Positions 1 to 64,000 of a stretch of 64,000 nt of DNA are shown one piece after another. Within the stretch, counting starts at the first letter, position 1. Each line of letters opens with the position of its first letter. The DNA comes from Albifimbria verrucaria (Eukaryota; Ascomycota; Sordariomycetes; Hypocreales; Stachybotryaceae), in contig JAHREC010000049.1 of the NCBI GenBank assembly GCA_020081605.1, positions 2,914,001-2,978,000 on the forward strand, given 5' to 3'. The notes beneath the pieces were generated by a model. It made no database searches. It was not told where the DNA came from and was given only the letters and a program-made list of their open reading frames with translations. A program made the translations under genes and the position numbers.

Positions 1-3000
1 TTTGCCGTCACATCAGACGGTGTCATCCTTCCGGGTATAATGCATCGCCTGATCTAGGAAAAAGCGCCAATGGCATACACACACTTTTTTTTCTGCGACC
101 CAGCGCCATTTCAGTTATGTCATATCCCCACGGTAGCCACTGTGAGTTAGCATAAACTGTTGGTGGATGGAGGGAGGGTGGAATTGGCACGGATGTCATC
201 GTGCTTCCAAAGCCAAGCCGCCCCTCCAAACATCTGCCACCCCCACCATTTGGTCTTCCTTCTCACTTCAGAACTGTCTCTGCTACCCACCATTCGTTCT
301 GGAGCACCCACACCACACAATCACCGGATCTGCTGAACCACCAGCAGCCCGTCGAATCAAGACAGCCTCGCCCGGGATGTCAGTGGAGCGGTCAGGAGGC
401 AACACCATACTGCAACCTTGATGACATATGCTGCTACTTCTTCCCGACGACATATCAGGAAACCACGCAACGACCATGGCCCAAGCTGCAAGGCGATAAT
501 AAGTCGTGACTTCAACGATTCTATGGATCATCATGCTTTTGGTGATGTGGACCGGAAATCTGTTACCAGACGCTGATGGCATTTAGTATGGGGCTCGCTC
601 ACCCGAGGCTGCAGTCCTCTGTTCCCCATGAGAAGGTTCGAGATTGAGGGCTGCGTGCATGCACATACTCACGGTACATCCCCCTCCTTCTTCGACGGAT
701 GCTTCCCCGTTGGCCTCGGTGCATGAGACAATGGGTAGCATTCCAAACCCGCAAGGAACACACTACATAGAGGAGCATGCTGTTGTTTGGTAATGGCTAC
801 ATGTAGGAAGGTACTGCTACCGTCTCCCCACATGCCGGGCGTCGCATTTATCGCGATGCTCTTAGTATATGTGTGCACTATGAAGCTTACTGGACTACAC
901 ACCACTTGCTCTCACCGCCATCCAGCTCGCCACTAGATAGGATCGTGAAAGGAGCTGGCGCATCTTGACGGCTGCTAGACCAAGCAACGACCATTCTCCT
1001 CACACCAATCTACGATGGCTTAGTTTTAATGTAAGCTTTCCTCCAGGATTCATCGAGCTGAATTTATGGGTGCAATATTTCACTGCTGAGATCAGCTTCA
1101 CAAGCAGCCACCGAAGTCCCTGCGACAAAGGGTGCAAGTGATCTGATAGCTAGGCCCCTCTGCCGCTCTTAACCTGCTCTCTGCACGATAATTGATGTAC
1201 ACCTCCCGGGGATACCCGGCTTGATAATAGGAAGATGACGGCTGTAGAGTGCGATGCTTGCTGCATGGCTTTTGTTTAAAATGGCTTCTGCGCCATCCCC
1301 GATGGATCTACTTCGTCATGACCGTGAATTGACCGTTCGCTTGGGACCGTCCGCGAAGGTTGAGATCGTCCATGGACAATTATTCGGGCACAACCCGACA
1401 CGGCTGGGCGCGTTTCGTGCTGGATGTACTCGGATTTTCCCAAATGGTCTGTCCACACACCACTTGCCGAGAGGGAGGTTCCACTCAAGAACCAAACTTG
1501 CCAGAGTCCCTTGTACAGTAGCGTCTACCTACTGCAGGAAAACCAAGATCGACACCATCCACAGGCGGGCTTCATAACCACTCACACCAGAGCATGCCTT
1601 GTTTCATCGTCATGGACGGTTGAACGCCAACCTGAAGTTAGTGTATGCGGGCGAATGGAATCCAGTACAGATCTGTCTGTGAAATAAGGGTATAGAAGGG
1701 CTTGATTAGCTCAAACGCCGATCGGATCCCCGAAGACCATAGAGACGGCTGGGAACGCTATGGCGTTCAGGCCAAGAGCTCCATCTCAAGCGCTACCGGC
1801 GGCTGTTCCAGAAAAGCGGCAGCGTGATGGAGAGACACGCTTGCGCCATGTAATAACTATCGTCGAGTAAGCACGCAAAGGATGATTTGCATGACAGAGA
1901 TTTCTAGCATCGTGATACAATGCTCAAGTGCATATAGATGCTGTGCCGCATAGTCTGTCTGCAACGCGAGGCGATACGCCCGCAACCGCATCCGCTCACC
2001 GCCGCCCCAGAATTGAGCGGTCCTGGGAGAACTGGGGACTGTGCGTTTCGGGGGATGACGCGATGCGACACGTCCTGGTATATCGCTGGGACATGCTGCT
2101 CTCTGATTCACTAGCCGGCCTGCAACCTGCACGCTTTCGCATTTGTGCGCACCAGGCCATCCTCTTTGGGGTTCGCGCCACAGCTTACCAAACCGAAGAT
2201 CCAGGGTCTTAAGATCCTGAGACCCTGCGATCCCATACAGCACCGGCCAGAAAAGCCACGGCAAGTACCAGGTACTGCGCCGTATGTTTGGTTGCACCAA
2301 ATGCCGTCAGCAGCAGAACGTACTGTAGATCGGCCATTTCAGCCCACGGATAGCCACGGGAGATCTTTTCCTCTTCTCGTCCAGATGTACCTTTCTGGGG
2401 TGATTGTCTCTGCAACACACAGGGTCTGATCGTGCAAAATGCCTTTCCCAGATCGTCGACGCGGACGGATGAATGACTTGTACAACGGGGCCCAGCCATC
2501 TCTAGGGTGGTATAGCTCCGGTTCCGGTTCGGCTGGGTGGGGAAGAGGAAAGTAACGGTAACAAATGACATATTCGCTGTAACATTCAACGCTCACATTT
2601 GGTAGATGCAACTCTGCTATGCTTCCGTGCTGGACCTCAGCATGCGAATCGGAGGGTTTTACCTGGGTCTCCCGTTTTGGGGCGGCCTTACCCATCGTCG
2701 TTAAGCAGGCCGTCTTCGGATCCGGCACGGCTCCGTAGCAGACCACACAGCAGGCGCGCTAGACTCCAACACCCATGCCCTGCCCCCATGAGGATAAAGC
2801 ACAGCGGATTGATCGATGCATTGACAGCAATCTTAAGCATCACCGCGCGTTCAAAATGAACGCAAGCTCAGTTATTGGTTCGAGACGACCGTTACCGCTA
2901 GAGCGAAGCTAAGGTAGCAAAGCCAACGCCGGCTTCAACCCCACAGTCGGCGGAGTCGCGTTCTATCGGAATTAATGAATGCCGATGACGTCGTTAAAGA

Positions 3001-4155
3001 ACACCCAGACACGTCCGTTTCACCATCTCGACAACCCGCGCATGGAGGGGTTGTATGCTTTATCTCGGGCTTTGTCAGGAAGGCCGCAGCCAATTAGCCA
3101 TCGACGGCGCTCCGGGTTGGTTTGTCATCGACGGCTGTTTATCTTTCGGAGATATCGAACTACCGAGCTGACTACATTTGGGCCAGGCACGGGCAAGATG
3201 AACATGTCGGATATTGGTTGATTCATTGTCAGGCCAGAGATGCACGTCTCGGTCCAAGCCTTGCTGCGAGACATCAGACGAGACCAGAGCCCGTCTAGTT
3301 GCATGCCTTTGGTACTTGTGCCTTTCCCAGCGGTAGCGCCATATGGGATTCTTGGAAAACGCATGGCACTAAGGCATTGGTGGAGATTTCATAGACTAGG
3401 ATGCCTCGTCCTCAACGTGAGGCTGCTTGACCGCCTACACCACCACGAATAGTGCTTTCCTGACATGCGGCACGGCAACACATGCGCTCACACAGACGCA
3501 ATGGCGGCCCCGGGATTTCCTTTCATCGCTAGCGGGCTTGAAGTGGTCGGAGCTTGGCCGACAGCATCTTGAATCACGATGTGCTGCTACAAATGCGATT
3601 AGCAGTAGCCCCTGATCTACGACATCTGCAGGGCGATTAATGTGAGATCTTTCCGCCAAGCACCCTTGGTGTTGACTCAAGCAGCTTAGGGACGCTGGCC
3701 CCGCTCTTGTTGTGCCAACGGCAACAAAAGGCTCGCGTGTTATTGGAAATAGAAACCTGCATGGTTGTGTTTACGAGACTTCACGCGCGGTTGGGAGACT
3801 TTGTATCCGGTACTTGATGTGGGTTATGCCTCAATCACACGAGGCTGACAGACAAAGAGTGAGACGACATGAAGTGGAATACAGCGGGCCCCATCACCAG
3901 CGGTGTGATCAGCTTGCTCCAGTACAGAATGCGTGATGCCGTCACTTTGGACCTACAGAACCGGGCTCTCGGCGTGACACGGCCTTGTGGTCAAATTCCT
4001 CAACAGTCGAAGTAGACAAATGATGACAGAGGCCGAATGCCGTGTGCCTGAATGTCTTTCTTCTCTAGTAATGTTTTGAATATTTTGTACAAATAGATAT
4101 CGTATAGTTTACCACTCGCGAATCATACACATGCCGGCTTCTGACACTCTTCGTA
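1..4155. other. Left-end region with no supportable gene
   Basis: Only short, overlapping open frames occur on both strands, with Cys/Arg/His-rich compositions typical of non-coding fungal DNA. I see no recognisable domain, no consistent intron-joined frame, no tRNA-like fold and no tandem array. The frames around 1857-2746 on the minus strand include a hydrophobic stretch, but no neighbouring frame extends it into a family I know. A diverged gene or old mobile-element remnant cannot be excluded. Confidence 0.5.
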
Positions 4156-5097
4156 TCAGGGCTCGATTGGCACCAGCCTCTCCAAAGTTCTGAAGCCATC
4201 ATGAGCAAAGCCCTTGGTGACGTCGAGCTTATATTGCTTCCCTTGACGTTGATGTGACCCATTCCCATATCCGTCCAAGCTGCTCGCACGCCCTGGAAGA
4301 GGTCCACGAAGGCCCGGCCCAGTCTGCGGAACGGCATTGTCAGGAGATGCTCCTTGTCAAACTTCCACAGCTCCTTGCGTCGAGCCTCCTCTGCCTGCTG
4401 GCGCTCCAGCCGTCTCAGGTGGGGGACGTAGGCCTCGGGTAGTGAAAGTCGGGACTTGAGGCTGACGTTTTCCAAGTTCGCGACGATGACCTTCGGCCGG
4501 AGGAAGGGCAACATGCGCTTCACGGTGACTTCCATCCGCGGGCCTGCTCCGGTTGCGGAGCCAGATTTAGCAGCTTGGCCAGCACTCTGAGGCAGGAAGC
4601 GAATGCTATGAATGATGTTGGGTGTCTTGGCGATAAGGTAGAAGCCCATTGATCCCAGCAGCACATAGGATGCGCCGAAGACCACGCCCACCCATTGCGG
4701 GACACCTTCGGGTTGTTTCACCGCGGTCGGTGCCGTGGTGGCCGTCCATATCAAGATGCTGATACCACTCGTCCAGCAGCCAAAGTAGAACCAGAAGTGG
4801 GAGGGGCCCTCGTACAGGGTTGTGGGCGTGGGTTTGTTCGCGAGGTTCTTGATGAAGGCGTATCTGCTCTGCGCCACCGGCGACGAGGCCTCCTAGGCGA
4901 TGCCGGAAGCGCCGCCTTCCTGGAAGCTGGAGGTCTGGGGCCTTGTTGAGAGACTTGGCAGCTGCTTGTTGGAGTCGTGGGGAGATGGTAGAGAAGCGGG
5001 CTCGGGCGGTCGAAAACTCGGAGAGGACGAATCGGGACGACGATGCGGCGCCAGACCGGAAGCCGGGGAGCAGGAGCCCTCGAGAAAAGCAGGCCAT
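4156..5097 (-). CDS. Predicted mitochondrial inner-membrane protein (possibly TMEM223-like)
   Basis: The ATG at 5097 opens an Arg/Ser/Ala-rich leader of about 55 residues (MACFSRGLLLPGF...) that looks like a mitochondrial presequence. The body has two probable membrane segments, around SHFWFYFGCWTSGISILIW and VGVVFGASYVLLGSMGFYLI, followed by a conserved basic C-terminal half (KRMLPFLRPKVIVANLENV, LLTMPFRRLGRA). The frame shifts near 4890-4905, between leader and body, and again near 4240, after which it ends in FRTLERLVPIEP and a stop at 4156. Both shifts look like single missing bases. The overall form resembles fungal TMEM223-like proteins, which in animals support cytochrome oxidase expression. 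That assignment is by memory of overall shape only, so the function is uncertain. Confidence 0.65.
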
Positions 5098-6332
5098 GTC
5101 GACAGAAATCAGCCGCGGTCAATTGCCTGCAGACTCGTATACGGATTCGGGGAGACGAACGCTGGTGCTCAAGCACTCAGCTATCAAGTTGCGACTGCGG
5201 GCTGGACAGGGAAAGCTTGAAGCAATTCAGACAATTGGAAAAAAGAGGTACCAGCCCGAAGCGGTTAGGGCGTGAACTAGCCTAGCATGTACATGCACAG
5301 GCTATTGCAGGAATTTTTTACTGCTGGTCTTGAACGCCTGGCAGGGGTTTAAAAATGCTTTGGGACGAGAAAGGCTGGATTTCGTATCCGCTTTAATCCC
5401 GGAGCTAAGGTGTTGCCGCTATAAGAGCGTGTTGATTTTTATTGTGAGCTTCGAAATTTGAGGATTGAAAAGGGGTTGGGAAAAAATGAAATTAATGAAT
5501 GGTATACTGTAGAAAGAACAGATGTATCGATTATATAACTGAGGGGATTACTCGGTAGAGTCGAAGTCTAGCATGTCATTGGATCTCCTTATACGTTCAG
5601 CCGTTCATCAACCTGGGAGGAAGATAAGGTTAGCTTAAGCATAACCGTTCTCTAAATTTTTTCCTTCTAATTTTAATTATATACACAATCTGAGTAGAAA
5701 ATAGTGACCTGCATTGAGTGGTTTGAACTTTTTAACAAATTCTTTAGTTATGTTCGTTAGCGATGGTCGACTTACACGCCTCCATTTCTTGCCTGGCGTT
5801 GAAGTGTGTTGAGGCTGTGAGTGGGACTTGGCCTAAAAGCGGCCAGGGTACCAGCCAACCACAAGCTTGGCTGGCTGTCGCCTTATCAGGGACCGGACTA
5901 CGGCGAAATAAAGAGGCGCTGAAGAGAGGGTGACAAAATAAAGTGCTCAGTAGGAGACATTCATGGTGGGATTGGATGCATACTTTTTACAGTAGAAAGG
6001 ATTGTGTGTTGAAGAAAGAAAAATAAGTATGAGTTAGCTATAGAGTCAATATGCAGTTTAGCTTAATTATGATTCATTAAACAGTCTTTGTCTAACCATT
6101 TTAAAGCTCCGTATCATTCGGGCCCAGTCCCGGACACTGCCAACAGGTACCTCCCACCGTCAGCGACTCTCCCGGTCCTTCGCCGCATTATTTCTGTCCG
6201 CCTCGTGGCAGGCCCTTGGTCCGTGCCCGTCCGCCCAATATCGGCGCTCCCCAACAGCTTCAAGTCAGGTCTCTCAAATACCTCGAACCCTCACCGAACC
6301 TCCAACTCCCCAAGAACTCAATTGGGCTTGTG
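5098..6332. other. AT-rich intergenic segment with PDX1 upstream region
   Basis: From about 5280 to 6090 the base composition is clearly richer in A and T than the flanking genes, with runs such as AATTTTTTCC and TATATACACAATC and no sustained open frame. The last 200 nt before PDX1 return to a C-rich composition typical of a fungal promoter and 5' leader. No gene or transposon signature is visible. Confidence 0.5.
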
Positions 6333-7682
6333 ATGGCATCACTCACCGGAGCCTGCCGCGCGTCGGCTCGCCTTCTCTCCAGCCGGGCCGCTGCTCGAGG
6401 TACGTCTCTCGCCTTGTCCCTCCCCGTGTCTCCTCCGTGGGAGAGAAAAACAGCGGGAAAAAAGTTGGCCCGCTAACCATCTCGCCAAACCGCAGGCTTC
6501 ACCTCCTCGGCGCGATGCCTGGCCGCGCAGAACTTCTCCATGCCCGCCCTCTCGCCGACCATGACTGAGGGAAATATTGCGACCTGGAAGGTTAAGGAGG
6601 GCGAATCCTTCAGCGCCGGCGACGTGCTGCTCGAGATCGAGACCGACAAGGCCACCATGGACGTCGAGGCCCAGGATGATGGTGTCATGGTCAAGATCAT
6701 GTCCGGCGACGGCAGCAAGTCCGTTCAGGTCGGCACCCGCATAGCCGTCGTGGCCGAGCCCGGCGACGACATCGCCTCCCTCGAGATACCCGCCGACGAG
6801 CAGCCCAAGCAGTCCGCCCAGCCTCCCAAGCAGGAGTCCGCCGCGTCCCAGGAGCAGCAGTCCCAGCCCGACCAGAAGAAGAGCGCCGCCCCAAGGCCAC
6901 CGGCGAGAAGTTCCAGCAGAGGTACCCCTCTACCCCTCCGTCGGCCACCTCGTCAAGGAGCACGGCCTCAGCGAGGACCAGGTCAACCAGATCAAGCCCA
7001 CCGGCCCCGGCGGCCGCCTCCTGAAGGGTGACGTCCTGGCCTACGTCGGATCCATCAAGGCCGAGACCCCCGGCGCCGTCTCCGCCCGCTTCGAGAAGCT
7101 GTCCCATCTCGACCTCAGCAACATCAAGGTCGCCGCCAAGAAGGAGGCCCCTAAGAAGGAGGCTGCCCCGCGCCCAAGGCCCCTGTCGTCGAGAAGCTGG
7201 AGCTGCAGGTCCCCATCTCCATGGCCAAGGTCATCGAGGTCCAGAAGAAAATCCAGTCCACCCTCGACGTCTTCCTGCCTCTCTCCACCTTCATCAGCCG
7301 CGCCGCCGAGGTCGCCAACACCGACCTTCCCTCCCGGCCCGCGCCCCGACCGCCAACGAGCTCTTCGACCAGGTCCTCGGACTCGACAAGCTCAAGGCCT
7401 CTGGCTCGCGAGGCTTCTACCTCCCCAAATCTCCGCCATTCCTCCCACCTCTCTGCTTGCTTCTCAGCCGTCCACCCCAAGAAGCAGGACATTATCGACA
7501 TCCTCGCCGCCCCCAGCAAGAAGCCCGCTCGTCCACAAGGTATCCCCGTCGTCCCTGGCCTGTCCAGCGGCGCCAACGTTTTCAGCCTGGTGGTCCCCAA
7601 GAGTGAGGAGGCGAGGGCCAGGACTTTCCTGGAGCGGTGCAAGGTCATCCTGGAGGAGGATCCCGGACGACTGGTGTTGTAA
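6333..7682 (+). CDS. PDX1: Pyruvate dehydrogenase complex protein X (E3-binding protein), mitochondrial
   Basis: This protein tethers dihydrolipoamide dehydrogenase (E3) to the E2 core of the mitochondrial pyruvate dehydrogenase complex. Exon 1 begins at ATG 6333 with an Arg/Ala/Ser leader; an intron at 6400-6495 follows. Exon 2 carries a lipoyl domain (MPALSPTMTEGNIATWKVKE; lipoyl-lysine in EIETDKATMDVEA), an Ala/Pro/Gln linker, a peripheral subunit-binding domain (HLVKEHGLSEDQVNQIKPTG... LLKGDVLAYVG), and a short C-terminal region ending ANVFSLVVPKSEEARARTF. It lacks the acyltransferase core and HxxxD motif of E2, which favours PDX1 over E2. Six single-base frame shifts occur at about 6889, 6925, 7166, 7344, 7427 and 7475, in runs of C or A; each is repaired by one extra base. 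I treat it as intact in the organism. Confidence 0.88.
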
Positions 7683-7871
7683 AGCCTTTGTCTCACTTCC
7701 ACATGTATTCATATAGAGAATCGAACGCCTAGATGTTATTATTATTACTGCCACAAGCTAATGAACCCGCCTTATCATCTAAATCATGTGATGTTCTCAG
7801 AACGTGTGGTACATGGCAATAATCACATATCTTAACCACCAGCAGTATATCCGTAAGTGGAATCAGTCTAG

Positions 7872-9567
7872 TTAGCTCATAGCCACCTCTTCGTCAACTT
7901 CCCAATTGTCCCACGTCGCCCTATCGTAGCCATTTGGCCGCGTGCTTCTCATGTGGCCAACACGAAGCCTTTGGATTGCCAACGCCTCACGTGGCCACGC
8001 AATTATGCCACCGTACGGGGTGCTCCAGACTTGTTGCATCATTTCCTTGGCAAACAAGTACGGGTGGGTATGCTTCATGCTGTGCAACGCTCGCCGACCA
8101 ACCTCGTCGACCGAGTCGTCGTGTCTCAGGTGAAAAAATGCCGGGTCGTGGGACTTCCGAAGCCAGCCTTGCAGCTCGGGAGGGTACAGGCCTAGCGAGA
8201 GCAGGAAGAGGTCGTACTGGACGAGACTCGTCCTGCATATCCATGATCCACCTTGGGTCGCGCGACGATAGAGGCCTGTCAGAGCAGCGACACAGCCCAG
8301 AGCGCCGGTCCCATAGTCTGACATGGGAAAAGGAGGCACAACCGGTTCATCGAGCCCCAGAAAACGTCCTTGCTCCCAGGCTACACCAGTGATGCAGTCC
8401 GCAATCTGCTGCCAGCCTGGCCGAGATGCCCACTCAGCACCAGTATCGGGAGGTAACCCAGATCCGCCGAAGCAATCTTCAGTCACATATACAATCCCTC
8501 GACCTCTTTTGCGGGCTAGCTGAACCAATCTTTCCGGGCCATAGCCCAACCTTTTAAAGCTCCAGGCCGATAACCATCAATCAAGACGTCTGCCGTGTCG
8601 AGCAAACCCTCAAAAGTCAGTCGGTCAATCGGGTTTCGAAGATCAAGAGCGGTGGTGTGTTTGCCGAGGTTCACGTCTATCTGGAAGAAAGGAACATCTG
8701 GAAGATCTGGCGATGTAACCTTGAGCACGTCGGCGCCATGCGCAGCAAGACATCGCCCGATGGTAGGCCCGGCAATCACTCGGCATATCTCCAAGACCCG
8801 GATGCCTTGCAGCGCTTGATCTGGTCGGCCGGCAGCACGATTTGCAAACGACACCTTGGCCGTTGCCTCCTCCAACGGACGCACAGTAAATGGAGGCAAC
8901 CTGCCCAGGGCTCGAGCGTGAGAGGTCCGGCAAAAGTCGGCCCATTTCAGTGCGGGGCTCCAGCTTGACTCTCTTGTGCATTCAACGCTTCCAGCTCTGA
9001 GACAGTGAACCGCCGGACTGCCTCACCGATTGTGTGTAAGCATTCTCGATAATCCTGGAGATCAGGCTGGAATGCTTTAAGGCCCAACATCTCAAGTGTT
9101 TTGGTTGCATCAAGGGAACCGTGTATGTGATAGTATTCGCTGGAGTTCTTGGTCTGATACAGGTTCGCCGATAACCTTCTATACAGTATTGATTGAGCCC
9201 GGTTAATATCGGTATCTTTGGAGAGATGTTGTTAGCTGGGAAACGTGAAGTAGCTGATACTGTCTTCTCTAACCTGGTATTCTATTTCTAATCTTTGGGT
9301 CTCCTTTCCGACGCCATCGATGGATGTCATATAAGTCGACATAAGAAAACATCCTATTCTAGAGATATCTATAGAGATGTCTCTAGCTTCTACACTGTAA
9401 CGTAAATCTGCGATGGCAGATGCAGTTGAGCCTTCCAGGGCTCGGATAGCAGCAGTAGCTTCTTGCTCCTTCAGTGGGCACGGGAACAGCGGTAGATCCG
9501 CGCGCGAATGGCAGGGGCTGTGAAGGTTGCTTTTGAACATGCTCCACGCATGCGTTAGGGAGCTCAT
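7872..9567 (-). CDS. CaiB/BaiF family (class III) CoA-transferase
   Basis: Class III CoA-transferases move CoA between carboxylic acids through an aspartyl-CoA intermediate; the family also includes alpha-methylacyl-CoA racemase. The protein is of the long fungal type. An N-terminal half (LFPCPLKEQEATAAIRALEG, RAQSILYRRLSANLYQTKN, ECLHTIGEAVRRFTVSELEA) precedes a core containing LEICRVIAGPTIGRCLAAHG, DVNLGKHTTALDLRNP, LIDGYRPGALK and PFPMSDYGTGALGCVAALTG, and ends in WDNWEVDEEVAMS. The Asp of DLRNP lies where the family's catalytic aspartate region is expected. An intron fits 9216-9260. One-base shifts occur near 8552 (T4 run) and 8954 (G4 run). The start is uncertain: ATG at 9567 or 9540. 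The substrate cannot be told; the gene sits alone, convergent with PDX1. Confidence 0.85.
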
Positions 9568-12500
9568 GCTGGCAGATACTGACCAGATGGGCCAGCGCTT
9601 GAGCTGCACCCTCTTTGACCGAGTAGGCTGACCGCTTTCGGAAGCATGAAGAATGTTCCTTGGCTATAGTCCTGCTGCTCCTAATTCTTGCAGACATTCT
9701 CCGGAGGTATTGATACCGAGCTTGAATGTCGGACTAATATCTGGACTTGATGATGATGAAACGAGCTTAGGACAATCAGCCAACGCCCATAAAGCGAGAG
9801 ACTGGGCTACTAGTTATGTTGATTGCGACTTTTCTCCTGTGTATGATTTTTCTCATTCGACTTATAAGCCTGCCATGCCCTTGTTTGCTCTCCCCAATGG
9901 CTGAACCATAGAGTGACTTGAACACTTAAATGCAATCTCTGACTGGTCACATTCAATAGGGTACTTAGAGCCATCAACACCGCGTAAACTGGCCAAGTTA
10001 GAGGTAACAGTTCAGAGGAAGTTCGCCGCATGCACGCGGTCCACTTCGATATGACATGCATTAGTGTTCCATGGCATCCGAGCATCCGCGGGCAGGTATA
10101 AGCGGCCCCCTGGCACACGGAATGGAACCTAAAGTGCCGGCCGTTGTACGGATGCTATATTGAAGCTTGTTATAACGAGAATGCTTAGTCTTTGCAGTGC
10201 AATCATTGGAGTAAATGTTCAACCCATGATCCGTAGGACGTGTGTGATGCAGGGATTCGGCCGGCCTGGCCCTTGTGATTGTGATTGACCTGGTATATGA
10301 GAAACATAACCATCGGGACCAAGAAACTTCTTCTCTTACGTGACGTGCATAGTCTGCGACACAGCATCAACGATTTGCCAAAGGGAGGGAAAGGATGGAA
10401 TATCGTCCCAAACTAGCAGATGCGTGGTGTGCTATCCGACTCAAGTTGTCGGCAGCTGTCCTGAGTGACTTCTGCCTGGGCACGGAAGTGCTACACTCAC
10501 ATTTCGGGCTTTAGGATTGAGAGATAACTTGGTAGTAGTCGCAGAATTCCTTTGTTTGACTTTTCTTTTTGGCCTTACCGCCATCGGATGAGGTCTTGCC
10601 CGGCTTCGTTATAGGAGGGCATTGGTCCGCGGACCAGCAGCCGGTGGCATATGACTCCCAACTTGGGGCATGAGTGCCTCAACCAAAGGAGAATAGCCGC
10701 CACACGAATAGATAAGTCGTTAGCAGCATTGCAACGGACAATACTTATACAAGTCACATGCATGCTGTGCGTGGTCGACGAGACTCAGGAATTTGTTTCG
10801 TTCACCAGAGGATGGCTCGTCTGCGAGCATGAGGTATTGCTCTGCAGAAGCCAACCTGAAAGGCGTGGAGAATATTCGAGACCGCAGCTGGGACCACAGG
10901 TATACGAGGTCACAAACGTACCGATCACGACAACAGAACTGTCTAGGCTCAGCGGGTTTCGAAGTGGCTGTCGTAGGCGTAACCCCTGCATTCACGCCCG
11001 TGCCATCATTTTCCACACACTGGCCACTCACCGACTTTGTGAGAGAAGGCTTCACATTGCTTTTTGTCCGTCAAGCATTGTCTTCTTCCAGGGCCGTTCA
11101 CCTCCTCCGCACTTCACGATACAGTATTGTACAGTAGTCCTCGGCGGGCATATGCGATCGGCAGCGTTAATTCGAAGGGACCCAAGAACGAAGGCTGTCG
11201 ACTTGAATGGGTGTCTTGCTCCTTCACGCGGGCATTGGTGGCGACCATCAGTGTGTAGCAGCCCACTCGCGCCGCGAATGTTGATCCTGTGGTATGGCAG
11301 ACGTTACACTCGGTTGACCCAATATGCCAATGAAGGCTGCCTTTGCTGCAGAGGTCATCACCCATCACAATTCTTGCATGCCAACGTCTCTAAAGGAATG
11401 ACTGGTGCGCCAAACAGCATCCTCGCCATCGCCAGCCGCTTGACCGCGTGACTTCCTAGCCGGGAATGAGGCTGCCGCATGTAGAGGACCATTAGGGCCT
11501 GAGAAGGTAGGCTGGTTTTTGCTTGGCTAAATATATTGCATCGCTTTCGAGGTACCTACCGGTACTGTACTGTAACATCGGAAGCATCAAGATCATCTGA
11601 GCCTTGCATCTCGTCTTTGGCACTGTAGAAAGCAGACGCGGGCCCGTGATAGAGACTTGAGACAAAAAAAGAAAGTCTAGGTCGATTCTTTTTCACCGCA
11701 CAGTATAGTACTGTAACAAAGGCACTATCAAGTCAAAGAAACCGAACGCGTAGGGAGAGTCAGTTTATTGACCGCTTGGAATGTGTCCAATCGCTCCCCG
11801 CCCTTGGGAGTGAGGCTTGGCACACAACAATAGAATGCACCTATTATTGAGGTAGAGGTCCAATGGGATGTTTCTCCGGCCCAAGGTCTCAGTGAAAGAC
11901 CATTTACGGACATGAATCCTGGTAGATGGGTGCGTCCGGGAGGCGCATGGGCCGGTGAGACATGTGTGTGTGTGGAGAGAAGGAGGAAGATGGAGGTTGA
12001 AGGGAGGTTGCAACGTACAGTATTTTGGCCGAGAACCAATTAACCACTGGCGGGCCAAATGCGGAACTGGTGAGGCGGCAACAGCCAAGCAGCGAGGATC
12101 AGCTACAACTTCAAGGCATGCATGCAAGCAAGTGTTGTCCCGCGCCCTGAAGCTTAGTGGAGGCAGGTATACATAGTACTATCGGTGCAGGGTACAGGGT
12201 GCGTGCAGGGCACATCGCGCAGTGCATGGTGCATGCCTTAGCTGCTTTTAGTGCGCATGCCTCAGCGCCAGTGGACAGGCGGCTCCGTGTCTGCTTCTCC
12301 ACTGCAGCCAGATCTCCAGCGGGCATAGCGGGGTCAACAGCCCTGTAGGTTGTTAAGTTTAGGTGCATCATCCGGCGTACCAGCTTCCCGGTGCCCGGTC
12401 CACATCCGAGCTCCCATCCAACCTCATTCCACCTCCCTCTCCACTCCAACCACGAGCTCCCGACCATCAGCTTCCGTTGCCGTCTTGTTCGCCTCTCGCT

Positions 12501-13405
12501 TTCTCCTGCGTCCGTCCTGCCGTCCTACCGTCTCGCGCGTACCATGTATACCTTGTACCCCAATCATGCTCTGTCATCGACTGCCTAGGATGACCGCTCT
12601 CGATCTGCAAGCCAATGCAACCATCGTCATCTGCCCTCGTTCACTCAAGGCTCGGATGTGCAGCCATGCTGGTCCGCCCTGATTTGGTTTTCGAGGGCGC
12701 CACGCTGTGTGCACACTCCCATCACAGACGGCTCGCCCGTTTCATCCACACTGTCTGCCTTGGTCAGTCAGCGCTGCCCTGGGCCCTGGGCTGCTGCTTC
12801 TTCTACCTAAGCGCAAGGTGTCGGGCAGGTCGGGCTTGTCTTTGCTGGCGCGGGCGCGCGTCTCATCCATTTATCTCGTACATTGTTGCTGTGGACACTG
12901 GTGTGTTAGAAAGGGCCGTGGTCCGCTCTGTATGAATCTTTCTTCTCATCTGCCCAAGCTCTCTTTCTCCGAACCGACATACTACAGTAGTCTACGGTAG
13001 CCGTGCTCGACTTCAGCCCCAGAAAGCACAGGCCGGTGTTGAAACATAGCCAACCTGATCATTTTCTTGTTCTACAACCAAGAAGCGCCCCCTTCCTTCG
13101 CCCTTGTCCCCGCCGCGGCTGGTCTCGGCGGCGTTCCTTGTCCGCCTGGCTCAGCAATCGGGAGTCTTGACGGAGAGCTGTTGTCATCCCCAAGTGCAAC
13201 AGGCAATGTGTTTCCGACTCGTGCGGCATCCTCGACGACGCACAATGACGATAGCCCGTTGTCACTGCTTTTCCTATTGATCACTGCAGCGTCCACTTTC
13301 ACAGCCACGAACCTCGGATAAGGACTTCCCTCTTGGTGCGAGAATCAGGTCCAGACTCGTCTGACGGCTGTGAACCCACGAGCGCAGCCGCTCGGTTACT
13401 TGAAC
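9568..13405. other. Gene-poor interval upstream of the Zn2Cys6 regulator
   Basis: About 3.8 kb with no gene that I can support. A 266-codon open frame at 10651-11451 has a composition rich in Cys, His and Arg and no family resemblance, so I do not call it. The segment 11541-11580 holds GTAC-rich sequence (GGTACCTACCGGTACTGTAC). The last kilobase is pyrimidine-rich and probably contains promoter and leader sequence of the regulator at 13406. Confidence 0.5.
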
Positions 13406-16400
13406 ATGACTAGGCCCAAGGTTCCGGATGAGAAGCGCCAAAGGACCGCACAGGCGTGTGACATTTGTAAACGTCGCAAACAAAAGGTAAGCAATGTCCG
13501 CTTTCAGCTTTCCTGTTGTGGTTCAGATTCTTGGCTCGCAGCGCGTCCTGAGTCTCCAATATCGGATGCTGCTACCCTTGTGCTCTCATCCGACAGTCAT
13601 CTTCGGATAGTGTTGGTCATTGTACAGTACCATTGCCCGACATCTGGAACTGGCATGCAGTGGAATCCATCCCGCTTCCGGCGGGTAGGGCCATGGCGAT
13701 GTCACTCCGACTAATCCTTGTCTGTTCTCTTTTTCTGTCTTTGGGCCGTTGTTACTCACTCCTGGGTCTGAGGGCAAAAGAGATACTACCTCTGCTGCTT
13801 TACTATACAGGGCAATGAGTGCTTCTGCGTACATCTGACTCTTCACTGGGTCGTGCAATCCCTCACGTACCACGGCAGCTCAGTGTAGCCTTATCGTTCA
13901 GGCTCCATTACACTGGCCCTGTGTGCTAAGTGGCATGGTGTGGCTCTCAATCTGGTCGGGAGTGATGCTTCAAGCACAGATCTGCACTTACATATAATAT
14001 CAAACTAAGCAACAAATTTGAGCTAACATCATCTCCCTCAGTGTAATGGGAAAAAGCCATGTGCCACATGTCTAAAGCGGAATTTGAACTGCACTTACAC
14101 ACCCTCATTGGCGGCTATTACCTCTGGCCATGCCAACACCAACGGCAGACGCTCCCCACGAGGCGTCGCTTTATGCAGGATATGTCTAACTTCAGCACAG
14201 CCAGAGCGCCAGGATATATGCCTGGTAGGAGAACGACCTCTACATTGACCACGCCATCGCTTCCGCCTAACGTGAGAGGTGGCCAAGCCACGTCGATCAC
14301 CCGAGTTAATGACTCCAGGAGGCTTGCATCACAACAGCGTGGCCTTTCTTTATCAGTCCCCGACCTAGGTGGTCGGGCTCATCAAAACACAAGCTCCGAG
14401 CCTGATGAAGAAGCCGAGGACTATGGTCAAATGAGAATGTTGCAAGATCCTATGGGAAGGCTACGTAAGTTGACTTGCCAAGCGACGAATATTCAACTGA
14501 CCTCTCGAAGTATACGTGGGAGACTCTGCGACTCTTTCGTACCTGCAGCTCATTCGAATGATTGTCGATAATTCATCAGGGCCCTCCTCGTTCACCATGG
14601 ACCCTAGCCGTTTTAAGATCATGGAGGCCGCCATATCTCTGCCTAACGAGACCCCGACTCCTCATATAATTCCAGACAGAGAGACCGCAAGTATTCTTAT
14701 TGAGGCGTACTTTACAAACGTTCGTATGATCCCCTGTAGAGCTGTCGAAAGAGACTGACCAGAGTTATTAGACCAGTGGTTTAATTGACGTGCTGGACCG
14801 GCGAAAGTTCGAAGAGTTCTTTGACACTTGCTATACCAATCCGTTGGAAATCAACAACCCAAGCCTATGCTTGGTGCACTTGACTCTCGCGATCGGGTTA
14901 GTTATGGCCACGCCAAGGCCGAATAGTCGGGAAGAAGCAATCATCAATGATTTACGATCCGAACCTAGTGATCGAGCCGAAATTTTCTTCAGAGCTGCCA
15001 AATCCTTGGGTGACCCGATAACTGGCTTTGAGGATGCAGACCTTTGGTCTATTCAGGCGCTTTCTCTCATGTCAGTTTATATGCTTGCGGTATCGAAAAG
15101 AAATGCATCGTATGCCTACTACGGTAAGACACATAGTGGGAATACTCTCCATTGCAAACACTCGCTGAAACAAGCTTAGGTATGGCTGTTAGGACAGCTT
15201 TTGCTCTCGGTCTACACAGAATTCGAGAAGTCCCACAGGTATTTCCCGAAGATCAGGTAATCCTCAGACGAAATATTTGGAGGAGCCTATTCGTTCTTGA
15301 TCGTTTTCTCTCGGCGTCACTTGGACGACCAGCCGCAATCTCCGAAGAAGATTGCTCCGAGGGATCTTTGGATGCCCCATTACCAATGTTTGATGACGGT
15401 TACAGCACATCGCCAGACAATGTCAGTGCCAAGGCCTTGGATGCTGCAGTCAAGGCATGCCAATCTATCGGCCAGATATTGAAGAAGGTGTATTCAAAAC
15501 GGCGCATATCAACAAGAATTGCTCAAGAAATTGCCGATAATTGCGACAAGTGGACGCGCATCTCCAAGCCTGAACTTGACACTAAACGACTTTTCGACAG
15601 AGATGTTAGCCCTGCACATGGATTGGCTATTGTACATGTCCATCTATTCAATTTCCACTCCACCATTCTTCTTTCCCGGCCCTTCTTTTTGTATTTGTTG
15701 ATAAAGACGCTGAAAGCCAAACCCCAGCCTCTACGTGGTTATAGGCGCCCACATTCCAAGTTGGAGAAGTTTGCTGAAGCTTGCGTGACGGCGTCTATAC
15801 GCACCATTTTGCTAGTCCGCGCTGCGCATCGAGCGAACTATCTGCCTCAAAGAAACCCCTTTATTCTGTAAGTGTACGAGAACTTATCAAGGCTCTGTTT
15901 CCAAACTGACAAATTAGGTATTTCTTGTTCGCTGCCACCCTCATCATTCTCAGTAATGAATTTGCCAGCCTATACCGGAACACACAATACGAATCCCTCA
16001 TCATGAGTGCCATCGACATTCTGAAATACTGTGCACGATCAGACATACAGGCAACCAGGCTCCTCTTCATAATTGAGTCATTCCGTTCTGTTGTACAGCA
16101 CAGCTCGTGTAGCGCAACCAGCGAACATGCCCGACCACTTCCCATGATCTTATCAGAAAGGAGCCTTACAGAGTCTATGGGACTCTTGAGTACGAGATCT
16201 AACAGCTTCCTTGATCAGCAGATCATCAACGATCGACGTCACTCATCTGCAACTATGCGCCCAAATTGTAATGATTTCTTTAAATCATATTCAACTGCGC
16301 CAATGCCGAGTTTAGAGGTCATGTCAGGGCCCCGACCCTTCCCTCCCAAGAGCTCTCCTACAGTATCCTCAACTAGTAGTCACGCAGGATTAATTCTAGA

Positions 16401-16698
16401 GCACGGGCAAGTCAAAACAGAAGTAGACCCAGCTGATTCCCTTGGTGGTGAGCATGAGTTTGCATTTGACAGTTTCTGGGAAATGCAGGCTGCTGCCAGG
16501 CTACAGTTTCAGAGCCAATGCACGCCGGAACAAGCTAGATCCATGAGTATGTCACATTCAACGGGAATTATCAACGGAATACCAACATACGGCGGCTACA
16601 ACGGGAACGCGCCTCCGGCTGTAGGCCAAGGACAGCAGCAGAGTGTCAGTAGCATGATCATTCCGGGAACGCCAATGTATGCACAAATAAACTTGTGA
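13406..16698 (+). CDS. Zn(II)2Cys6 transcription factor with fungal-specific regulatory domain
   Basis: DNA-binding nuclear regulator. The zinc cluster reads ACDICKRRKQK, then CNGKKPCATCLKR and NLNC, giving the six cysteines of the Gal4 class. It is split by a 555-nt intron (13487-14041). Further introns fit 14465-14510, 14720-14771, 15124-15179 and 15868-15917. The middle-homology domain includes YVGDSATLSYLQLIRMIV, SLCLVHLTLAIGL, MAVRTAFALGLHRIRE and WRSLFVLDRFLSASLGRPAA, the usual signature of the fungal_trans domain. The C-terminus is Ser/Gln/Gly-rich and ends MYAQINL. A one-base shift is needed near 14150-14170 between the zinc cluster and the linker. The ATG at 13406 (MTRPKVPDEKRQRTAQ) is chosen because it directly precedes the basic region. 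The next gene downstream, on the same strand, is an aromatic ring-cleaving dioxygenase, so it may be the target; that is inference. Confidence 0.88.
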
Positions 16699-17476
16699 AT
16701 ATTAATGACAGCCTGAAGAAGAAGAAAAAGGAGAAATCTGCAGGTGGCGTTGGACACGGATCATCAGACAAAGTAAGGTGCGGCTGTATGCATATCAAAC
16801 AGCATTTCGCATAGTTGGCAATGACGGAAACAGCAATATGGTTGTTAATCTCTGGACTATTTTCCTTGTCATCATCACTCATCCCAGTCTACACAGTGCA
16901 TTGGGTGGGCTGAATAACACAATCATTACTGTTGCTCAGTAAATACGAATCAAGCATCTCACATTGAAATCTACAGTAGGGACAAGCATACCTGATGCGT
17001 GTTGGGTGAAGGGACTCAGCCTTATGTCCATGATTTAGTGGCTTGATAGATCACCACCATGCCCTTGCTAAAAGAAAACTTCTTCAAACGAGCACACAAC
17101 GTGGCGTCCAGCAAGTGGCCGCCACGGTCCATCCTCGACCCTATGCTCCGTGAAGGCTGGCTTGCTTGTAGCAGCAACGGCGTTGCACGGACGATGTAGC
17201 TGTCCGTCAGACAATCAAAGCCTTGCCATATCGAGGATTGACAATACTTTGGGCTGATTCAGAGGTTCGCTCCCACGTAATGGGGCAGAACAGCGTGACC
17301 ATGAAAAGTATATAAGCTACGTCCGTGGCGTTGTGAAGCATCTCCTTTCAGTTCCTTCGCTCTGACCATATTTGAGGCAGCTTTGTCTTGCTTAGATCTT
17401 GCTTAGAGTTACCTGAGCGCCTCATAGCCATCATTTCCCATCAGCATCAACTCAATCTTTCCACTGGTAGCCCAAA
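16699..17476. other. Intergenic region upstream of the dioxygenase gene
   Basis: It contains the 3' region of the regulator and the promoter of the dioxygenase, including a TATA-like element listed separately. No other gene is visible. Confidence 0.5.
17310..17317 (+). promoter_or_regulatory. TATA-like element upstream of the dioxygenase
   Basis: The sequence GTATATAAGC lies about 160 nt before the ATG at 17477. A pyrimidine-rich stretch (TCTCCTTTCAGTTCC) follows it at a distance compatible with a transcription start. Support is positional only. Confidence 0.4.
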
Positions 17477-18502
17477 ATGGTTCTCATACTGAATGAGACG
17501 CAGCACTCACCAGAGTCGGGATCTTCAGGTGCTACGCTTCTTGCATATGATATCGGTCTCACTGAGGCTGTTATCGAGGCGACTGGCGAGCGTGCAACTC
17601 CACGTCTTCGGGAAGTGTTGCCTGCGCTGATTCGCCATCTTCATGGATTCGCAAGAGAGGTTAACTTGACGGTGGATGAGTGGTTCTCGGCTGTCGAAAT
17701 GGTGAGTGTATAACAGCACTATGCTCTGTCTTCGTTGAGTATGAGGCTAATATTGGATACAAACAAAGATTAACCAGTGTGGAAGAATGTCCGATGACTC
17801 TCGTAACGAGACTCAGCTCTTGTGCAGTGTACTGGGCCTCGAGACTCTGGTTGACGCAATCACTAGTCGAGAGAATCAGTCTGCAGATGCAGCTTCCAAC
17901 CCATCCTATGTGTACAATCTTCCTCCTACGCCGTCCAACATTTTGGGTCCATTTTACCGATTCAACGCACCTTTGCTCCCTGCAGCATCATCCATCGTTG
18001 CCCCCAGAATCGTGACGCTTATATCGAGTCTACAACTTTTTCTCCGGCCGAGTTCTTTCGACTTTGGGAGAGCCTATTGCTGGTGCGACTCTTGATGTTT
18101 GGCATGCGGCACCCAATGGCATGTATGAGCAGCAGGACGAACACCAATCAGACATGGATTTGAGGGGCGCTTCATGACCGATCCAAACGGCGTCTTCAGT
18201 TTGTTCTGTCTTCGACCTGTTCCGTATCCTATTCCAGACGACGGGCCTGTGGGCAGTCTGCTTGCTTGTCTCGATAGACACCCTTTTCGACCGGCACATA
18301 TTCACGTCATTGTCTCGGCTCCTGGACATCGTACATTGACAACACAACTGTACGATTCTCAAGACCCGTGGTTGAGCGATGACACGGTGTTTGCTGTGAA
18401 GCCAGAACTTGTGGTGGAATTTATGCCTCTGGAAGGTGCCCTGGTGCTGTTTGGAAGGTCAAGTTCGATTTTGTGCTCGCGAAGCAAGCCAGAGAAGTTT
18501 GA
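17477..18502 (+). CDS. Intradiol ring-cleavage dioxygenase (hydroxyquinol/catechol 1,2-dioxygenase type)
   Basis: A non-haem Fe(III) enzyme that cleaves catechol or hydroxyquinol between the two hydroxyls, feeding the 3-oxoadipate pathway. The N-terminal dioxygenase dimerisation domain is visible (EWFSAVEM, then INQCGRMSDDSRNETQLL) and is interrupted by an intron at 17701-17768. The catalytic domain follows: ILGPFYRFNAP, LGEPIAGATLDVWHAAPNGMYEQQ, LRPVPYPIPDDGPVGSLL, and RPAHIHVIVSAPGHRTLTTQ. The iron ligands expected for the family are present: Tyr in NGMYEQQ, Tyr in PYPIPDDGP, and both His of RPAHIH. Frame shifts at about 18001 (C5), 18037 (T5), 18164 (G4) and 18437 (C3) are each repaired by one base; the protein then ends in VLAKQAREV at 18502. 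It shares its strand with the upstream regulator. The substrate choice among hydroxyquinol, catechol and related diols is not settled. Confidence 0.88.
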
Positions 18503-18935
18503 AACAGTATTCTGGTATTCTGTGCAGCAGATACCGCGTGTGTTGGAAAGTCAGATGGAAGGTTGGTAGAGTATTTGGCATCTCAGGTAGGCTCATAGTA
18601 GAATAGATAAATACGAAGTTGACAATTTTGTAATTAAAGGGCCGTATAAGAACTCGAACAGAAATTATGATGGTTGAGAAGCCCCTGCTTGACGTGGTGT
18701 TCCGCGTGTCTAGATGTCTATCAGAGTATCATTGTATAAAGGCTTTATAGCTGTCGACTTCAACTTATTTGGCCTGAATATTGCAAAGTTCCATATGCAT
18801 GACGGAACATCCCACAGGGCTTGCCACATCTAGTTGTAATATCTTTCAATCTATGAAACAAAAACAAGACATGTCATGTAAATTCCTATCCTACATATAT
18901 CTTGACAGCCTTCTGGATATATGCTGAAGTCTATT
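18503..18935. other. Convergent intergenic spacer
   Basis: AT-leaning sequence between the 3' ends of the dioxygenase (plus) and the OPT transporter (minus). It presumably contains both 3' UTRs; no gene is visible. Confidence 0.5.
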
Positions 18936-21759
18936 CTACCAGGATTCCGGACCAAATCGCTCGCCCTTCGCCACATGAGCACGCACCGCTGTGCCCTGCA
19001 TATCCATCGTAGATGCCACCACATCATTACCCCACCAGCTGGGCGGATCTATCTCATGCAAAGTAAAAGCAAAGAAGATGAATAGCGTCGCCAATGCCAA
19101 ACCCAAGTCCAACCCGGAAGATGTAAGGAAATTGAGCCGACTCCACCAACCAAAGTGACGCTTCTTGACCCAAAACTGAAAGATGAATCCCACGATGCCC
19201 CATGATAGATAGTTCAAGGGTGTGGCCGGAGGAATAGCACCAGCTCCGCCAAAAATCAGAGGTGCCATCAGATAGCGAGCTGGGGACTTCGGTGACCTCT
19301 TCACCACATAGTAGATGATTATAGGTACAATAGCGCCAAGCCCGAAAAAGATGAATAGCCCTGAATAAATATGTCCTGGAGAAAACATACGAGCAGGTCC
19401 GATAAGCCCCCAAATCACTGACGCTATAACCAGTCAGTCAACTCATGTTGAAAGTTACCAAAAAGAGATCAAAGCTTACCAGAGAAAAGACCTTACCACC
19501 AGGGCAGGTGAAATGTTCGGGTTGATGCGGTTGGCACACATCCTCGATGTTGTTCAAAGCAAAGTTGAGAACTATAATTTGGATGAAGCAAGAGAAGGTT
19601 GTGGCAACAACTTGGGACATGAACATCGTTCTCGGAGGAATCTTCATGTAGTGCCCAAACTTCAAGTCACCGACGAAGCTTAATGCTTGCGACCTGGATG
19701 CTGTTAGCCCATATCCCAAGATGTTTTGTTAGGTTTATTACATACATTGTAATATAGCCAAAGGTTTTAAACCTAGCAACATGATTAGTACAAAGTTCAT
19801 AGCAAAGTCACCACCCATTGATCAGCAAGGGATGCTTACAGCATGAGCGCCAGAGGACGTCCTGGCTGAATATAGCCATAGACGAACTCGGTCAGAACAT
19901 TTAGACCGATTCTGTTGTTCGTAATGGCTTCGATGATGCCAATGGGGAGAGCGAAACCGAAGGATATGAAAACCGCTAGGAGGAACGCCCACCAAGTGAG
20001 GTTTGTGGGATACGCAAGAACGGTGAAGAAACCTAGGCCCAGCATCTTGGGTTTGAGTTAGTCCTGTCGCACGACAGATGGTGTTTACATCTTCCTTACC
20101 AGAGCGAAGAGAGAGGTGTACCACCAGGAAGGGGCCTCTTTGTATTTCCTCATAAGCTTCATGTGGATATCAGGCTTCTCGCTGGTACTGTTTCTATACT
20201 GCTTCCAAATCTGCTCGCCGTTGTGTAAATAGGTATGCACAATCAGGGAGGATATGGCGGCGAATGACAAGCCATATGCCATGGCAAATGTGGTGCTACA
20301 GCATGTGAGCGGGCAGTTCGAGTTAAAGGGAGTTTCATTTACCTAATAAATAATGGGGAATAACTCTGATATGCTTCCTCGTTCAGGGTAAACTCAGGCG
20401 TCAGGATGCGGCTTGTATTGTATGGAGCCCCAGTGTTGTCATAGGTTCCGGCATCACTGATCGGCAGGTATTGTCCATACCAAGTTCCTGAATAGTGAAG
20501 CATTGACGACCCAATGATAAAGAAGAGAACAACACCTATCAATGTGTTTGCTATGGCGTGCCTACCGCAGCTGTTAGTTTCTACAGCAAATTTCAACAAG
20601 TCGGGGCTTACCATGGCGGAATCATGGGTGAGCCAATGTATCCGGTCACTTGCGTCCAGTCAAATGTAATTGGAAGTATTGACAAGCCGCTGGCTCCTCC
20701 AAATAGTTGATTCACGATGGGGCTTTGAGGCGCCATCCAAGTAGCAAAAGCGAACACGCTGAGAAATTGCGCAAAGAAGCCTGGTATAAAGTAATAGAAG
20801 AATGAACAAGCGGTAATGATGGCGAACCACCTGTACCGAGGCATACTACCACCAATTATAGTAGGGTCTTTTTCATAAGTCGTCTCATGCATGGCATTAA
20901 GCAGTGTCACGCCGACCAAATTCGCCGGCCATATCATGGAGGCAGGATATACTGTGGTCAATCAGCAACTATGTAACTTTACTTGAGGACAATGAGCGTG
21001 ACTGACCGAGGAACTTTCGCATCATTCCTGCGATACCATATCCAAGAGATTGGGTCGAGATTGTCAAAAGGAGCTGAAAGCCCAGTCCAAAGTTTTGCTT
21101 ATAAAAGACGAGCTGAGCCAGGATGATGTCAGTTGCATAAGCGACAGAGAAGGAGACGCTGGCCATGACAACTATAATTGCATGTTCTTTGATGTTGAAA
21201 GGGCCCGGGTTCAGGGTCCACCTAAGCCCGAATGTCTCGAAATGCCTATCTGGCATGAACTTCGCCCAGGCGTGGCCCATAGGCCAGGCAATGATTTGGG
21301 CAATCAGCGGGCCAATCGCGATGGACGGGGAGCGAAGCGAGAAGATAGTGTTCATCGATGCGCCGAGAACGACGAGAGATAAGCCGATAGTCCAGGCGCG
21401 AACGGTATTACACGGGAGATCCTCGTCATAGTTGGGAACAGCGGCCCGGACCTCTGGATATGGCGAGTCCTCGCCCACAGCGTGACGCTTAGGGCAGCTT
21501 CTCCGTCCAGTGGTATTCCATCCTCGCCCACGTTAGGGAGATTCGGGTCCATGAGGAGTTCATACTCGGAGCCCTGCTCATCGTCGCTATCATTCCGCGC
21601 GCCGTGGCCAGCCCACTGGGCGGCATCAGGGTCCAGATCCTCCATTGACGTGGGCCTTTGACTCGACGTGGAGAGGCGCGCACTGGGACCAGCGGCCATC
21701 TCCCTCCCAGTGGTCTCTGCAGCAACTGCTACCGCATCGCGATCATGTTTGGGGGACAT
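18936..21759 (-). CDS. OPT-family oligopeptide transporter
   Basis: A multi-pass plasma-membrane proton-coupled importer of small peptides or related compounds. ATG at 21759 begins an acidic cytosolic N-terminus (SMEDLDPDAAQWAG..., EYELLMDPNLPNVGEDG). The hallmark SPYPEVRAAVPNYDEDLPC follows, then about a dozen hydrophobic segments over at least seven exons. The family motif NPGPFNIKEHAIIVVMASVS is present, as are KIPPRTMFMSQVVATTFSCF and ALSFVGDLKFGHYMK. Introns fit 20952-21006 and 20563-20611, with others near 20285-20340, 20045-20100, 19725-19835 and 19420-19480. The C-terminus ends AKGERFGPESW. One single-base shift near 21478, in GEAALSV, separates the N-terminal tail from the core. The gene is convergent with the dioxygenase and could supply a nutrient to that pathway, but OPT specificity cannot be read from sequence. 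Confidence 0.93.
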
Positions 21760-22500
21760 GTCAGAGACAAGGTGGCCCCAGGCATTAGTGGCCTCTAACG
21801 GAGGCTGTGATGGAGCGACGTAAGGCCCTCGATTTGAACAGCTCAGATGCCGCGTAAATGCATGAATAAAGGTCCCTTAGATGAGATGCATGCCCTGAGC
21901 GACGACTGGGTAATTCTGAGGCTTATCAAGCAGCCGTGAGATGCGTATGTGAAGTGTCGAAGTTTCATCCTTGAGGCCAGCTTCGTCAGGGTCCCTGGAG
22001 GTTGAGCCAAGTACCTACGTACCTCTCTCTGGCTTAGAGTCTGACCGCAGATACGACGCCGGTACCTGCAGCAGCTGAGTGGCTAGCCTGACCCTCGGGT
22101 CCCTCCCATGTATATATTCTGCTTCTGATTGAGGCCGATAAAAGGTTTAGTTCAGTCCGGAATCGAAGTGTTTTCAGTTTAATAGGCCTTGAATGGATTG
22201 AAATGGTATGGCCCATACTAAACCTCCCTAGCAAAACTAGAATCATTCCAATATTCTTCCTTCATCGTGACATTTCATTGAGATCTGTATGCAGTAACAA
22301 TGCACAAGACCCCTGTAAGGGTCTCCTGTTTCGGGTGGCCATTGGTTGCGCTAACCCGAACTGGCAATGTTAAAACAGGTGATATCTCATACCGAATTTC
22401 ACATCTTTTCATCATCGACATCGTCAGGACGTTGATATTAACGTTCCTTTCACTTTCCTCGATTACACCTTAGCCACGGATATCTGGCCATGGCAGAGCT
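21760..22500. promoter_or_regulatory. Divergent promoter region between the OPT gene and CEM1
   Basis: About 740 nt separate two divergent start codons. The segment includes GTACCTACGTACCTC at 22011-22025, one of several dispersed GTAC/ACCTAC clusters in this window. No gene is visible. Confidence 0.45.
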
Positions 22501-23893
22501 ATGCGTCGAGTTGTCGTGACGGGTTTAGGCGCTGTTACGCCTTTAGGGGTCGGCGTCCGACGCACCTGGACTCGCCTCTTAGCTGGAGAGTCGGGCATCG
22601 TCAGCGTGAAAGACCGTACGCCCAAAGAACGATGGACGGAGCTGACCAGCACTGTTGCCGGTGTGGTGCCCACCGGTGAGGGAGATGGCAGCTGGAGGCC
22701 TTCCGAATGGCTTACCGCTACCGACCAGCGTCGCATGTCGACCTTTACACAGTATGCCGTTGCGGCGAGTAATATGGCTCTCAAGGACGCCGGATGGGAG
22801 GCCAAGTCTCAAGACGAGCGCGAGGTGACCGGTGTATGCATTGGCAGCGGAATTGGAAATCTGGACGAGATCTATGAGACCAGTTTAGTGCACAACCGTG
22901 ATGTACGTGTTGTCTACAGCTTAAGAACGTACCTAAGATAGCTAACTATGGGCAGGGTTACAAAAAGGTATCACCAATGTTTGTTCCTAAAATATTATTA
23001 AACATGGCAGCCGGACATATTGCCATGCTACATGGCTTCCAGGGCCCCAACCATGCCGCAACCACAGCTTGCACGACTGGCGCTCATTCCATCGGAGATG
23101 CCTCCCGGTTCATTGCACTGGGAGATGCGGACGTCATGGTGGCTGGAGGTGCCGAGTCGTGTATTCATCCTCTGACATTTGCTGGTTTTGGCCGAGCGAG
23201 ATCGCTATGCACGGCATACAACGACCAGCCCTCATCTAGCTGCCGTCCCTTTGACGCTGACCGTGGTGGTTTTGTCGTTGCTGAAGGCGCTGCCGTCTGC
23301 ATCCTTGAAGAGCTAGAGCACGCAAAGGCCAGAGGAGCACACATCTACGCCGAGATTAAAGGTTACGGCTGCAGCGGTGATGCATACCATATGACAGCAC
23401 CGTTGGAGAACGGCCAAGGGCGTACCTTGCCATGAGACGGGCGCTGAAAAATGCAGGCATCAAGCCTTCACAGGTGGATTACATCAACGCACACGCGACA
23501 GCCACTCGCGTTGGAGATGCGGCTGAGACAGCTGCAATTCAGCGCCTTATGCTTGGAGAAGAGGGTCTATCTGAAGCATCCCAAGTAACGGTGAGCAGCA
23601 CGAAGGGATCGATTGGGCATTTGCTTGGTGCTGCTGGTGCCATTGAAGCTGTCTTTACCGTCTTGGCCATCAATGAAGTAAGTCTACGGCACGATGTGGT
23701 ATAACAATATTGAAATTCTAACAGTGGCTTAGGAATTGCACCACCGACAATGAACCTGGAAAAGCCGGATGTTGGGCCGGACTTTAACTTTGTGCCTCTC
23801 AAGGCTCAAGAGAAGAAGATCGATGTCGCTTTGACCAACAGCTTCGGATTTGGAGGCACCAATAGCAGCTTGGTCTTTTCTAAGCTGGAGTAG
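22501..23893 (+). CDS. CEM1: Mitochondrial 3-oxoacyl-[ACP] synthase (KAS, type II fatty acid synthesis)
   Basis: Condenses malonyl-ACP with acyl-ACP in mitochondrial fatty acid synthesis, which supplies lipoate precursors. The protein starts [18 protein letters not shown] without an obvious presequence, as in yeast Cem1. The catalytic triad of the KAS II family is visible: Cys in [17 protein letters not shown], His in [17 protein letters not shown], and His in [17 protein letters not shown]. The glycine-rich C-terminal [13 protein letters not shown] is also present. Introns fit 22903-22955 and about 23678-23732. One base is missing in the GGG at 23418-23420, and one more G is needed at the second splice junction for the frame to continue into [18 protein letters not shown]. 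Its product chain ends in lipoic acid, the cofactor of the PDH complex that contains PDX1, encoded elsewhere in this window. Confidence 0.92.
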
Positions 23894-24299
23894 AGTAACC
23901 CGGTCAGGTTCAGCAACCAACCATGTATTAATACATTATGTATCAACATTGTAAAAATAAATAGAAAACCATTCAATGTAATGATTGATCACAGCCAATA
24001 ATTAATGTAACAGTAATAACATTCATCCTTAATTAGGCAAGTTAATCAGCCGATCAACACCAGTCAGATACGCTCGATCTCAGGGTCTTATCGAGCTTAT
24101 CGTCGCTCCCGACAATCTACCGACAACGCTAGCATCGCGACCGTCTCGAATTTCTTTCGCTGGATCAGCTTGATAGTGTCATGGAGCTGGCCATGACGTG
24201 AGCGATCTCTCAATCCTACTCCTGCAGCGTGATTCCGACACGTTATTCTCTGAAACGACACGACTCACCCTCCAGCTCCAAGTCTTGTCCGTCAGCGCA
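23894..24299. other. Short intergenic spacer
   Basis: AT-rich 3' flank of CEM1 followed by the CBP3 promoter. No gene is visible. Confidence 0.5.
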
Positions 24300-25287
24300 A
24301 TGGCTTGCGAGAGCTGCCGGTCACAGGCCCGGACCCTCGTCCGAACTGCCCTCCGTGCTGGCGCGATGAGAGCTCCGGCCCAGGCTGCTAAAGCCTTCCC
24401 TTCCCTCCTACAGTCTTCGAAACCAGCTTCCGTTCGGTATTTCGGCAACACGAGTCGAAGGGGCTTCTCGGGGTCTCGGAGGAGGCATTGCAGACTCGTA
24501 CCGTGTGGTTGGAGCCACGGAGCGTATATTCAAGCTTTGCGCTGCTCCCGCGGATTATTATATTACCCCTGAAGAACGCAAGAAGGACCAAGTTGAACGG
24601 TTGGAGGACGGAGAGGAGGTCGGACATGCTGCAGATGAGGCGGGCGTGTGGCACAAGAGTACGGTTTTCCCATGCAACTTCACAAAAGCTCCCCGACTAA
24701 CCCGTTTGCCTAGCCTTCAACTTCAAACCTACCTTCAGCACATGGTCCCACGTCACCATGCTGCACCTCTACCTCCTCAACACCCGCATACGCTGCTTCG
24801 AGCGCGACGAATACCGCCGATGGCAGCAGCAGCTGATCGACCACTTCTTCTTCGAGTGCGAGAAGAAGATGCACGTCGAGCACAGCATCAGCTCCAGCGC
24901 CCTGCGCCAGCGCTACCTCAAGGACATCTTCGTGCAGTGGCGCGGCCTGGTGCTGGCCTACGACGAGGGCCTGGTCAAGGGCGATGCGATCCTCGCGAGC
25001 GCCGTGTGGAGAAACCTGTTCAAGGGCGCCCCTGACGTGGATCCGCGGGCCTTGGTCGCCGTGGTTGGGTGGATGAGGTGGGGATGGCTACTCTGGAGTC
25101 GACTTCCGACAAGATGTTCGCCTCCGAGGCTGACAAGATCTTTTCCAAGTCGGTGGAGGGGTTCTGGCCGAGGTTCGAGAACCCCACAGAGGCCAAGGAT
25201 GCGAAGAAGGTGAACCAGATTCCCAGCGGTGCGGCTCAAGCCGCGGCGCCCGCGTCGGCGCAGGGTGCTAAACCCGCGAGGGCCTAA
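24300..25287 (+). CDS. CBP3: Ubiquinol-cytochrome c chaperone, CBP3/UQCC1 family
   Basis: Mitochondrial assembly factor for cytochrome b and complex III. ATG 24300 opens a presequence rich in Arg/Ala/Ser (MACESCRSQARTLVRTALRA). The conserved chaperone domain includes VVGATERIFKLCAAPADYYI, SHVTMLHLYLLNTRIRCF, then HFFFECEKKMHVEHSI, RYLKDIFVQWRGLVLAYDEG and DAILASAVWRNLFKGAP. An intron fits 24659-24713 with a GACTAAC branch site. One-base shifts occur near 24480, between leader and domain, and near 25065, before DEVGMATLESTSDKMF. The C-terminal tail is Ala/Pro-rich and ends QGAKPARA. The earlier in-frame GTG was not used as a start because an ATG immediately precedes the presequence. Confidence 0.85.
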
Positions 25288-25533
25288 AAGGAGGACGTGT
25301 AAAGCGCATCGTGCGATTGGGCACAACTCATTGATCCCGCCGGTCTTAGAGGGCTCGGCAAGGGAGCAGCGAAGCGCGGCGTGTACATCTTACGTTGTAT
25401 CATTATCCTGGAAACGCTGTGTAGCAGACTTAATCCTTGTTGTATATCAAGTTACTTAATGGAAGATACTCCTAACCCTTCGTAAGACGAAACATCAATT
25501 GAGGTTTGAGTTTGAGTTTAGATAGACATGGTA

Positions 25534-26291
25534 TCATACAGAGCTCTTCTTCTCCCACATTTGAAACTCGTACTTGGTGCCGGCCTCCTCCTGTCCACCC
25601 TCTGCCACCTCCTCGCCAGTCCAGGCCTGCAGCTCCTCCCTTGATCGCTGCACCCAGCCCTCAGCAGCGCCGCCGCCGTTCGTCAAGTCCAGCGGGAAGA
25701 AGACGTCACAGTCGAAATCGCGCTCGATGCTGGTCAGAAGTACACGGTGGGCGGCAGGCAGTTGCAGGGCAGCACGGTAGATTTGGGCGCCGCCCATGAC
25801 GAAGACACGGCCTACGGGAGGCTGGGTGGATGACTGCGCGACTTGCAGCGCCTGCTCTAGAGAAGATGCCCAGACGGGCTCAGATGGGGTGGACTGAGGT
25901 GGTTTGGTGTCATGAGCGGTGCGAGAGATGACAATGTTGAGACGGTCCTTGAGAGGGCGGAATTTGGTAGGGATTGAGTCCCAGGTCTTGCGACCCATGA
26001 TGACGGCATTCACGGTACCTGGTGCAGCCTATGAATAAATCAGCCTCGGCATTAAAACCCGACAATCTCTACACTCAAGACCAGAGACAAGGCTCATGTA
26101 GCTGGTGTATTGTAAGAGTCTCGTATCAAGTGCACGAGAGAGCGCACACTCACCTGAGGCGGCAGACGAGTCGTGACGCGAGCAAAGTACTGCATCTCCT
26201 TCCGCAGGCCCTTCCACGGCATGCCGCCTTGGGCACCGATGCCCATATTGCGCGTTGCCGCGACGATCAGCGTCAGTTCTGAGGGCTGCAT
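25534..26291 (-). CDS. DFR1: Dihydrofolate reductase
   Basis: Reduces dihydrofolate to tetrahydrofolate with NADPH; required for thymidylate and purine synthesis. The start at ATG 26291 gives MQPSELTLIVAATRNMGIG, followed by GGMPWKGLRKEMQYFARVTT, which holds the substrate-binding core (MPW, then an acidic residue further on). After a 125-nt intron (26029-26153) come VNAVIMGRKTWDSIPTKFRP, then LNIVISRTA and RVFVMGGAQIYRAALQ, the NADPH-binding MGG motif. The C-terminus keeps ERDFDCDVFFP and ends YEFQMWEKKSSV. The reading frame is clean. It is tandem with the GST gene on the same strand. Confidence 0.95.
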
Positions 26292-26658
26292 GGTCGGTTG
26301 TGTGGGATTAGGATAGGAGAGTTGGTTGTTGGACGCTGGATGAAAATAGCTTGTACTGATGTGGGTATGTGATTGAGCTTGCATGCGATATCAAATCGTC
26401 ACACAGAGGCAAGCAACCGAGACACCGCCACCACATTATTTGTGAAGCCGTCACGTAATTACAAACAGTTTATCTCTTTTCACATCAATGAAAAAAGGAA
26501 GGAAAAAAATAAGAGTTCAATAATTGGCTAGTTGGTGACGGTGGAAATACTTGGTGGTTTCAATTGTAACTACAGACCACTACGTAGAGTCATAAACACT
26601 GGATCAGACACGCTTCCATACATATCTTCAGACCGAGGCCAGCAAATATCGAGCCCAT

Positions 26659-27650
26659 TCACAGCTTGGCTGGTGGAAGAATCTCGACATCGTGGTACGG
26701 CACGCCCAGGTACTCGTATATATGGTTGAACCTAAGATTATTTACCAGTCAGCATATGTGGATAAATCGTGACAGATTGATGGACCAAAAACTCACCGGT
26801 CGCTGCCGAAGAAGGCCTCTCCTTTGCCCTGGGAATTCGTTGCCCAGATCCAAGGAGCACCAAACGCACCCAGCTCGTTCACAGCCTTGGCCGTGGTCGC
26901 CTTGAGGGTATCCTTGGCCTCAAGCCTACCGTCCATGATGCGGCGCACATCCTCGGTCGAGAACAGGTGCGGCCCGCCCTCGGGCGTCTCTGTCGCGGCG
27001 GTCAAGGTTGCCTCAAGGTTCTCATCAACGGTGTAGTTGACGTGAGGAGGCGTCCAGAAGCGGTCGAAGAGGAAGTGCATGGCGGACAGGAACGTCTTTT
27101 CTGGGTAATGCTCCTTGATGTAGATCAGGGCACGCAGCGGCGATACGGTCAGGGCCATGGACATGAAGTCCTTGGGGAAGCGCATGCCGCCCTTGCCTAC
27201 GCGCTGGGCCGCGCGCCGGGAGTCAGTCGCAAGATACTTGTTCTTTGCGGGGAGCATCCATGGCGGCTTGTTTCCTGGGGTATAGTCAGATATTGAGACT
27301 TTGAATTGATGGGTTCAAGTGACGCAGAAGCGTGATATGTTTACCAGAGAGCTGGTTGATGCCAGCGATGAGGGTAGGATGGAACCTAGGATCAATCAGT
27401 AAACAGCCGATGTCGCACTCGGTTATTAATCCTGTCAAAGGCAACATACTCTACTTGGATTCCATGGGCAGCGAGCCTTGGCAGGTTCGGCAGCAGGTCT
27501 GCGAAAGCGATATAGCTATAGAACGAAGCTGCAACGACGTCAGACCAAGCTTGGAAGCAGAAGACGCAGCACGGCCAGCTTCTGGACCATGCACGTCCAG
27601 CGCATGCGCCCCTTACCTATGTCGAGATAACAATCGATTCGGCCACCCAT
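26659..27650 (-). CDS. Kappa-class glutathione S-transferase (DsbA-like thioredoxin fold)
   Basis: Kappa GSTs are DsbA-related, glutathione-dependent enzymes found in mitochondria and peroxisomes. Exon 1 is very short (MGGRIDCYLDI, ATG 27650). Exon 2 gives ASFYSYIAFADLLPNLPRLA; the Ser in this segment sits where the catalytic serine of the class is expected. Later exons give FHPTLIAGINQLSGNKPPW, LPAKNKYLATDSRRAAQRVG, then ALTVSPLRALIYIKEHYPE and LGAFGAPWIWATNSQGKGEA. The last exon gives FNHIYEYLGVPYHDVEILPP and AKL. The tail -AKL resembles a peroxisomal PTS1 tripeptide (variant of SKL), so peroxisomal targeting is possible. Four introns are needed and all have GT/AG ends; no frame shift is required. 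Confidence 0.88.
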
Positions 27651-27993
27651 TTTTACTCGGTCAGGCAATAACGGCAGAAATCACGTCAGTGTTGCGAGGG
27701 TCCGAAATGGCCCCTTCGCGTCCGAGGAGGCCGTTCGTTTTACCCCAGACTCGGCTTATACTGCGCCAGTCAGGGACGCTTCTCCACGTGCTCCACTTGC
27801 AGCCGAGGTCCGCAGCGCCCAGCCTCTGGGTCTGTTCACTAATCCTATTATCAACCACTGCTCACTTATACCTATCGACCGCACGCTTTTTCACCAGGGA
27901 AATGTAGTACGGTTCGTTCCCAATTGCCAATCTACCTGGTGACATTTTCAGTAGCCTTCTTCTCCCACTTGTAACCACCAAACCTCCCAAACA

Positions 27994-29155
27994 ATGCCGG
28001 CGTCAAACCCCGTTGCCCTCGTCGTAGGTGCATCTCGAGGCATCGGCCGTCAGGTCGCCGTTGACCTCGCTGCGAATGGATACGCAGGTTGGTGGTCCCC
28101 AGTTCATCTAGTTCCTATACAATAAAATCACTAAGCACCCGTATTCGATAGTTGTTGTCGCCGCCAAGTCCATAAGTGATCCATCCAAGCAAATCCCTTC
28201 CCCCAAATCCAAACTCGCCAGACTCTACCATTACCACCGTCACCCGCGAGATCCTCACCGCTGGCGGGGAGGCTACGGCCCTTCAAGTCGACGTCCGATC
28301 TCCTGAGAGTGTCAAAAGCCTGGTGGATGCTACCATTGAGGTTGGTTAAATCATCTACTCTACCTGCTTCGCACTGCTTCCCTTCCCGTTGTCTAATTCG
28401 ACAAATTATAGAAATACGGCCGCTTAGATGTTCTCGTATACAACTCGGGCGCCATCTTCTGGGCTTCGGTGGCATCAACACCGCTGAAGCGTTTCCAGCT
28501 TATGCAGCGCGTCAACCCCGAAGGCCTCTATGCCATCGTTCAGTTTGCCCTCCCTCACCTTCGCCGGTCCACCAGCGGCGGCCGCATCGTCGTTGTCAGC
28601 CCACCCATCTATAGCCGTTTCTTCCGTGGCAAGACAGCCTATGCCATGGGGAAAGTTGGCATGAGCGTTCTAACCAAAGGCCTTGCCATGGATTTTGAGC
28701 GCGAGGGCCTAAATAACATGGCCATCACCAGTATTTGGCCTGCAGTGGTAAGTTCCACGCAGACTTCGTTCATTCATTCATCATCGTGTAAGCCACTGTG
28801 CTACTCTACTAACATAACACAAGGCCATAGAATCTGCAGCCACGGAACAGTTCACTCGCACGAATCCCTCAGAAGCCAGAGACCTTCGCAAGCCCACCAT
28901 ATTTTCCGACGCCATTCTGGCCATCCTCAAAGCACCCCCTCAGTGGTCAATGGAGAGCTGCTTCTTGATGAAGACTTCCTACGTGAACACGCTGGGGTTA
29001 CAAACTTTGACAAATACAGCATCGTCTCTGGGGCGTCGCCACGTCGTATCATGCCTGCCAAATTGCCGGATCTGACAGTTGCAGAGCAGGCAGATGAGGG
29101 TAAACGCTACGACAGCACAAAAGGTCCAAATTGTAGAAACAGCGGTATACTATGA
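27994..29155 (+). CDS. Short-chain dehydrogenase/reductase (HSDL2-like)
   Basis: NAD(P)-dependent oxidoreductase of unknown substrate. The cofactor motif is VALVVGASRGIGRQVAVDLA. After an intron at about 28087-28149 the chain continues VVVAAKSISDPS, then EILTAGGEATALQVDVRSPE, a second intron, and YGRLDVLVYNSGAIFWASVA. The catalytic Ser is in IVVVSPPIYSRF, and Tyr and Lys in TAYAMGKVGMSVLTKGLAMD. A third intron precedes FTRTNPSEARDLRKPTIFSD. Frame shifts near 28200 (C5 run) and about 28941, and perhaps near 29121, look like missing bases. The C-terminal part (FLREHAGVTNFDKYS, PRRIMPAKLPDLTVAEQADE) matches the long fungal HSDL2-like type. The exact end depends on the last shift: 29155 as read, or 29195. 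Confidence 0.8.
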
Positions 29156-29440
29156 GGCGTCAACTTATGTACCAAATCGCTCGTTTCAAGTCTGATATCT
29201 TAGAATATACACAGGCCCTTCTGCCGCGGCATCAGTAACCCTAACTCCATAATAAACATCATCAACCAATCTTCCCAAGCTCATATCACAAAATGAAAAA
29301 GATAAAGGAAAAGAAGACCCGCTGTGTGCATACGACTACCCCTGACCATGCTATTATTCTTAACACTGCCCTCACGTTCCTTGCATGCTCTTGCCTCGAG
29401 TGGGCACGAGGCCATACCATCAACAGGTAGCACCGTGAAC

Positions 29441-32400
29441 TCATACATCCTGGCTCTTTGGTTGGCTTAGTGGCCCCATCCCTTGCATGTTCTCAATGTC
29501 ACCAATCGTCTCATTGAACACGCTCGTAACGTGGTTGAGCACCCGGATGCGGTTCCACTCATGTCTATCTCGCCAGATCTCATCCATCAGATCTCGGTTG
29601 ATTTGCTCAAGTTGCTCAATGGTGCAACCAGAGGTGCCGTCAGCGACTTCAGTCAAGAAATTCTCAACTGCTCCCTCCACAGACAACGGCTGTGACCCAG
29701 ACGAGCCGGAGTGCCGGACGGAAGCGTCATCCGGTCGAGGACTGTTCAAGAGGTTACCGATACCCAGGCTATGAGTCTTAGAATGCCCCGAGCTATGGTG
29801 CGCTTGAGACTGGGGCGAAGTTGGGCTACCGCTCAGGTTAGACCCGCCCGCAAGTGTTCCACGGACCAAAGCATGAGCTTGTGAGTGTGGCCATTGTTCG
29901 TCGCTCGAAGTCGCTTGACTGTGCATCAACAGTGTGTCGGGTATGTCGGCTTCCTGCTCGTTGTCACGGCCTCGCTGTTCCTCGTGGTTCCCATTTGTTA
30001 ATTGAGTGCTCCAGTTAGAGGAGCGGTGAGTGGACGGATCCGAAGTCTTTGTTGTAGACGCTTCATTGATGATTGCCGACGGCGACACGCCAGGGGAGAG
30101 CTGTTACGGCAGACTTCTGCGAGATTTGTGTCATTCCAGCGGCGCCTTTGTCGAGTTGCTCTTGAGATTTCGGTGGCGGGGCCATGTCTGGGACTTGCGA
30201 TACATTCTGGGTTTCGTCCTCCATACCACTCATCTGCACGTCTTCGCTCTTTGATGGATGCGAAGTTCCGTTGCTCAGCGAGTGGGAGTGTGATGCCGAG
30301 ACATCCTGCCCACTAAATGGTGGACTTCGGACCTGGAAGTGTGCTGTCGTTCGCGACCCTGGGACAAGTTCTCCGAGAGTGACTGGACCCTGAGAATCGC
30401 TGTCATTGCCACCAACGTCTGATTGAACCCTATTCAATATCGACAGCATAGCTTTCCTCTTCCGCTGCTTCTCGGCCGCCTCCTTTGCCCTATGTACTTG
30501 TCGCTGATAGAGTGCTTCCCAGTCAATATGCGAAGTGCTGTTCTCAATACTAGCGACATCAACTTCGACATTGCTGAGTAACTCGTTTGCCTTGAGAGTA
30601 CGTTCCTTGTCGCCAATGTTCTTCGCATCTCTAGCCAGAGCCTTAATGTCAAACAAGAAGTCTTTAGGTCGTGCGTAGAACCCGTTGGATAGACGCTCTT
30701 CTATCGTTGTCGTTTCAAGATTGTAATAGCACTTCCCAGTGGCGGTGTCTCGCAGCACGTCGTTACCGTGCTTATCTTTGACAATTTCAAAGGGACGCAC
30801 CTCGCCTTCGGCAACATCTGGGCGAACATAATTCGGGTCTGATTCAGCAAATAAATAGTCAATCTGAGATTGAGGAATGACTGGCTGCCTGAACTTCTTG
30901 TAGCGCCTGTTGATTTGGTCCATGATAGGCTGCAGCTGGATTTTCAGGCCATTGAGCAACTGATGGTCCTTTTTCTGGAGCGCCTTCATCTCAGCCTTCG
31001 TTGGTGGCTTGGGCTCGATTGCAGGCGCAACAGGAAGCTCTTCAAGAACCCGCTTCTTGCGGTTTTCAAGGTCGGGGAACTCAGCTGGCTTCATTTTGAC
31101 ATAGTCCAGTGTCCTAGCGAAATACTCCATTCGATTTGACTACATTTTGTCAGTTTCAATTCATCAGGTATTATGTAACCGCTACTCACCCTTTGAGGTC
31201 GTGGAATCTCCATTCGATTTCTACGAGAGAAACCGAAAAACATCCTGAATAGATCGTTGTTGAGTTCGCTCTTTTCACACTCTGCAGTAGCAAGCAGAAG
31301 TATAGGATCAGTTGGTGGGATTGAGTTCAGCATCGTTTGGAATGTGACCAACGCTGCTGAATCCCTAAGAGTAGCGTACCATGCGTCTACGTTAGGAAGG
31401 TAAATGACGCTGGGTTTATGTCGCCTGACTTCAGTAAAGAGGCTAACTATGACTTGCTCCGTTGGCTATTGACAATATTAGTAAAAGGCAGTGGCGAAAT
31501 GGTTAGAGAACTTACTCGTCCATCACCAAGCAGGCTCGGCAAATCAAAGTTCTGCACATGAACTCCTTCAAAGTGATGTAGAATGGCTGCGGACAGATAG
31601 CCCTGGCCCATGCCATGGGCACCGTAGACAATGAAACGAGGACGGAAAACCCGTGATCGTTCAAACTCTTGGTGTAGCGCTTCGCGACCAAAACCGTGAT
31701 CATGGTCTTCAATCTGCTCGTACATGGCTTCCTCGAGAGCCGTAATTTTCTTCTTGCGTGGCAATAATTCATCCAGTGCTTTCTTCGCTTCAGCAAGCTG
31801 GTCGCGTAGAAGTGGCTCGATCGATTTGGGTAGAGGTTTTGCACCAGACGTAGCGGAACGCTCTGAAGATGGAATCAATCGCTTGATAGATATCATGAAG
31901 TCCGTAGCATGAACACTAATCTTTTCTGGGTCGACAATGAGTTTCTCCTTGGAAGAGTAGATTTGAGGGTATGTCCGTTGGATTGCATTAAGAGCAGCTT
32001 CCGTGCACAGAGCTCGTAAGTCAGCACCTCCATACCCTTTTGTTTTTTCAGCAAGAGAGCTCTTGAACTGGTCAGAGAGGCCCCAGTCCTTGGTATGGAT
32101 GTCGAGGATTGACTTTCGCCCATCTATATCGGGGAGAGGGAAGTAAAACTCCCTATCGAATCGTCCTGGTCGACGCAAAGCAGGGTCGATGTTGTCTGGT
32201 CGGTTTGTTGCACCAATGACAATAACCTGACCACGGCCATCCATACCATCCATGAGTGCCAGTAGTGTGGACACAATGGATGCATGGATTTGCTCCTGTT
32301 TACTCGATCGCACAGGTGCCAATCCATCGATTTCATCGAAGAAGATAATACTTGGCTGGGTCCTCCGTGCTTCCTCGAAGAGCAACCTAAGCTGCTTCTC

Positions 32401-34391
32401 TGCTTCACCAACCCATTTACTCAATGCATCGGCACCTTACGCATGTAGAAGGAAATCTTCCTTCCACCTGTGCCAACCGAATTCGCGAGCGCACGAGCAA
32501 GTAGAGTTTTACCCGTTCCAGGAGGTCCATGAAATAGAACACCCCTAGGTGGCGTAACATGGAACCGCGTGAAAAGCTCGGGGTAGAGGAGAGGAAGCTG
32601 GACCATCTCCTTGAGCTGGTCGATATGGCCCTGAAGACCACCGACTTTGCTGAAGTCGACATTCAAGTCCACTCCTAGAGGGTCAGCATCGGCGAGTGCC
32701 TTGCGATCCTTGATCTTTCCGACGTTGGGGTGGCTCCTACACCATCCGCGTTCAATCCAAGACCACCAGGTAAAAGCCCACCAGCAGGAGCCGCAGAGGT
32801 AGGAGTCATTCCGACGTTACCAACAACGCTAGATCGATGCATCATCTCGTCGTCGCTGCTATCAGAATCCACCCCGCCAGTGGCACCAGTGCCCCAGGGG
32901 CCTGTAAGCAGAGAGCCCACGCCACCACCGCCGCCAAATGGCCCAAAGGTAGTATTCAGATTGCGCTCCCACCCGCCAGCACCACCGCCACGCTTGCGAG
33001 CACGAGCAGGGGCTGGGGCCGCCTCCTCTACTTCCTCTTCTTCGATGTTCGCCGACGTCAAAGGTGGCATGTAGTAATTAACTCTTGCTCTTGCGCGTCG
33101 GGTATTCTCTTGGTAGACAATCGGAGACTCTGCCCGAGGGGCTCGTCGACGAGGGCGAGATGATTGCCTTAGCTCGTGCGCTTCTTCGTTCAGTTCGTCA
33201 AGATCAAGATCAGGCTCGTCATCACCCGAATCATCGCCACGCCGGGAACTCCTTCCGGAGCGCCCCTCCGTCGCGCAGTCCTACCACGAGGAGTAGGGGT
33301 ATCGTCGTCCCCATCTTTGTTGTCTTTGTCTGAGCCTGACGCCCGGGCTTCGTCTTCAGATTCCTCGCCTGGGTCGAAATCACTGCTTGGTTCTTGAGTG
33401 GACTTCTTCAGGCCGGCTCGGCGTGTCAGACGTCGAGAGCGGCGGTTATCCCCGGCGTCGGATTCAGCTTCGTCCGGAGCCGATACGTCAGCTCGAGCTC
33501 CTCGTGTCCTCCGGTTTATGGGCACATCATCCTCATCGTCATCCTCATCGGGGCCACTTGTGCCGGAGCAGGATCGACTGCATCTTCATCCTTCATTACC
33601 TCGGGCTCTTGATCGGCAGGCTTTTCGGGTGCTTCTTCAGGTTGGGGATCGTCGTTCTTTGCCTCCTCATCTAGTGGTTTGGCATCCTCTGCAAGCTCAT
33701 CGGGCTCATCGACATTTTCCTTGCCATGCACGCTACTCTCCTGCGTAGCCTCCTCAATCGGCTCAGGGGCTTTCATGAGGCCTTTGGTTGCGCGCGAGGA
33801 CCTAGCAGTGCGAGCATATGCTTCGGGGCTTTTGCTGCGAGATTCACGAGAAGGCACAGCATGGCGGCCAGATGTCGACAACTCAACGAATTCCTCAGCA
33901 TCCTCAGTCGTGGCGCGTGTTGCCCGACGCGTAGCTTGCGTCGCAAGCGCACCTTTGGGGACCTTGAGCTTAACAAGACGCCTCGGGCGCGGTCGTGATG
34001 GTGCATCTGCGGGTTCTTCGGCTCCCCGATAATTCGTCCTCTTCTTCCTCCTCGCTACTTTCCCTGTAGTTTTGCGGCTTGACGGCAACTTTTCTTGTCC
34101 TCCGGCCTGCGGCATTCACTGGGGCGTCTTCGTCTTCTTCCTCGTCGTCATCTTGGGAGTCGGCCTCAACAAAAGAATCCTCCTGGCTATCCGACAGCTC
34201 CTGGTCATCGTCTTCAATGTCCGAGCCTCTGTAGCGGTTGCCTCTGCGGCGACTCGGCTTTGACCCTCTGGTGGCGCGCGCTTTCTTCGAGCTTCTTGGG
34301 GTCTCTCCTCGGTAGGGTCGAAGTTTTCGTCTTCGGAGTCGGACTTGTTTGGGTCGAAGTCTTCGAGAACCCTCTTCCTTTTGGGCGCCAT
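29441..34391 (-). CDS. YTA7: AAA ATPase with bromodomain-like region, Yta7/ATAD2 family
   Basis: Nuclear chromatin AAA ATPase that evicts or remodels histone H3-H4 and acts at boundaries between active and silent chromatin. ATG 34391 begins an acidic, Lys/Arg-rich N-terminus (MAPKRKRVLEDFDPNKSDSE, many E/D runs). The first AAA module has FSKVGGLQGHIDQLKEMVQL, Walker A GPPGTGKT, Walker B IIFFDEIDGLAP, and ATNRPDNIDPALRRPGRFDR. The second module is degenerate at Walker A (GAHGMGQGY), as is usual in this family. The bromodomain-like region lies near KIQLQPIMDQINRRYKKFRQ and DYLFAESDPNYVRPD. The C-terminal part is Ser/Gln-rich and ends PKSQDV. Introns fit about 31455-31515 and 31140-31190. Several one-base shifts occur in the N-terminus, plus one each near 32440, 32720 and 30080. 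Confidence 0.93.
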
Positions 34392-36945
34392 GATGAAGGC
34401 TCAGGGACAACAATCAAGCATATAGCGCTGTGACAAAACGGTCGGTCGCGGGTGGGCCTGCAAGTGATTTCGGCGATACTCGCCGAATGCCTGCTTCAAA
34501 ATACACATCGTCAATAACAGTAACCACGTTGCACACCCGCGCCAGGGCAAGCACGGCAGGGAGTGGCCAGAAGAAGGGAATGTCGCTTGTGCTACTCACC
34601 TACGAGGAGCCCGGGTCGGTGCACAATATCAGTCTAGTGCGTGCATGGAGCTTCAGTTGTCGCAAGCAATAGCGCGACAGAGCCACGACGGCGCTGAAAA
34701 GGAACCCCGAATGCTTGGGGTATCAATCTCGTCAATGATGGAGTCGGATGTGCAATCGATTTGCAGTGGAGATATTGATGTCGCCGATGCGTGAGTCAAG
34801 ATGAATTTGCGCGCGTCGATGTCGCGGTAGCTCAGCGTTCACAAGAGCGAACGGCTTCTTCACATAGGTCGAAGCGAGGTACGTACCTCCGTCTCACGTG
34901 CAGCTGAAAGGTGCCTGTCCAACATGCGGGCCATGCAACCACCAATCACAAGCCAGCAAAATTAGCAAAAACAGCATCAAAACATGAACGACGTAAGTCG
35001 AAAAACAAGATGATTGAATTCAACTTATAACCCATTCTTTGTCGCAAAACATCACCCAAGGTTATGCAGTGCCAATTTTCTCCAGGTTATTGAATCACAA
35101 GTCTATAATAACAGCAGAATATTGTATTTATTGCGCATCACGGTCTATAAGCTCGCAGGCCAGAATAGAATACAGGATAAATGACAATATTCCAGATGCG
35201 CTTTGCCCCTGGAGCTATCTTTAAAGCTTTCCCCGGATATCCGGGATCTTCATACTGCCGAGCATGGCTTGATGGATGCGGCTCAAACCCAAGCTTTCGT
35301 AGGGCTGATGTTGACACTGTCCCACAACTGATCGAGATTTATGCCTTACTGCCTGATATTTTGGGCATCCAACTATGCTGCGATGCTAAGCATACCTACC
35401 CCGTAAGTAGGTAGGTACACATTACCCTGAAGCAGTTGGCAATATGTTCCGTAGGTGTACTCAGCATCTCATAAAATGTGACGGATAAAAGTCGATAAAA
35501 GACTCAAAATCACCGAGGCTTCTATTGAATATAACATGTCGTACATACATCTAATGATACTCGTCAACCATGCCGGAGTTTCTCGGTGTCCTAACATTGG
35601 AGTTTGAGCGATCGGTACAGGGTATGCATATTCGCAGCAATGAAGTTGCCCTGACCATGAATATGGGAGAAGTTCACAAATCGCAGCAATGGCACCCATT
35701 TCATACTCCTAGATTAATATCCGGATCCTAAGCAAGCAACATATTGCAAAAACAAGTACCAAAAAAACTAAAGAAAAAAGGCATGTTTGCGTATAAACTA
35801 TACAAATAGTCATGCTTGGGTAGAGCTATTTCGTCCATCACTGAAGCAACTGCCTCATGAACAGATATTTCGACAGCCTTTAAATCGGATAGAGTGCCTC
35901 CGATGCGATAGCCTAGCCCCTGATCTGAAAAGCCGTATTCACAAACCACAGAGTCTCATAAATTCCCCAGCCACTGCATTGAAATTGCACTTGCAGGCAC
36001 GTCAACTACTATTCCTGAGTAGTTGGTCCGACGGTGCGCTAGCTAAACACCCGACCTTTCGTAACGGTCTCACCAAATCAAGAAAGAGTATACCGATAAG
36101 AACATATGCCATCATTCAGGCTCTGTATCCGTTCAAACGACCGAGAACAGCCAAATTTATGATCACAACATGCCATCTAGACTCAAACCCGGCTGCTTTG
36201 CCCAGCTACGGGCATTAATGCTGACGCTAGAACGCTCACCCAAGACGTGGAGACGTTGCCCGGGATAGCCCATGCTCAGCTAGCAGTCTATAGGCCGTTC
36301 GTAGAGACTCACAGCTACGACGCTAACAAGCAACCTCACGCAGAACGCCTAACAAGCCACACATTGACTCACCTTCATGTGCCTCTAGAATGTGACACGC
36401 ATATAGGGGGATCCAAAGCATTGTTTGAGTGTGACTAGTGGTGGGATACCACAGAGGTTAACGGTTGGCTGCGTTAACATCTCTACTTACTGTAACCATC
36501 CTGGCAACACCCCTTAAACTTACAGTTCTGATCCCCTGGCAACATCGTGTAAACGACACTAGCAGGCACTCTAGCTTCAGTAAAAATCGAGAAATCGGGC
36601 CACAACACGCAGTATAAAGTAGAACCGAGATGACCCTGAAAATGTCTGCCATTTGTGGAGTTTAACACAGCGTCTGGCGGGTTAACCACCCAAAGATGTG
36701 ATACGAAGTCTGAAAATTTAACAATTGGTATTTGTAGACAATCTTAATGGTCAATTATGTATCTATCTGTACAATTGACATATCCAATAATAACGTTCCG
36801 TCAAACACCTCGCTTGTTGTAAGCACCCGAATCTATGTCTATACGCTAATGTTCCAAATTCTATAATGCGGACGAGAGGAAAGTTTTTCTATAAGACAAT
36901 CACTGTGCTCCAGTCTTCATCCTCGTCAGATCAAGTCCAATCGGC
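34392..36945. other. Intergenic region without a supportable gene
   Basis: About 2.5 kb of mixed composition, AT-leaning from 35 kb onward. Only short open frames occur, none with recognisable residues. GTAC/GGTAG clusters occur at 34878-34890 (GGTACGTACCTCC) and 35404-35418 (AAGTAGGTAGGTACAC). Confidence 0.5.
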
Positions 36946-37851
36946 TTAAGCGTCAAGTATGTTGCGAGCGTTGTCCAAGAGATTGACATCGCCCGGGCTG
37001 TTCTGAGAGTACCGGGCGTTGAACTTCATGATGTGGCGGACCTTTCGATAGGTGGAAACATCGATGAGAACTGGTCTGTCCACGACGTTCCAGGCCACAT
37101 CCTGAGCACACGGAGGGGTTGTCAGGAGCCACTGTATTGGAAGACGTTGGAGGATTGTAGGTGTTCGATAAGGCGCTTGAAGTTGAGAGGGCCAGTGGCG
37201 GTCACGGATCCGGCTTCGTGGACTTTCTCGACATCATCGAAGACGTTTTCTAGAAGCCTGAGGGGCTTGTCGTCATGTCCAGCTACGTCAATGAGGAAAC
37301 CGACAACGGCAAGCGACTCCTCTGTATACGAGTTAGCACATTCATGTAGGTATGACAAACACCTTAATAGACTTGTGATCTGAATAGGGGTGTGGCATTG
37401 TTATTGACGTACTGCAGTCTTGGAAGACGAAGTGAACCTCCATAGGATAATGCTCTCCATCGATGCGATGCTCGCTAGGAGTGTGGAAGTGGAATTGCTT
37501 GAGGGTGTAGTCACGACCATTCAAAGCCAGAGAGCCATTGACAGGGACTTCGAGTGTTGTGCCGAGATTCTCCAGCTCGCCCCTTTTTGTAAGTAGGAAT
37601 GTCAATAACCAGCTCTTTGCCGCGTACTGTGTGTGTGGTCGACGGTTGGATGTCGATGGGTGATTGTCCATGTCCCAAGGCACAGTCCATGTTTCCCGAG
37701 CCCACACCATGCCAGTTCAATGGTCCTTCAAGTCCAGTGTAGCCAAACTTGGGCTTGATGCTTCCTCACTACGAGGATTAAGAGTTGTTCCATGATCGCA
37801 CATGGCATTGGCCATGGAGGCGATGGAACCAAACAGTAGGAAAAACTTCAT
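36946..37851 (-). CDS. Secreted alpha-class carbonic anhydrase
   Basis: Zinc enzyme that interconverts CO2 and bicarbonate, here predicted to act outside the cell. ATG 37851 opens a signal peptide (MKFFLLFGSIASMANA). Family motifs follow: PKFGYTGLEGPLNWHGVG, CALGHGQSPIDIQPSTT, and two zinc histidines in LKQFHFHTPSEH. The third zinc histidine is in YPMEVHFVFQD. After an intron of about 90 nt come SLAVVGFLIDVAGHDDKPLR and then SLTTPPCAQDVAWNVVDRPV, the substrate-pocket Thr region. The Cys of DCALG and of TPPC could form the usual disulphide. The protein ends DNARNILDA. One-base shifts near 37126, 37580 and 37755 break the frame and are read as missing bases. A TATA-like element lies about 120 nt upstream. 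Confidence 0.9.
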
Positions 37852-37969
37852 TTTAATAGGGGATACTGGGTATCTGTTGGAAGGTGGTAAATGGAATTAT
37901 AAAAGAATGCAAAGATAACAAGTTCTGTTTTTCTTGGCCTTTTATTTCATCGTAGCCTTGCCATGAAGC

Positions 37970-37979
37970 TTTATATAAT
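37970..37979 (-). promoter_or_regulatory. TATA-like element upstream of the carbonic anhydrase
   Basis: On the minus strand the sequence reads GATTATATAAAGC about 120 nt before the ATG at 37851, a usual spacing for a fungal TATA promoter. Support is positional. Confidence 0.4.
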
Positions 37980-40900
37980 CGGACTCCCGGTAAGATAAGC
38001 ACCACAGCCTCGAATCGCTCATGATCTAATAATACAAACACTGGTTCCCATCTTCAGCTCACTTTCCTCATCGACCCAAGTGCCAGGAGGTATCCACCCG
38101 CGCTCCCTGTTCGCATCCCACGGAGAACTCGGAAATATTAGCGATAGCTCGACTCCCCCATATTCGGTGAAGCGTGGGAGCTGTCAGCGAACACAATAGG
38201 AATGGAGCGACACGTTGCAATCAAAACCGTTGCAACGGCCACTAACGGGGGTATCCCACCGGTACCGAGGATCACGGAGAAGGACCACTCTGCTCTACCT
38301 AGCCCCCAAAGACTTATCCCTTTTCAGTTGCAAATGTCCATCCTCAGAAGGGAGGTCATCACTAGCTTGAGTACAGAAACAGTAATACAGACAGTTAGGT
38401 TTAGTAGCTTAATTGCGGCATCTATGTTTAGTCCGAACTAGACAGGGGGACAGGGCGCATGTGAAGGTCTAGACTGGGCATGTCGCGCACACAACAATCT
38501 CACATCACTTCAAACTTACAACTAAAAGGTTGCTATGCCTGTAGCTGAGGGCGTGCCGTATGAGTATGTGGCATCGGTGTTATATTTCTTCAAGGACTAA
38601 ACGTGGCCATCCTTTCCCTCGTCGGCGCTGCATCTTTCCAACTCAAGCAGCACCCACTCCAACCGAGTAAGGATTCAAACGGTTACGGGCTACAATTCAA
38701 GGGAGGATAGGGTGGGCAATTATTCCCTTGTGATCGACCCTCGGTCGGAAGCTCCGTAATTTTGTGCTGACATGAGATAAGAGTATGATGAGATTACATG
38801 GGTTGCGCTCCAGCGAGGCATTTGCCATTCCGGTATGAGCCAACTGAAACGTATTAGAGATAGAGTTGTTTTGTTTAAGCAATGACCAGGGAGCTTAATT
38901 GCACCCAGACGATTAGGTTATCTATAAGCAGGCGACACGAAGCATCGCTTATGGCTTGCGATCCATGCTCTAGCTTTCTGTCAACGCCTCAGCTTTCTGA
39001 GGATTTACGACCCATGTTTGAGCAGCTGAAGCTAACGGTTCAAGCCATCATGCTAGGTTCTTACGTTTCATGGTAAGAATGGGAACGTTGCAAGGACGAG
39101 GCATTGCTGAGCGGCTGGAGCGTAGAAGTGACTCATCAAAGCCCACTCATTATCGCAAGTGGAAAGTCGGAGGAGGAGTAATGCACTCGTACCGCGATGG
39201 TTGCATTCAAGTCTTTCGCTGTGGTGCCATCCACGCTAGAGGCAATACTGTGTCCGTTTTGGGACGAAGCCGCAATTGCGCACCATTTCCTTCGAGCATC
39301 TCGCAATAGCTCATGCATGCAGCTGTAGTGATGCGAGAGGCGGAGGAAATTCGGGATTGAAATGCGGAAATGCAATCTTTATACTTGATGTACCAAATAT
39401 CTAGGACAGATCAAGTAGAGACGTCTGCAGATAGTGAAGTAGAGTGTTCTATATCATGTGAAGGTACCAAGATTGACGAGGTGTTGTTGACGATTTTATA
39501 ATTGCTATATATATTTTGTAAGTTGCCAAGTTCCTAATTCATGTGTGGTTGATCTTAGTACGATTATAGGAGTTCTATCTTTGCCAAGATTCAAATAGGC
39601 CAGCCACGTGCTCTATTACTTAGTGCCTGCCACTGACCTACACATGGCTGAGCGAGGAGCTTGAGCAAGATGACAAGTCAGGGACTTGCATTCATGAGCT
39701 TGTGACCAAGCTACAACGCTCTGTTATATTCGGAGATTGCAAAAACGACACCATCTAGGAGATGTGCGCGATGAGGGGTTTGTCCTTGCAACCCCACGAT
39801 TTCTGGCGGAGAATCAGCAGCGAAACTGATCAGCTGCGGTTTTCCTTGGCACCGACACTGTTCTAGACCAAAGGCGATGTGCCAACCCCGGAATTGGTTT
39901 ACGTGCACAAGATTTAACTTAGGTGGTGCCAGTCCAGGGGCCCGGTTCAAAGGTAAAAGACTGTGCGCACAGCCAAGCACACGAGATGCTTATCCAACAG
40001 GAACACCTAGCCGAAGCTAGTATTTTGGACCCAACGGCAATGTTGAAGGAAACGGGCTTCTGGCGGCGAGTCATTCATCGACTATCGACGCCATGGGCTA
40101 AGAGCAACCCTAGATCTAGCCACCATATCAAAATCAGGGGAAAAACGCACGGGGTGACGTAGGTCAGGACGCGTCTACAAACATGCAGGATACAGTAGTT
40201 CGACGCTAGGGGCTTCTTCCATCCCCAACATTCCGATCGATCTGGGTTCACTGGGGTGATAAAACACTCTCAAGTGACGAAAAACACTGTGTATCCGGAT
40301 GATCGGATCTGGCTCAAATGGCATACGGCCGGCGAGCCGTGAGCCGAGTCAAAGTCAATCATACCAGCTTGACTGTTTTGCCGCAAGAGCCAATTGCTGA
40401 AGGCGACAGGACCGTATTTACGTATCGCCATTGACATCGATGATGTTGAGACATTATGAGTCCCCGTAGATCCCCTTTCTATATATATAAATCTCTCAAG
40501 ATGTGACGCCAATTGACTTTACATCGACACTAACAGAGATCGGACCAGGACAAGGTACGTAGAGGTTCGTCGGATGCTGGTGGTGAAGCTGAGCCTACAT
40601 TTATTAAAGTACCTACACTTGTTGCGCGTGCCCCATGGTGATCCTTCACCTAGAATGCAACCTTATGCCTCTTCCTCAGGGGTTCGAGGGAAGCGAGAGC
40701 AGGCTCTCCTCAAGAGCCGAAGCCAAGTAATTTAACTCCCACAAGCCATTCGCCGGGCATGCACGGATTAGGAAATTGGGGCTACCTGCAATAAGCGCTT
40801 TGTTATAATAACTTATGGCTATTGACAATTGTCCAGCCAGTCGCAAAAGGTGGAGCTGGGCACGTTGAATGACGAGCTTGGGCCAAGGCACGCACGAGTG

Positions 40901-41712
40901 GGCGAACAGACATTGGGGGATGCCATTGCGCAGAAGTCTCAAACACCGAGATACAGCAGAATTCGGGACGAAAAGTAAGCTAGCACCAACGAGGCGCCCT
41001 CATTATGCCGTGTTTATGACCCGCCGGAGCGAAACATGGAGAAACATGAGGGTAGAGGAGTAGCCTTGACCGGAGCCGTCTGCCTCGTAATCTTGGCTCA
41101 AGGCTGCGGCGATGTCTTATTACCAGGCGACTGGATGTACAGTACAAGGCAGCAAGTACTAGAAACACAAGCGTAGAATATTCGAGCAAGCCAGCGAGCG
41201 ACATACATACCGCTCAATGCACTTTACTGTACTCTGTATGCACGACAATACCCGTCCAGTCGTGGGTCGGCCGATCGAACGATCAGCGGCCTTTCCCAAG
41301 AGAAGGTGGCAGAAACTTCTGGGTGGGAAGATCCATCCGCACGAGCCAAGGCATCGAATCAGCGAAAAACAATTCGATTGCAAAACGCAAATGCAAGAAT
41401 GGTAAGGTGAAGAAGTTATCTAGGCATGCATGGGGGCTTCTTGTACTCTTTGGGACCGCGTTATCCACATGCGATTGGCTCTTGAGTCCATATTGTTGTG
41501 GTGGTAATCGATGGCGCCATGTTACAGTAGCATTCACAGCGAATTGATGCATGGATCCAGCAGGTAGGCAGGTAATATGGCATCACGCTGCGGCCGCGGC
41601 GATCGGGATCTCGTCCCATTGGAAATAGGATTCTTGCTGCACACCACATCCACGGCCTGAGCGAGACGGCTTGCACCGGGGACTGGCTGGTTGGGATGAT
41701 GGACAAGCTTTT

Positions 41713-41718
41713 CGACGG

Positions 41719-41752
<34 letters not shown>
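41713..41752 (+). repeat. (GAC)n microsatellite
   Basis: About 13 units of CGA/GAC with two GGC interruptions, in non-coding sequence. Confidence 0.9.
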
Positions 41753-41754
<2 letters not shown>

Positions 41755-42676
41755 GGACATATGTTAGAGACTTCTGACAGACGGGGACGGCCTCGTGTTT
41801 AGGTCCGGGTATCCGCAGGCTTTGGATCGGCCGTCCACGAAGGGCATTGATGTACTCTACTTCGTGTCTGCTCCACACCCAGGCGCTCCATGGCCATGGG
41901 GTCCTTGTTTAGCGCAGCATAGGTCAATGCCACGGCCGACCAGTGATCCAATCATGACCCGCGCCGACTCCCAGACGCATCAACATTTGTTGTTGCCCAC
42001 AGCTGCAGGCGCGCGTTGTGCATATCAAAAGTCGAAGGTGAGTGCGATGAGCAGGGAAGAATAGGGGATAGGGATGGAGATGGGGATGGGGATGCGAGGG
42101 GCGGGGAACCGATGGGTAATTTTTTTTCTTGTACTCCTTCTTCTTTCCTTTCGTTCCTTGGGTTTCCTTCGGATAGATTGGAGCAGCATTGACCAGGCTC
42201 ATCTCAATTTGTCTCGAAATCGTAATGGGGAGATGAGCAGGCCGGTAAAACTCTGAGATGAAGTCAGTATGCAAGTATTTGTCCACGGTGGACCCGAACA
42301 TGTCTGTTTCCATCACATCCGGCGAAGGAGACTTTTTTTCTGGATTCTTTTCTGGATGGATGCTGCAAGCATCACTTGCTAAGCCGCACCAAGGCAAAGG
42401 CTACCGTTCTGAGTGGAGGAGACGCGAGCACAGGCTTTGGTTCAGCGCACCCTTAAAATGGCTAAAATTGTACCCGTATCGTCGTCTACAGCAATGTATG
42501 TATGGCTGGCTTCCATTGCCGTGGACCGAACGACGCGCGCTACCACGGACCACCCAGGCTCGAGTACAGGTACAAGTGCAGATGCTGCACCTCATCTGTA
42601 GCTGCAGGGCGGTCCCGCCTTGAGGTGAGGATACGATACGAGACGGACGGATACAGGACTCCCCGGTTGGCCAGGC

Positions 42677-42710
42677 ATACCGTACATAATACCGTACATA
42701 ATACCGTACC
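42677..42710 (+). repeat. Three tandem copies of a 12-mer ATACCGTACATA
   Basis: Two exact copies and a third that is exact over its first nine bases. It lies within a 300-bp stretch rich in ACCGTAC, TACCTACC and CATGCC words, in non-coding sequence upstream of BNI4. Confidence 0.9.
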
Positions 42711-43054
42711 GCACCAGACCGTGTCTACCGACCCGTATGTACCTACCATACATGCACCCGTCTACATACCTACCTACCACACCATGCCAGCCATGCCATG
42801 CTATACCGTCCACGTCCATGTACCGTACCGTGCCGGAACGCATGCGTATCCTGAGTACTGTACCTTGACCTTGACGCACGGGGTGATGCTGGTCAGCTAT
42901 GCCTGGGTACCTGCCTGTACTGGGCATGGATCCCTTCCAGGCCCCTAAGGGTACCTGAGTAGCGGTCGCTGGCGCTCACCCTCTGGTTCGCTAGGGGCAC
43001 GCATGCCACTGTAATCATCCGCCATGGCGACCAAGAGCCGCCAGCCCAAGGCGC

Positions 43055-43068
43055 GGTAGGTACCTACC
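43055..43068. repeat. Perfect 14-bp palindrome GGTAGGTACCTACC
   Basis: The sequence equals its own reverse complement. Parts of it (GGTACCTACC, GTACCTAC, GGTAGGTAC) recur in other intergenic regions of this window at 11551, 22011, 35410, 40609 and 42739. Confidence 0.85.
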
Positions 43069-44091
43069 TGGCGAGGACCAGGCAAAACAAATCTGGTACT
43101 ATATCTCAGAGCCAAGACGTCCCCTTTAGCGCTAAGGTACCTTTAACACCCCCGCCTGCGTCCCCTTGTGGCAGTTAGCCGGACTTTTTGCTTGAATGCT
43201 CCTTTGGGTGTAGCCACTGACTGGTCCTGGGGCCACTCGCTTGATTGAATCGAATCCATCCATTTGCTTCGCTCTCCCTCCACTCCCTCCCTCTCCTTGC
43301 CCAGCACCAGCACCGAACCACCATCGCCGTCCTCAACCTTTCCCTCGAGGTTTGCCTGCTCGTTAATTTTCTCTTCTCTTCGTTTTCCCACCTTATCCTC
43401 ATCGCTGTTTTCTTTATCGGTGTTCTTTTTTTCTCTTCCGGCCGCCTCGTTGCTGCATAGTCGTTTGGTCTCGAGTACAGCAACTTTCGCCTCTACCCTT
43501 TCTCTCTCCTTCGCTCTCCCCACGATCGACCACGAACCACTCCCGACTGAAAAACCTCCCTTGTCTTACCATCTCCCTCGAGCGCTGCGTTGCACATCTT
43601 GCCTTGACCATCACATCGCATCACATTGCATTGCCTGCCTGCCTTGCCTTGCCTTGCACGCCGTCTCGTGTCTTTCTTTCATCGTCCTTCCCTCGTGGCT
43701 GTGACGTGCTACGCCCTCGAAGCTCCTGCTGCCAACCTCGACTCAGGAACCAACAGCACGTAAACCTCTGCCTCCCCGATCCTCCAACCAATCCCAACGT
43801 CGATCTGAATAGCCTCGACTTCCACATGCTTTGCTCTACATAGCTGGGGATCTGCCGTGTCTTCTTGACACCCCTTGATCTTGCTGCCTTCAGTCACCTC
43901 GTAAAGGGTGGTTGACTTACCTCATTGTGACACTTGAGGCAAGCCGGGACGCGATTACTGGAATCCTTTCTGGTCATCACTGTTCTTGATCTTCTTCTTC
44001 CTATTTCGAGCTGTGGCTCAGCCAGGAACAATAGAACCTCGGATTCTTGTCCGACTGCAAGATCGACAGATCTAATTCAACGGCAAAGAAG

Positions 44092-44223
44092 GTATGATCT
44101 GATTTGTTGCAAACCACACATTGGACTTTTCTGTCACGCACCTGCCTTGCTTCACATCTACCTCTATAGCTCCTTGATTTGCTGCCCATTCGTGGCTATG
44201 GGCTAACAATTGTTTTGTGGCAG
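44092..44223 (+). other. Possible 5' UTR intron of BNI4
   Basis: GTATGA at 44092 and TTGTGGCAG ending at 44223, with a GGCTAAC branch-like site about 20 nt before the acceptor. The position just upstream of the ATG at 44351 is common for long-leader fungal genes. No transcript evidence is available here. Confidence 0.35.
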
Positions 44224-44350
44224 TTGGTTTCTGCGTTTTGTTGACTGCGTTGCAACCACGGCCTTTGACCGCTGCAACCATCTCCTCCGAAGCCGACATT
44301 GCAATATCGGTCATTTCGGCTCGCATCCAAATTCAACTTGTGAGAAAAGC

Positions 44351-46845
44351 ATGGCCGCGTTGGTGCAGACCTATCCTCAACAGACTGGCACGATAACAAT
44401 GCTCCAAACTCGACCAACGTCCAACACTACCATGATGGCACCCGGCCAGCAGCAACCTACTCACCAGTTCGCTGGTGCCCAAGCACCGCGATCACAATAT
44501 CATGCTGCCGCAGCCGCTCCCGTTTACCGCGGTAGCACTGTCCCTGTTCAACCGTATGCATTCACTGCCACGCCCAGTTTGAACCCGGCGATGCCCTGGC
44601 AACAGCCGTATGGAACATACAGGACAAACTCTTCACCAGCGGTTCCTGTTGCTCAAGGGTTTGATCCCAACTTTGCTCATCGTAGCCGCTCTCAACCTAT
44701 GAACCAGGCTTATATGTACCATATGGGTGTTGGCCAAGGCGGATCCCGAGATGACTCTGCCATCGTGCAGGCTAGGAACATCGTCCCTGCCCCGCGACCA
44801 CACTCAGCTGCCTATCTATCTGCGTCAAACCAAGGCACCAGCCCCAGGGCACTTCTGCTAAACCTGCACCTGAGAGGTATAGAAGAACTAGCGCTCAGAA
44901 TGCGCAGCATGGTCGCTCGCAGTCATCTACCCTTCCTCCTACCCTCGGAATGGGCTATGGGCAGAACAACTCTAGCCCTTCGCTCGTGGCGCGGCCTACC
45001 AGCCTCTACGCTGTTGGATCGAGTCGATCTGCGGATGATATGGCCTTGTATCGCCAATCCTCCATGGAAGACGTCAAGAGAGCAAGACAGCAGAGCATTC
45101 GCAGCAACACCTCCTCGAATAAATCCAGCAACCACGAGAAATCGAGGCCAGATGAGTCCGCCTCTGCTGGCAAGCCGCGTGAGATGGACGGGAAAACCCT
45201 GCGTGTTGTTCCCATGCACTCTCGCAATCCCAGCTCGGAGAGCGTGACTTCTACCCGAAGTAGCCATTCTCGGCCTTCATCGGTACGATCCTCCTTCCTT
45301 TTTCCATTGCCCAATCACGACCGCTACCCATGTCGCAGTGCTAACCAGGATTAATGTACAGGCTGCCAACCGCAATGTGTCTGCCCCCACTGGCAACCCC
45401 TCTTTGTCGACCTCTGACGAAATAACCGGGAAATCAGATCAGCCTAGGTTAATTAACATTCCCTCACGAGTGTCATCCGCCGATGCTTCGAAGCGCGTTC
45501 TCAGCCCTTCGCCTCTTTCCAAGCCGATGGCGATGTCGAACGGACCGGCTGAAGATGGCTCCACAGCCGCCGCTCCGGCTGCAGCGTCGGGAACCTCGAA
45601 TGTTAACCTGGAATCACCCGCCGCGAGGCAGCTGGCTGCAATCAATCAGAAGGGCAACAAAGCGAAGAGCAAAACTTCGCGACTCCGCAGAGCCTTTTCT
45701 TTTGGTAGTGCTGCCGAGTTCCGCAAAGCTGCCGGAGACGAACCAGAGGTTGGGGACAAGGCTGAGCCCCATAGACTTCACAAAGACCCGACGCCGGACG
45801 AGGCGTACGATGCAGAGCAGGCCAGAATTGCGGAGGCCCAGGAAGCCGCAGGTATTGGAAACAGTATCTACGGTAGCCGATTCTTTGGCTCGACGGATAA
45901 CCTCTCCATCTCCTCGACCGCATCATCTGCTTCGATAATGATCCGTAAGATGGGTCGTGGCATGAAGAAGAGCACACGCTCGCTTGTCGGCCTTTTCCGA
46001 CCCAAGTCTGTTATCGGAGTTCCTGCAGCGGAGGCGTTGGCGCCGGAGGCTAGCCAGGCGACTGTTTCTATGATCACAGTCGAAGCGGAGACGCGTCGTG
46101 TTAACGTCTCTGCTGATCCTCAAGCTGGCAATGGCGGAACTAGCTTCCCTCACTTGGAGCGCAACTCGATGGATGCTAGCCAGGTTCCCGAGATGGTTCA
46201 GGAGAGCGCTGAAGGCGCCACAGGAGAGAATGCTGGCCCGCGTAAAAGCATCATGGGTGGAGACAAGGAGCGAGCTGAGGTGCTCGCAGCTGTCCGCAAG
46301 GGCATTCTGAAGCGTATGTCTGATGAAGTCTTTGGAGTAATGAATAAATTTACTGACCAGCCATTAGGATCCACGAGCCCCAACAAGCGTGCGGGTGAAG
46401 GCCCGCTGCAGCTCGATCTTCCCGGAATCCCAGCCATCACTGATTCACCCAACTCGAGCGCCCCAGCACGCCTAACGATGATAACCAGAGTCATCGACGA
46501 ACTGGTTCCATTGCTATTGGCAACGAGGATTATTTCATGAGTGCCTTGCGCCTTCGACAGGACACCAAGAGTGCACCGGGAACACCGTCAGGCACTATCA
46601 AGCGCAATGCGACGTTCTCGCCCCGAATCGTGTTCCACGACACCTGGCCCAGCCAAGAATATGACCGACGTGGCGAGATTGCTACCTGTAACCGCCTGAC
46701 GCCAATGCTGGCTCAGCAGATCAAGGAGGAGCTGAACAGCTTCAAGATGGTATGTCCCTTTTGCCTCGCTTTCCTTGTGCTTGCTAACACGATGCAGGAA
46801 ATGGAGGTCCACGAAAACTCCAAAATCTACACTCACTTTTTCTGA
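44351..46845 (+). CDS. BNI4: BNI4-like septum/bud-neck scaffold
   Basis: In yeast, Bni4 brings protein phosphatase 1 (Glc7) and chitin synthase III to the bud neck; in hyphae a septal role is expected. The protein is long, disordered and rich in Ser, Gln, Pro and Ala. Its conserved end is diagnostic: RNATFSPRIVFHDTWPS, YDRRGEIATCNRLTPMLAQQ, then EELNSFKM and EMEVHENSKIYTHFF. The segment NATF is an RVxF-like PP1 docking candidate. The middle has a basic Ser-rich patch (SKTSRLRRAFSFGSAAEF). Introns fit 45281-45361 and one of about 50 nt near 46750-46798. One-base shifts near 44847 (GGG) and 46461 (CCCC) interrupt the frame. The start at ATG 44351 (MAALVQTYPQQ) is the first ATG that leads into the long frame without the leader-like sequence upstream. 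Confidence 0.82.
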
Positions 46846-47766
46846 TGACGGCTACGCCCATGGCATATCATATTTGTCAGCTACTGCATTCCTTCACAGC
46901 AAAGGTTGTTGGGCCTAGAATCATGTATTCCTGTATATTTGTCACTCGAGGCGTTGAGGGACAGCATAGTAAGGTGTCAAAGGCGTTCATTTTTGTCATT
47001 TCTTTCCTTAAGCCTCCGGTTGTGGAATTTAGACCAAGAGTCTTACATGTCTTTTTAATTTTCTTTGCGGAGTCGAGCGGAGGAAGACTAGTTATTATGT
47101 GAAGGGCTACCGCAGTCTGACTAGAGACTGGACGGAGGGTGCGCAGCATCCTATTGCAATGAGAAGTCATTTCTTTCTCCTGATAAACCTTGTATTTTGG
47201 GCGATGTTGTTGGTGGGAGTTTTGAGAGAAGAAACATTGCTTTGCTTTGTATTGATGTGGCAGCGTAGTGCCGTTGGAGTGCAGCGTTGGATGCTCGCTG
47301 GCTTCGACATTCAGAGCAATGGCACGACCAAAGTCTTATGGACCTACTAGGATTATTGCTTGGACAGGGACTCTGTAGTTTGGTTGAACATGGGGTGCTT
47401 CATACAGGGTCTCATTCGACCCACTTGCGTCACTCTTGTAGATATTATGGGGGCTATCAGTCCTGCACCGCGATAAGAAAATGTGCCCAGTTTTATTTTT
47501 TTAGAGTCCTCTCTCTGACTGTGCCCGCTATTGTCCTTGATCCTCCACCATTGCGACTACGCCGACCTCTACTCCATCCACACCAGTTTGCGGTTGTCGG
47601 TGGCCGGATCAACTACTCAGCTCTTGGAGAGTGTTGCGTTGAACAGAGGAGGCCTGGGAAAGACGGCCTCATGCTCTGGGGTTGGTTGCGACAGACGTGC
47701 GCACCCCGGTGTTCCTCACAACTTCGATCTTCCCTCGGAAGCCTTCGGCGCGCCCAGTTTGCGACA
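46846..47766. other. Intergenic spacer between BNI4 and DUS1
   Basis: T-rich sequence containing the BNI4 3' UTR, followed by the C-rich DUS1 promoter. No gene is visible. Confidence 0.5.
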
Positions 47767-49474
47767 ATGGCGACCGAGACCACTGCGACCGCAGCCGGAG
47801 CCGCGCCTGCGGTGAAGCTACATGGCAGGGCGTTCTATGAGAGCATTGGCAGCCCCAAATTTGTCGTGGCCCCCATGGTGGATCAGTCAGAATTTGTGCG
47901 TTTCCCTCCTATGCGACACGAGTTGAACGACGCTGACAGACTGAATAGGCATGGCGACTACTATCCCGATCGTTTCTCACGGACGAAGAGAAGTCGAAGA
48001 TGCTTGCCTACACCCCCATGTTCCACGCCCGTCTCTTTGCGCAGGAGGAGAAATACCGAAAGGCGCATTTCCAGGCCATTCGTCCTGGCACCTCCGAACC
48101 ATGGCTGGACGGCAACCCGACCCTCGACCGACCACTGTTTGTTCAGTTCTGTGCGAACGATCCCGATATGCTCCTGGCCGCTGCCAAGGAGGTTGCCCTC
48201 ACTGCGACGCTGTCGATCTGAACCTGGGCTGCCCTCAGGGTATCGCAAGGAAGGGTAAATATGGCGCTTTCCTGCAAGAGGACCAAGACTTGATCTTCCG
48301 CCTCATCAACATCCTCCACAAAGAGTTGTCTATTCCTGTGACGGCCAAGATTCGTATCCTGGAGACGAAGGAGAAGACTTTGGAATATGCGCAGAACGTG
48401 CTTCGAGCAGGTGCTTCTATCCTGACTGTCCACGGTCGACGAAGAGAACAAAAGGGTCACTTGACGGGAATTGCGGACTGGAAGATGATCAAGTTCTTGA
48501 GAGATAGCCTACCACCAGACACTGTCATTTTCGCGAATGGCAACATTCTCCAGGAGGCTGATCTGCAAAAGTGCCTTGACGCAACAGGTGCGGATGGCGT
48601 GATGAGTGCAGAGGGAAACCTGAGCGACCCAGGTCTCTTTGCCAAGCCGCCACCCCTGGAAAGCACGAGAGGAATTCTGGGTTGGTAAGGATGGCAGGTC
48701 TGGCTGGAGAGTCGACGCTGTAACCAGGCGTTACCTGGATATCCTGCACAAATACGCCCTGGGAAGTGAGCCCCCGCCCGACGACCGCTCTTTATTCCGG
48801 GAGACGATGTTGCGTGGATGACGGAGAGTGATCAGGCAGAGTCAGATGGAGACGAGCCGGCCAGGAAGAAGGTGAAGCGAGATAACTACAAGGAGTTGCA
48901 GGCCTCACCCAACTTCTCGGCCGTACAGCCACATCTATTCCATCTTCTGCGCCATTTTGTGTCCAAGCATACCGACATCCGTGACATGCTGGCCAAGGCT
49001 CGCCGTGACGGTATTGCCGGCTACGAGAGGGTGTTGGCAGCCGTGGAGCGCAGGGTTGCAGAGGGCTTAATCGAATACGAGAAGACCGACGGCAAGAGCT
49101 TTGCCGACGAGCTGGTCGTTCTCGAGAAGAACAAGGAGCTGCTTCCTGCGGACGAGAGCTCGGCTGGCACCATCTACGAGTGCAAACGCCCCTGGTGGGT
49201 TGTACAGCCCATCATCCGACCGCTGCCTAGCGAGGCACTGGCCAAGGGCGCCATCAGCATGAAGAAGAAGGATAAGGAGAAGGCCGTGGGTACTGAGCAG
49301 GCAGCATCGGGAACGGGCAGCGGCACGACGAGTGCCACGTTAACGCCTGGACCTGTCGAAACGCCAGTCACTAACGAAGCTGGTACGGTGTCACAGGCTC
49401 AACAAGAGAAGGATGAGGAGGCGGCTCAAAAGAAGGAAGAGATCGCGTCGAGGGACAACTTGGTGGCTGGTTGA
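47767..49474 (+). CDS. DUS1: tRNA-dihydrouridine synthase 1 (D16/D17)
   Basis: FMN enzyme that reduces uridines 16 and 17 in the tRNA D-loop with NAD(P)H. ATG 47767 is followed by LHGRAFYESIGSPKFVVAPM and VDQSEF, an intron of about 54 nt, then AWRLLSRSFLTDEEK. The core is classical: PLFVQFCANDPDMLLAAAKE, the catalytic Cys in DAVDLNLGCPQGIARKGKYG, IPVTAKIRILETKEKTLEYA, ILTVHGRRREQKGHLTGIAD, and VIFANGNILQEADLQKCLDA. A helical C-terminal domain (PNFSAVQPHLFHLLRHFVSK) and an Ala/Gln/Glu-rich tail end at VAG. One-base shifts at about 48196 (CCC), 48670 and 48808 are read as missing bases. In this last region the annotation joins two frames into one protein. Confidence 0.92.
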
Positions 49475-50735
49475 AGGTGTAGATGTAGTATAATAATAAA
49501 TTAGACATTCTAGAAAGCATCCCAATGCAGCGTTTACTTCCCGAATGAGGGGCCGTGATACGGAGCTGCTTGTGGCCGGAGACCCCACTTATCCCGGCCG
49601 AGAGTCAAACGGTCGAGGTCTTGGCGACCCGCAGTTACCAGATGCTGTGGAGTCGGTGTTTGCTTAAGAGTGTGTGTTCGCATTCTTGTTTTCAGGAAGA
49701 GTCAGGTGAAGAAATGCCCCAAAGTGCTACCTGCGCCGTCGTTTGCAAATCTCAGATATGATGTGTTCCCTTACAGCTCAGTGTTTCATCGCTGCATATC
49801 CTCATGGACGCCAGTTCACTCCCTTCGTTCCTTTCCCCACGTCTTCTGTTTTCTCTCCTTGAAGCGGCAACGTCTACCAACGAGCCACCAGATGATTCTA
49901 GAGCTGGGCTCCTCTAACGATTATCCAGAAAGAAAGCGTGATAACCATTGCCCAGAAGGCAATATCCAACATCATGGTGTAGATCCTACCGAAGGGTAAA
50001 GACCCATCCGGCCGAGTTTAGGATATTAGTATTGGCATGAGATTTTCTATCGAACAAGCCGAGAAGAGAGGGAAGGCAGTAATTGACTCACAGAGCATCG
50101 TGCACAGCTGAGTAGACAAATGCCGAAGAACAAATTCAGAAGATATTGAAGTTCAGACATGGTAGCGTTGTGTAGTCAGACTCTGTGAGCTGGTAAGGTG
50201 GTTTAGTTGGGACTTGGTTTGTTCCAAGGGCTGGTTGCTTTTGGTTTGCTTTGCGATTTGGAAAGATAGGGGTTTAGAAGAGGTGAAAAGAATGCGTAGA
50301 CAGAGTTTTGTACGTGATTGATCTCACGTGTTCGTCTTTGGTCTGCCTGTAGCCGTGATGATATCAATACTGCAGGTTGCCGTGCAGTGACTTTCAGAAC
50401 AGCGTGAGTGCGGATCTTCTGTTTTGCTTGCAAACACCATTGAACAATGGTAAAAGAATGACGTTCTATGACACACCCGACCTTGGGTGCTTAAGAGGGC
50501 ATAGGGTGTATTTGACCAACCCCAGCTGGAAGAAACTGTTTTAACACAATTAGGCATCAAATACGGTGTACTATTTGTCAAGGCAACTGCAGCTCGTGTA
50601 GCCATCTTGGAGACCCTTTGACCCGAAGGAATATTGCACTGTATTTAACCAAGTAGCAATGAACAAACAGCGAACTGGTCGATAGTATCCATGTTGTTTG
50701 ATATCGCGATGCCTAAGTCAAGCCGTGTGCTCTAT
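49475..50735. other. Interval containing one possible small gene
   Basis: The rest of this interval has no coding support. See the separate entry for a possible small membrane protein at 49898-50160 on the minus strand. Confidence 0.45.
49898..50160 (-). CDS. Possible small two-segment membrane protein
   Basis: I do not recognise this gene. ATG 50160 gives the hydrophobic peptide MSELQYLLNLFFGICLLSCA. A good donor (GTGAGT at 50091) and acceptor (TAG ending at 49986) enclose a 106-nt intron. The following exon, in one frame, gives a second hydrophobic stretch, MLDIAFWAMVITLSFWIIVR, and ends GAQL at 49898. The two exons are out of phase by one base, the same type of defect as in most genes here. 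The total would be about 50 residues with both segments long enough to span a membrane. No function is proposed. Confidence 0.3.
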
Positions 50736-53700
50736 TTACACATCCTCTTCCTCCCCTCCTGCTTCTTCCTCTTCCTCTTCTTGTTCCTCCTCCTCCTCGC
50801 TATAATTCCAATCAAGCATCATTTGACAAATCTCCATTAGTCTCGCATCATTCGGCGTACCACCCAATGGATACTTCTCCACCACATCGGCCTGAGCTTT
50901 GAACAATGATTTCATGACTTTGCTAAATTTTTCCCCAGGTAAAGTTATGATTTCCTCGGGAATCTGTGATCTCATACAATCGTAAAGCTTAAACAGACCA
51001 ACTACGCCTCTCTTTTTCACAATGAAGGCCATTAGCTTGCAATTTTTCTCCACGAACGTTGCTCGAATGATCGACTCATCAATTTGGAAGGGAATTTGTG
51101 CATGGCTTATAGCAAGTCCCATTATATCTGAACCGTGGTTCATATTCTTTGTCGTAGCAACGATGACCTTGGTGTCAAAGTTGACCTTGCCAGAAGAATC
51201 CCAAATGGCCAAGAATGTGTCCACGTCCACTTCGGCCGCCGCGACTGCTAGGATTTCTTGAGCGATTCCGACGTCAGAACCTCGATGGGAGAACAGCAAT
51301 TTGATACCATGTAAGCAGGCCTTTTCGTTTCTTATAACAGCTTTAATGAGATCCTCATTAATTTGAAGTTCCGGCCTTCGGGTATCTAAAAGTAAGTTGA
51401 GCATCCATGCCTCCTCGGTATCTGGGTCTGGGACACCGAGTCCTTTTAAAATGACACGCTCAGTGAGCTGTATTTTTGAACTCTCGATTGCGAAGACAGC
51501 GTTCCAAAACTTTACGTCAGTAAACAAGTATCTGAGTGCATATAGGAGTGTATCCTCGTTGATACACAAATCACCTCGATGCATAACGAGCAGAGTCGCT
51601 CTTTCGTCCTTGCTGTCGATGGCGGTACGTATATGTGCATTTGTTACTGAGATTATCCTTCTGCCCAGCTGGAAGAAGCTGGCCACGCCTTCCAGTAAGC
51701 CCAAATCTATCGCGAATTCAAAATTTGCTGTTGAAAACACCTCGTTCAACCCAAATCGGTCGACAAACATGTCCAGAATTTGAGAAGTCATTCTGGGGTT
51801 GGTGAAAGCCCACTTAACCACAATATCTGAAAGCTCGAGTCTAGGCTCAGCTAAAAACACTTGCAACGCCTTTGCATTGAACGCCATTACTATCGAGACG
51901 TGAAAAGCTTCACGTCGCGATAGTTCTTCTTTCGCTCACTAACGATAAGATCCAGGAATTCGGCATCGTCTTCTAAGGATTTAAGATTATCTAACGTCAG
52001 TTTTGTCAGAGGCAAACCAAGCTTCAATAAACATGAGAATGTTTCGAAACTGCCGCTATGAATAGCATCTACCAGTGGTGACTTGATGGGCGAACACTCT
52101 TCATCTTTTATCCTGATGTTCTGTAACGACTGGAGAATATCCTCTGTATACCCATCGGCGTACACGGCTCTAAATAGAGGACTTTCATACTGCTGCATGG
52201 CGAAAAGGTCATCTATGATAGTCCAAAGCCCATAGACAGCGGCAATTGTCAAGGGAGGCACGTCCGCCGACCCAGCAGAGTATTGAATTTGTATTTCGGC
52301 TTCACTCGCACCTATATATCCCCACCATGCTTGCAAGACTGATGAGTTTGCAGTAAAAAACTTAACGTGTGAACTCTGAAGAGTAAACTCCTTTTGTGCC
52401 ATCCGAGCATGATATGGCCAGTAATCGCAAGCGTATTCAAGAAGATGACCAGAAGACTGAGCAGACTTACTGCTTTCGGGAAGATGCCAAATTATTTCAT
52501 CTAGACATCGATACGATAGGTCAGCGTGAAGTTTTTTATCATTCTTGCCATATCGAGCGTCAAGTCTATTGTAAATAAATTCCCTTGCTGTCTGATGTAG
52601 GAGTGTTACTTGTTCGGTTGCAGCTTCACATAAGTAAGTGCGAGAGATGACAGCGAAGAATTGTAGATCGCCTATGCGTTCACGCATGAACTGAACGCGT
52701 GTTTTCTCATCTTCCTCGGTGTCAAGTTGGCACGCCTCCGAGAGCTCGAGGAGCGTCATGGGACGTTTTGCTGCAGCAATGAAGCCCAGTATACGCTGGT
52801 AACTGTTCATGTCCTCTTCTGATGACTTGAGGAGCGATTCGAACAAGTTTGTGTAAAGTGAATCAAGGCCTTTGGGAAGTCTCTTTAGATGTTTGACGGC
52901 ATTCCATGAAGACAATGTTTGTAAATCTTGGTATGCAAAGCCAACCCAGAGAAACGTGCCTTCAGCTTGTAATTCGAGTATATTTATGAGTTCTTCTTTA
53001 GTGGAAGATGGATAATTCTTAGCCTCGGAAAGTTTCTGTATCGCATGATGAATATATTTCTGGATTGCCTGCCCAAGTTGCGGATATGAGGCCAAGTCTA
53101 GATCCAAGAAATTACCTAGTTGGTGACGAATTTCAGGATACGGCCGACTCAATAACAGCACGCTCAATCTTATCTGCGAGCTCGATTGTCTGAAAATCTC
53201 TTGGATCTGACGATAGAGCATGCTTTGTGACTCTCTGGGGCATTCATCTATCGCATCTATAATGCAAAAGATGTGCCTGTCATCCTGAAGTGTAACAACT
53301 TCCATCAATAACTGCCACAAATGATAAAAACCATTGAATAAGCTGTCGCCTAGACGCCTATGCTTTTCTCGAATTGACTTCAGTAGAAGTTGCGGGTAAG
53401 TTTGGAACAGATGCCCTAGCAATCCTCGCATGATAGACACCAGGTTGCTTCTCGCTTCATATTTGGAGTCACATAGAAAATATGTTAGACATTTCCTTGT
53501 GTCATTTTCGAAGCGAGCCGACAAGCGGTCTATGAGATATGTGGCGATTGTAGATTTGCCTTGACCGGGGTTCCCGTGTAGCCACAATATATTGGGTGGT
53601 GCACTGTTGCGTGCTTGGTTGCTTGCCTCTGGGTTCAACCATGTGGTAAGCTCATCAGTATCAAGAACCCAATCACAGGTGCCGTCGACATAACCGCCTG

Positions 53701-54047
53701 TCTGATCCTTACGAGCTTCTCGTTGAATAGACGGTATAGTAAGGAGGTCTGTGAATAAGTCTCTCAAGAATTTGGCACCTTCTTCTAACCCGCTAGACTC
53801 CGAAGTACCTGTTGGGCACTGTTAGCCTGTATAACTAACGATAGAGTAGCGGGCTAGGGATTCCGACCGAAATAAATATTATTTGCATTATACTGGGCGC
53901 CAGAACCTGTGTTTGCATATTCCCTCCTTGATTGGTATTGACATTCTGAGAGCCTTCACCTATATTTCGATAAGTGCTAAGAGGCACATGGCGTGCGGTG
54001 TTTCTAAAGTCAGAGGTGCCATTGGGAGATGCTGGCCGCTTCATCAT
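50736..54047 (-). CDS. NLR-like NACHT protein with N-terminal amyloid-type motif and C-terminal repeats
   Basis: A fungal NOD-like receptor candidate. The N-terminus (ATG 54047, MMKRPASPNGTSDF) carries an Asn/Gly/Gln-rich motif: GEGSQNVNTNQGGNM, then NTGSGAQYNANNIYF at 53868-53913. An intron (53809-53867) leads into TSESSGLEEGAKFLRDLFTD. The NACHT domain follows: Walker A in LWLHGNPGQGKSTIATYLID (about 53570) and Walker B in HIFCIIDAIDECPRESQS, then VLLLSRPYPEIR and GTFLWVGFAYQDLQ. After an ankyrin-like stretch comes a region of degenerate repeats of about 35-40 residues (LCINEDTLLYALRY, IQLTERVILKGL, LQINEDLIKAVIRN, FQIDESIIRATFVE). The protein ends in an acidic tail (EEEEEQEEEEEEAGGEEEDV). 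Shifts at about 51903 (A4) and 53912 (T3) divide it; each is repaired by one base. Total is about 1,070 residues. It is divergent from the SesA gene, 326 nt away. Confidence 0.88.
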
Positions 54048-54373
54048 GGCGAACGGTTGCGACTTGAACACAGGAAATGTATAAAATCGAGGGTCTGGGC
54101 TGCTTCGGTCTCATCGCCACATAGGAATATATGTTGACAAATCTTCGACAGCGTGCTTGATTGGTCAGTCGAAGCGGAAATCTCCTTTGGAAATCAGGGT
54201 CAACCAACAAACAGCTGAACAACCCCGGCCCCATCTCTCTCTCTCCACGTAGGCAACCGCGGCACTGTCACATACGCCGTATATCTACTTTCTCTTGAGA
54301 TACCTTGAAGATCCCGCTGGCTTTCCACCCTTATCGACCGATCTCTCATTCACACAGAAGGGTTGTCAACAAT
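54048..54373. promoter_or_regulatory. Short divergent promoter shared by the NLR and SesA genes
   Basis: Only 326 nt separate the two start codons, so both promoters must lie here. The plus strand holds a CT-rich tract (CATCTCTCTCTCTCCACG, about 54231-54248) and GCCGTATATCTACTTTCTC near 54274, before the SesA start. The arrangement would allow co-regulation. Confidence 0.5.
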
Positions 54374-54981
54374 ATGTCAGGATTTGAGGTTTTTGGTGCT
54401 GTTACGGGTGTCATTACCGTCATAGAGGCTGCGATTGAAATAAGGCAGAGTCTTGTTAATGCCTGCAACGCCCCTCAAGCATTCACGGAGGTTGGCAATA
54501 AGCTTCCCTCGTGCGAAATGTTCTCCGTACGATCGAGGAGGCGGCCAGACAGGCAAACAACGAAAATTATGGCACAAACCTCATCCCTCTTGTCAATGAC
54601 TGCAAGTCCAAGGCTGAGCAAATAATCGGTATCTTGCGGCAATCCATGTCAACGGTCCAAGAATTTGGGTTCCAGCGGTTCATGCTAGCAATGAAGCAAT
54701 CCCAACTAAACGCCTTGTTGGAGGCGTTGATGAAGGACATATACCTTCTCGCCGCTCATAACACCATCTGTGGAGCACCTCAAGCACGAGCAGATGAGGT
54801 GTTGAACTCCATACGCAATCTAATCGCGGCACATGAACAGGCCAGCAATAAAGGGCCGACTTATAACAATTGGAATGGCACACAAACGATCAACAATGGG
54901 CCAGACAACTCAAGCTATCACAACACAGGAACTGGCCAGATCTATGTTGGACAAACGATGAACTTCGGTTCCAATCACTAA
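54374..54981 (+). CDS. SesA-domain protein with C-terminal amyloid-type motif
   Basis: Candidate cell-death effector partner of the adjacent NLR. ATG 54374 gives MSGFEVFGAVTGVITVIEAA, the start of the SesA-type N-terminal domain found on fungal NACHT/P-loop proteins and on stand-alone effectors. The helical domain continues RNVLRTIEEAARQANNEN, LVNDCKSKAEQIIGILRQSM and FMLAMKQSQLNALLEALMKD. The last 45 residues are Asn/Gly/Thr/Gln-rich: GPTYNNWNGTQTINNG, then NTGTGQIYVGQTMNFG (54922-54969), ending SNH. This tail resembles the motif at the NLR's N-terminus. A single base is missing in the CCC at 54506-54508. The protein is about 200 residues and has no signal peptide or further domain, as expected of stand-alone SesA effectors. 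Cell-death activity is inferred from family context. Confidence 0.85.
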
Positions 54982-56098
54982 CTGGTTTTCAACAAGTGGT
55001 AGTGTCTAGCCAAAAGGAACACAGAACTCGGATCATGGTAAACCTGTGACAATTGAGGAGATGATGATAAAGCACGGAGCCACTAATCGCATGTTTGCTA
55101 CTAGGTCTTGCAGCAAGCCTGACTAAGAACCGCGAACGAATGCCTGGAGAACTTTAGAAACTAGTCATGAGTGAATACATACAATTAGCTGTTGAGCTCC
55201 GCTCGACAGGGGTATTGGCTTCATCAACCTGGACAGAGCCCTTTCAAAAGGAGGCTTTGGGTTCGGACCATGCTTGCGCCTTGGAGCGGCAAGGGATGTG
55301 GAACTTGACTTCTTCGCCGGCGGCACTGCTATACTAGCTGTTACTTATTCTTCGTAAGTGTTTGAAGTTGTGATGCGGATTGTGGCAATAGAGTGTGCTC
55401 ACTCAAAGACTTGACATAACGGTTAAATGTAGGAGCTTAACATCGTAAGGACTACGAACGTGTTGTTATTCAGCCACTAAGTCTGTGCAATGATACAAAT
55501 ATGACTCTAATTGGTTTACGGAGACATCTCCTACCATGATTGTCAATTCATCCATGTTTCTAACCCATGAGGCTAGGAAAGATCTCATAAGTCGGCGGGC
55601 TGAACTAACCTGCAGTATATGAAGGGAACATGATTTTAGGAAGATCAGCTGCAATGAAAGTCTATGCAGAATATGAAGTGGCCTATGGGGAACTCTATGT
55701 GTCGTTGAATTGGACGAGAGCAACTCCGGCCGCCACGGGGCTAGACCGGGCCGGACTAGCAGCAGCGCGGTCCGGCCCCATTTATGCTCCGCCAGTGCCA
55801 TAATGTGCGTGAACCTCGACCAGGGGATATCACTGGACTAGAAAGAGTTCTGTATTCATCTCTACGAGTCTTGTATGACAGTCTAATTTGTATGTATTTG
55901 GGCTATGCCTCGATACATAGCGAACCTAGTCTGCACAGGTTGATAGCGTAGCTATCACATCAAAACTGGCACTTATCCAACCGCCAGGATACGCACAGCT
56001 CTCGACATTGTACTTGCTGATCTCTACCTATCATCACATAGCTGGCCGTATGCCCAGAGGAGTTATCTTGAGTTGCCTGGGTGGCCCTTATACCTTCC
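54982..56098. other. Intergenic region between SesA and Ifi6/16-like genes
   Basis: About 1.1 kb without a gene that I can support. A 111-codon minus-strand frame at 55466-55801 has no family resemblance. Confidence 0.5.
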
Positions 56099-56563
56099 CT
56101 ATCGCTTCAACAACGCCCCAACAGCAGGCATAGCAGCCACAGCAACTCCAAGGCCCTGGGCCATGCCGTTAACCACAGCAACTCCGTACCCACCAGCCCC
56201 AGCACTGGTCAGAGTAGCGAAGAGGCTGCTGGGCACAACGGCGGATCCGATGCCGCTCTGTACACAGGCAGCCATCGATCCTAGCATCATGTCATTAGCG
56301 CCCGTTCTGGAGTATTTCACATAGGCAGAACATGTATATGGCATCGAAACTCACCAGCCACAACTCCACTGGTTCCAAATCCTACAGTCGCCAGAACTGG
56401 CGCCGTGATAATGGCTGGTGCGGCCACAACTGCGATACCTGTGCCGATACATGCTGCCGCAATAGGGTGCTTGCCAAACTAGATGATCTTGTCAGTACAT
56501 ATCAAATAAGAAATTAAGAAGCCTACATACAAAGCCTGCGGAAAAGAACCCTCCACCGGCCAT
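56099..56563 (-). CDS. Interferon-induced 6-16 (ISG12/Ifi6) family small membrane protein
   Basis: Small, Gly/Ala-rich membrane protein of the Ifi-6-16 family, whose animal members act at mitochondria or the ER in cell-death and antiviral responses. Three exons are clear: MAGGGFFSAGF (ATG 56563), an intron at 56479-56530, FGKHPIAAACIGTGIAVVAA and ITAPVLATVGFGTSGVVAG, an intron at 56281-56354, then SMAACVQSGIGSAVVPSSLF, ATLTSAGAGGYGVAVVNGMA and VGALLKR. The core VGFGTSGVVAGSMAACVQS is the family's most conserved stretch. The total is about 112 residues with two to three hydrophobic segments. No frame shift is needed. It lies next to the NLR/SesA pair, which hints at a shared process; that is inference. 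The longer open frame at 56479-57024 overlaps its leader and is not a gene. Confidence 0.82.
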
Positions 56564-57140
56564 GGCTTAATTTGCAGAGAGGTAAGTCCTTGGCGAAAGT
56601 CTTGCGTATACGCTACCCGTGTCGTTTGGACGTAGTAAGTGGTTGCTTCCTTTCTAGCTACACAGGATGACAGATTGAGGGACAAAATCGATCCTCCATG
56701 CCCTACTTTTGAAGGGAGACGAGGCTGCGCAAACAGGACTGAATCAGGCAGATATGCATATTTGTTGTTGGTAGGCCCCATGTGGTAGGCCTCCAGAGAC
56801 AACTCGGCGGCTAACTGCGCAGATGGTCGCCTCCAGTTGGCCAGGCTGATTTGATACAGAACCAACACCCTTTTCTCACCAATTGCCATTAGTATTTTCA
56901 ACTCAAATGCGGAAGCTGTACACTTTATCATTCTATGCATGGGGCAAGGGCTCTGTTTAGCCCATCTGCAGGATATAGTCACTTTGTTAGTCCTAGACAC
57001 ATCACCAACACTTGGCACGCACAAATCCGTCCATCAAAGGCAGTTTCTCAATTTCTCTCGCTGATGATACATAAAACCCCATTTCATGCCCGATGCAGTA
57101 ACAACGAATACACGTTTTCCCAGTACAGTAACGTAACATT
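56564..57140. other. Intergenic spacer
   Basis: Upstream region of the Ifi6/16-like gene and 3' UTR of CWC22. No gene is visible. Confidence 0.45.
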
Positions 57141-59695
57141 TCACCTAACTCCCCGTCTTCCCTTCTTCGTCGGCGGCGGCGACCTCGAGACGCTGTCGCT
57201 GTACCGTCTGCGCTTTGGTGGGTTGGGGCTCGGCGAGCGAGGCTGGCCGCTTCCGCTTGGCCCGTCGAACGCATCCATCCTGCCGCCGCGTGGCGCACGT
57301 CGAGGCGGTGGGCTTGGCGATCGTGAGTAGGATGCGCTTCTGGGTCCTCGACGAGGTGGAGGAGACAAGCTATCTTGCCTGGGTCCCCGTCGGGGTGGGG
57401 GCGATCTCGAGTCGTATGAAGGTGAGCGGCTGTCTTTCCTACCACCCTTTTGTGGACCACTGCGCACAGAAGAACTGTTCCTCCTCTTCTTGTACGAATC
57501 AGCACTAGCATCCCGAGCACGACCGCGCCTGGGCGGGCTGGCAGATTCATCCTTTCTTCGTCGAGGAGGCGGCGACGGAGAGCGGCTGTAAGAGCTGTAG
57601 GAGCCGCTACGGGCTCGCGCACGACCAGCCCTTGGTGGCGGCGATCGCGACACACTGCCGCTAGCAGCCCGTCGCGCGCGGGGTGGTGGGCTCGCCGAGT
57701 ACGACCCGCGGTTACCTCCGCGTTCGCTAGGGGTTACAGACCGGGAGTACGATCTTGAGCGAGAGCGGGAGTAAGAGTAAGAACGGCCCCTGCCCTTCCT
57801 GGGCGGTGATCCTGATCGTGTACGCGAACGGCCGCGATCAACAGCTCGTCGAGGAGAGCGAGACCGTGACCTAGACCGCGAAGAATAAGAGGAGCCGGTG
57901 TAAGAAGAGTAGCTAGAAACAGAATCCGAGTCGGAGTCGTGTGCAGCAGCAGGTGCAGGGAGGGTAGGCTTGGGCATGTTCTGCAGGTATTCTCTCATCT
58001 CCTCGGTAAGCGCACCCATACCGATACTGGTAAAGTAGTTGATGGAGAATCTGATGTTGCGGGCGTTGTCCTTGGGGAAAATGCCCTCGAGGTTAGGACG
58101 CAGCATCTCATCAGTCATGCGTGCCTTGAGCTTCGGCATGCCAATCTCCTCAGCAATGTTCTGGAAAAGAATCTTGATAAAGATACGACTGCTCGAGGTC
58201 GTCTCGTCCTCGTTCAGGTGGATCACGGACAGGCAGTGCCAGCCGAGGGCGTCAGAGGCGAACATGTGTCCAAACAACATGGCAATGTTGCGGAGCTTGT
58301 TGTTCTCGTAACGGTGAATGGTCTCGTAGTACTTTGCAAACGCCTGCTCGAATAGATCGCACCACAGACGGTTGATCTTGGAGAAGCGCTCACCGATCAG
58401 ACCAAAGAACTTGGTATAGGTCTTCTCCTGTGAGCAACACTCCACGATCATAGAGGAAGCTCTGGTTCCTGGCCGGCTGGGAGGTTGATCTTCATGAGCT
58501 TGTGCACAGCTTCCTCAGGGTCCGCACTCGACATAATGGTCAGGTAGATGGTTCTTCGAAGTTTCACCAGGTCGGCGTTGGACTGGTCCTTGATCTCCAT
58601 AGCCTTCGTCTCGGTGTCCTCCTCCTCTTCGGAGCTCTCGTCTTCATCCTCATCGTCGTCATCGTCATCGTAGTCGCTTCCCTCGCCCAAAATCTCCGAC
58701 TTTAGCTTCTTGTAAGCTTCTTCGTGCTCCTCCCATTCAGGGTCGAACTTGAAGATGTTGAGACCATCCTGAACGTCAATCTCGCCGTCCAGCTCGACTC
58801 CGTGAGTGATCTGATCCTCCTCCTCGACCAGGTCCAGCTCCTCCTTGATAGCAGGGTTGTCCTTGAACTTGTCCTTGCGCACCTGGAACAGCACCTCAAT
58901 CATGTACTGCGTACGCTTATCAATATCGGCCTCGTGGAGGATGTTTCGGAACTGATCAAACACGACCATGGCGATAGACGGCTGCATCTCCTCCAGGTAC
59001 TGGCCAACCTCTCGGCAGAAGCCAACGGCAATCTCGACACTGTCGTCGGTCGGCTTGTGTAGCAGCAACAGCAGGATCTGACCGGCCAGCATCTCGTGCT
59101 GAACCTGCTGGTTGATCAGGTGGGCGAGGAAGGTCGTCGAAGAGAGGCAAACGGCTTTGTCGTTTCGCTTGAAGCCCTTACGGAACTGCATTACCAGGCG
59201 CTTGACAAGAAGCTCTCCAACCTGGGGCAGCTTGGTGTTGACAATGGCAGCCATGGCGGCATAGATGGGGGTGAAGGGCAAACTGGCAGCCTGGGCCTTC
59301 ATGATGGAGCGGCAGAACAGACCCCTGCCACGGATGAGGTTCTCGCCGAACAGCTCGGGGACGATATGCTTGATGTTGGCAGTGTTGACCTTGTTGATCA
59401 GACCATTGATACTCTTCTTGAGCGCCTCCCAAGCCATGCGCTGGTACTCCTTGCTGGTCTTGTCGGTGATCTGGGCCTGTAGCGCCCTCAGCCTCGCGGG
59501 GGATGTATGTGCCGCCAGATCGCATGTTGAGCAGCTTCTCGTACTCTGCCTTGGCCGCGGCCTGCTTCTCCTCCTCAGTTCGAACGGGCGCGGCGGGAGG
59601 CGGCGGCGAGCGCGCTCTCGCGGGGCGGTACGAGTCGCCGCCATCGCGTTGTCCCCACGGTCGCGACGGGGAATGTCGACTTCGGCCGACGCCAT
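57141..59695 (-). CDS. CWC22: Pre-mRNA-splicing factor CWC22 (MIF4G + MA3 + RS tail)
   Basis: Spliceosome component that recruits eIF4A3 in organisms with an exon junction complex and is needed for the first splicing step. ATG 59695 gives [14 protein letters not shown]. Near residue 65 lie [16 protein letters not shown] and [20 protein letters not shown]. The MIF4G domain then shows [40 protein letters not shown] and [20 protein letters not shown]. An acidic linker ([20 protein letters not shown]) precedes the MA3 domain ([59 protein letters not shown]). The tail is a long Ser/Arg/Pro-rich RS-like region with many SPPPRR units, ending KKGRRGVR. One-base shifts near 58447 and 59495 and about 59650 are taken as missing bases. 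No intron is needed. Confidence 0.93.
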
Positions 59696-60279
59696 GGTGC
59701 GGGAGGTTGCGCGCGCCTCGACGGTGCTCTGTGCAGGTTGGTGTATCCGAGATATTGGGGAGAGGGCCGCAAGATGGGATCGAGATGGTTGGGAAAACCA
59801 AGTCTGCGCACGCGGTGATGGTTTCTTGTTCTACTGCATGGTTGGAAAGGCTGGCTCGCTGCAGGTAGGCAGGAAAAAATCTGTGCACGGACCAGCCACG
59901 GCTCCCAGGTACCTCCAGGTAGCCGCCGTCATACCAGCTTTGCCTTTTCCCTTGCTACTCCTGCGCCCCTGCACTGTAGCCGCCAATCCCTGGTACCTTG
60001 GCAGTACAAGCCATCCGTTGTAGAGCCTTGGATCCCCTACGGAAAAGGGCCCAAGGTACCTTATCGGGAAGAGCTGCACCCAGAATTCGCGACTCTGATC
60101 TGGTCGACGTGGAAGCATCGCTTGCTTCCCTGAATCTGAGTCTCGACCTCGACCAACCTACCTTGACTCTCCACGCACGCGCCCCAACCTTCACCGTCCG
60201 TGTCCCTTCTTTTCTACTCTCCCACGCTCCTTTGCATCAATACATCTCTTGCATTTCTGCACCAGCATTCTCCTCGACA
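59696..60279. promoter_or_regulatory. Divergent promoter region between CWC22 and DPM2
   Basis: About 580 nt between two divergent starts. It includes GTACC-rich segments (CAGGTACCTCCAGGTAG at 59907-59923; AAGGTACC near 60055). The right half is pyrimidine-rich, as in DPM2's leader. Confidence 0.45.
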
Positions 60280-60698
60280 ATGGTAAGCCTCCCACCCTGC
60301 GCACTCCCCAACTCCTATAATCCATCCCTGCCCCGCGACCAACCGCCATGGCTAACCCATCCTCGCTCGCAGCTCGACCAACTCGTTGGCCTCGCCATGT
60401 TGGTGGCCGCCTCCGTCGTCTTCCTCTACTACTCCATCTGGACGCTTCTCATGGTTTGTTTCCCTTCCTCAGCTGCGATCCTACCAATCCCTGACTGACC
60501 GTTCCTGAACAGCCCTTCGTCGACGATGACCACACCCTCCACAGCTTCTTCCCTCCTCGCGTCTGGGCGATCCGCATTCCCGTTATTCTCATCCTTCTCG
60601 GCTCCGCGGTCGTTGGCTCTTTCCTCGGCATGGTCATGATTCGAAGCAACAAGAAGAAGGCGGCCAAGGCCAAGGCTGCTGCAAAGAAGAAGGCCTAA
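60280..60698 (+). CDS. DPM2: Dolichol-phosphate mannosyltransferase subunit 2
   Basis: Small ER membrane subunit that stabilises DPM synthase and supports dolichol-phosphate-mannose and GPI-anchor synthesis. Exon 1 consists only of the start codon: ATG 60280-60282 is followed directly by GTAAGC. After a 90-nt intron (60283-60372) exon 2 gives LDQLVGLAMLVAASVVFLYY and SIWTLLM. A second intron (60454-60512) leads to PFVDDDHTLHSFFPPRVWAI, RIPVILILLGSAVVGSFLGM and a Lys/Ala tail (SNKKKAAKAKAAAKKKA). The two hydrophobic helices and the FVD...H loop match the DPM2 family, and the length of about 90 residues is typical. The lysine tail could act as an ER retrieval signal. The frame is intact. Confidence 0.95.
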
Positions 60699-61454
60699 GG
60701 ACAGGCCTCCAAAAAGGCAATTCAAGGATATGCCTACTGCTTTCTCGCCAAAATTCCATGAGCTGTGTCACATGGTGATTGCCATCGACTATGTGGACTC
60801 GGTGGAAAATGCGAGATGCCTATATAAGGCCTCATGAACGAACTGGAGAGACGAGAGCAGCGGCTATTACGGCCAACGCTCGCGGGACGATTTAACTCAA
60901 AACTACCATATAATAGAACCAATCATGAAACACAAACCTGGATCAATTTTACATCCTTGCTCAGTGCATTGGACCGGATTACATTGTTGGGACTACTCGT
61001 GATCTTCCATATAAAGTGTTTGCACTGTGAGCAGAGAGCCACAAGGTCCACAAGCAGTCGGTCAAGATAGTATCAATCCGAAATGCCTATCGACCTCGTC
61101 AATATTCTATGCTCCCATCTCGGTCATGACACGCTGTGTTTCACTCCATGGACCAAACAATTATGTCACATATCAATATGCCAGCATACACCTATTCGTC
61201 GACAATTCATAACATCACATCACTTGGTTCTTTTTCATGTATTTTGTACGGTTTGTAATATTCATATATCGACAACCCGTCTCAAAACAATGGGGTGCCT
61301 TCTGGCAAACCCAACAATCAAGGACTACACCCGAAGTCGAAGGCGACAGTGACAGCAGTGAGCAGAACAATCAATAACCCCGTTCATAACTCGCTCCAAG
61401 ACCCATAACATGACGCCTCCAGTTCGTAAAGCCGTAGCCGTAGCCTGTCCGTGT
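60699..61454. other. Convergent spacer between DPM2 and the WD40/BCAS3-like gene
   Basis: AT-leaning sequence with both 3' flanks. No gene is visible. Confidence 0.45.
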
Positions 61455-64000
61455 TCATACCCGCTGATCAGCAAAGTCCAGAACCTCGCAATCATCCTCG
61501 AAGAAGCCATCCTCGTCAGGATCCCTTGACGCGCTCCACGCCGTCGTCGGGTTGTAACGACGATCTGCTCTGCATCCCCGTACTGCATTACTCGTTCCAT
61601 CGCAGAGGGAGGCAAGGCCCGATGCTCGTCAAAGCCACCAGAGTCTTGGTCTGGCAATGACGCAGGTCCTAGGTCAAGCTTCACAACTGAAATATCTTGA
61701 CCAAAGGCCCATACAGACGAGACCGGCGCAGCACCAGAGGCCGGAACTGCCGTGGTACCTGCGTCTGGCAAGTCCGCATGCGCATTCTTCTTCTTCTTCC
61801 TGGAACCATTCCTTTCATCCAAACCAGTGTTTGCAAGAGCGAGTGTAACCGACTCCATGTCTTCCGCTCCTCGGCTGTACTCGCACAGCGCGACGCGCCT
61901 GTCCGTATGGAATGGCTGATATGGAGCGCTTGATTCTATCTCTGCCTGGGGAATTGCCGAGTCCAGGCTGCCGTCAGAAGATTTGGCTCGCTGTCGGCCT
62001 CGAAGAGTCATCGTGTTGCCAGCGTCCAACTCCCGATCGGACAAATCAAGGTTTTCTTCCGCAGCTCCCAGATCAACTATTTGCCGAACAGCGGGGGCGA
62101 CGACATCATCAGGTAACAGCGGTACCTTGAAGTCTGTGTACTTGACAGTACGCCCACCTCGTTTGCTCGCTTGACCAGGAGACTGCCGAACCCTGTACGG
62201 AAAGGTGCGTACACTACCACCACCCACAGCAAAAGAGTGTGAGATTTCTTGGACCTCATCCAAGAGACACATGCAGCAGACGGCAGTATCCCGCTCGGTG
62301 GTAGTGAGACACGGTTCTCGCCAGTATGACGAAGTTGGCTAATGGCCGTCCCAGTCTTGCCCAGTGAACTGCTAATACTGGCTGCAATAACGCGACTGCC
62401 ATGCGCCGCCGAGTCTTTGAGAATGTTTCCAGCTGCAGCCGGGGCAGCAGTACTGCCCCGACGTTGCCCGGTTACAAAGGGCCTTGCGGCATGGTAAGCA
62501 GCGCCTAGGGCGCCAGAAGCAATCGAAACGGCCGAGCTTGGCGCTTCGTAGGTTTCTGCGGGCTTCTCTGGAACAGCCTTGCGACGTCGAGGCGGTGGCC
62601 ACATGAATGCACTGGGAGGCATATCAAGCAGATGAATCGTTCCCCGCTCTGTGACCATAGCCAGACGCTCCCTTGAGGCTCTGCCCAGGCAACGTCGACA
62701 ATCCTCGCCACTGTCATACGCGAGAACTGGGCGATTTGACGCACTTGAGGGCCGACACTGTCACTGGGAGACAATGTAGCTTGCAGCGGGGATGATCTCG
62801 TGTGTTGAATACGGAACAAATCCCACACTGTTTGTACATCGCCTTTGCTGCTGGCCGTGAAAAGAGCGAGCGACGAAGGCGAAAACGAGAGGAAGCTGCA
62901 CCCAAGAGGCGCTGCAAACGTTGTCAATGGATGGATTGAAGAAGATGCCGCTAAAGTCTCGGTATCTAGGATAGAGACTAGTCCCGGCTCCTTGGGGTTG
63001 CCTGCCCAGACTTTCCATGTGTGGGAGGGAATTGGCCAGCCTCTGCATGGGACGGGTGTGAACCAGACCACTGCTGAGGAGGCGAGCGTGCTTGCTGCTG
63101 TGGTGACTGCGGGCTGGACGACCTATTCCAGTACGTGTTCCAGGCCTGCAAGCCTTGCTGCCCTACCCACTTGGCACCCTGAATCAGCTCTTGGGTGGTT
63201 TCTCTCATGATCTTGTTGACCATGCTATCAGAGATAGGCAAGTCCACGGAAGAGGTGACGGGAGGCAGATGAGGTGGTGTCAGGGTTGCCAGTCCTGGGG
63301 CACGGCCGATGACCGGGACTGGCACATGAGCTCTAAGGGTGATTTGCGAAGACGGAGCAGCTGGACAGTACGCTATCCAACGACCTCCCAGAGTCAAGAT
63401 GGGGTTTGAGGGGTTGGACCGGGGCGGGCCAGCGGAAGCATGCAACTTCTCGCCCTCCTCTGTCATGTCTGCCCGGTGGCTCTGTTGGAGACTAGCCCAG
63501 AGCTTACCAACGCAGCCAAAGTATGGAGATGTTCCCGCCTCAGAGATATGCTGATAAATCCAGCACTCGCCGGTAACACCAGAGCAGACCGCAATGCTGC
63601 CCTTGTCGGCCTTGATGGTGAGTGAGCCACTTGGTGGCGGTGGTCGGAAGACAGGGTTAGTTAATGGAATGGTTGAGTTGATTGCCACCTCTGGCAGCTG
63701 TAGCAATGTGTCCACCAATTTGCTGGTTTTTAATGAATAAACTTGCACACAAGTTTGGTAGGAAGTGATGGCGGGAGAGGGTCGGCCATGGAAACCATCC
63801 TGTTGCAGGAGAGCAGTCCGGGGACTCGCAGCGCCGTTGGTCTTTGGCTCGGCACCGTCTTCCTCGACTATTACCCCGGCGGCGCAGGAGGTATGACTGG
63901 CCCATGGAGCACTACAGCTACCAGGGGAGAAGGCGTCTGCAGAACCGCTCGCGGTCCAAGGCAAGATCTTGGCGTGGTGCACACCACCATGGAGACCCTT
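61455..64000 (-). CDS. WD40/BCAS3-like protein, 5' end beyond the window
   Basis: Partial: the frame is open to the right edge, so the N-terminus is missing. The visible part includes SYQTCVQVYSLKTSKLVDTL, LTLGGRWIAYCPAAPSSQIT, and PLGCSFLSFSPSSLALFTAS followed by KGDVQTVWDLFRIQHTRSSP, which looks like a WD/propeller blade. Further on come RLAMVTERGTIHLLDMPPSA, a Ser/Ala-rich stretch, and an acidic end (DEDGFFEDDCEVLDFADQRV) stopping at 61455. This suits the fungal BCAS3/Atg18-related WD40 family, which binds phosphoinositides in autophagy, but identity rests on a few motifs. Shifts near 61535, 62270, 62660 and 62980 join several frames. What else it could be: another beta-propeller adaptor. 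Confidence 0.6.

Follow-up and report, generated by a model that had tools for sequence, protein, structure and literature searches.

Within a 64,000-nucleotide stretch of the Albifimbria verrucaria genome (the window), a gene for an NLR receptor lies next to a divergent gene for a SesA-domain effector, and both encode short Asn/Gly/Gln-rich motifs. The question raised by this locus is whether the two genes form a signalling pair, to which motif family each motif belongs, and how specifically the one motif corresponds to the other. We consider a sigma-type NLR/SesA gene pair to be the best explanation, and a fairly likely one; judged by sequence, the locus is most likely another case of a known fungal death-signalling switch and not a new kind.

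Gene layout and frame breaks

The placement and strands of the minus-strand NACHT NLR and of the plus-strand SesA gene were confirmed. They are adjacent, as expected of the receptor and effector genes of sigma systems, and lie divergently, with 326 bases between the two start codons (54048..54373). The first NLR exon (53868..54047) begins with the start codon, closes with the sigma-type motif and contains a frame break near 53916; it was delineated from the reading frames and from homology to P0004, an NLR of Ilyonectria destructans, with the start and the exon boundary placed by eye. A putative 59-base GT...AG intron (53809..53867), also recognised by eye, would connect it to exon 2 (50736..53808), in which Pfam profiles locate NACHT/NPHP3_N, a weak winged-helix match and a DUF7104-like repeat, and which has an acidic C-terminus and a further frame break near 51920. 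If unspliced, the frame of the motif (segment 53857-53955) hits a stop three codons past it. The protein is identified as a fungal NACHT NLR by NPHP3_N (115.9 bits, cut-off 24.8) and NACHT (31.1 bits, cut-off 26.7); GPIID_WHD scored 22.3 bits, below its cut-off of 27, and for C-terminal repeats of the superstructure-forming kind there was one DUF7104 match of 25.7 bits, below the cut-off of 26.1.

The SesA gene (54374..54981) is interrupted near 54508. PF17107 (cut-off 26.3 bits) is recognised in both pieces, below its cut-off in one (19.0 bits) but at 32.5 bits in the longer, which thereby qualifies as a SesA domain; P0001, a relative of 202 aa with an unbroken frame and 94% identity over 157 aa, scores 70.3 bits. 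A Foldseek structure search yielded nothing at E 0.001, and a sequence search of solved structures returned two chains (E 0.05 and 0.5) that are both unlikely to be related. The relatives examined were the best 120 of 158 matches for SesA, with 57 of the 120 in the structure alignment, and the best 120 of 181 for the NLR, where scoring was limited to the 7,993 candidates with the most words in common. In 35 of the 120 NLR relatives no Walker A was recognisable and the first 300 residues were taken instead. Distances in the SesA-domain tree, built from 113 of the 120 listed hits and three fused NLRs, are large (at least 2.25 from P0001). The SesA relative P0001 and the NLR relative P0002 are each assigned to a contig of 7,846 bases, which from the equal size we take to be the same one, so the adjacency is probably kept in a relative. 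The genome of the window itself has at least one further sigma-like NLR/SesA locus (NLR2, SesA2 and SesA3, as against NLR1 and SesA1 of the window).

Within 4.2 kb the reading frame is broken three times, twice in the NLR (near 53.916 and 51.92 kb) and once in SesA (near 54.508 kb). With both genes hit, the pair could have decayed into pseudogenes in this strain, a reading that we regard as quite improbable. Each break is compatible with a one-base change. Relatives are intact at two of the three, P0001 at the SesA break and P0002 (95% identical) and P0003 (97%) over the NLR break near 51.92 kb; for the break within the NLR motif, no close relative covering it was found among the best 120 of 181 NLR matches. 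The dihydrouridine synthase gene of the same window is split likewise (profile positions 18-76, then 79-226 in neighbouring bases), as is a MIF4G/MA3 gene, whose MA3 match covers 1-37 in one frame and 39-112 in a second, overlapping one. Among these housekeeping controls, PF01207 was found in two of five ORF pieces near the dihydrouridine synthase gene, and nine further ORFs gave a Pfam family match in two cases and none in seven. The second locus, inspected by eye, is also split, and relatives are intact at its SesA break. Because relatives are intact at two of the three breaks and two housekeeping genes are split, the breaks are likely assembly indels. That the breaks of SesA1 and SesA2 share a codon position raised the idea of a programmed frameshift in SesA; it is not preferred because P0001 and P0122, both close relatives, have an uninterrupted frame there. 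As regards a systematic base-calling error at this position, the longer word has an expected count of only 0.23 in 83.8 kb.

Sigma-type repeats of the receptor and a sigma-like tail of the effector

The N/G/Q-rich motif reported directly ahead of NACHT was found as stated: NTGSGAQYNANNIYFG is encoded on the minus strand at 53913-53868, and exon 2 would complete its last G. In the assembly the array is split between frames, with the upstream repeat(s), YRNIGEGSQNVNTNQGGN, at 53919..53972 and the last repeat, ANTGSGAQYNANNIYFG (final G from exon 2), in a different frame at 53868..53916. Allowing for an X at this one frame break and for the one predicted intron, the repeats GEGSQNVNT and GSGAQYNAN, of A/B type, precede NPHP3_N; of the threefold array of sigma receptors, the first and last units are clear and stand two 9-residue units apart, while the middle unit straddles the break and is unreadable.

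For a quantitative comparison, a sigma HMM was derived from the SesA tails of P0123-P0240 (118 hits, without P0001 and P0122; 109 passed a length and pattern filter, 108 of them distinct). The NLR motif scored 14.6 bits; taken alone, the piece with the last repeat reached 13.6 bits and the exon-1 piece upstream 9.3 bits, each with 0 of 200 shuffles as high, and the last repeat was the top match (E 0.025) among the six-frame stretches of at least 15 residues in the window. This HMM is unspecific, the PUASM-like controls P0047 and P0027 scoring 17.8 and 7.7 bits, so with a control at 17.8 bits it is insufficient on its own to reject a new motif class. The ungapped alignment with P0004, however, spans the whole motif with 16 identities in 36 positions (X at the frame break), a level reached by 0 of 100,000 shuffles, and together with the HMM scores it rejects a new class on the NLR side. 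The PUASM order F-x-G-x-G-x-Q-x-x-G-x-G-x-F is, by eye, absent from the motif, and a PUASM-like pattern replaces sigma in 19 of the 120 listed NLR relatives (12 strictly; best 120 of 181). PF17106 (NACHT_sigma, cut-off 27.6 bits) gave no match at E <=10 to the X-joined NLR motif or the P0001 tail; P0004 is also below the cut-off (22.1 bits), the search of the window's own genome at E <=1 found only C15:6618221 (22.4 bits), and one of 14 control genomes had a match, none above the cut-off. We are confident that the NLR motif belongs to the sigma family.

At the other end of the pair, the related motif described at the SesA C-terminus, NTGTGQIYVGQTMNFG, is indeed followed only by SNH and the stop codon (54979-54981). 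The whole tail, YNNWNGTQTINNGPDNSSYHNTGTGQIYVGQTMNFGSNH (54862..54978, plus strand), scored 5.4 bits in the sigma HMM, with 1 of 200 shuffles as high, and is missing from the six-frame list of HMM matches in the window at E <=5. It has one clear B repeat, NGTQTINN, a degenerate middle repeat, and an A-like last unit, GTGQIYVGQTMNFG, that lacks the canonical Q. Against P0001 it has 2 mismatches in 41 positions vs 8 in 116 in the domain. A G-x-[GN]-x-Q tail is present in 112 of the 120 listed SesA relatives (best 120 of 158), and close tails occur in P0130, P0216 and P0235; by sequence, the tail falls in a small group found in other SesA proteins. We judge it probable that the SesA tail, too, is of the sigma family, and a new class unlikely on this side. 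The initial annotation had proposed a possible new motif variant, a suggestion that the P0004 match and these close tails do not bear out.

Correspondence between the two motifs

The two 16-residue motifs share seven ungapped identities, as originally counted; seven or more occurred in 121 of 200,000 composition-preserving shuffles, and their score was reached in 32. The weaker repeats said to precede them, GSQNVNTN and GTQTINNG, both exist, but the former is out of frame with the main NLR motif. In a blind local comparison of the NLR-strand open stretches of at least 15 residues with the SesA piece, the two motifs came out on top (45), followed at 34 by the upstream repeat against the same SesA tail and by a stretch inside NACHT. 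With the fuller stretches (39 and 42 residues, the NLR with X at the break), the local score was reached by 334 of 20,000 shuffles, and therefore the pairwise match alone is modest; for 36-residue cores the figure was 558 of 20,000. These frequencies would suit a coincidence between two N/G/Q-rich stretches without common origin, which we nevertheless consider very improbable: the homology to P0004 largely refutes it for the NLR, the motifs sit at both expected ends, and such tails are the rule among the listed SesA relatives.

The claim of pair-specific matching failed in a rank test, in which the NLR1 motif placed the SesA1 tail 111th of 121 by score (48 vs 79 for the top tail) and 118th after shuffle normalisation; with the 16-mer alone it ranked 36th (69th normalised), and 19th ungapped. 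The test is able to detect matched tails, because in the control, NLR2, the two tails of the same locus took ranks 1 and 2 by score and ranks 1 and 5 after normalisation. Signalling within the window pair is therefore only plausible, and we lean towards it. It is conceivable, if rather unlikely, that both proteins are sigma-type without being mutual partners, the NLR using another sigma effector or SesA another receptor, and the adjacency being a relic. The contrast with the control locus favours this, as do the slightly higher score of SesA2 from the other locus with the NLR1 motif (50 vs 48 for SesA1) and the divergence of the SesA tail from a near-canonical NLR motif. Against it stand the adjacency probably kept in a relative and a spacing common to both motifs, N-x-G-x-G-x-x-[YF]-x6-[FV]-G over 16 residues, which recurs in 3 of the 118 remaining SesA tails and in 1 of the 120 listed NLR relatives, although this pattern was picked after the pair had been seen.

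Relation to described systems

Sigma-type NLR/SesA pairs were described in 2012, with the het-eN, sesA and sesB loci of Nectria haematococca (PMC3321046). As described there, a NACHT NLR adjoins a SesA gene in the window, the motif is N-terminal on the receptor and C-terminal on the effector, and the repeats are of the A (GxGxQFNxx) and B (GGTQNINT) types; the het-eN motif was first missed owing to an unnoticed intron in the 5' region, and a 5' intron would likewise hide the receptor motif here (PMC3321046). The window differs from that locus in having no lipase (SesB-like) domain in the 14 of 19 ORFs of at least 170 aa between 40 and 64 kb that were scanned with Pfam, and from canonical sigma in the last, Q-less repeat and degenerate middle repeat of its SesA tail (PMC3321046).

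The GDQN amyloid motif, described for one Fusarium oxysporum NLR/SesA pair, similarly matches an NLR N-terminus with a SesA C-terminus and has a similar G-x-Q spacing (PMC12261475). Membership of the window pair was rejected for its poor fit to the pattern as printed: of its 13 fixed positions, SesA1 fits 5, a fit equalled by 312 of 2,000 shuffles, and NLR1 fits 6 (34 of 2,000). The second locus is nearer, with 10 positions in SesA2 and 8 in NLR2 (0 shuffles each) and 7 in SesA3 (4 of 2,000) (PMC12261475), in a pattern that discriminates little, because 88 of 118 SesA tails fit 7 to 9 positions. HET-s/NWD2 and PP/PUASM share the proposed logic, in which the receptor oligomerises and then serves as a template for amyloid folding of the effector encoded next to it; their motifs belong to different families from those of the window pair, and their effectors are mostly different too (HeLo, HeLo-like, PNP_UDP) (PMC9815663, PMC5485727).

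The initial proposal that the pair works like such systems thus stands as regards layout, SesA domain, the position of the sigma-type motifs at the ends where they are expected and the probable co-occurrence of the genes in a relative, but not as regards pair-specific matching. If the pair does signal, the NLR would sense a ligand via its putative C-terminal repeats and oligomerise via NACHT, gathering several N-terminal sigma motifs that may adopt an amyloid fold; this fold would template the C-terminal, sigma-like tail of the SesA protein encoded by the divergent neighbour and so free its helical domain, which is most likely a cell-death domain that acts on membranes and resembles HeLo/MLKL bundles. 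We consider it doubtful that SesA1, P0216, P0235 and P0130 carry a sigma subtype of their own, defined by the end G-x-G-x-[IQ]-Y-x6-F-G, with the NLR keeping a near-canonical array of the same end spacing. Were this so, signalling in the pair would run mainly through the last repeat, as a sigma code that is asymmetric between receptor and effector, and canonical SesA tails could be seeded by the receptor as well.

This locus extends the described signalling system by a receptor of sigma type and a SesA with a divergent, sigma-like tail. It also illustrates how one-base errors of a draft assembly, together with a 5' intron that is not annotated, can keep such motifs from being recognised. The presence of a tightly matched and a loosely matched locus in one genome would allow the specificity of sigma templating to be tested.

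Layout and frame breaks of the gene pair

In the genome that holds the window (41 contigs, 48.4 Mb), a minus-strand NLR gene runs from 54047, a start codon read by eye, to 50736. It comprises a short motif exon, an inferred intron of 59 bases (53867-53809) and a long exon that matches the Pfam profiles NPHP3_N (115.9 bits) and NACHT (31.1 bits); its winged-helix match is weak, and a single DUF7104 match falls slightly under the cut-off. A spacing of 326 bases separates it from a plus-strand gene (54374-54981) that matches PF17107 (SesA) and encodes an N/G/Q-rich C-terminal tail. Near the SesA gene lies a small Ifi-6-16-like gene, spliced by eye (about 56563-56100, minus; PF06140, 22.1 bits, cut-off 29.1).

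The pair is cut by three frame breaks, each compatible with a one-base change: two in the receptor, of which one falls within its motif (near 53.916 kb) and the other near 51.92 kb, and one in SesA (near 54.508 kb). Sequence comparison found relatives unbroken at two of the three. P0001, an intact SesA protein of 202 aa, is 94% identical to the window SesA over 157 aa, and the NLRs P0002 (95% identical) and P0003 (97%) are unbroken at the receptor's second break. The motif break is covered by neither close NLR relative: the NACHT exon's first ATG is where P0002 begins, and P0003 starts beyond it. The window also has two housekeeping genes, for a dihydrouridine synthase (47949-48688, plus) and a MIF4G/MA3 protein (57141-59830, minus), that are likewise split into two frames across neighbouring bases and are signs of an indel-prone assembly. 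Because relatives are intact at two breaks and the housekeeping genes are split alike, assembly indels are the simplest reading of the frame breaks, not proven for the one in the receptor motif. By eye, genes of a second sigma-like locus in this genome are also split. The SesA genes at window 54508 and in another stretch of the genome (L001, about 1755-1857, minus) break at the same codon position, each with one close relative intact; a common sequence-dependent assembly error is likely.

Receptor motif and SesA tail

The identity between the receptor motif and the SesA tail at seven of 16 positions, reported in the initial annotation, is correct and uncommon by chance, being reached by only 121 of 200,000 shuffles. 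Judged from sequence, the family evidence is stronger for the receptor motif than for the tail. A published description defines sigma as threefold arrays of A (GxGxQFNxx) and B (GGTQNINT) (PMC3321046); the first and last units of the receptor motif match this definition, and the middle unit spans the frame break. P0004 (Ilyonectria destructans), the highest-ranking named relative, among the matches listed, whose N-terminus is complete (40% identity over 96% of the NACHT piece), opens with three 9-residue G-x-G-x-Q units (Pfam NACHT_sigma 22.1 bits, under cut-off). Joined across the break with an X, the window motif shares 16 of 36 ungapped positions with P0004, a value reached by 0 of 100,000 shuffles. 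A sigma HMM derived from 108 SesA tails gives the receptor motif 14.6 bits, equalled by none of 200 shuffles, and a PUASM-like control 17.8 bits; this HMM therefore cannot separate sigma from PUASM-like motifs.

N-termini vary among the receptor relatives P0002-P0121 (best 120 of 181): sigma occurs in P0004 and P0043, a PUASM-like pattern in 19, and a hand count from database annotations gives, in the same protein, PF17107 in 3, PF12697 (alpha/beta hydrolase) in 7 and PF01048 (PNP_UDP) in 9. Elsewhere in the genome (L006 on C15, minus, 1483-1650 and 401-1507), a strong sigma stretch (sigma HMM 31.0 bits, PF17106 23.0 bits) lies just upstream of a PNP_UDP-domain ORF.

The pattern G-x-[GN]-x-Q is found within the last 60 residues in 112 of 120 SesA relatives (best 120 of 158), and the database annotates PF17106 on many of those listed. 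The window tail scores 5.4 bits with the sigma HMM, a value reached by 1 of 200 shuffles, and is not listed by a six-frame scan of the window with this HMM at E up to 5; by its sequence it is a divergent case among SesA tails. Among 118 other listed tails, only P0130, P0216 and P0235 have the spacing of its last 16 residues, and a count by eye gives 11 to 12 identities in these 16. A tree built on the SesA domain alone places P0216 and P0235 among the four closest neighbours of P0001, at large distances. Given this spacing and tree proximity, the tail seems to belong to a small existing subtype and not to the new variant initially considered possible.

Possible partnership within the pair

Motif likeness is described as tending to hold within a cluster (PMC3321046). 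For each receptor motif, we ranked 121 SesA tails, of which 118 came from the database matches listed and three from this genome. In the second locus, NLR2 gave the two highest scores to the tails of its own cluster, SesA3 ahead of SesA2 (first and fifth with shuffle normalisation), whereas for the window receptor the neighbour's tail came 111th (score 48, best score 79; 118th after normalisation), below SesA2 (50). By this test, within-cluster likeness is present in locus 2 and absent in the window pair. The test favours longer canonical tails with more repeats, and it therefore weakens, without excluding, within-pair signalling. With locus 2 as control, these ranks would fit sigma-type proteins that are not each other's partner, which we nevertheless consider unlikely: the genes are divergent and adjoining, P0001 and P0002 each lie on a contig of 7,846 bases, and the tail is conserved in P0001 (mismatches 2/41, against 8/116 elsewhere, in the SesA domain). 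The matched-motif pair initially proposed thus stands as to layout and adjacency and loses its pair-specific matching; overall, the two genes probably form a sigma-type NLR/SesA pair.

At the second locus (L007, C36:3966500-3976400, about 4063-9839), the NLR is of ankyrin type (NPHP3_N 45.9 bits, Ank_2 129.5 bits), with a GTGNQ..GTGDQ motif in a putatively linked upstream exon. A SesA gene convergent with it and a third, weakly SesA-like gene (15.5 bits, below cut-off) both have QWNH-type tails; SesA2 fits the GDQN pattern of 2025 at 10 of 13 positions.

Proposed mechanism and described pairs

On the models of HET-S/NWD2 and het-eN/SesA, as presented in PMC9815663 and PMC5485727, oligomerisation of the receptor would bring the sigma motifs into an amyloid fold, which would then template the SesA tail and switch on the helical domain of SesA. 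In the structure predicted for P0001, helices reach to residue 161 and a low-confidence tail follows. Its structural neighbours include MLKL executioner domains and the plant Rx coiled-coil domain; because other helical proteins score equally high, the prediction is no more than consistent with a death domain of HeLo/MLKL type. Sigma-type NLR/SesA pairs are already in print (PMC3321046, PMC12261475, PMC9815663, PMC5485727; also PMC8086366, PMC12258605), and the window pair most likely adds one more case to those described.
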